NCBI GenBank assembly: GCA_025353015.1
Contig: JANXRM010000501.1
Location: forward strand, 1-32,909
Source: Hyphomicrobiales bacterium
Lineage (GTDB): Bacteria; Pseudomonadota; Alphaproteobacteria; Rhizobiales; Hyphomicrobiaceae
DNA: 32,909 nucleotides
Direction: 5' to 3'
The position numbers and the translations under genes are program-made. The notes beneath the pieces were generated by a model that worked only from the letters and a program-made list of their open reading frames with translations, searched no databases and was not told the origin of the DNA. How positions within the stretch are numbered: the stretch's first letter is position 1; every line of letters starts with the position of its first letter. Below, piece after piece: positions 1 through 32,909 of this stretch.

Positions 1-758
1 TGCGTCAGCATCGCCCCTTTCGGCGTGCCGGTCGTCCCGCCCGTGTATTGCAGGACCGCCAAATCAGTCTGGGGGGCGATCGCCGGTTTGATGACCTTTC
101 CATCATTGGCGATGAGATTGGCGTCGAAGAGGAGCTTCGAGGCAACGGGCGACGCGTGCGGCCGTGCCAGGTCGCCACTCTTGAACAACTTGAAAAGCAA
201 CGATTTACTGCTCGGCAGCAAAGCCGGAAACGACGCGATGATGGCGCGCGGCAACGTACCGGCCTGGAGCAGCGCCTCGACTTTGGTGAAGAGCAGCTTG
301 AGATCGAGCGTGACCATGAATTCGGTCTCGCTGTCGCGGACCTGACTGGCCAGTTCCTCGACAGTGTAGAGCGGGTTGTAGTTCACCACCGTGCCGCCAG
401 CTTTGAGGATGGCAAAATAGTAAATCACGAAGGTCGGCGAGTTCGGCAGGAAGAGGCCGACTTTGGTCCCCTTGCCGACACCGAGCAGCTGCAAGCCTTT
501 TGCTGTCCGGTCGGCAAGCTCCCGAATTTCACCGTAAGTCTTTTTAGAGCCGAGAAAATTTGTACATGGTGCCGCGGGATGATGCGCGGCTGCCCTGTCG
601 AGCAACTCGCCGAGCGGAAAGGCAGCGAAGCTCTGGTTCCAGTCGATACCTTTGGGATAGGCCTTGATCCAGGGATACGTCAGGGCGGTACCGTCAGTCT
701 CTATCGACGACCGTCCGAACTCCGCCTTGCCTGGTATGGCCTGAATATTGCTCGCCAT
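1..758 (-). CDS. Long-chain acyl-CoA synthetase (AMP-forming), N-terminal part, cut by window edge
   Basis: Activates a carboxylic (probably fatty) acid to its acyl-CoA through an acyl-adenylate. Reading the minus strand from the ATG at 758 gives an uninterrupted 252-codon frame that runs off position 1. It begins MASNIQAIPGKAEFGR and is preceded by GAGGAGGAAC, a strong ribosome site. Near the window edge it shows the P-loop signature of the AMP-binding superfamily, YTGGTTGTPKGAMLT. The segment LPNSPTFVIYYFAILKAGG upstream is also typical of FadD-like ligases. The C-terminal two thirds, including the adenylate-binding and hinge motifs, lie outside the window, so substrate chain length cannot be judged. 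It is divergent from an acyl carrier protein and a ketoacyl synthase, which suggests a lipid-related role. Confident of the family, not of the substrate. Confidence 0.9.
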   Translation of the reverse strand, partial: MASNIQAIPGKAEFGRSSIETDGTALTYPWIKAYPKGIDWNQSFAAFPLGELLDRAAAHHPAAPCTNFLGSKKTYGEIRELADRTAKGLQLLGVGKGTKVGLFLPNSPTFVIYYFAILKAGGTVVNYNPLYTVEELASQVRDSETEFMVTLDLKLLFTKVEALLQAGTLPRAIIASFPALLPSSKSLLFKLFKSGDLARPHASPVASKLLFDANLIANDGKVIKPAIAPQTDLAVLQYTGGTTGTPKGAMLT

Positions 759-1194
759 TTTCCCTGGTTCCTCCTCAAATGGGCCAACCGCACCCGTCTC
801 GCGCGCGTGTTTCAAGCTGAACCTGCCACCAGTTCATTCAACACACAATTTGTTGTGTACGCCAGCCGCAGCCCTTCCATCGCGGCTCTCGTTTGGGCTC
901 TCGGCGTTGGCCTGGTGAACTCGGCCAGGGCCGGAAATTGGCTTTTTCACCAGGATTCCTGTGCGGGAGGGACAACGGTGGCAATGGATTTGCTCGCTGT
1001 CGGCACGGGATTTGCTATTGTTGCAACAGTCGAGAGTCGCACAGTGAGAGTCGCGGCTGGACGGAACCTGTGTTTCCGTTTATCAGACGTGTGGCTTGCC
1101 CTTCAGAGTGGGTGGGAAGTGCTGGCTGTTAGGCGGGCGGCCGATCCACTCAAATCAGCTCCGTGTTCGCAGGTGCGTGGAGCAGGAGAACAAA
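759..1194. other. 436-bp divergent intergenic region between acyl-CoA synthetase and acyl carrier protein
   Basis: No convincing gene is seen here; the open frames crossing it are antisense to the synthetase or lack a ribosome site. It must hold the promoters of both divergent units. Visible structure: a palindrome at 843-858 (listed separately) and a looser inverted repeat, CCTGGTGAA at 911-919 with TTCACCAGG at 946-954, enclosing a smaller CGGCC/GGCCG stem. No clear -35/-10 pair could be assigned. Confidence 0.5.
843..858. promoter_or_regulatory. Palindrome ACACAA-TTTG-TTGTGT, candidate operator
   Basis: A perfect 6+6 inverted repeat with a 4-bp centre lies about 85 bp upstream of the acyl-CoA synthetase start, in otherwise GC-rich DNA. 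Its AT-rich, compact symmetry is what a dimeric TetR- or GntR-type regulator of fatty acid genes would use. No regulator gene is adjacent, so the assignment is inference only. Confidence 0.3.
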
Positions 1195-1473
1195 ATGGAC
1201 GATACCACGACCAAGATCATCGAGATTCTCAAGAAGCATATGAAGGAGCCGCGCGACGATATCACGCCTGTAACGGCCCTGGCGGACCTGAAAATCGAAT
1301 CGATCGATCTCGCCATGATCGTTTTCGAGCTTGAGGATACCTTCGGCATCGAGATTCCATACAACGCCAACGATACCGAGGAAGCGGCGGCCTTCAAGTC
1401 CGTCGGGTCGGTTGTCGAGCGCGTGAAACAGGTGATCGCTGGCAGCCCCAAGAAGGCAGCGGCAAAGGCTTGA
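1195..1473 (+). CDS. Acyl carrier protein, non-housekeeping type
   Basis: A 92-residue carrier protein that would hold acyl groups on a phosphopantetheine arm in the cytoplasm. The attachment Ser is Ser36 within KIESIDLAM; the usual DSL motif reads ESI here. The helix that follows, FELEDTFGIEIP, is a typical acidic recognition helix. The C-terminus carries an Ala/Lys-rich tail (SPKKAAAKA) that AcpP lacks. The ATG at 1195 follows GGAGCAGGAGAAC, a good ribosome site; an in-frame start further upstream has none. A FabF-type synthase begins 93 bp downstream on the same strand, so the pair probably forms a dedicated acyl-chain module. The sequence does not match what I know of rhizobial AcpXL or NodF closely enough to name it. 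Confidence 0.9.
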   Translation: MDDTTTKIIEILKKHMKEPRDDITPVTALADLKIESIDLAMIVFELEDTFGIEIPYNANDTEEAAAFKSVGSVVERVKQVIAGSPKKAAAKA

Positions 1474-1566
1474 TCTGACGTCCGCGCTCCGGCACCGGTT
1501 ATACCGGTGCCCGAGGCGCAACTCGACCGGTGAGGTGCGACCGGAACCGGAAAAAGGAATTCGGAC

Positions 1567-2802
1567 TTGACTGACAAATCAGCGGCTCCGCGCCGTGTGG
1601 TCGTAACGGGCGTTGGGGCCGTTACTCCAATCGGTCTCGACGTCAATGAGTACTGGGCGTCGTTGAAGGCAGGACGGTCCGGCATCAGCCGCATCGAGAA
1701 CTGGCCGCTTGAGGATTTGTACATCCACATTGCGGGCGAGATCAAAGGTTTCGATCCGGCCAAGCACGTCAAGAGTCGGCGAACCCAATACGGCGATCGC
1801 TATTCCTGGTTTGCCGGACGTGCCGCCGACGAGGCATGGGCTCAGTCCGGGCTCGCGATACCGGCTGCAAACCCTTACCGTGTCGCAGCCATCATCGGGT
1901 CCGGCGCCGGCGGCATGTCGACGACCGAGAGCGCCTACCGCGACTTGTTCATTCTGAACAAGAAGGCGACCAACCCACTGACATTGCTGCGCATCATCGG
2001 CTCGTCCGCGGCGGCCCACGTCGGCATCGAACTTGGCATCAAAGGTCCGACGTTCGCCACCTGTTCGGCCTGTTCGACGGCGACGCACGCCATTGGCCTT
2101 GGCATCGATTACATCCGGCACGGTCAAGTGGACGTGGCGGTCACTGGCGCCAGCGAAGCAGTGCTGACCTATGGTGGCTTGCGCGTCTGGCAAGCCATGC
2201 GCGTATTGTCGCCGGAAGGCTGCTTTCCGTTCTCGAAAAAGCGCAACGGCACGGTTCTTGGCGAGGGCGCTGGCATTCTGGTGCTCGAAGAACTGGAGCA
2301 CGCCAAGAAGCGCGGCGCCAAGATCCTGGCCGAGGTGTTGGGCTACGGCCTTTCGTCCGACAGCAAGGACATGGTCAACCCGGATGTCGACGGTCCGCGC
2401 ATCGCCATGCAAACAGCGCTGGCTGATGCCGGCCTCCAGCCCAGCGATATCGATTATCTCAACGCACACGGCACCGCGACGACGCTCAACGACGCCAATG
2501 AAACAAATGCCATCAAGATGGTGTTCGGCGACTTGGCTGCGAAGCTCTCGATCTCATCGACGAAGTCCATGACCGGGCATTTGCTCGGTGCGGGCGGCGC
2601 CGTGGAGGCCATTGCCTGCATCAAGGCGATCGAGGAGGGCTTCGTTCCGCCGACGATCAATCTCCACGAGCCCGATCCGAAGTGCGACCTGGACTACACG
2701 CCGAACGTCGGCAAGGCCAAGAAGATCAAATACGCGCTGTCGAACTCGTTCGCCTTCGGCGGCCTGAACGCGGTGCTGGCCTTCGGCCCACCACCAGCCT
2801 GA
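1567..2802 (+). CDS. fabF: Beta-ketoacyl-ACP synthase II (FabF family)
   Basis: Condenses malonyl-ACP with an acyl-ACP to elongate a fatty chain by two carbons. The 411-residue length matches FabF (about 413). The thiolase-fold catalytic triad is present: Cys169 in CSACSTATH, His301 in NAHGTATT and His338 in STKSMTGHLLGAGG, with Lys333 also conserved. The C-terminal loop NSFAFGGLNAVL is the usual gatekeeping Phe/Gly motif. The start is TTG at 1567, preceded by AAAAAGGA; no ATG fits the N-terminus better. It follows the acyl carrier protein gene and ends at a strong terminator, so the two genes form a short operon. It may be a paralogue devoted to a special lipid rather than the housekeeping enzyme; the symbol denotes the family. 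Confidence 0.9.
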   Translation: MTDKSAAPRRVVVTGVGAVTPIGLDVNEYWASLKAGRSGISRIENWPLEDLYIHIAGEIKGFDPAKHVKSRRTQYGDRYSWFAGRAADEAWAQSGLAIPAANPYRVAAIIGSGAGGMSTTESAYRDLFILNKKATNPLTLLRIIGSSAAAHVGIELGIKGPTFATCSACSTATHAIGLGIDYIRHGQVDVAVTGASEAVLTYGGLRVWQAMRVLSPEGCFPFSKKRNGTVLGEGAGILVLEELEHAKKRGAKILAEVLGYGLSSDSKDMVNPDVDGPRIAMQTALADAGLQPSDIDYLNAHGTATTLNDANETNAIKMVFGDLAAKLSISSTKSMTGHLLGAGGAVEAIACIKAIEEGFVPPTINLHEPDPKCDLDYTPNVGKAKKIKYALSNSFAFGGLNAVLAFGPPPA

Positions 2803-2839
2803 GGCGCCGGCAGCCTGAGGAGCCGGCAGCCTGAGGCCC
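2795..2839 (+). repeat. 16-bp tandem repeat, 2.8 copies, spanning the fabF stop
   Basis: The unit CAGCCTGAGGMGCCGG occurs at 2795-2810 and 2811-2826, with a partial third copy CAGCCTGAGGCCC at 2827-2839. The first copy contains the fabF TGA stop (2800-2802). Replication slippage is the likely origin. Each copy repeats a possible TGA, so the stop is kept if the copy number changes. Confidence 0.8.
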
Positions 2840-2906
2840 AATTGCTTCTCGGCGATGCATCCAAGAGCATCCGATCAAGACATCAAACCAATAATGGGAA
2901 ACGATT

Positions 2907-2942
2907 AACGGGCTGAACGCGAGTTCAGCCCGTTTCTATTGT
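2907..2942 (+). terminator. Intrinsic terminator after fabF
   Basis: A perfect 12-bp stem, AACGGGCTGAAC (2907-2918) pairing with GTTCAGCCCGTT (2923-2934), encloses a GCGA tetraloop and is followed by TCTATTGT. It closes the acp-fabF unit and also lies just downstream of the converging pspA-like gene, so it may act on both strands. Confidence 0.85.
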
Positions 2943-2979
2943 ACTCGTTACTTCATTGTGACTTGAACTAAAAAACAGA

Positions 2980-3666
2980 TCAGCGCGCGCCACCAGCCGT
3001 TTTCAAAGCGGCAAGGCGTTCAGCGACACGGACATTGCGCGAAACTTTGTCCAGTTCGCCAAGCTTCTGAGCCACGTCACGGTCGGTCTTCGTCAGGCCC
3101 GGCATGCCTGAAACATGGCCCATCGCGCGGTCGAACGCGTGTTGCGCATTTTCGACGCGGCGCTCGGCCGACATCCGGCGTCCCTGGTCGCAGGGCGCCG
3201 AGCCGCTCATCTCGGCAGCCGCTTGACGGGCTGCCAGGAACGACGCCAGTTCCGTTTCCATCTCACGTTTGCGCTCGGTCAGTTGGGCGACCAGACCTTC
3301 GAGCTTGTTTTGATTTTCTGCGGCTTCGGCCATCGCGGTTTCGAACTGCGGCACCAGACCTTCCAGCTCGAGCTGGCGGGAAAGAGCCGCCTCGGCCAGG
3401 TCATCCCGGTTCTGGGTCAGGGCAAACTTCGCCTTCTCGGTCAACTCGTCTTGCTTGGCCTTGGACAACACGATCCGGCGGTTGGCATGATGGCGGGCGG
3501 CAATGACCTGGCCAAGCTCATGGCGGACTTCGTCGATGGTGCGATCGACCTCGCGGATGGCTTCGCGCATCACGTTTTCGGACGACGCCTTCTCCATGGC
3601 ATCGACGAGGCCATGCACGCTTCCCGACATCAACCGCTTCACACGCAGCACCAAGCTCTCAGCCAT
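2980..3666 (-). CDS. PspA/IM30 (Vipp1) family membrane-stress protein
   Basis: A cytoplasmic, membrane-associating coiled-coil protein of the ESCRT-III-like PspA family, which stabilises the inner membrane under stress. The 228 residues are nearly all helical and charged, starting MAESLVLRVKRLMSGS with an amphipathic N-terminal helix typical of the family, followed by long heptad-rich stretches. The ATG at 3666 is preceded by AGGGAGAG; a longer in-frame reading starting at 3708 has no ribosome site. It is divergent from lemA and the M48 protease gene, a grouping that suggests envelope maintenance. There is no pspF, pspB or pspC beside it and no full sigma-54 site, so enterobacterial-style regulation is not supported. 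Confidence 0.85.
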   Translation of the reverse strand: MAESLVLRVKRLMSGSVHGLVDAMEKASSENVMREAIREVDRTIDEVRHELGQVIAARHHANRRIVLSKAKQDELTEKAKFALTQNRDDLAEAALSRQLELEGLVPQFETAMAEAAENQNKLEGLVAQLTERKREMETELASFLAARQAAAEMSGSAPCDQGRRMSAERRVENAQHAFDRAMGHVSGMPGLTKTDRDVAQKLGELDKVSRNVRVAERLAALKTAGGAR

Positions 3667-3763
3667 CGTTCTCTCTCCCTGAACCGACGCTCGCATCGTG
3701 CCCCGCATCCCGTGAAATTTCGTTTAATCCGAGCACACTTTTTCATGTTGGACGGCGATCCCG

Positions 3764-3787
3764 AATTGGCACAAACACACACCAATT
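3764..3787. promoter_or_regulatory. Inverted repeat AATTGG-N12-CCAATT between pspA-like and lemA genes
   Basis: Perfect 6-bp half-sites at 3764-3769 and 3782-3787, spaced by 12 bp, lie in the 203-bp divergent region. It could bind a dimeric regulator of either unit. The half-sites are short, so chance is not excluded. Confidence 0.25.
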
Positions 3788-3869
3788 ATTGTCCGTTTTC
3801 GTTGAGCGGGTCTTCACCAGCCGCCGTTACCTTCCGTTCGCATCGTATGTGCCATCTGGGGGGATCGGG

Positions 3870-4433
3870 ATGGAATCGTCACTCGTCATTGGTTTGCTGG
3901 TGTTTGCAGTCGTACTTCTCTATTTCGTCATGGCCAACAACCGGTTGGTGGCCTTGCGGCGGCGTTGCGATCAGGCCTTCGCCGATATCGACGTGCAAAT
4001 GAAGCAGCGGCATGATCTCGTTCCCAATCTCGTCGCGACGGTGAAAGGCTACACGGCGCACGAGCGTGCCAGCCTCGATGCCGTCGTGCAGGCACGGATG
4101 GCAGCCCTCAAGGCGGCCTCGCCGGCCGAACAGCTGCAGGCAGAAACCAGGCTCGGCCGGCAGCTCGGCCAGGTTCTGGCGCTGGCCGAATCCTATCCCG
4201 ATCTGAAAGCGTCAGCCCATTTCGCAGCACTTCGCGACGAAATCGGCGACATCGAGAATAAGATCGCGGCCGCGCGCCGCTTCCTCAACCTGGCGGTCGC
4301 TGAATACAATACCTCGCTCGAGCAGTTTCCGGGCAACGTCGTCGGCCCGATGTTCGGTGCCAGCACACGCGCGGGCTTCGATCTCGGCGTCGAGCGTGTG
4401 TTCATTGAGGAAGCGCCCGTGGTCAAGTTCTGA
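3870..4433 (+). CDS. lemA: LemA family membrane protein
   Basis: A 187-residue LemA protein: a short N-terminus, one transmembrane helix (about residues 4-21), then a cytoplasmic or periplasmic helical bundle. The conserved block CDQAFADIDVQMKQRHDLVP, followed by NLVATVKGY, is diagnostic, and the later NTSLEQFPGN is also family-typical. The ATG at 3870 follows GGGGGGATCGGG; a TTG at 3789 in the same frame would add an unlikely 27-residue extension. The M48 metalloprotease gene starts 37 bp downstream, a pairing seen widely for LemA with HtpX-like proteases. The molecular role of LemA is not settled. Confidence 0.9.
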   Translation: MESSLVIGLLVFAVVLLYFVMANNRLVALRRRCDQAFADIDVQMKQRHDLVPNLVATVKGYTAHERASLDAVVQARMAALKAASPAEQLQAETRLGRQLGQVLALAESYPDLKASAHFAALRDEIGDIENKIAAARRFLNLAVAEYNTSLEQFPGNVVGPMFGASTRAGFDLGVERVFIEEAPVVKF

Positions 4434-4470
4434 CCCTGCCCCCTCGACAGCACGTCACCGAGCTTGCGCC

Positions 4471-5928
4471 ATGATGCAGAGCACCGGCCTCTACGGCCAC
4501 ATCCGCAACAACAACCTGAAGTCGTTCGGGCTGTTCCTGGCCTTTGCGGCAACGCTGGTGCTGATCTGGATGGTGTTGTTCCAGACCGTTTTCTGGCTGA
4601 CCGTACCGATACGCCAGACTCCTGCGAGCTGGCTTGCCGAATGGCGCACGCATGGCCTTTTCTGGATGACGCTGACGCGTCTGCATTATCCTGTCGCCGC
4701 TGCGATCGTCTGGAGCGTGAGCGCGTTCTTTTTTCACGCCCAGATCATTCGCTCCGCCACCGGCGCCAAAAGTCTGCGGCGAACGGAAGCGCCCAAGCTC
4801 TACAATCTGGTCGAGAACCTTGCGATCACGGCCGGCATCCCCATGCCGCGCATCGAGGTGATGGAGACGGCCGCGCTCAACGCCTACGCGTCAGGCTTGA
4901 GCCCCAGCGATGCCACGATCGCGGTCACACGCGGCCTTTTGAACACGCTGGACGATCGCGAGCTGGAGGCCGTTCTCGCGCACGAGATCACCCATATCCG
5001 CAACTACGACACGCGGATGATGGTGATTGCGGCCGTATTGTCGGGCGCCTTGTGCATGGCAGCCGAGTTGGCCTGGCGCCACATCTGCCGCCAGAAGATG
5101 CCACTGGCGCGCCTGTTCGAGGGCGATGTTTCGACGGCGGGGCTCCTGTTTGGAAATGCGGGGGACCGACCGGCTTTCGGTCTGAAAACTCCCGCACGGG
5201 TCATCCTCGCCATCATCTGTTGCATGATGCTTCCGATGGTTGGCGTTCCAGCGCTGGTGATTTACTTTGCGATCCGTTCGCGCCAGCGCCAGGCCAAGGC
5301 GGCGCAGGCCGTTTCGAACAAAGCGATTTCCTTCGTGCCGTCGCGGATCCTATTGTTTCCGCCGTTTTGGCCGGTCTGGGCCGTGTTGCTGGCGGGCGGA
5401 TTTTTTCTGATTATCGCCTACGTCATTGCAGCCGTGGCGCGCAGTGCCATTTCCCGCTCGAGGGAGTTCATGGCTGACGCCGGCGCTATCGAATTGACCA
5501 AGAACCCGCGCGCCCTCGTCTCCGCGCTGGTCAAGCTGCGCAACCGCGACGAGATCGAATCGCTCGATGCCAGCGTCATGGCGATGATGATCTCGTCGTC
5601 ACAGGTTGCCGGTTGGCTCGCAACGCATCCCTCGCACGAGGAGCGGATCGCAGCGTTGCAAATGTTTGCCGGCGCGCCGCGGACGACGACCTGGCGGCGG
5701 CGCAACGGCACGGAAATCATGACGCTCGGCCAGCCGTCGCTCGATGAAATGGCCCAGGCGTCGGTGCCTTTGGCGCCAACGTTCGGCCGGCGCGGCCAGA
5801 TCGCGCCAGCGACATTTCCGGGGGCAGTCGGCGGGGCGCCGATGCCAAGTCCCGGCGTTCAGGGTTTCGCTGCGGCACCCCGTTTCGGCAAACGAACTGC
5901 AAAACCTCTCGGCACGGCTCAAGCTTGA
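4471..5928 (+). CDS. M48 family zinc metalloprotease, HtpX-like membrane protein
   Basis: An integral inner-membrane zinc protease of 485 residues, probably in membrane protein quality control. The zinc motif HEITH sits at residues 171-175 and the third ligand is probably Glu332 in SREFMADA. Hydrophobic segments near 21-43, 72-92, 183-203, 245-267 and 301-323 frame the catalytic domain, and a Pro/Ala-rich tail of about 90 residues follows. The ATG at 4471 (MMQSTGLYGHIRNNN) begins 37 bp after lemA; longer readings overlap lemA. It is longer than classical HtpX (about 290 residues) and resembles the LemA-linked M48 branch. Its last 10 bp overlap the 3' end of the convergent ELM1-like gene. Confidence 0.9.
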   Translation: MMQSTGLYGHIRNNNLKSFGLFLAFAATLVLIWMVLFQTVFWLTVPIRQTPASWLAEWRTHGLFWMTLTRLHYPVAAAIVWSVSAFFFHAQIIRSATGAKSLRRTEAPKLYNLVENLAITAGIPMPRIEVMETAALNAYASGLSPSDATIAVTRGLLNTLDDRELEAVLAHEITHIRNYDTRMMVIAAVLSGALCMAAELAWRHICRQKMPLARLFEGDVSTAGLLFGNAGDRPAFGLKTPARVILAIICCMMLPMVGVPALVIYFAIRSRQRQAKAAQAVSNKAISFVPSRILLFPPFWPVWAVLLAGGFFLIIAYVIAAVARSAISRSREFMADAGAIELTKNPRALVSALVKLRNRDEIESLDASVMAMMISSSQVAGWLATHPSHEERIAALQMFAGAPRTTTWRRRNGTEIMTLGQPSLDEMAQASVPLAPTFGRRGQIAPATFPGAVGGAPMPSPGVQGFAAAPRFGKRTAKPLGTAQA

Positions 5929-6977
5929 GCGAACAGGTCCGGCAGTCGTTCCGACAATTGCTGGGCAAGCCGGTCGAGGTGGTTTTCCGTGAGCGGCTTG
6001 ATGTCGCCGAGAGCGGCAACGAACACGGCGGGCGCCAAGGCATCCAGGCTCAAGAACCGGCACCAGCCCTGATCGCGCATAAAGTCGCGATACTCGCGTT
6101 CATCGGTCTTGAATCCGTGAGCCCGGGGGGCGACGCCAACCACTGGCAACCGGGCGCAGACCGCCTCGGAAATCATAGTGCTCGAGTCCTCGGTGCACAG
6201 GATCGCCTCGACGGCGCTAAAGAGATGCGGCAGCGTGCCCGGTCCGGCGGTGCGGAAATCGATGAATTCGGCGATGGGGCCATCGGAGACCGCCGCCAGT
6301 GCTTGGATCGCATGGCCAACCGTGGCGGAGGTGCGCCGCGACGTCGACACCACCCAGCGGATGCCGTGTTCGCTATGACTGGCGCTTAAAAACGCGATCA
6401 GACGCTGCCACTCCGCGTCCGTGTAATGGAAGAGGCCCGAGTCGCCGCCGACCAGCAGCCCGGCAACTTTGGGTGCCTGTCCCGGCAACAGTGATGCTTT
6501 GCGCCGTCCGAGCGAATCGGGGTCGATACCGTTTGGTTTCAGTGCCACGAGATGCCGGGGCAGGCCGGCATGTCCGGCGTAGGAGGAAACGATCAGTGAG
6601 AATGCGTCGGCGCGCATCCGGCGCAGCGTGCCGCAGAATATGTTGCGGGCTCCGAGCAGCCGTGCCGCCGCCGCGTTCGCCGCCAGCGTTTCTCCGCCGG
6701 CCGAAAGCACGAGATCCGCCCTCGCCGGCAAGGCACTGGCATCGAGCCCATAGCCGAGGCTCAGAATCACCCGCGCGGGCGTACCCCGATCCACCAAGGC
6801 CCCGAGCAGGCGCCCCGGCGCGATCCGCCGTCGCGCCACAGCCACCCGCGTCACGGTCACCGGACGGCGGCGAGCGATGGCAGCCGCAACCCCGTCCGCG
6901 AGGTGGTAATGGCCCGGCCGGCCATCGGAGAGGAGGAGGATCGCCAAGGATTGCATCCAGCCGCGATACCGGGTCAT
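5919..6977 (-). CDS. ELM1-like protein (mitochondrial fission ELM1/DUF1022 family)
   Basis: Bacterial member of the family named after plant ELM1, with a fold thought to resemble GT-B glycosyltransferases; no enzymatic activity is established to my knowledge. Features seen: the N-terminal LLSDGRPGHYHLADGVA, a central VAGLLVGGDSGLFHY, and a C-terminal CTEDSSTMISEAVCARLPV that resembles the nucleotide-sugar site of GT-B enzymes. The chosen ATG at 6977 (MTRYRGWMQSLAILLL) gives 352 residues. An ATG at 6956 fits the family N-terminus equally well, and a GTG at 7013 is also in frame; none has a strong ribosome site. It converges on the M48 protease gene with a 10-bp overlap and is divergent from def. 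Confidence 0.8.
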   Translation of the reverse strand: MTRYRGWMQSLAILLLSDGRPGHYHLADGVAAAIARRRPVTVTRVAVARRRIAPGRLLGALVDRGTPARVILSLGYGLDASALPARADLVLSAGGETLAANAAAARLLGARNIFCGTLRRMRADAFSLIVSSYAGHAGLPRHLVALKPNGIDPDSLGRRKASLLPGQAPKVAGLLVGGDSGLFHYTDAEWQRLIAFLSASHSEHGIRWVVSTSRRTSATVGHAIQALAAVSDGPIAEFIDFRTAGPGTLPHLFSAVEAILCTEDSSTMISEAVCARLPVVGVAPRAHGFKTDEREYRDFMRDQGWCRFLSLDALAPAVFVAALGDIKPLTENHLDRLAQQLSERLPDLFAQA

Positions 6978-7089
6978 GGGGCTGCTTGCAACGGACGGGG
7001 CGTCGCGGGGCACCGAAAGTGCCGGTTTTCAGCCGTAGCCTGCTTCCAGCCATTGACCGTCGCGCGGCCTGTCCTTATTTGACAGGCAC

Positions 7090-7608
7090 ATGACGATACT
7101 CCCGATCATCACCCTCCCGGATCCGGTCCTGCGCAAGAAGGCTATACCTGTCGAGCAGGTGGACGAGGCGCTGCGCCGGTTGGCCGACGACATGCTGGCG
7201 ACCATGTACGATGCCCCAGGCATCGGCCTGGCGGCGCCGCAGGTCGGCATCTCCCGGCGTCTGGTCGTGCTGGATGCAGCCGGCGACGAGGAGGCCAAGC
7301 AACCGTTGGTTCTGATCAATCCCGAGATATTGAAACTGGGTCCGGAAAAACGCGTCTACGAGGAGGGCTGTCTTTCGATCCCCGACGTCAAGGTGGAGAT
7401 CGAACGGCCGTCGACGTTGACAGTGCGTTTTCTCGACCGTGATGGAAAGCGCCAGGAGCTGGCTGCCGAAGGCTTGCTGGCAACCGCGATCCAGCACGAG
7501 GTCGATCACTTGGATGGGCGGCTGATCATCGATTTCCTGTCGCGGTTGAAGCGGGACATCATCGTTCGTCGCTTTCGCAAGCAGATCAAGCCTGGCAACA
7601 GCGATTGA
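7090..7608 (+). CDS. def: Peptide deformylase
   Basis: Removes the formyl group from the N-terminal methionine of nascent proteins. The 172 residues contain all three family motifs in order: GIGLAAPQVG (44-53), EGCLSIP (92-98) with metal ligand Cys94, and HEVDHLDG (136-143) with ligands His136 and His140 and catalytic Glu137. The start at 7090 matches the usual MTILPIITLPDPVLR N-terminus, although the ribosome site is weak. fmt begins 82 bp downstream on the same strand, the common def-fmt pairing that couples deformylation with formylation. Confidence 0.97.
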   Translation: MTILPIITLPDPVLRKKAIPVEQVDEALRRLADDMLATMYDAPGIGLAAPQVGISRRLVVLDAAGDEEAKQPLVLINPEILKLGPEKRVYEEGCLSIPDVKVEIERPSTLTVRFLDRDGKRQELAAEGLLATAIQHEVDHLDGRLIIDFLSRLKRDIIVRRFRKQIKPGNSD

Positions 7609-7690
7609 GGCGAGTGCCTGAACCGCCGCGTGAGCGTAGACTTGTGTTGCACCTGCCTTGCACCTCGTCCGGCCCCAACGGAGTTCCTAC

Positions 7691-8617
7691 ATGCTGCGCG
7701 TCGTCTTCATGGGCACGCCCGATTTCGCGGTGGCGACGCTGGCCGAAATCGTCAACGCCGGCCATCAGGTCATCGCCGTCTATACGCGCGCGCCGAAGGT
7801 CGCTGGGCGGGGGCTGGCGGAGCGGAAATCGCCGGTGCACGTCTTTGCCGAGGCCACGGGCATTCCCGTCCACACGCCCCGGACATTGCGGGATGCCGCC
7901 GAGCAGGAAAAGTTTGCAGCACTCGGGGCCGATGTCGCGGTCGTCGTCGCCTACGGTCTCATCCTGGCGAAGCCCGTTCTCGATGCCCCGCGCGAGGGCT
8001 GTTTCAACCTGCACGGTAGCGCGCTCCCGCGCTGGCGGGGAGCGGCCCCCGTTCAGCGCGCCATCATGGCAGGCGACACCGCGACCGCGGTCATGGTCAT
8101 GCGCATGGACGAGGGGCTCGACACCGGGCCGGTCTGCCTCGCCGAACATATCCCGATTGGACCCGCTATGCGCGCGGACGAGCTGCACGACGCCATGGCG
8201 GCAACGGGTGCGGGTCTGATGGTCCGGGCGCTCGCGGCTCTCGAACGCGGCAGTCTGACCGCGACCCCGCAACCGGCTGAGGGTGTCACCTACGCGGCCA
8301 AGATCGAGAAAGCGGAATCGCGGATCGATTTCACCCGCCCTGCGGCGGAGGTGCACAACCGGATCCGTGGCTTGTCACCTTTTCCCGGCGCGTGGTTCGA
8401 GACGAGCGCCGCCGGCAAACCCGAACGAATTAAGGTCGTGCAGTCGAAGCTGGCTGACGGTTCAGGGGCATCTGGCACCGTGCTCGATGGACACCTGACC
8501 ATTGCCTGCGGCGACGGCGCGATCCACTTCGAAATCGTGCAGCGTGCCGGCAAGAAACCCATGGTGGCGGACGAGTTCCTGCGCGGTTTCGATTTGCCGA
8601 TCGGCCGCCGGCTTTGA
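7691..8617 (+). CDS. fmt: Methionyl-tRNA formyltransferase
   Basis: Transfers a formyl group from 10-formyl-tetrahydrofolate to Met-tRNA for translation initiation. Of 308 residues, the N-terminal Rossmann-type domain starts [14 protein letters not shown]. The catalytic Asn106, His108 and Asp144 fall in [16 protein letters not shown] and [10 protein letters not shown], at the same numbers as the E. coli enzyme. The C-terminal tRNA-binding domain ends in the normal [15 protein letters not shown], so the gene is intact. The ATG at 7691 follows ACGGAG; an in-frame start at 7658 adds residues foreign to the family. truA, which often follows fmt, is absent; a vWA-domain scrap lies there instead. 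Confidence 0.97.
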
Positions 8618-8986
8618 ACGGAGCGTCCCTACTCTGACATTGCCGTCAAACAGGCCAACGGTGCGCCGTTGTTGCGCAAGGTTGCCGTTTTGATGACCGA
8701 TGGTGGCTCTAACACCTATCGCGGTTGGAAGGGGCAGGACCAGCAGACGGTCTCGAACTACGCGATCCAGGTGTGTACGAACATGAAAGCGCAAGGCATC
8801 GAAGTCTATACTGTCGGCTTTGCGCTCGATCAGTTGAGTGCGAAGGAAGCGAGGATTGCGCGGGCGACGCTACAAGCGTGCGGCACGGACGTCTCGCATT
8901 TCTACGAAACGCTGACCGTGCCGCAGCTGCAGGCGGCGTTCCAGGACATCGCGCTGCAAATGTCGTCACTCTACTTGGCGCAATAG
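8618..8986 (+). pseudogene. C-terminal fragment of a TadG-like/von Willebrand A domain protein
   Basis: About 122 codons open in the same frame as fmt directly after its TGA. The sequence VAVLMTDGGSNTYRGW, then VCTNMKAQGIEVYTVGFAL and a Phe-Tyr-rich end (DVSHFYETLTVPQLQAAF), matches the last third of TadG-type pilus-assembly proteins with a vWA fold. The membrane anchor, the Tad N-terminus and the DxSxS metal site are missing. Possible starts are TTG codons at 8669 or 8672, without ribosome sites. This is most simply a remnant left by a deletion or recombination. A short translated product by re-initiation after fmt cannot be excluded. The stop is 18 bp from the end of the convergent tctA. 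Confidence 0.7.
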
Positions 8987-9004
8987 GTCGAGGTCGGCGG
9001 ATGT

Positions 9005-10537
9005 TCACGCCGATTTATTGTCGCCAGCTTCGGCCTCAGCCAGCTTGCGGCGCCAATCGCGGCGGGCGGTGAGAAGCGTCGAGATCGAATGCGCGAGCAG
9101 CAGCGCTGCAAGCACCAGCAAAACAGCCGAAATCGGGCGCCGCACGAAGATCGAGAAATCACCGCCCGACATCGTCAGCGCTTGGCGGAACGACAGCTCC
9201 AGCGTCGGCGCGATGACGAGGCCCAGGACCAGCGGCGCTGGGTCAAGATCGCACTTGCGCAAGAGATAGCCGACGACGCCCATAATCAGCATGATCCAGA
9301 CGTCGACGATGGAGTGGCTGACCTCATAGACGCCGAGCACGCAGAACATCAGGATCAGTGGATAGAGGTAGGCGTAGGGGATACGCAACACCATCACGAA
9401 AAGGCCGACCAGCGGCAGGTTCAAGGCCAGCAGCATGAGGTTGCCGACATACATCGACGCGATGAAGCCCCAGAACACCTGTGGGTGATCGGTCACGAGC
9501 GTCGGTCCTGGCGGCACGCCATGGATCAGCAGCGCCGCCATCAGCACGGCGGTTACGGGGCCGGTTGGCAAGCCGAGCGCCAGCATCGGCACGAAAGCGC
9601 CGGTCGAGGCGGCATTGTTGGCTGACTCAGGTCCAGCGACGCCGGCAACTGCGCCGTGGCCGAACTGCTCGGGGTGTTTCGACAGCCGCTTTTCCAAGGC
9701 GTAGGAGATGAAGCTCGAGATGATATGGGCCGAGCCCGGGACGATGCCGACAAGGAAGCCCAGCACCGAGCCGCGCAGGATCGGCGGTGTGGCCTCGCGC
9801 CACTCGGCGCGCGTCGGCATCAGGTCGGCGAGCCGCGGGCTGATGATCTTGGCATCCATGCTGCGCGCCGGCGTCGATAGGATTTCGCCGAGGCCGAACA
9901 ACCCTACGGCCACCGGCACGATGCCGATACCGTCGGCCAGCTCCTTGATGTCGAACGCGTACCGGAACTGGCCGCTCATGGTGTCGATGCCGATGCAGCC
10001 AAGCAGCAGGCCGATCGACGCCATCAACAGCGTGCGCGGCAGCGACGTCGTGGACATGTAGGCGAGGAAGACCAAGCCCAGCAGCAGCAGCGCGGTATAT
10101 TCGGGCGGGCCGAATTTCAGCGCGAACGCGGCCAAAGGCGGCGCAACGAGCGTCAGCGCCAGTACCGACAGCGTTCCCGCGACGAACGAGCCGACCGCGG
10201 CAATGGCCAACGCCGCGCCGGCACGCCCTTTCTGCGCCATCGCGAAGCCGTCGATGCACGTCATGACGGACGAGGCTTCGCCTGGAATGCGCATCAGGAT
10301 CGACGTGGTGGAGCCGCCGTACTGGGAGCCATAGTAGATGCCGGCCAGCATGACGATGGCCTTCGTCGCATCGAGCCCGAAGGTGGCGGGCAGCAAGATC
10401 GAGATGCCCGCCAACGGTCCGACGCCCGGCAGCACACCGACGAGTGTGCCGACGAGACAGCCGATGAAGGCATAGAACAGCACGTCCGGTTGAAACGCGA
10501 CGGAAAAGCCGAGCATCAGACTGTTGAAGGTATCCAA
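9005..10537 (-). CDS. tctA: Tripartite tricarboxylate transporter, large permease TctA
   Basis: The large membrane subunit of a tripartite tricarboxylate transporter, importing a carboxylate handed over by TctC. The 510 residues are strongly hydrophobic, with about 11-12 likely membrane segments. Family motifs are present: VGVLPGVGPLAGI near the N-terminus, YGGSTTSILMRIPGEASS, and VGIVPGSAHIISSF in the second repeat. I place the start at the TTG at 10537 (MDTFNSLMLGF), because GAGGA sits 7 bp upstream and the resulting N-terminus is the family one. An ATG at 10585 overlapping the tctB stop as TGATG is an alternative that would add 16 residues. It is the last gene of the minus-strand operon. 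Confidence 0.92.
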   Translation of the reverse strand: MDTFNSLMLGFSVAFQPDVLFYAFIGCLVGTLVGVLPGVGPLAGISILLPATFGLDATKAIVMLAGIYYGSQYGGSTTSILMRIPGEASSVMTCIDGFAMAQKGRAGAALAIAAVGSFVAGTLSVLALTLVAPPLAAFALKFGPPEYTALLLLGLVFLAYMSTTSLPRTLLMASIGLLLGCIGIDTMSGQFRYAFDIKELADGIGIVPVAVGLFGLGEILSTPARSMDAKIISPRLADLMPTRAEWREATPPILRGSVLGFLVGIVPGSAHIISSFISYALEKRLSKHPEQFGHGAVAGVAGPESANNAASTGAFVPMLALGLPTGPVTAVLMAALLIHGVPPGPTLVTDHPQVFWGFIASMYVGNLMLLALNLPLVGLFVMVLRIPYAYLYPLILMFCVLGVYEVSHSIVDVWIMLIMGVVGYLLRKCDLDPAPLVLGLVIAPTLELSFRQALTMSGGDFSIFVRRPISAVLLVLAALLLAHSISTLLTARRDWRRKLAEAEAGDNKSA

Positions 10538-10584
10538 ATCCCAGTCCTCGTTTTTACCCGATGCGAGCGACGCAGGGGGTGGCA

Positions 10585-11031
10585 TCAAAATCCGAACGGG
10601 CCCTGTGGCAGCGGACTTTTCAGAAGCGTCGTCAGCAGCAGTTTGGTGCCGAACGTGATCGCGAGGGCATAGACGGCCGCGCGCCATGGCGCCACCCGCT
10701 CGATCAGCGCCAGCACACCTGATATCAGCGCCAGCATGGTGATTAGAAATCCGAGTGGCTCGTAAAGCGCGATCGCCAACACCGCCGCAACCGTGACGCT
10801 GACGGCGTGCGGCAGATCCGACCAGTCCGTCTCGGCAAACGGCGGGCTCTCGCGCGCGGAGACCAACAGCGCCGATGCAAACAGCGCGATGGCCGCAAGC
10901 GCGATATAGGGCAGCATGCCAGGTCCCGGCGAGCCGAGCGTGCCCGCCGGCAGATCGCCGCTCGCCAAATAGGTCAGCACCGCCACGGCCAGCAGCACCC
11001 CACCGACGACGTGGTCTCGGCGCAGGATCAT
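10585..11031 (-). CDS. tctB: Tripartite tricarboxylate transporter, small permease TctB
   Basis: The small membrane subunit of the same transporter. The 148 residues start MILRRDHVVGGVLL and carry four hydrophobic segments. The short conserved motif LGSPGPGMLPYI after the first helix is typical of TctB. The ATG at 11031 is preceded by GGGGTGATG; a TTG at 11067 overlapping the tctC stop is in frame but gives an atypical N-terminus. It lies 32 bp after tctC and 47 bp before tctA in one transcription unit. Confidence 0.9.
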   Translation of the reverse strand: MILRRDHVVGGVLLAVAVLTYLASGDLPAGTLGSPGPGMLPYIALAAIALFASALLVSARESPPFAETDWSDLPHAVSVTVAAVLAIALYEPLGFLITMLALISGVLALIERVAPWRAAVYALAITFGTKLLLTTLLKSPLPQGPFGF

Positions 11032-11063
11032 CGCATCACCCCAGAAAGGTTTCGGAGCACCGC

Positions 11064-12050
11064 TCAAATCTTGCCGATGACGCGGACGGCTTCCTCGACG
11101 CGTTTGGAGTCGAGATCCCAGAACGTCTTGAACTCCGGCTGGTCGAGGTAGGCGATCTCCTCGCCGATGTTCGTCATGGCGGCGACGAAAGCCGGCGCCT
11201 GGACGGCGGTCTTAGTCTCGGTGCGCCAGCGGTCGATGATCGGTTGCGGCGTTCCCTTCGGCGCGAAGAGGCCGCACCAGATATAGAACTCCACGTCGTA
11301 GCCAAGTTCCTTCAGCGTCGGCACGTCGGGCTGGCTCGCCATGCGCTGCCCGGAAAAGCAAGCGAGGATGCGGGCCTTGCCCGCCTTCACCTGCGCCGCT
11401 GCCGAGGCCATCGACGACACCGCCATCTGGGCGTTGTTGCCGATCAGCGCGATCAGCGAGGGGCCGCCGCCTTGCGTCGGCAGGTGCTTCATGGTGAGCC
11501 CGGCCGCCTTCAGGAACAGCGCCGCCGGCAGATGCAGCGCACCATGGAGGCCGGACGAGGCAAAGATCAGCTCGTTCGGCTTCTTCCTGGCGTCGTCGAC
11601 AAGGTCCTTGACCGTCTTGTAGGGCTGCTGGTCGTTGACGAGCAGAACCATCGGTCCCGCCGTGAAGCGGGCGATGGGAATGAAATCGTCGCGCGTGAAT
11701 TTGACTTGGCGGCCATAGACGCGGTCGACCTCGGGAAAGCCAGCCAGCGACACCATGTGCACCAGCAGCGTATAGCCGTCCGGCTTGGCGCTGGCGGCCA
11801 CCTGCGCGCCCACCTGGCCCGCGGCCCCAGCCTTGGTCTCGATGATGACGGGCTGTTTCATCAAGGGTTCGACGACGGCGGCAAGCGGGCGGCCGACTAC
11901 GTCGGCGGTGCCACCCGGCGGAAAGGGGTTGATCAGCGTCACCGGCCGCGAAGGGTAGGCATCCTGCGCGTGTCCGCTTGTGTTCCAGTGGCCGGCCCAA
12001 AGGCCGGCGGATGCTGCGCCGATTGCCCTGACGACTGTGCGACGGTCCAT
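11064..12050 (-). CDS. tctC: Tripartite tricarboxylate transporter substrate-binding protein TctC (Bug family)
   Basis: Periplasmic binding protein that captures a carboxylic acid for TctAB. The 328 residues begin MDRRTVVRAIGAASAGLWAG and reach mature YPSRPVTLINPFPPGG. The signal has a twin Arg at positions 3-4 (DRRTVV), so Tat export is possible although the match is loose. The LINPFPPGGTADVVGR loop, which contacts the ligand carboxylate in Bug proteins, and KPDGYTLL are family hallmarks. The ATG at 12050 follows GGAGGGA. The substrate cannot be told from sequence. The CoA-transferase gene upstream in the same direction suggests an acid that is activated to its CoA ester. Confidence 0.92.
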   Translation of the reverse strand: MDRRTVVRAIGAASAGLWAGHWNTSGHAQDAYPSRPVTLINPFPPGGTADVVGRPLAAVVEPLMKQPVIIETKAGAAGQVGAQVAASAKPDGYTLLVHMVSLAGFPEVDRVYGRQVKFTRDDFIPIARFTAGPMVLLVNDQQPYKTVKDLVDDARKKPNELIFASSGLHGALHLPAALFLKAAGLTMKHLPTQGGGPSLIALIGNNAQMAVSSMASAAAQVKAGKARILACFSGQRMASQPDVPTLKELGYDVEFYIWCGLFAPKGTPQPIIDRWRTETKTAVQAPAFVAAMTNIGEEIAYLDQPEFKTFWDLDSKRVEEAVRVIGKI

Positions 12051-12262
12051 TGTTCCCTCCGATTGCCAGCAACGGCGTTGCTCGCCGTTTTCCTTGTTGT
12101 GGCGACAGTCGTAGCGTGGCAGCCGGGCAGCGGCAAGGCTCCAGCGCGACGGGCTCGACCACGGCATGTGCCGAGAGGCCCCAGATGATGGAACGGCTGA
12201 CGCACAGACAGGCTCAGCTCGTCTGGCGTCGTGTAATTGCCGACCAGAAAACGCGGCTGTTT

Positions 12263-13423
12263 CTAGCTCGCACGCCGCAACGCTTTGATTTCGTCCGCGG
12301 TGAAGCCGGCTGCGGCCAGGACACTTTCGGTGTGCTCGCCAAGACGCGGCGCCATCGGGCCAGCCTTGGTTGCGGATGCCGACATGCGGAACGGCGGGTT
12401 GAGCGCTCTGAAACTGCCGCTGGCATCGGCCACCTCGGCGAAGGCTTGGCGATGCGCCAGTTGCGGATCGGCCATCGTCTCCTTCACTGTCCGGTACTCG
12501 GCCGAGGGCACGGACTGGCGCGCCAGCGCATCCAGGCACTCCCGTGTCGGCCGCGCCTTCGACCAGACCTCGAATTCATCCATCAAGGCGCCCCAGTTGG
12601 TCCGCCGGTCGAGATATTTCTCGAACCGCGGATCTTTGATCCAGTCAAGACGGCCAGCCACCGCGGCCAGGCCCTGAAACGTCCGCTCGCTCGCCACCGC
12701 GATGCTGATGAAGCCGTCCTTGGTCGCCACAGGCCCGAAGAGCGGACGCGCCGGCGGCGGCGGTATCTCGAATTGCGCGGCCTGCATTTCCACCAGCGTC
12801 AGGGACAGCATGCCTTCCAGCATGGACACGTCGAGATGCTGGCCGCGGCCGCTGGCATGTCGCTGATGCAGCGCCGCGCCGATGGCACCGAACGCGTAGG
12901 TGCCAGCGAGGACATCGGCGACATAGACGCCGCAGTTGTCCGGCCGCTCGCGGCCTGGCTGATGCGCCAGGTTGGCGCGATCGAAGCCCGACGCCGCGTG
13001 GATGACTGGCGCGTAGGCTGCCAGATCCGACGACGGTCCGGTCTGGCCGAAACCGGAGATCGAGCAATAGATGAGCCTGGGATTGAGCTTGGCGATCGCC
13101 TGAAAATCAAGCCCCAGCCGCTGCATGACGCCCGGCCGGTAGTTCTCAACCAGGACATCGGCCTTGGCCGCCAGCCGGCGCACGGCCGCGACCGCCGCCT
13201 TGTCCTTGAGATCGAGCACGATGCTGCGTTTGCCAGCATTCAACTGGCCGAAACTGGTGCTGGCGCCCTTCCGGATCGGCGGGCGCGTGCGCATCATGTC
13301 GCCATCGGGTGCCTCGATTTTGATCACCTCCGCGCCGAGGTCGGCGAGCAGCCGCGTGCAGTGCGGCCCCGAAATAGTGGTCGTGAAGTCCAGTACGCGG
13401 AGGCCGCCGAATGCCGTCGTCAT
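12263..13423 (-). CDS. Class III CoA-transferase (CaiB/BaiF family)
   Basis: Moves CoA between carboxylic acids. The 386 residues carry the family features in order: VLDFTTTISGPHCTRLLADL, GAEVIKIEAPDGD, VENYRPGVM, IYCSISGFGQTGP, and the catalytic Asp170 in YVADVLAGTYA (Asp169 in formyl-CoA transferase). The ATG at 13423 follows GAGGGATGG; a GTG one codon upstream is also possible. It lies 212 bp upstream of tctC on the same strand, so both may serve one carboxylate. The true donor and acceptor are unknown; formyl-CoA, succinyl-CoA and carnitine-type activities all occur in this family. Confidence 0.9.
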   Translation of the reverse strand: MTTAFGGLRVLDFTTTISGPHCTRLLADLGAEVIKIEAPDGDMMRTRPPIRKGASTSFGQLNAGKRSIVLDLKDKAAVAAVRRLAAKADVLVENYRPGVMQRLGLDFQAIAKLNPRLIYCSISGFGQTGPSSDLAAYAPVIHAASGFDRANLAHQPGRERPDNCGVYVADVLAGTYAFGAIGAALHQRHASGRGQHLDVSMLEGMLSLTLVEMQAAQFEIPPPPARPLFGPVATKDGFISIAVASERTFQGLAAVAGRLDWIKDPRFEKYLDRRTNWGALMDEFEVWSKARPTRECLDALARQSVPSAEYRTVKETMADPQLAHRQAFAEVADASGSFRALNPPFRMSASATKAGPMAPRLGEHTESVLAAAGFTADEIKALRRAS

Positions 13424-13813
13424 CACCCATCCCTCAGTCGTTGCCAAATCACAGTCCGCAAGCTTCAAGCCTTTCCGCCGCCGTTGCAAGCGGCGGGTGG
13501 GGCGGGAGAGTGGCAGGCCGGCTGGGGGGACGGGGAGAACGAACCAGCATTGACATCCAGTCCGCCCCAGCACGATGAGTGGAGGCCAAGGTGAGCTGAC
13601 GCACACTCCGGGCCGCAACCGACTGTGAACGGACGACCGTTTGGACCACATCCTTTAGTCTGCAATCTGCTTTTTGACTTATTGCGGGCCTTCGTCGGTC
13701 GGCTAAGCCGGATCGCCATCTCCTCGCGGGACATCAGCGGCGCGTGATGTTATGAGCGCGGCAATCACCCATCGTCGTGCAACTCTTGCGTGCAACTCAT
13801 TGAGGAGGCTTCT
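13424..13813. other. 390-bp divergent intergenic region between CoA-transferase and extradiol dioxygenase
   Basis: No credible gene. It should carry the promoters of the minus-strand CoA-transferase/tct unit and of the plus-strand catabolic island. Visible structures are a 7-bp stem with 8-nt loop (CCGCCGC at 13475-13481, GCGGCGG at 13490-13496) and a 13-bp-period direct repeat just before the dioxygenase start. A TTGACT at 13674-13679 has no matching -10 at normal spacing. Confidence 0.5.
13776..13798 (+). repeat. Direct repeat CGTGCAACTC, period 13, just upstream of the dioxygenase gene
   Basis: CGTGCAACTC occurs at 13776-13785 and 13789-13798, separated by TTG. The pair ends 15 bp before the ATG at 13814. 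Direct half-sites a little over one helical turn apart can bind an activator, but the closeness to the start fits a repressor or a translation effect better. It may also be a plain duplication. Confidence 0.35.
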
Positions 13814-14779
13814 ATGTCGGCAGCGGGCGCTTTCGGCGACGTCGCGCATCTCGGCCATGTCGAGATGTTCACCAACAAGTTCGAGGAGAGCCTCGATTTC
13901 TTTACCAGGGTTCTCGGCTTGAAATTGTCTGGGCAGGACGCGAGCAGCGCCTATCTCCGCGCCTGGGAGGACTACGAGTTCCACTCGCTGAAATTGACGC
14001 GCAGCCACACTACTGGCGTGGGGCATGTCGCCTATCGCGTTTCGTCGCGAGAGGCCCTTGGACGGCGGATCAGTGCCATCGAAGCAAGCCGCTACAAGAC
14101 GATCGGCTGGGTCGAAGGCGATGCGGGTCATGGACGCGCCTACCGATTCGAGGATCCGTTCGGGCACGTGTTTGAACTCTACTGGGACACTCGGAAATAT
14201 GTCGCGGAAGCCGGGGACAAGCCGGCTCTAAAAAATATGGCGAGCCGCTTTCACGCGCAGGGTGCCTGTCCCCGCCGCATCGATCACTTGAACCTGTTGG
14301 CGGAGGATGTGGGCGAATTTCGAGACTTCATGGTGACATGCCTCGGCTCGCGCGTGACCGAACAGATCCGCCTCGACAACGGTCGCCTCGGTGGCTGCTG
14401 GTTCACGATCAACAACAAGTCTTACGACCTCGCCTGCACCGAAGAGCATGGCCGGGGCGGCGGCCGCCTGCATCACGTGACCTATGCGGCGGACCAGCGC
14501 GAGGATATTCTGCGCGCCGCCGACATCTTCCTCGAGAACGGCGTGCACATCGAGACGGGGCCGCACAAGCACGCCATCCAGGGAACCTTCTTCCTCTACG
14601 TTTGGGAACCTGCGGGCAATCGCATCGAAATCGCCAATGCTGGTGCGCGCCTGATCCTGGCACCGGACTGGGAGACGGTGACGTGGACGGAGAACGATCG
14701 CAAAAAGGGCCAAGCCTGGGGATTGAAGACCATCGAAACGTTCCACACGCATGGAACACCGCCAGTGACAAAGGTCTGA
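13814..14779 (+). CDS. Extradiol ring-cleavage dioxygenase, type I (catechol 2,3-dioxygenase family)
   Basis: Opens a catechol-type ring next to the hydroxyls using Fe(II) or Mn(II). The 321 residues form two VOC modules, about 10-130 and 155-285. Probable metal ligands are His158 (RIDHLNLL), a His of the pair at 220-221 (RLHHVTYA) and Glu272 (EPAGNRIEI). The closing motif LYVWEPAGNRIE is the extradiol dioxygenase signature, and the N-terminal module keeps the matching DPFGHVFELYW. The ATG at 13814 follows GAGGAGG. The natural substrate is unknown; catechol, homoprotocatechuate and biphenyl-type diols are all cleaved by relatives. It heads a plus-strand island with transport and protocatechuate genes. 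Confidence 0.88.
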   Translation: MSAAGAFGDVAHLGHVEMFTNKFEESLDFFTRVLGLKLSGQDASSAYLRAWEDYEFHSLKLTRSHTTGVGHVAYRVSSREALGRRISAIEASRYKTIGWVEGDAGHGRAYRFEDPFGHVFELYWDTRKYVAEAGDKPALKNMASRFHAQGACPRRIDHLNLLAEDVGEFRDFMVTCLGSRVTEQIRLDNGRLGGCWFTINNKSYDLACTEEHGRGGGRLHHVTYAADQREDILRAADIFLENGVHIETGPHKHAIQGTFFLYVWEPAGNRIEIANAGARLILAPDWETVTWTENDRKKGQAWGLKTIETFHTHGTPPVTKV

Positions 14780-14947
14780 CGCTCGTCGCAGGTCGGCCGG
14801 ATGCGCCGAAAAATATCGATGTGGCGCAGCGCCGGAGTTTGCTTATGGAAGCCAACATCACCGTAAATTCGTCGATGGCGACGAAGCACATCCTTGCCGA
14901 ACTGACCGGGCTCGGAGCACCGTGGAGCGACGCCAGGAGATCCCGAA

Positions 14948-16090
14948 ATGAAGCAGACGTTCGCACGAGCACTGAGCTTGGTTGTGGCCATCGCACTGGC
15001 CGGACCGGCCGTGGCGCAGGACACGATCAAGATCCCGAACATCATCGAGTTGTCGGGCGGTGGCGCAACCGTCGGAACCAACTGGAAGAACGGCTCTTCG
15101 ATGGCCGTTGAAGAGATCAACGCGGCCGGTGGTATCCTCGGCAAGAAGATCGAGCTTATGTTTGTCGACACTGCGACCGACCCGGGCAAGGCTCGCGCTG
15201 GAATCCAACGCGCCATCGACGACAAGCCGATCGCCATCTTCGGCCCGATCTACTCTGGGAGCGTCAGCGCGACGCTGCAGATGACCAACGAGGCTGGTAT
15301 CCCGCAGATCATCGGCGGCGAGGCCGGCAACCTGACCACGCAGGGCTCCAAGTATCTGTTCCGCACCTCTTTCGGCCAGAACGTTTCGATGCCGAAGATC
15401 GCCAACTACATCCGTGACGGCGTCAAGGCAAAGACTGTGTCGGTCATCTACGTCAACAATGACGTCGGCAAAGGCGGCCGCAATGCCATCACCAAAGAGT
15501 TCGAAAGCCGCGGCATCAAGCTTGGCGCCGATCTTTCGACCGAGGCCGGCCAAGCCGACTTCGCCGCCGACGTCGTCAAGCTCAAGGCTGCCAACGCCGA
15601 CGCCGTGTTCGTCTACCTTAACGAGGAAGAGAGCGCGCGCTTCGTGATCGAGGCGAAGAAGCAGGGCCTCGACAAGCCGCTGATCGGCGAGACCACGTTG
15701 CTCGGCCAGAAAGTGATCGACCTCGCCAAGGAAGCCGCAAACGGTGTCAAGGGTCACGTCGGCCTCACCGTCGACGCGCCGATCCCCGCCGTCGCCGAGT
15801 TCGCGAAGAAGTTCCAGGCCAAGTATAACTACGCCTCCGATCACAACGGCATCAAGGGTTACATCGCGCCCTACATGATAAAGGCGGCCGCGGAGAAGGC
15901 CGGCAAGCTTGACGCCAAGGCGATCGTGGAAGCGCTGCACGGTCTCACGATCTCACCCGACAAGACGCCGGGCATCCTGATCGAGGCGACCTGGGACGAG
16001 ACCGGTGAGATCGACCGCATCTCATTCCTGGCCGAGGTCAGGGGCGGCAAGCAGGTCATCACCGAGACCCTGCCGAAGCTGAAGAAGTAA
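14948..16090 (+). CDS. ABC transporter substrate-binding protein, branched-chain amino acid/aromatic acid type (LivK-like)
   Basis: Periplasmic receptor of a HAAT-type ABC importer. The 380 residues start with a clear signal peptide, MKQTFARALSLVVAIALAG, cut probably after AVA at residue 23. The mature type I binding fold shows NGSSMAVEEINAAGGILGKK, IFGPIYSGSVSATLQ and VIYVNNDVGKGGRNAI. The ATG at 14948 follows CAGGAGATC. Many alphaproteobacterial members next to aromatic genes bind aromatic or alicyclic acids rather than amino acids. The downstream pcaHG, shikimate dehydrogenase and dehydroshikimate dehydratase genes make such a ligand plausible here, but this is inference. Confidence 0.92.
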   Translation: MKQTFARALSLVVAIALAGPAVAQDTIKIPNIIELSGGGATVGTNWKNGSSMAVEEINAAGGILGKKIELMFVDTATDPGKARAGIQRAIDDKPIAIFGPIYSGSVSATLQMTNEAGIPQIIGGEAGNLTTQGSKYLFRTSFGQNVSMPKIANYIRDGVKAKTVSVIYVNNDVGKGGRNAITKEFESRGIKLGADLSTEAGQADFAADVVKLKAANADAVFVYLNEEESARFVIEAKKQGLDKPLIGETTLLGQKVIDLAKEAANGVKGHVGLTVDAPIPAVAEFAKKFQAKYNYASDHNGIKGYIAPYMIKAAAEKAGKLDAKAIVEALHGLTISPDKTPGILIEATWDETGEIDRISFLAEVRGGKQVITETLPKLKK

Positions 16091-16107
16091 GCTTTTCCAC
16101 TGGTGAT

Positions 16108-16132
16108 CCCCCGCCGCTGTAGACGGCGGGGG
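16108..16132 (+). terminator. Hairpin between binding protein and permease genes, likely attenuator
   Basis: A perfect 9-bp GC stem, CCCCCGCCG (16108-16116) with CGGCGGGGG (16124-16132), has a 7-nt loop and sits 18 bp after the binding-protein stop. There is no T-run behind it. Such hairpins commonly protect the upstream mRNA or partly stop transcription, so that the binding protein is made in excess over the membrane parts. Confidence 0.6.
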
Positions 16133-16152
16133 CCGTTCAGGGAGTTGCTGCC

Positions 16153-17045
16153 ATGTCCGACTTTCTTCAACTGGTGATCGCCGGTCTAGCAACTGGTGCG
16201 ATCTACGCCCTGACCGCTGTCGGCTTCACGCTGCTCTGGCAGGCATCGAAGACGATCAACTTCGCCCAGGGCGAGTTCGTCATGCTGCCGGCGTTCTTCG
16301 CGCTCGTTGCGATGAACTGGCTCGGCGTGCAGTTCTGGCTCGCGGCCTTGATCGCGATCGCCGTGTCGATGGCGTTGCTCGGTGTCGCCTTCAAGCTCGC
16401 GATCGTCGACCCATTGATCAACCATGGGCCGATGCCGCTCGTCATCTCGACGATTGCCGTCGCCATCCTGCTGAAGGACGGCGTCAAAGAGTTCTATTCG
16501 GCCGAGGCGCAGCCTTTCCCATCGCTGCTGCCCGATGCGCTCGTCCAGATCGCCGGCGTCAAGATCTCGATCGCCCAGATCGGCGTGTTCGTGGTCGCCA
16601 TGGCGACAATCCTTGCGCTGCAGTATTTTTTGTCGTCGACACGCACCGGCCGCCAGATGCAGGCAACCGCGCAGAACCCGACGGTTGCGCGCATCCTCGG
16701 TGTGCCGGTCGAGCGCATGATCCTCTACACCTTCCTCATCAATGCCGGGCTGGCGGCGGTCGCCTCGCTGCTGATTTCACCGATCTACTTCGCCAAGTTC
16801 TCGAGCGGTGAGCCGCTCGGCCTTGCCGCCTTCGTCGCCGCCATCGTCGGCGGTTTCAACCAGGTGCGTGGCGCCATCGCCGGCGGCCTGATCGTCGGCG
16901 GCGTCGACAATCTCGCGGCCGGCTATCTCGACCGCATCGGCATCGCCTCGTCGTACCGGCAAGCCAGCCCCCGCTGCTGCTCGTGCTCGTCATCCTGTTC
17001 CGTCCGCAAGGCCTGCTTGGGCGTAAAGAGGAGCGCTCGGTATGA
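16153..17045 (+). CDS. ABC transporter permease LivH-like, frameshifted near its 3' end
   Basis: First membrane subunit of the HAAT importer. The opening MSDFLQLVIAGLATGAIYAL and the core GFTLLWQASKTINFAQGEF are typical of LivH. The frame is normal for about 271 codons to YLDRIGIASSYRQA. At a run of five C (16968-16972) it leaves the family sequence and reads on to 17688 with no similarity. In the frame obtained by adding one C, the expected last helix and tail appear (LVILFRPQGLLGRKEERSV), ending at a TGA at 17043-17045 that overlaps the livM ATG as ATGA. The gene is therefore broken by a one-base loss, or the assembly has a homopolymer error. The restored length of 297 residues is normal. 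The ATG at 16153 follows GGGAG. Confidence 0.85.
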
Positions 17046-18106
17046 CCTGGTCCCGCCTGCAGGTGCCGGTCCTCGTGGTGACGGTGCTGCTTTTGATCCT
17101 CTTGCCCGTCGACATGACCGGGATCGAGATACCGTGGCCTGGCCTCAGATCCTACGGCTCGCTCAACCTGACGCGGTGGCTCGTCATCGCCGTCGCAGCG
17201 ATGGGGGTCAACTTGATCGTCGGCTACGCCGGCCAGGAAACCTTAGCTCAGGCTGCATTCTTCGGTATCGGCGCGTACCTGACCGCGATCGCGACCAAGG
17301 CCGGCATACCGTTCGGCCTGGCATTCCTGGGGTCAGCGGGTCTAACCTTTGTCATAGGCATTGTGCTGGGTTTCCCGGCGCTGCGCGTACAGAAGCACTA
17401 TCTGGCGTTCGTGACGCTGGCGTTCACGATCTTCGTCTGGCTTGTCTTCCGCAACGAGGAGTGGCTGACCGGCGGCGTTTCCGGCATCCAGGGCATCACG
17501 CGGCCGTCGCTGCTGGGCTTGAGCCTGCGGCCACCGCTCTATTTCTATTGGTTCACGCTCGCGATCACCGCAGTGCTTATGTGCCTGATGTGGTGGCTGA
17601 TCCGCAGCCCTTGGGGCCGCGCGTTCACGGCCTTACGCGAGAACGCGATCCGCGCCGAGAGCCTCGGCATCGACGTTCGCGGCTATAAGCTGCTCGCCTT
17701 CGCAATCGGCTCGGCCTACGGCGGCATGGCGGGAGCACTCTACGCGCCGCTGGTCGGCTTCATCGATCCGTCGCCCTTCGCGCTCGCGCCGTCGCTGCTG
17801 TTCATGCTGATGGTCGTGGTCGGCGGCTCCGGCACGCTGATGGGCCCCGTCATCGGCGCCGGCATCGCCGTGCTGCTGCCCGAGTGGCTGGAAGTTGCGA
17901 GCAGCAAGATCACGAGCCCGGTCCTGCAGCACCTGTTCAGCTATCTGCTGGTCTATGCCCTCATCGTCATGGTCATGATGGCGTTCTGTCCGACCGGCAT
18001 CGTCGGGCTCGTGCAACGGATCTTCACGCCGAAGCGGCGCCCGCATGCCGACGACAAGGGGCCAACGATCGGCACGGCAACGATACCCGCGCGAGGCAAG
18101 CCATGA
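17042..18106 (+). CDS. ABC transporter permease LivM-like
   Basis: Second membrane subunit of the importer, 354 residues with about 9-10 hydrophobic helices. The motif NLIVGYAGQETLAQAAFFGIGAY is the LivM hallmark (usually GQxSLGHAAF), followed by FPALRVQKHYLAFVTLAF and a cytoplasmic coupling stretch with RSPWGRAFTALRENAIRAES. The start ATG at 17042 overlaps the ancestral livH stop, and its own stop overlaps the next ATG (18103) as ATGA, so all are translationally coupled. Its C-terminus is hydrophilic (KRRPHADDKG). Nothing suggests damage here, although the frameshift upstream could reduce its translation. Confidence 0.92.
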   Translation: MTWSRLQVPVLVVTVLLLILLPVDMTGIEIPWPGLRSYGSLNLTRWLVIAVAAMGVNLIVGYAGQETLAQAAFFGIGAYLTAIATKAGIPFGLAFLGSAGLTFVIGIVLGFPALRVQKHYLAFVTLAFTIFVWLVFRNEEWLTGGVSGIQGITRPSLLGLSLRPPLYFYWFTLAITAVLMCLMWWLIRSPWGRAFTALRENAIRAESLGIDVRGYKLLAFAIGSAYGGMAGALYAPLVGFIDPSPFALAPSLLFMLMVVVGGSGTLMGPVIGAGIAVLLPEWLEVASSKITSPVLQHLFSYLLVYALIVMVMMAFCPTGIVGLVQRIFTPKRRPHADDKGPTIGTATIPARGKP

Positions 18107-19602
18107 CGACCGTGCTCGAGGTCCGCGATGTCGCCAAGTCGTTCGGCGGTGTACATGCCGTGCGCGGCGTCACGTTCGATGTCCAGCAGGGCGAGATCCT
18201 TGGACTGATCGGACCCAATGGTTCAGGCAAAACGACGCTTTTCAATTGCATCCTCGGCCAACTCACGCCAAGCCGCGGTGATGTGCGCGTCGGCGGACGA
18301 AGCGTCACGGGGTTGCGTCCGTCAGAGCTCAACCGGCTCGGCATCGGTCGCACATTCCAGCTGCTGCAAGTGTTCCCTGAGCTGACGGTGCGCGAAAATC
18401 TCATCCTCGCCGGCCAGGAGCACAAAGGCTCGCGCCTCTCGCGGCTGTTTGGACCGCGTGACGCCGAACTGACGGGCGACGCTGAACGCATGATCGCATT
18501 TTTCCGCCTTGAGCATCTCGCCGACGAAAAGGCCGGCGGACTTTCCTATGGTCAGCAGAAGTTGCTCGACTGTGCGATGGCATTCATGGCGGGGCCGCGC
18601 CTCGTGCTCCTCGATGAGCCGGCGGGCGGGGTGAACTTGACTATGCTGGCGAACCTGAAAGAGCGCCTGCAGGCGATCAACAAGGAGACCGGCGCCACCT
18701 TCGTCGTGATCGAGCACAACATGGAATTCGTGATGTCGCTATGCACGCGCATTCTGGTGCTGGCCGAAGGCGAGATCATCGCCGAAGGGTCGCCCGACAC
18801 CGTGCGCCGGAACCCGAAGGTCATCGAGCCTATCTCGGACATTGAGGCCGCCATGACGCAATCACAAGCCGGCAGCGCGCCGATACTCACCCTAGATAAC
18901 GTCGTCGCTGGCTATGGCATGATGACGATCTTGAACGGCATCACGGCTGCCATTCGCCGCGCCAAGATTACGACGGTGATCGGTCCCAATGGCGCCGGCA
19001 AGTCGACCATGTTCAAGACTGTGTTCGGGCTACTCGGCGTGCGGGCCGGCACGATCGCGTTCGACGGCCGCACCGTCACCAACTGGTCGCCGCGCCAAAT
19101 GCTCGACGCCGGCGTTTCGTTTGTGCCGCAGGGCCGCAACATTTTTTCCGAACTCAGCGTCCGCCATAATCTGGAACTTGGCGGCGTCGCACTCTCCGAC
19201 CAGTCGGGCTTGACCGGTCGCATCGAAACGATGATGCAGCGCTTCCCGATACTCGCCGAAAAGTCCAATGCTCAGGCGGGGACGCTTTCCGGCGGTCAGC
19301 AGAAACTGCTCGAAGTCGCGCGCGGTTTGCTTCTCGAGCCGAAGCTGATGCTGATCGACGAGCCTTCGATCGGCCTCTCACCGATTATGGTCCAGGAGGT
19401 GTTTTCGATCCTCAAGGGGCTACGCGACAGTGGCGTATCGATCCTGCTGATCGAGCAGAACGCCATGCAGGCATTGCAGATGTCGGACTACGGCCTCGTC
19501 CTCGAACAGGGCCAAACTCGGATCGAGGATACCGCCGCCCATATCCTGGCCGACCCGCGGATTGCCCAGCTGTTCCTTGGCGGCGGCCTCGCGCCCGCGT
19601 AA
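18103..19602 (+). CDS. Fused double ATP-binding subunit of HAAT-type ABC transporter (LivG-LivF fusion)
   Basis: Energises the importer; a single 499-residue protein contains both ATPases that are normally separate. Domain 1 (about 1-248, LivG-like): Walker A GPNGSGKT at 37-44, signature LSYGQQK from 147, Walker B LVLLDEP at 167-173 and His205. Domain 2 (about 259-499, LivF-like): Walker A GPNGAGKS at 294-301, VPQGRNIFSELSV, signature LSGGQQK from 395, Walker B LMLIDEP at 415-421. The linker is very short (IEPISDIEAAMTQSQAGSAP). Met251 (ATG at 18853) is where a separate livF would start, so internal initiation could still release LivF. The start ATG at 18103 overlaps the livM stop. Confidence 0.93.
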   Translation: MTTVLEVRDVAKSFGGVHAVRGVTFDVQQGEILGLIGPNGSGKTTLFNCILGQLTPSRGDVRVGGRSVTGLRPSELNRLGIGRTFQLLQVFPELTVRENLILAGQEHKGSRLSRLFGPRDAELTGDAERMIAFFRLEHLADEKAGGLSYGQQKLLDCAMAFMAGPRLVLLDEPAGGVNLTMLANLKERLQAINKETGATFVVIEHNMEFVMSLCTRILVLAEGEIIAEGSPDTVRRNPKVIEPISDIEAAMTQSQAGSAPILTLDNVVAGYGMMTILNGITAAIRRAKITTVIGPNGAGKSTMFKTVFGLLGVRAGTIAFDGRTVTNWSPRQMLDAGVSFVPQGRNIFSELSVRHNLELGGVALSDQSGLTGRIETMMQRFPILAEKSNAQAGTLSGGQQKLLEVARGLLLEPKLMLIDEPSIGLSPIMVQEVFSILKGLRDSGVSILLIEQNAMQALQMSDYGLVLEQGQTRIEDTAAHILADPRIAQLFLGGGLAPA

Positions 19603-19651
19603 AGCACGGCGAGAGCTGGCGACATGATCCCAATGGAGGTGCGACAAGGAA

Positions 19652-20356
19652 ATGTCTGAGATCATCAAGCCACGCGACTGGTCGAGCCAGCCGTCCTACA
19701 TCGACCCGGCCTACCGCTCGACGGCCTTGCGCGGGCCGACGAAGCCGCTCATCCCGCTGCGCCAATCACTCTCGGAGCTGACCGGCCCGGTCTACGGCCA
19801 CGATTGCCTCGGCCCGCTCGACGCGGACTTGACCAAGAACGGCCGCAAGACTGCCGATCCCCTCGGGGAGCGGATTGTCGTCACCGGCCGCGTACTCGAC
19901 GAGGATGGCCGGCCGCTGCCGAACACCCTGCTCGAGATCTGGCAGGCCAACGCCGCCGGCCGCTTTGTTCACGTAGTCGACCAGCATGAGGCGCCCCTCG
20001 ACCCGAACTTCTTCGGCGGCGGGCGTTGTGTGACCGACGCCGCGGGCCGCTACCGTTTCACGACGATAAAACCCGGCGCCTATCCGTGGGGCAATCACCA
20101 TAACGCCTGGCGGCCAAACCACATCCATTTCTCACTGTTCGGGCCATCGTTCGTCACCCGCCTCGTCACGCAGATGTACTTCCCCGGCGATCCCTTGCTC
20201 GAGCTCGATCCGATCTACAAGAGTTCCGCTGTCGGCGCACGCGAGCGGATGGTGGCCAGATTCTCGATCGAGGTGACGGAGCCTGGTTTCGCGCTCGGCT
20301 ACGAATGGGACATCGTGCTGCGCGGGCGCAACGAAACCCCGATGGGGAGCCACTGA
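19652..20356 (+). CDS. pcaH: Protocatechuate 3,4-dioxygenase, beta subunit
   Basis: Iron-bearing subunit of the intradiol dioxygenase that converts protocatechuate to beta-carboxy-cis,cis-muconate. The 234 residues have the family body, with GARERMV and ALGYEWDIVLRGRN near the end. Of the four Fe(III) ligands of the Pseudomonas putida enzyme, three are seen: Tyr144 (GAYPWGNH; Tyr447), His157 and His159 (WRPNHIHFS; His460 and His462). Arg154 is also kept. The fourth, axial Tyr408, aligns with Phe105 in AAGRFVHVVDQH (codon TTT). This is a striking substitution in an otherwise intact enzyme. The ATG at 19652 follows GGAGGTGCGACAAGGAA. pcaG overlaps its stop as TGATG. Confidence 0.93.
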   Translation: MSEIIKPRDWSSQPSYIDPAYRSTALRGPTKPLIPLRQSLSELTGPVYGHDCLGPLDADLTKNGRKTADPLGERIVVTGRVLDEDGRPLPNTLLEIWQANAAGRFVHVVDQHEAPLDPNFFGGGRCVTDAAGRYRFTTIKPGAYPWGNHHNAWRPNHIHFSLFGPSFVTRLVTQMYFPGDPLLELDPIYKSSAVGARERMVARFSIEVTEPGFALGYEWDIVLRGRNETPMGSH

Positions 20357-20952
20357 TGGCGAAGCTCACGCAAACACCGTCGCAGACGCTCGGGCCTTAT
20401 TTCGCTTACGGCTTGACGCCCGAGCAATACAGCTACGGCTTCCTCACGAGTATCGCCGGCGCGGCGGTCGCCGCTACGGACACGACGGGCACGCGCATCC
20501 GGATCGAGGGCCGTGTTCTCGACGGCGCCGGGGTGCCCATCAACGATGCGATGATCGAAATCTGGCAGGCCGACGACCAGGGACGATACGCGCATCCGGC
20601 GGATCCGCGGCCGTTGAACGCCGGATTTCGTGGCTTTGGACGTTGCGGTACCGGGACCGACGCCCAGTGCCGTTTCTACTTCGATAGCATCAAACCGGCT
20701 TCGGTCGACGGTGTGCAGGCGCCACACATCAACGTCGTTGTCATGATGCGCGGGATGTTGCTCCACGCCTTCACGCGGATCTATTTTTCCGACGAAGCTG
20801 CAGCCAATGCACATGACCCTGTACTGGCGACAATGCCCGAGGTGCGGCGCGGGACCCTGATAGGGCAGCTCGACGAAAGCCGGCCGGGCAAGGTTTATCG
20901 CTTCGACATTCACATGCAGGGCGCCGACGAGACGGTGTTCTTTGATGCGTAA
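20356..20952 (+). CDS. pcaG: Protocatechuate 3,4-dioxygenase, alpha subunit
   Basis: Non-iron partner of PcaH that completes the active site of the (alpha-beta Fe) oligomer. The 198 residues begin MAKLTQTPSQTLGPYFAYGL, a hallmark alpha-subunit N-terminus. The shared core reads VLDGAGVPINDAMIEIWQA, then GRYAHPADPR, with PHINVVVMMRGML at the position of the beta-subunit metal site. The alpha subunit keeps Tyr where PcaH has Phe105. The start ATG shares bases with the pcaH stop (TGATG), giving translational coupling and equal subunit dose. Confidence 0.93.
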   Translation: MAKLTQTPSQTLGPYFAYGLTPEQYSYGFLTSIAGAAVAATDTTGTRIRIEGRVLDGAGVPINDAMIEIWQADDQGRYAHPADPRPLNAGFRGFGRCGTGTDAQCRFYFDSIKPASVDGVQAPHINVVVMMRGMLLHAFTRIYFSDEAAANAHDPVLATMPEVRRGTLIGQLDESRPGKVYRFDIHMQGADETVFFDA

Positions 20953-21034
20953 TAGTTGCAATACAGACGCTGGCTGCATTCCAAGCGATCAAGAGCGCTG
21001 TTCAACAAGACCAGCAGGCAAGGGCCATTGAGCT

Positions 21035-21865
21035 ATGATCAGCGGCACGACCAAACTCATCGCGCACATCGGCTTCCCAACCGAAACATTCAAATCGCCG
21101 ATGATTTACAATCCTTACTTCGAGAAGCACGGCATCGACGCCGTGGTCATCCCGATGGGCTGCAAGCCGGAGCACTACCCGGAATTCCTGCGGCTCGTCT
21201 TCAAGTTGTCAAATTCGCTCGGCGCGCTCGTCACCATGCCGCACAAGGTCACAACGGTGGCGTTGCTGGACGACGCCACGGCAACGGTAAAAGTTGCTGG
21301 CTCTTGCAACGCTGTGCGCCTGGGTCCCAGCGGGAAGCTCGAAGGCGAGATGTTCGACGGCGAAGGCTTTGTTCAGGGTGCGCTGCGCAAAGGACGAAAA
21401 CTCCAAGGTGCGCGTGCTCTCGTGGTCGGCTGCGGCGGCGTCGGCTCTGCTATCGCCGCATCGCTTGCCAAAGCCGGGGTTGGTGAGCTCGCCCTCTATG
21501 ACGCGTCGACGCCGATGATGCAGGCCCTGGCCGGCCGGCTGCAAACGCACTACCCGGCACTGACGGTCGCGGTCGGTTCGAACGACCCGACCGGGTTCGA
21601 CGTCGTCGTCAATGCGACACCGCTCGGCATGCACGATGGCGACCCGTTGCCTTTCGATGTGTCACGCCTCGAACAGCGGGCGTTTGTCGGCGAAGTGGTC
21701 TTGAAGCAGGAGATCACGCCGCTCCTGGCAGCGGTACGGGCACGCGGCTGCGAGTTTCAAGTCGGGACCGATATGTTGTTCGAACAGATTCCATCATACC
21801 TTGAGTACTTCGGTTTGCGGTCGACAACCGCGGACGAACTGCGGGCCGTTGCCAGGCTCGAGTAA
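21035..21865 (+). CDS. Shikimate dehydrogenase family protein, probably catabolic (shikimate/quinate oxidation)
   Basis: Oxidises shikimate (or quinate) at C3. The 276-residue AroE fold is complete: substrate loop FKSPMIYN, catalytic Lys71 in VTMPHK, Asn92 in GSCNAVR, Asp108 in FDGEGF, and the dinucleotide loop GCGGVG at 132-137. Asp156 at the end of the second strand (LALYDAS) takes the place of the Asn-Arg-Thr that binds the NADP phosphate in biosynthetic AroE, which points to NAD. Phe19 replaces the first of two Ser that hold the substrate carboxylate (Ser14 in E. coli); Ser21 is kept. Position between pcaG and the dehydroshikimate dehydratase supports a degradative role. The ATG at 21035 has only a weak AAGGG upstream. 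Confidence 0.88.
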   Translation: MISGTTKLIAHIGFPTETFKSPMIYNPYFEKHGIDAVVIPMGCKPEHYPEFLRLVFKLSNSLGALVTMPHKVTTVALLDDATATVKVAGSCNAVRLGPSGKLEGEMFDGEGFVQGALRKGRKLQGARALVVGCGGVGSAIAASLAKAGVGELALYDASTPMMQALAGRLQTHYPALTVAVGSNDPTGFDVVVNATPLGMHDGDPLPFDVSRLEQRAFVGEVVLKQEITPLLAAVRARGCEFQVGTDMLFEQIPSYLEYFGLRSTTADELRAVARLE

Positions 21866-21887
21866 GCGCGACTGAAGGAAGCCAGCC

Positions 21888-23780
21888 ATGCAAACCGCCA
21901 TCGCTACCGTCTGCCTCAGCGGCATGCTGAACGAAAAACTCGAGGCCATTGCGGCGGCCGGCTTCAAAGGTGTCGAACTGTTCGAAAACGACCTCCTTTC
22001 GTTCAGTGGCACGCCGAGCGATGTCCGTCGAATTGCCGATGACCTCGGGTTGAAGATCGTCACATTCCAGCCGTTTCGCGATTTCGAGGGCATGCCGCCG
22101 GAGCGCCGGGAGCGTGTGTTCCAGCGCGCCGAGCGCAAACTCGATGTGATGGCCGAACTCGGCTGCGATCTGCTCATGATCTGCTCGAACGTGTCACCTG
22201 AAAGCCTCGGTGGCATCGATCGCGCGGCAGCCGACCTCAATGAGCTCGGACGACGCGCCGCGGCGCGCGGCTTGCGCGTCGGCTTCGAAGCCTTGGCGTG
22301 GGGGCGCCACATCAACGACTACCGGGATGCCTGGGAGGCGGTGCGCCGAGCAGACCATCCCGCGATCGGGCTCGTACTCGACAGCTTCCACACTCTCGTG
22401 CGCAAGACCGATCTCGGTGCGATGCGCAGCATCCCGCGTGACCGCATTTTCCTGGTCCAGATGGCCGATGCACCGCTGCTCGATATGGACTTTCTCAATT
22501 GGAGCCGGAATTACCGGAATTTTCCTGGACAGGGCGATCTCGACATCGATGCGTTCATGGATGCGCTGCAGGCGACCGGCTATGGCGGGCTGCTCTCGCT
22601 TGAAATATTTAACGACCAGTTCCGTGCCGGTTCGGCGCGCAATGTGGCCGTGGATGGCCACCGCTCTCTGATCTACATGCTCGACCGTTTACAGTCGCGC
22701 TGTGGCCAACAAGCGGTCCTGCCACAACCGTTGCCTCCACGCTCGAAATGCCAGGGAACAGAATTCATAGAGTTCGCCATTGACGAGACGTCGCAACAGG
22801 CGTTCGCGGCGCTGCTTTCAGGCCTTGGATTTCGCAAGGCCGGCCAGCACATTTCCAAGTCGGTAACGCGTTGGACGCAAGGCCACATCAATATCGTCAC
22901 CAACTCGGAAAAAGATGGCTTTGCTCACTCGTTCAACATCATGCACGGCACCGGCGTCTGTGCGATTGGCCTCAGAGTCGAAAACGCGACGGCGACGCTG
23001 GATCGCGCGCAACGTCTGCTCGACGCTCCTTTCCGTCAGGCGGTCGGGCCGGGTGAACTCGAAATTCCGGCTGTTCGCGGACTTGGCGGCAGCCTCGTCT
23101 ACTTCACCGATACCGCAAGCCAGCTAGGCCAGGTCTGGGACATCGAGTTCTCTCCCCTCGACGCGGACCAGTCGCACAACGATGCAGGCCTCGGCTTTGT
23201 CGACCATATCTCGCAGTCGATGCAGTATGAGGAAATGCTGACATGGCAACTTTTCTACGGTGCCTTGCTTGACCTCTCCAAAACGCCGGAGCAGGACGTG
23301 CTCGATCCCGGCGGCATCGTCAAGAGCCAGGTGCTGCAGACGATGAAAGGTGAGTTGCGCCTCGTGCTCAACGCTTCGCAGTCAAGCCGCACACTATCAT
23401 CGCGTTTCCTGTCGGAAGCGTTCGGCTCGGGCGTGCAGCATATCGCGTTTGCAACGGGCGACATCTTCGCGACGACAACGGCTCTCAAGGCAAATGGCAT
23501 AACCTTGCTCGCCATCCCCGAGAATTACTATGACGACCTCGAGGCTAAGACCGACCTTTCTGGCGATGCTATCGACCGCCTGAAGGCGAACAACATCCTT
23601 TATGAGCGCGACGGCACCGGCGAATACTTGCAAGTCTACACACGCACGTTTGACGAACGCTTCTTCTTCGAGATTGTCGAGCGGCGGGGCGGCTATAAGG
23701 GCTTCGGGGCAAGTAACGCTCAGGTCCGCCTATCTGCCCAGGCCCGTGATGCGCGGCGCCCGGACATCCCCAGGCGGTAA
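21888..23780 (+). CDS. quiC: 3-dehydroshikimate dehydratase, two-domain type (TIM barrel + HPPD-like)
   Basis: Dehydrates 3-dehydroshikimate to protocatechuate, feeding PcaHG. Of 630 residues, about 1-275 are a xylose-isomerase-like TIM barrel with metal ligands Glu134 (VGFEALAWG), Asp165 (LVLDSFHTL), Gln191 (FLVQMAD) and Glu239 (LSLEIFND). Residues about 288-605 form a 4-hydroxyphenylpyruvate-dioxygenase-like VOC half with ligands His440 (FVDHISQSM), His518 (VQHIAFATGD) and Glu595 (RFFFEIVERRGG). This architecture is that of the bacterial QuiC1 group. The ATG at 21888 follows GAAGGAAG, 22 bp after the shikimate dehydrogenase. The last dozen residues (ARDARRPDIPRR) look unlike the family end and overlap an antisense coding-like stretch. 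Confidence 0.9.
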   Translation: MQTAIATVCLSGMLNEKLEAIAAAGFKGVELFENDLLSFSGTPSDVRRIADDLGLKIVTFQPFRDFEGMPPERRERVFQRAERKLDVMAELGCDLLMICSNVSPESLGGIDRAAADLNELGRRAAARGLRVGFEALAWGRHINDYRDAWEAVRRADHPAIGLVLDSFHTLVRKTDLGAMRSIPRDRIFLVQMADAPLLDMDFLNWSRNYRNFPGQGDLDIDAFMDALQATGYGGLLSLEIFNDQFRAGSARNVAVDGHRSLIYMLDRLQSRCGQQAVLPQPLPPRSKCQGTEFIEFAIDETSQQAFAALLSGLGFRKAGQHISKSVTRWTQGHINIVTNSEKDGFAHSFNIMHGTGVCAIGLRVENATATLDRAQRLLDAPFRQAVGPGELEIPAVRGLGGSLVYFTDTASQLGQVWDIEFSPLDADQSHNDAGLGFVDHISQSMQYEEMLTWQLFYGALLDLSKTPEQDVLDPGGIVKSQVLQTMKGELRLVLNASQSSRTLSSRFLSEAFGSGVQHIAFATGDIFATTTALKANGITLLAIPENYYDDLEAKTDLSGDAIDRLKANNILYERDGTGEYLQVYTRTFDERFFFEIVERRGGYKGFGASNAQVRLSAQARDARRPDIPRR

Positions 23781-23900
23781 TGACAGCTGCTGTCGCGGCA
23801 ATTCCGCGTTCAATTCGAACGCGCGTGCCAGCGTGTTGGCATCGGCGCCAGCAATGCGGCAGGCAATTTCGATGAGGCCGCTATGCAGCCCGTTGTATGA
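23730..23900 (-). pseudogene. Possible C-terminal remnant of an unidentified minus-strand gene
   Basis: On the minus strand a frame ending in TAG at 23730 has a GC-rich third position and protein-like composition over about 55 codons (GLHSGLIEIACRIAG, then ADANTLARAFELNAELPRQQ). Upstream of about 23900 the coding look stops, at the hairpin listed next. It overlaps the 3' end of quiC by 51 bp. I do not recognise the family. It may be a remnant of a deleted neighbour, or only a shadow of GC-rich DNA. Confidence 0.25.
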
Positions 23901-23923
23901 ACTAGAACAGGCTACAACGGGCT
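23887..23923 (+). terminator. 11-bp inverted repeat after quiC, candidate terminator
   Basis: AGCCCGTTGTA (23887-23897) pairs perfectly with TACAACGGGCT (23913-23923) across a 15-nt loop, 107 bp after the quiC stop. A T-rich stretch (TTCTATTTTTA) follows only about 17 bp later, so it is not a textbook terminator. It may instead be a regulator site or a repeat end. Confidence 0.4.
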
Positions 23924-24212
23924 CATGTTCTGATGCGCTTCTATTTTTACGTGACGTCCGGTATTGAACGAGCAGCGACCACCAACTTCGCGCCACTTTT
24001 CTCCGTCCAACCGGTAGGACCGGGTCAAATCCATCGCCATTCGCGGCCTCATTGCTTGACTGCTGTCCCCCCGGCAACTGACGGTCGCTTGTGCCGATTT
24101 GCGTGAACGGTCGCACGAACGGTTGAAGGTGGCGGGCGAAACGCTTAGGTTCCGCGCTCGCATGGGCCCATGCCGGCTGCCAGCCGGCCACCGGGCTGCC
24201 AGCTGGCCGCAA

Positions 24213-24244
24213 GTCCGGCCTGCATCGAGTCCGGCCTTCATCGA
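24213..24244 (+). repeat. 16-bp tandem duplication upstream of sppA
   Basis: GTCCGGCCTGCATCGA (24213-24228) is followed at once by GTCCGGCCTTCATCGA (24229-24244), one mismatch in 16. It lies 51 bp before the sppA ATG. Slippage is the simplest origin; an effect on the sppA leader is possible but not shown. Confidence 0.7.
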
Positions 24245-24294
24245 GCCCAACCGGCACCACGCCCAACCTGCCCAAGCCAGGAAAGACGCATCGC

Positions 24295-25263
24295 ATGACA
24301 CTTGAAACCGAAGCCCTGCTGGATCGCCGCCGGTTGCGCCGGTCGTTGTCCCTCTGGCGCGTGCTGGCGGTCATTGCGGGCGTCGCGGCGCTCGGCGCGC
24401 TCGCCGTCAAGGGCGGCGCGGGCAGTGCGGCGTTCGGTGAAAAGAAGCACATCGCGCGCATGACGATCGAAGGCGTGATTACTGAGAACCGCGATCAATT
24501 GCGCCTGCTGGACAAGCTTGCGCGGTCCAAGAGCGTCGATGCCGTGATCCTCTACATCAACAGCCCCGGCGGCACGACCGCGGGCGGCGAGGCGCTTTAC
24601 GAGGCCATTCGGGCCGTATCCGCCAAAAAGCCGGTCGTGGCGCAGTTCGGCACAATCGCGACGTCGGCTGCCTATATCTGTGGCCTCGCGACCGACCAGA
24701 TCGTGGCCCGCGGCAACACCATCACGGGGTCCGTCGGCGTCATCTTCCAATGGGCGGAGGTCAGCGAGCTCCTGGCCAAGGTCGGCGTCAAGATGAACGA
24801 AATCAAGAGCGGCAATCTCAAGGCTGTTCCCTCGATGTTCGCGCCGCTCGATCAAGCCGGCCGCGAGACCACCGAACGTATGGTACGGGAGTCCATGGGC
24901 TGGTTCCGTGGCCTCGTCGCCGACCGCCGCAAGCTCGATACAGCGGCCGTTCCAGGCCTGGAGCAAGGCCGGGTGTTTTCCGGCCGCGAAGCATTGACGT
25001 TGAAGCTGGTCGATCAGATCGGCGGCGAGGCGGAAGCGCAGCGCTGGCTCGAAACCGAAAAGAAGATTACAGCCGGTCTCAAAATCGTCGATTGGAAGCC
25101 GAAGGCGGAGGAAAACTGGGGCGTGCTTGGCATGCTGGGCCGGATTGCCGGCGCCCTGCTCGGCTTGAACGATGGTGCCGTCAAATTTCTCAACGATGAT
25201 CCGCGACTTTCGGCACTTCTCATTGACGGTATGGTTTCGGTTTGGCAACCTGCCGAAAAATGA
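24295..25263 (+). CDS. sppA: Signal peptide peptidase SppA, S49 family
   Basis: Membrane-bound serine protease that degrades leftover signal peptides. The 322 residues have one N-terminal transmembrane helix (about 21-38) and a single S49 domain, so this is the short form. The catalytic Ser is probably Ser124 in GTIATSAAYICG and the general-base Lys is Lys176 in IKSGNLKAV, giving a Ser-Lys dyad. YINSPGGTTAGGEA at 88-101 and ITGSVGVI are also S49 marks. The ATG at 24295 follows CAGGAAAGACG. It opens the conserved sppA-ihfB-lapA-trpF order of Rhizobiales-type genomes. Confidence 0.94.
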   Translation: MTLETEALLDRRRLRRSLSLWRVLAVIAGVAALGALAVKGGAGSAAFGEKKHIARMTIEGVITENRDQLRLLDKLARSKSVDAVILYINSPGGTTAGGEALYEAIRAVSAKKPVVAQFGTIATSAAYICGLATDQIVARGNTITGSVGVIFQWAEVSELLAKVGVKMNEIKSGNLKAVPSMFAPLDQAGRETTERMVRESMGWFRGLVADRRKLDTAAVPGLEQGRVFSGREALTLKLVDQIGGEAEAQRWLETEKKITAGLKIVDWKPKAEENWGVLGMLGRIAGALLGLNDGAVKFLNDDPRLSALLIDGMVSVWQPAEK

Positions 25264-25327
25264 GTAAATACAAAAGGCTCAAGCCAAGTCGTCGTAAGTT
25301 TAGAGGGCCAGTAAGAGGGACTACCAC

Positions 25328-25606
25328 ATGATCAAGTCGGAGCTGATCGGCAAGATTGCCGCCTCCAACCCGCATCTTTTCCATCGCGATATCGAGCGGA
25401 TCGTCAACGTCATCTTCGACGAGATCGTCGATGCGCTTTCCCGCGGCGACCGGGTGGAATTGCGCGGTTTCGGCGCCTTTACGGTCAAGCATCGCCCACC
25501 GCGTTCGGGCCGCAATCCGCGCACCGGCACAGCGGTCAAGGTCGACGAGAAGTTCGTGCCGTTTTTCAAGACCGGCAAGGAATTGCGCGAGCGCCTGAAC
25601 GCTTGA
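25328..25606 (+). CDS. ihfB: Integration host factor beta subunit
   Basis: DNA-bending nucleoid protein that works as a heterodimer with IhfA. The 92 residues contain the HU/IHF body: two N-terminal helices, [12 protein letters not shown], and the DNA-intercalating beta-arm with RNPRTG at 62-67, where Pro64 is the inserting residue. [20 protein letters not shown] is the usual C-terminal part. The start [11 protein letters not shown] fits IhfB, with AAGAGGGA upstream of the ATG at 25328. Its place between sppA and lapA is standard for alphaproteobacteria. Confidence 0.96.
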
Positions 25607-25663
25607 ATAGACCGCCGTTTCATCCGATTTTGTCGTTCTACAGCGTAAAAAGTGAGGCCGCAC

Positions 25664-26029
25664 GTGTTAAAACGGATTGTCGGGCTGTTGGTCGCCTTTC
25701 CGGCCTTCCTGCTGCTCGTTACACTCGCCGTGACGAACAAGCACAGTGTGCCGTTGCGACTCAATCCGTTCCGGCCCGAGGACTCGATGCTGACCTTTGA
25801 GGTGCCGTTCTTCTTTTTTCTGCTGGGGTCCTTGATCCTCGGTGTGCTGCTCGGCGGTTTTGCCACCTGGCTGACGCAGAGCCATTACCGGCAATCGGCA
25901 CGGTCGCGGGCCGACGACGCGGCGCGGTGGCGAAGCGAAGCCGATCGTCTGGCCCGCGAGCGGGATGCCGGGATCGATCGCAGTCAGGCATCCGGGCTCA
26001 ACAAGGCCTTGGCTGTCATTCGGAAGTAG
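25664..26029 (+). CDS. LapA family (DUF1049) inner-membrane protein
   Basis: A 121-residue protein with two transmembrane helices (about 4-24 and 46-70) and a charged coiled-coil tail (ARSRADDAARWRSEADRLA). This is the LapA/lipopolysaccharide-assembly A domain layout. VTNKHSVPLRLNPF between the helices is the family motif (usually NxxxVxlxlxPf). I chose the GTG at 25664 because GAGG sits 6 bp upstream; a GTG at 25652 in the same frame would add four residues. In Enterobacteria LapA helps control LPS synthesis; whether that holds here is unknown. It lies between ihfB and trpF as in related genomes. Confidence 0.85.
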   Translation: MLKRIVGLLVAFPAFLLLVTLAVTNKHSVPLRLNPFRPEDSMLTFEVPFFFFLLGSLILGVLLGGFATWLTQSHYRQSARSRADDAARWRSEADRLARERDAGIDRSQASGLNKALAVIRK

Positions 26030-26097
26030 TTTCCACGCCCAGATCGCTGCCCTTTCCCCATGGACGAGCAGACATGGGGAAAGGCGGAAAGCGTCAC

Positions 26098-26793
26098 ATG
26101 CCGGCACGCGTCAAAATCTGCGGACTGAAGACGGCGGATGCCATGGCCGACGCCTTGTCGGCGCGCGCCGATCTCGTCGGCCTCGTATTCTTTCCGCCGA
26201 GCCCGCGCAACGTGACCATCGCCGAAGCCGTACCGCTGGCCGATTTTGCCCGTGGATTTGCAGCCATTGTCGCCCTCACCGTCGATGCCGACGATGCCCA
26301 GATCGAGGCCATCATGCGCCAGGTCAATCCCGACATGCTGCAGCTGCACGGCGCCGAGACGCCGGAACGGGTCCGCGATCTCCGCGCCCGCTGGGGCAAG
26401 CCCGTCATGAAGGCGATCAAAGTGGAAACGCGAGACGACGCGGGCCGAGCCCTCGCCTACAAGGGGATTGCCGACCTGATTCTGTTCGACGCCAAGGCAC
26501 CGAAAGGCGCAGTTCTGCCCGGCGGCAATGGCTTAGCGTTCGACTGGCGTGTGCTCGACGACGTGCGCCGCCAGGTTCCGTTCATGCTCGCGGGGGGGCT
26601 GACGCCCGCCAACGTCGATACTGCGATCCAGGCGACTGGGGCAACGGTCGTCGATGTTTCGTCAGGCGTCGAAAGCGCGCCCGGTGTCAAAAGCGCCGAC
26701 CTCATCCGTCAATTCATCCGTGCGGCGCACAGCAGCGTCAGCACGGACCTCAACCGACAACCGCGCACGAAGGACGAGCCCACCGATGGCTGA
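26098..26793 (+). CDS. trpF: Phosphoribosylanthranilate isomerase
   Basis: Third step of tryptophan synthesis: Amadori isomerisation of phosphoribosylanthranilate. The 231-residue TIM barrel shows catalytic Cys8 in [24 protein letters not shown], catalytic Asp131 in [11 protein letters not shown], and phosphate-binding loops [12 protein letters not shown] and [14 protein letters not shown]. The ATG at 26098 gives the normal N-terminus MPARVKICG; the ATG at 26074 adds eight residues. Its stop overlaps the trpB start by 8 bp, so trpFB are coupled. Confidence 0.96.
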
Positions 26794-28075
26794 AAAGATG
26801 GCCGAAAAAGCCGCAAGCAAAGCAAAGGCAAAAAAGAGCGCCGGTTCGGCTTCGGGTTCGGCAAAAGCTCCGAACAGCTATCGCACCGGGCCTGATGAGA
26901 AAGGCTTCTTCGGTCTATACGGCGGCCGTTTTGTTGCCGAGACGCTGATGCCGCTCATTCTCGAGCTGGAGAAAGCCTATACGGCGGCGAAAAACGATCC
27001 GAAATTCCACGCCGAACTTAGCTGGCTCCACACGCACTATTCCGGCCGACCGTCGCCGCTTTACTTTGCCGAGCGCATCACCAAGGAACTGGGCGGTGCA
27101 AAAATCTATTTCAAGCGCGACGAACTGAACCACACGGGCAGCCACAAGATCAACAATTGCTTAGGCCAGATCCTGCTCGCCCGGCGGATGGGCAAGACGC
27201 GCATTATTGCCGAGACGGGCGCCGGCCAGCACGGCGTGGCGGTGGCGACGGTCTGCGCCAAGTTCGATATGCCGTGCGAGGTCTACATGGGCGCGACCGA
27301 CGTCGAGCGGCAGGCGCCGAACGTGGCGCGCATGCGGCTGCTCGGCGCCAAGCTCAATCCGGTCACGTCGGGAGCTGGCACGCTGAAGGACGCCATGAAC
27401 GAGGCGTTGCGCGATTGGGTGACCAACGTCCATGACACGTATTACATCATCGGCACGGCAGCGGGTCCGCATCCCTATCCGGAGATGGTGCGAGATTTCC
27501 AGTCGATCATCGGCCGCGAAACCCGAGAACAGATGCTGGCTGCAGAAGGGCGCATCCCCGATACACTCGTCGCCTGCATCGGCGGCGGTTCCAACGCCAT
27601 CGGCTTGTTCCACCCATTTCTCGACGACAAGGGCGTCGCCATCTACGGCGTCGAGGCGGCGGGTCATGGCCTCGAGGTGCCGAATGGCCATGCCGCCTCC
27701 ATGAACGGCGGCCGTCCCGGCGTTCTCCACGGCAACCGCACGTATCTGCTGCAGGACGACGACGGCCAGATCCTCGAAGGCCATTCGATCTCCGCCGGCC
27801 TTGATTATCCGGGCGTCGGCCCCGAGCATTCGTGGCTGAAGGATACCGGCCGCGTGACTTACGCGTCGGCGACCGACAAGGAAGCACTCACCGCCTTGCA
27901 GTTTTGCACTAAAATGGAGGGCATCATTCCAGCGCTCGAACCCGCGCACGCGCTCTCATTCGTCATGAAACTGGCGCCGAAGCTCAAGAAAAACAACCTG
28001 CTGGTGATGAACCTCTGCGGCCGCGGCGACAAAGACCTGTTCACGGTGGCGAAGGCCTTGGGCATGAAGGTTTGA
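26786..28075 (+). CDS. trpB: Tryptophan synthase beta chain
   Basis: Joins indole and serine to make tryptophan, PLP-dependent. The 429 residues include the PLP Lys121 in [10 protein letters not shown], the [10 protein letters not shown] loop, and the phosphate-binding GGGSNAIG. The body is a normal TrpB starting at [16 protein letters not shown]. Before it stands an Ala/Lys/Ser-rich extension of about 30 residues ([18 protein letters not shown]) not needed for catalysis. The ATG at 26786 follows GAAGGACG; an ATG at 26798 is also possible. Its partner trpA does not follow directly; an unrelated ATPase gene lies between them. Confidence 0.96.
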
Positions 28076-28099
28076 GGGCTCTGGCAGCAGGTCGCGGCG

Positions 28100-28119
28100 A
28101 TCCGGTGTTGACGCCGGAT
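28100..28119 (+). terminator. Short hairpin after trpB, possible weak terminator
   Basis: ATCCGGTG (28100-28107) pairs with CGCCGGAT (28112-28119), including one G-T pair, over a TTGA tetraloop, 25 bp after trpB. Only ACTTTAGACGTTT follows, so termination would be partial. If real, it would separate trpFB from the inserted ATPase gene. Confidence 0.35.
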
Positions 28120-28174
28120 GCTAGCGACTTTAGACGTTTATAGCAGAATTTACCTCTAAAAGGATAAACTCGCT

Positions 28175-29365
28175 ATGGATCCCGTCAGGAACCCCTATGC
28201 TCCTGGCGCCGGCAACCCACCCCCGGAGCTTGCCGGCCGCAAGGACATCCTGGAAATTGCGACGACTGCCGTGCAACGGATCGGGTCCGGCCGCCCGACG
28301 CAAAGCATCATCCTCGTCGGCCTTCGCGGCGTCGGCAAGACCGTGCTGCTCAACAGGATCGAGCAACTCGCCAGCGACGAGAAATTCATTACGATATTCA
28401 TCGAGGCCCACGAGGGAAAATCCCTTCCGGAGCTTCTCATTCCAGGCCTGCGCAGTGCCCTTTTCAAATTGAGCGCCGTACATACGGCAAAGGAGACGGC
28501 GCGGCGCGGGCTGCGGGTCCTTAAAAGCTTTCTCGGCGGCCTCAAAATTTCCGTCGAAGGCATCGACGTCGGGATTGATCCAGAAACGGGCTCAGCCGAC
28601 TCCGGCGACATCGAGGCAGACCTGCCGGAACTCGTACTCAGCGTGGCAAATGCGGCAAAAAATGCCAAGAAAGCAATCATCGTCCTTGTCGATGAACTAC
28701 AGTATCTGAGTGAAAAAGAACTCAGCGCGCTCATCATGTCGGTGCATCGGACCAATCAAAAAAACCTCCCCCTGTTGATCGTGGGCGCTGGCTTACCGCA
28801 AATCATAGGACTGGCTGGCAATTCCAAGTCCTATGCCGAACGCCTGTTCAAATATCCCCGCGTCGGCGCCCTGGAGAAAATCGATGCTATATCCGCGATC
28901 GTTTCGCCGGCTGCAGCAGAAGGTGTAAACTTCTCCGAAGAGGCCGTGGAACGCATCCTCGCGCTGACGCAGCGCTATCCCTACTTCATTCAGCAATGGG
29001 CATATGAATCCTGGAACGTTGCAGCGGATGAGAATATCGATCGAGCCACCGTGGAAACTGCGACGGGACTGGCGGTCGAAGAACTTGATCGAAGTTTTTT
29101 CAAAGTCCGGTTCGACCGTTGCACGCCATCGGAGAAGAACTACATGCGCGCGTTGGCGGAGTTTGGTCCCGGCAATCAGCGATCGGGCGAGATTGCAGAG
29201 TTGCTTGGTGTCAAGTCGACATCAGTAGCGCCGACGCGAAGCGCCTTGATCAAAAAGGGCATGATATACTCGCCCTCGCACGGCGATACCGCATTTACGG
29301 TGCCTCTCTTCGACGAATACATGAAGCGAGCGATGCCGAATTTCACGTCCAAAACCAAAAACTGA
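28175..29365 (+). CDS. AAA family ATP-binding protein (Orc1/archaeal-ATPase-like) with winged-helix tail, inserted between trpB and trpA
   Basis: A 396-residue P-loop ATPase of unknown function. It starts MDPVRNPYAPGAGNPPPELAGR, where the Pro-rich lead and ELAGR recall stand-alone Orc1-like ATPases. Walker A is GLRGVGKT at 49-56, Walker B IIVLVDELQ with Asp173-Glu174, and a sensor-like LLIVGAGLPQI follows near 200-210. Residues about 336-380 (RSGEIAELLGVKSTSV, then RSALIKKGMIYS) look like a winged helix, so DNA binding is likely. No membrane segment or signal is seen. The ATG at 28175 has AAAGGA 11 bp upstream, and 99 bp separates it from trpB; trpA starts 21 bp after its stop. The DNA looks less GC-rich than its neighbours. 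Probably an acquired gene; no partner gene is adjacent. Confidence 0.85.
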   Translation: MDPVRNPYAPGAGNPPPELAGRKDILEIATTAVQRIGSGRPTQSIILVGLRGVGKTVLLNRIEQLASDEKFITIFIEAHEGKSLPELLIPGLRSALFKLSAVHTAKETARRGLRVLKSFLGGLKISVEGIDVGIDPETGSADSGDIEADLPELVLSVANAAKNAKKAIIVLVDELQYLSEKELSALIMSVHRTNQKNLPLLIVGAGLPQIIGLAGNSKSYAERLFKYPRVGALEKIDAISAIVSPAAAEGVNFSEEAVERILALTQRYPYFIQQWAYESWNVAADENIDRATVETATGLAVEELDRSFFKVRFDRCTPSEKNYMRALAEFGPGNQRSGEIAELLGVKSTSVAPTRSALIKKGMIYSPSHGDTAFTVPLFDEYMKRAMPNFTSKTKN

Positions 29366-29386
29366 AAAACACCGCCAGGCCCCCTC

Positions 29387-30214
29387 ATGACCGCTCCTAC
29401 CCGCATCGACACCCGCTTCGCCGATCTCAAGTCCGAGGGACGCCCGGCGCTCGTCACGTTCCTGACGGCTGGCGACCCCGACGTCGAAACGTCGCGCAAA
29501 ATCCTCATGGGCCTGCCAGCGGCTGGCGCGGATGTCATCGAACTCGGCATGCCGTTTTCCGATCCCATGGCCGACGGCCCGGCGATCCAGGCGTCGTCGC
29601 AGCGTGCGCTCGCGGCCGGTATGACCTTGAAGAAAACGCTCGCCCTCGTCCGCGACTTCCGGGCCAAGGACAAAAGCACGCCCATCGTGCTTATGGGCTA
29701 CTACAATCCCATCTACAGCTATGGCTCCGAGCCGTTCCTGGACGATGCCAAGGCGGCCGGTGTCGATGGCCTGATCGTCGTCGACCTGCCGCCTGAAGCC
29801 GATGACGAGCTTTGCTTGCCGGCCATGGAGCGCGGCATCAATTTCATCCGCCTGGCGACGCCGACGACCGATGCCAAGCGCCTGCCCCAGGTGCTCACCA
29901 ATACATCGGGCTTCCTCTATTACGTCTCGATCACGGGAATCACGGGGGGAGCCGCTCCGGTGGCATCGGATGTACACGCCCAGGTCGCGCGAATCAAAAA
30001 GTCGACGCAATTACCGGTTGCGGTGGGTTTTGGCGTCCGCACGCCAGAGCAAGCCCGTGCCATTGGCCGTGGTGCCGATGGCGTCGTCGTCGGGTCGGCG
30101 CTGGTCAATGTGATCAAGGATACCCTGGGGAATAAGGGTCAAGGCACCAATAAGACGATTTCTGGCGTACTGGAACTGGTGAAAAGCCTCGCCCAAGCAT
30201 TGCGCAAGCGCTGA
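29387..30214 (+). CDS. trpA: Tryptophan synthase alpha chain
   Basis: Cleaves indole-3-glycerol phosphate to indole, which is channelled to TrpB. The 275-residue TIM barrel carries catalytic Glu52 and Asp63 in [15 protein letters not shown], the conserved [13 protein letters not shown], and the flexible loop [20 protein letters not shown] and the phosphate site GVVVGSALV complete the fold. The ATG at 29387 is 21 bp after the ATPase stop and has no strong ribosome site of its own, so translation may depend on the upstream gene. accD follows on the same strand. Confidence 0.96.
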
Positions 30215-30348
30215 GCAAAGGCCATATGCTGCTGCAAGGTGGGGCCTTGGCATCGCCACAATCGAGGTCCGTGTGGTACTCAGCGGGTCAAAACGGCCAA
30301 CAGCGGCCAACGGCCGCAAACTCTTGGCCAGGGTCGAGGAGCGCGCAC

Positions 30349-31443
30349 TTGAACTGGATCAACAACGTCGTCCGCCCAAAAATCAGCCGCTTGCTCACCA
30401 CGGCGCGTCGTGAGCCGCCCGACGATTTCTGGAAGAAATGCGGCGGTTGCGGCCAGATGTCGGACCGCAAGGCGCTGGAGGACAACAAATTCGTCTTCGC
30501 CTGTTGCGGCCACCACGAGAAGGTGGACGCCGTCTCCCGGCTGAAGTTGCTGTTCGACAAGGGCGAGTACACCAAAGTCGCCACGGTCGAAGTCGCTATC
30601 GACCCGCTCAAATTCCGCGACGGCAAGCGCTACACGGACCGCCTGAAGGAAGCCAAGGCCAAGACCGGCGAACCGGACGCCGTGGTCATCGGCGAGGGCC
30701 TGCTCAACGGCGCCGCCGTCGTGGCTGCCGTTCAGGACTTCCGATTCATGGCGGGGTCGCTCGGCATGGCCGCCGGCGAAGCCATCGTGACCGCCATGCT
30801 GCACGCGGTCGAGAAGAACGCGCCCTTCATCCTGTTTGCCGCCTCGGGCGGCGCTCGCATGCAGGAAGGCATCCTGTCGTTGATGCAGATGCCGCGCACG
30901 ACGATTGCGGTGCAACGCCTGCGCGCGGCGCGGTTGCCTTATATTGTCGTCTTGACCGATCCGACGACCGGCGGTGTCACCGCCTCCTACGCCATGCTCG
31001 GCGACATCCAGATTGCGGAGCCCGGCGCGCTGATCTGCTTTGCCGGTCCCCGCGTCATCCAGCAAACGATTCGCGAGCAATTGCCCGAGGGCTTCCAGCG
31101 CGCGGAATACCTGTTGGCGCACGGCATGATCGACATGGTCGTGCACCGCCACAAGCTGCGCCAGACCCTGTCGGACATCGTGCGTGTCCTTATGAACGGG
31201 CGCCACGCTGGCAAGTCGACGACCGTGAAGCCGAAGCCGATCGGCTACATCAAGAGCATGAATGGCCATGCGGTCGACGGCGACATCGTCGAATCACTGG
31301 CCCGCGGATCCGGTGTGGTCGAGGCTGAACCCGTGACCGCGGACGAGCGTTTCGAAGCCCGCCGCACTGATGATGCCACGAAGGCGCGGGCCGTTGCCGC
31401 CAAAACGGTCACTACGAAGCCTACGCAAAAAGACGCACGGTAA
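30349..31443 (+). CDS. accD: Acetyl-CoA carboxylase carboxyltransferase beta subunit
   Basis: With AccA, moves CO2 from biotin to acetyl-CoA to form malonyl-CoA. The 364 residues begin [12 protein letters not shown] from a TTG start at 30349, with GAGGAG 8 bp upstream; a reading from 30226 adds 41 foreign residues. The crotonase-type core shows [24 protein letters not shown] and [17 protein letters not shown]. The zinc ribbon is altered: Cys31 and Cys34 are present, but the second pair reads FACC (50-53) instead of CxxC. Alphaproteobacterial AccD often have a degenerate ribbon, so this is not evidence of loss of function. A charged tail of about 60 residues follows the core. Confidence 0.95.
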
Positions 31444-31451
31444 ATCCAGCG

Positions 31452-31477
31452 TTGGTGCCGAGCATTGGTGCCCAGCA
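31452..31477 (+). repeat. 13-bp tandem duplication between accD and folC
   Basis: TTGGTGCCGAGCA (31452-31464) is followed directly by TTGGTGCCCAGCA (31465-31477), one mismatch in 13. It lies 8 bp after the accD stop. Probably slippage; no function is evident. Confidence 0.6.
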
Positions 31478-31517
31478 TTCGAACCATGACGGCCATGCCG
31501 GAGGGTTGAGGGCAGTC

Positions 31518-32855
31518 ATGACAGACACTCTGGATGACCTGCTGGCGCGGCTGAAGCGCCTGCACCCCTTGATGATCGACCTGTCGCTTGGCCGGCTGCA
31601 AAATTTGCTGGCCAAGCTCGGCCATCCCGAGCACCGCCTCGCCCCGGTTATTCATATCGCTGGTACCAATGGCAAGGGCTCGACCACGGCCTATCTCAAA
31701 GCCATGTACGAAGCGGCGGGAAAGCGCGTCCACGTTTATACATCGCCGCATCTCGTCCGGTTCAACGAGCGTATCGCCGTGCCCGGACCTGATGGCATGG
31801 CGGGTCCGATCGCCGAGGATCGGCTGAAGCAATATCTCGAGCGCGTCGAACTGGTGAATTCGGGCGATGCCATCACGTTCTTCGAAGTGACAACGGCCGC
31901 GGCCTTTCTAGCCTTCGCCGAGATCCCAGCTGATGCCGTTATTCTCGAGGTCGGCCTCGGCGGCGATTTCGACGCAACCAACGTGATTGCCAAGCCGGCG
32001 CTGACGATCATCACGCCCGTCGCCATGGATCATGCCGAAAAGCTTGGCGACACACTGCCCAAGATCGCGCGCGTGAAAGCCGGCATCCTGAAACCGGGCG
32101 TTCCCGGCATCATCTCGTTGCAGGAACCGGCAGCGTTGGAGACCATCGTCGCACGGGCCGCCGAGATCCGCGCACCGCTGAGCCTATGGGGCCAGGATTT
32201 CGAAGCATTCGCGCAACGCGGGCGCCTTGTTTATCAAAACGAGACCGAGGTGCTTGATCTGCCGCTGCCGGCGCTAATCGGCCGTCATCAAGTGGTCAAT
32301 GCTGGGGCGGCCATCGCCGCCGTCCGGCATCTGCGATCCTCGGGTATCGGCACGAAAGCCATCGAGCGCGGGTTGACCCAGGTCCAATGGCCCGCGCGCA
32401 TGCAGCGCTTGGCCCTGGCGGGACGCCTTGGCGCGCGCCTGCCGGCAGAATCGGAACTCTGGCTCGACGGCGGCCACAACCCGCATTGCGGACAGGCGAT
32501 TGCCCAAACGCTCGCCGATATCGAGGAGCGCGCGCCGAAGCCGCTCTACATGGTCGTCGGTATGATGGGCCAGAAGGACGCCGCCGGCTTCCTGGCGCAC
32601 TTCCGTGGACTTGCCCGGCGTATCATCACCGTGCCCATTCCCGGCGCGCACGAGGCCCCGCTTGCTCCAGAAGCACTGGCGCATGTGGCCTTAAAACTCG
32701 GTTTCACGGTCGAGACGGCTTCGGGTGTTCCCGCCGCGCTAGATCGCATCCGGGCTGCGGAAGGCCGGCCGATGCGCGTGCTCATTTGCGGGTCGCTCTA
32801 TCTGGCCGGTCAGGTTCTGGCGCTGCAGGACGGGTTGCAGACGCAAACGAACTGA
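31518..32855 (+). CDS. folC: Bifunctional folylpolyglutamate synthase/dihydrofolate synthase
   Basis: Adds glutamate to dihydropteroate and then to folates. The 445 residues show the Mur-ligase-like P-loop HIAGTNGKGSTTAYL (Walker A at 49-55), YTSPHLVRFNERI, VGLGGDFDATNVI, the TPVAMDHAEKLG metal-site segment, and WLDGGHNPHCG in the C-terminal domain. The ATG at 31518 follows GAGGGCAG; an upstream TTG at 31452 has no such site. Gene order accD-folC is standard in related genomes. Its stop codon lies inside the terminator stem that follows. Confidence 0.95.
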   Translation: MTDTLDDLLARLKRLHPLMIDLSLGRLQNLLAKLGHPEHRLAPVIHIAGTNGKGSTTAYLKAMYEAAGKRVHVYTSPHLVRFNERIAVPGPDGMAGPIAEDRLKQYLERVELVNSGDAITFFEVTTAAAFLAFAEIPADAVILEVGLGGDFDATNVIAKPALTIITPVAMDHAEKLGDTLPKIARVKAGILKPGVPGIISLQEPAALETIVARAAEIRAPLSLWGQDFEAFAQRGRLVYQNETEVLDLPLPALIGRHQVVNAGAAIAAVRHLRSSGIGTKAIERGLTQVQWPARMQRLALAGRLGARLPAESELWLDGGHNPHCGQAIAQTLADIEERAPKPLYMVVGMMGQKDAAGFLAHFRGLARRIITVPIPGAHEAPLAPEALAHVALKLGFTVETASGVPAALDRIRAAEGRPMRVLICGSLYLAGQVLALQDGLQTQTN

Positions 32856-32890
32856 GGGCCCCCGCACTGCTGCGGAAGCCCTCAGTTCGT
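32847..32890 (+). terminator. Large hairpin terminator containing the folC stop
   Basis: A perfect 13-bp stem, ACGAACTGAGGGC (32847-32859) with GCCCTCAGTTCGT (32878-32890), encloses an inner CCGCA/TGCGG stem. The folC TGA (32853-32855) lies in the left arm. No clear T-run follows before the window ends. It probably ends the trp-accD-folC transcript. Confidence 0.7.
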
Positions 32891-32909
32891 TGAGCCCGTG
32901 CCGGTTTAC

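Follow-up and report, generated by a model that had tools for sequence, protein, structure and literature searches.

Among the closest described systems are the protocatechuate 3,4-dioxygenases PcaHG of Pseudomonas putida (2pcd) and Acinetobacter (1eo2), which are composed of full-length beta and alpha chains. In the iron site of the beta chain, Tyr408 is the equatorial tyrosine and Tyr447 the axial one; His460 and His462 are the other family ligands and Arg457 is a second-sphere residue. For mutants of Tyr408, Valley et al. reportedly found activities below 0.1%. Engineered P. putida PcaH chains with His, Cys or Glu at residue 408 are present in the PDB (1yko, 1ykk and 1ykm, respectively), as is a chain with His at 447 (3lkt). 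For catechol 1,2-dioxygenase, PMC8231159 assigns Tyr 167, the first tyrosine of the pair, as the equatorial and Tyr 201, the second, as the axial ligand, and describes that the axial Tyr leaves when substrate binds; similarly, the axial tyrosine of protocatechuate 3,4-dioxygenase dissociates upon substrate binding according to PMC3543765. As the equatorial ligand, Tyr408 is therefore expected to remain on the iron throughout the catalytic cycle. A natural intradiol enzyme with one iron ligand predicted to be replaced is the catechol 1,2-dioxygenase from Stenotrophomonas maltophilia KB2, which is described as highly active in PMC3656225.

The window studied here is the whole stretch of 32,909 nucleotides that was analysed, positions 1 to 32,909 of contig JANXRM010000501.1 from a Hyphomicrobiales bacterium (GCA_025353015.1). 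On its forward strand, it contains a pcaH gene (19652..20356) for a protocatechuate 3,4-dioxygenase beta subunit of 234 amino acids with a Phe at the Tyr408 position. The deduced protein obtained 338.1 bits with TIGR02422 (curated cut-off 296.4), a full-length family match, and both PF00775 and PF12391 scored above their cut-offs. Directly beside it lies the expected partner gene, an intact pcaG for the alpha subunit (20356..20952, forward strand, start codon picked by eye), with 229.6 bits for TIGR02423 compared to a cut-off of 126.25. Like the enzymes of P. putida and Acinetobacter, the window therefore has full-length beta and alpha chains. By descent, the window PcaH belongs to TIGR02422, and in terms of function it is a putative enzyme. 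The evidence given below indicates that its Phe is very probably an isolated, private one-base lesion in an otherwise ordinary PcaH, due either to an error in the draft assembly or to a recent real mutation.

When the window PcaH was aligned with the P. putida beta chain 2pcd_M using HMMER, query residues 13-194 were covered free of gaps, and F105 fell on chain residue 108, whereas Y144, R154, H157 and H159 fell on residues 147, 157, 160 and 162. Chain residues 108, 147, 157, 160 and 162 are those that we take to be Tyr408, Tyr447, Arg457, His460 and His462 in the 400-series names. Tyr447, Arg457, His460 and His462 are thus kept in the window protein as in 2pcd and 1eo2, whereas the equatorial iron ligand Tyr408, which the family requires, is replaced by Phe105, encoded by the codon TTT (19964..19966, forward strand). 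A preliminary description of this DNA had placed Phe105 at the Tyr408 column by counting residues back from Tyr447 and had listed Tyr447, both His and Arg457 as retained, and both statements are borne out by the alignment to 2pcd_M. However, it had called the lost tyrosine the axial one, and this label is wrong by the parallel with catechol 1,2-dioxygenase drawn from PMC8231159, 408 being equatorial and 447 axial. The residue altered in the window is the same as in 1yko, 1ykk and 1ykm, but those chains are laboratory-made and carry other residues, Phe being absent at this position among the PDB chains compared. An alignment artefact in which another Tyr takes the place of F105 was ruled out by the gap-free alignment across residues 13-194, and an alternative Tyr in the vicinity by the unchanged spacing of 39 residues to Tyr447. 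Also, the residues just after F105 (V106, H107, V108 and V109) contain no substitute Tyr. The pocket of protocatechuate 3,4-dioxygenase is presumably lined by Tyr324, Trp400, Trp449, Arg457 and Gln477, and the residues matched to these are all kept in the window PcaH as Y21, W97, W146, R154 and Q174. An AlphaFold2 model built from an 11-sequence alignment had a mean pLDDT of 70.7, with residues 101-109 below 50, so that the site is too poorly modelled to judge.

Relatives with Phe at this column were then sought among 257 loci from the same order, class and phylum. In the first 128 loci, 99 distinct beta chains were encountered, 98 of them with Tyr (60 TAC, 38 TAT) and the window alone with Phe (TTT). 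In the full set, 192 of 193 distinct beta chains had Tyr (TAC or TAT), and the only one with Phe was again that of the window; no further PcaH with Phe at this column, for which the preliminary description had proposed to look, was present among the 193. These chains are the best matches from overlapping sets of 60, 397, 398 and 385 genomes rather than a random draw, and they include a second chain from the same genome, on contig C95, 11 chains from contigs of the motif scan described below, and 80 of the additional matches that were listed without a locus. After identical rows had been merged, 195 remained, from which two alpha-like rows were set aside (the second chain of L019, score 340, with Tyr, and the first chain of L051, score 329, with Phe) to give the 193 beta rows; in one of these (L020), the residue corresponding to Tyr447 is unread. 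The codon TAT, which is one base away from TTT, occurs at this place in 68 of the 195 rows.

A public collection comprising 84,980 species genomes, which leaves out contigs of less than 3,000 bases and possibly also the window's own genome, was scanned for a compact motif with a Phe codon and gave 22 matches, no PcaH among them. With Tyr in place of Phe, the motif picks up 131 of 193 Tyr rows (one row being alpha-like), or roughly two in three PcaH genes, so that about one third would escape the scan. Half of the Phe matches (11 of 22) are PcaG alpha chains (L035, L038, L039, L040, L042, L043, L045, L047, L052, L054 and L055), and ten have no real homology to PcaH (L034, L036, L037, L041, L044, L046, L048, L049, L050 and L053), the match in L041 extending over 38 residues only. 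The last one, in L051, is alpha-like; it has lost the Arg457, His460 and His462 places and kept a Tyr at the 447 place. L020 and L025 likewise encode alpha chains with Phe at the 408 place. PcaG alpha subunits of Marinobacterium, Marinobacter, Zobellella and others therefore resemble the window PcaH in having Phe at the matching place but, unlike it, they are devoid of the other iron ligands and are not the catalytic iron subunits. With all 22 matches inspected and none of them a PcaH, we rejected Phe as an established PcaH variant, within the two thirds or so of PcaH genes that the scan covers. No report of Tyr408Phe was recognised in the literature searched, a search that most subscription journals lay outside of.

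Apart from residue 105, the gene is ordinary. At 36 columns that are invariant in the 98 other beta chains, the window protein departs at 105 only, and this is also its sole deviation among the 55 columns with at least 95% conservation in the wider set; if columns conserved to at least 90% are considered, it also differs at 219, where it has a Trp in common with 15 other rows. The remainder of PcaH is thus intact over its full length, as had been supposed from the sequence initially. Ratios of dN/dS between the window gene and relatives were 0.11-0.32 (13 of 14 pairs), against 0.08-0.27 (13 of 15 pairs) when five relatives and the C95 copy were compared with one another, synonymous change being saturated in the pairs that gave no ratio (one and two, respectively). 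A tree built from 45 chains places the window PcaH with the chain from the relative G012 (support 99/88), on an end branch of 0.14, which is shorter than the median of 0.18. Given ordinary dN/dS values, a short branch and a single conserved column lost, a pseudogene formed by long-term decay was rejected. Ordinary selection has acted on the window pcaH up to a very recent time, and because the remaining gene shows ordinary purifying selection, any drift to loss must be very recent. The slow evolution of this copy, together with its place beside genes for making its substrate, makes it resemble a gene in use and counts against a lesion.

The gene order around pcaHG is a catechol 2,3-dioxygenase-like gene, a Liv-type transporter, pcaHG, an AroE-like gene and a QuiC-like gene. 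The extradiol, catechol 2,3-dioxygenase-like gene (13790-14779) obtained 303.4 bits with TIGR03211, below the cut-off of 320.2, and lies just upstream of the Liv transporter, which begins with a gene for a livK-like substrate-binding protein (14948..16090, forward strand). Downstream of pcaG follow, on the forward strand, an AroE-like shikimate/quinate dehydrogenase gene (21035..21865), below the cut-offs of NCBIfam models, and a gene for a QuiC-like 3-dehydroshikimate dehydratase with a C-terminal HPPD-like half (21888..23780), at 713.9 bits with a cut-off of 1200. The names AroE-like, QuiC-like, Liv-type and catechol 2,3-dioxygenase-like rest on NCBIfam matches below cut-off, the ABC ATPases excepted. 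This order suggests an operon for the uptake of quinate or shikimate, its conversion to protocatechuate and ring cleavage. In the relative G012, livKHMGF is located near fmt as in the window, and pcaHG and the quiC-like gene are found on other contigs.

Upstream of pcaH, two genes of the transporter have broken frames. The open reading frame of livH (16153..17688, forward strand) changes frame at about 16963-16972, in the last tenth of the gene and within a short run of C, and then extends across livM in the wrong frame; the end of LivH as known from two relatives is encoded in the window solely in a different frame. The damage to livH that had been noticed earlier is therefore real in the sequence as given. 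A second break, in livG, is new relative to that earlier observation, which cites livH only. Here, livG and livF are fused as one open reading frame of 502 codons (18103..19602, forward strand), the frame shifting at about 18826-18830; livG ends with AYLGH or AYLGG and a stop in three relatives, and in the window AYLGH and a stop were found out of frame when the DNA was read by eye. livK, livM, livF, pcaG and the aroE-like and quiC-like genes read through. A frame-break scan based on codon usage was too coarse to pick up either the livH or the livG break; it gave frame changes at gene overlaps (18058/18059, 20344/20345 and 26790/26791). This coarse scan signalled one more change of frame, at 14752/14753, close to where the catechol-dioxygenase-like gene ends.

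Counting pcaH, livH and livG, three single-base oddities lie in some 3 kb, a pattern compatible with poor assembly of this stretch and also with an operon starting to decay. That the organism has Tyr, and that the base in question is a consensus or assembly error, is a reading that we place only just short of even. The genome is a draft of 530 contigs and 91.8% complete, the TTT codon is a single base from the TAT used by many relatives, and Phe105 is the only conserved column affected in pcaH, all of which agree with an error, as does the clustering of the three oddities. However, both frames break shortly before the 3' end of the gene, a bias that would not be expected of random errors and that slightly favours real, tolerated changes, two cases being too few to carry much weight.

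A real, recent change that inactivated one of two pcaHG copies, possibly within an operon starting to decay, is a substantial possibility that we hold tentatively. The second pcaHG, on contig C95 (6299-7505, L056), encodes a PcaH with Tyr and all other ligands intact, 70% identical to the window PcaH. It is on a long end branch (0.49 in the 45-chain tree) and may therefore have a role that differs from that of the window copy. Also in favour of inactivation, the frame breaks in livH and livG adjoin pcaH, and a search at E 0.001 in three genomes of the same genus (G001-G003, two of them 85-88% complete) gave no PcaH match, which suggests that pcaHG is patchy in the genus and its function dispensable there. 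On the other hand, with no further conserved column of pcaH lost and a short branch, such decay would have to be very young, and the genes of the operon other than livH and livG still read through. Regarding the rest of the pathway, pcaB scored above its cut-off in this genome and five PcaC-family matches were all below theirs, whereas no match for LigB was found in the 92% complete draft (the control was positive in 4 of 14 genomes). Meta-cleavage by LigAB was thus rejected as a replacement route within the limits of this draft. The C95 pcaHG is flanked by purK and a bactofilin-like gene, with TRAP-transporter-like genes in the vicinity, as named by eye.

Whether the base was misread or has mutated, the sequence as given has a private single-base change whose translation is Tyr408Phe, which affects the equatorial iron ligand. 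The Phe105 protein as read should fold and might still hold Fe(III) by way of Tyr447, His460 and His462. Lacking the equatorial tyrosinate, protocatechuate would probably chelate the iron improperly, so that ring cleavage would be nearly abolished, and the window PcaH as read should be nearly inactive. Cleavage of protocatechuate would then be taken over by the C95 pcaHG.

The weakest reading, that a PcaHG without equatorial tyrosinate and with altered rate, colour or substrate has been selected, is very improbable, since Phe is common to no other member examined and, with Y21, W97, W146, R154 and Q174 kept, no known pocket residue has moved along with F105, even though pcaH is otherwise conserved, evolves slowly and adjoins genes that make its substrate. 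The KB2 enzyme, with one ligand predicted to be replaced and high activity according to PMC3656225, speaks for such a reading, but it has Gln in place of His and not Phe in place of Tyr, and its substrate is catechol. In this improbable case, the iron site would work with water and three ligands from the protein, and the genome would have a copy with Tyr in addition. Among the three readings put forward in the preliminary description, drift to loss of function and a one-base error both fit the data, whereas changed chemistry or substrate lacks positive support, with the pocket kept and the Phe shared by no relative examined. If the lesion is an error, it is a warning that a draft assembly can mimic a change in an active site, whereas a real lesion with a dead enzyme would mean that one of two pcaHG copies was lost cleanly in a single step. 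For chemists, it would be of interest only with a working Phe105 enzyme, as a natural intradiol iron site without equatorial tyrosinate and a direct test of the need for this ligand.

Finally, the alpha-like intradiol domain of L051 (JACQAI010000136.1) was found in a frame of 899 codons around position 2540, where it adjoins a normal PcaH.
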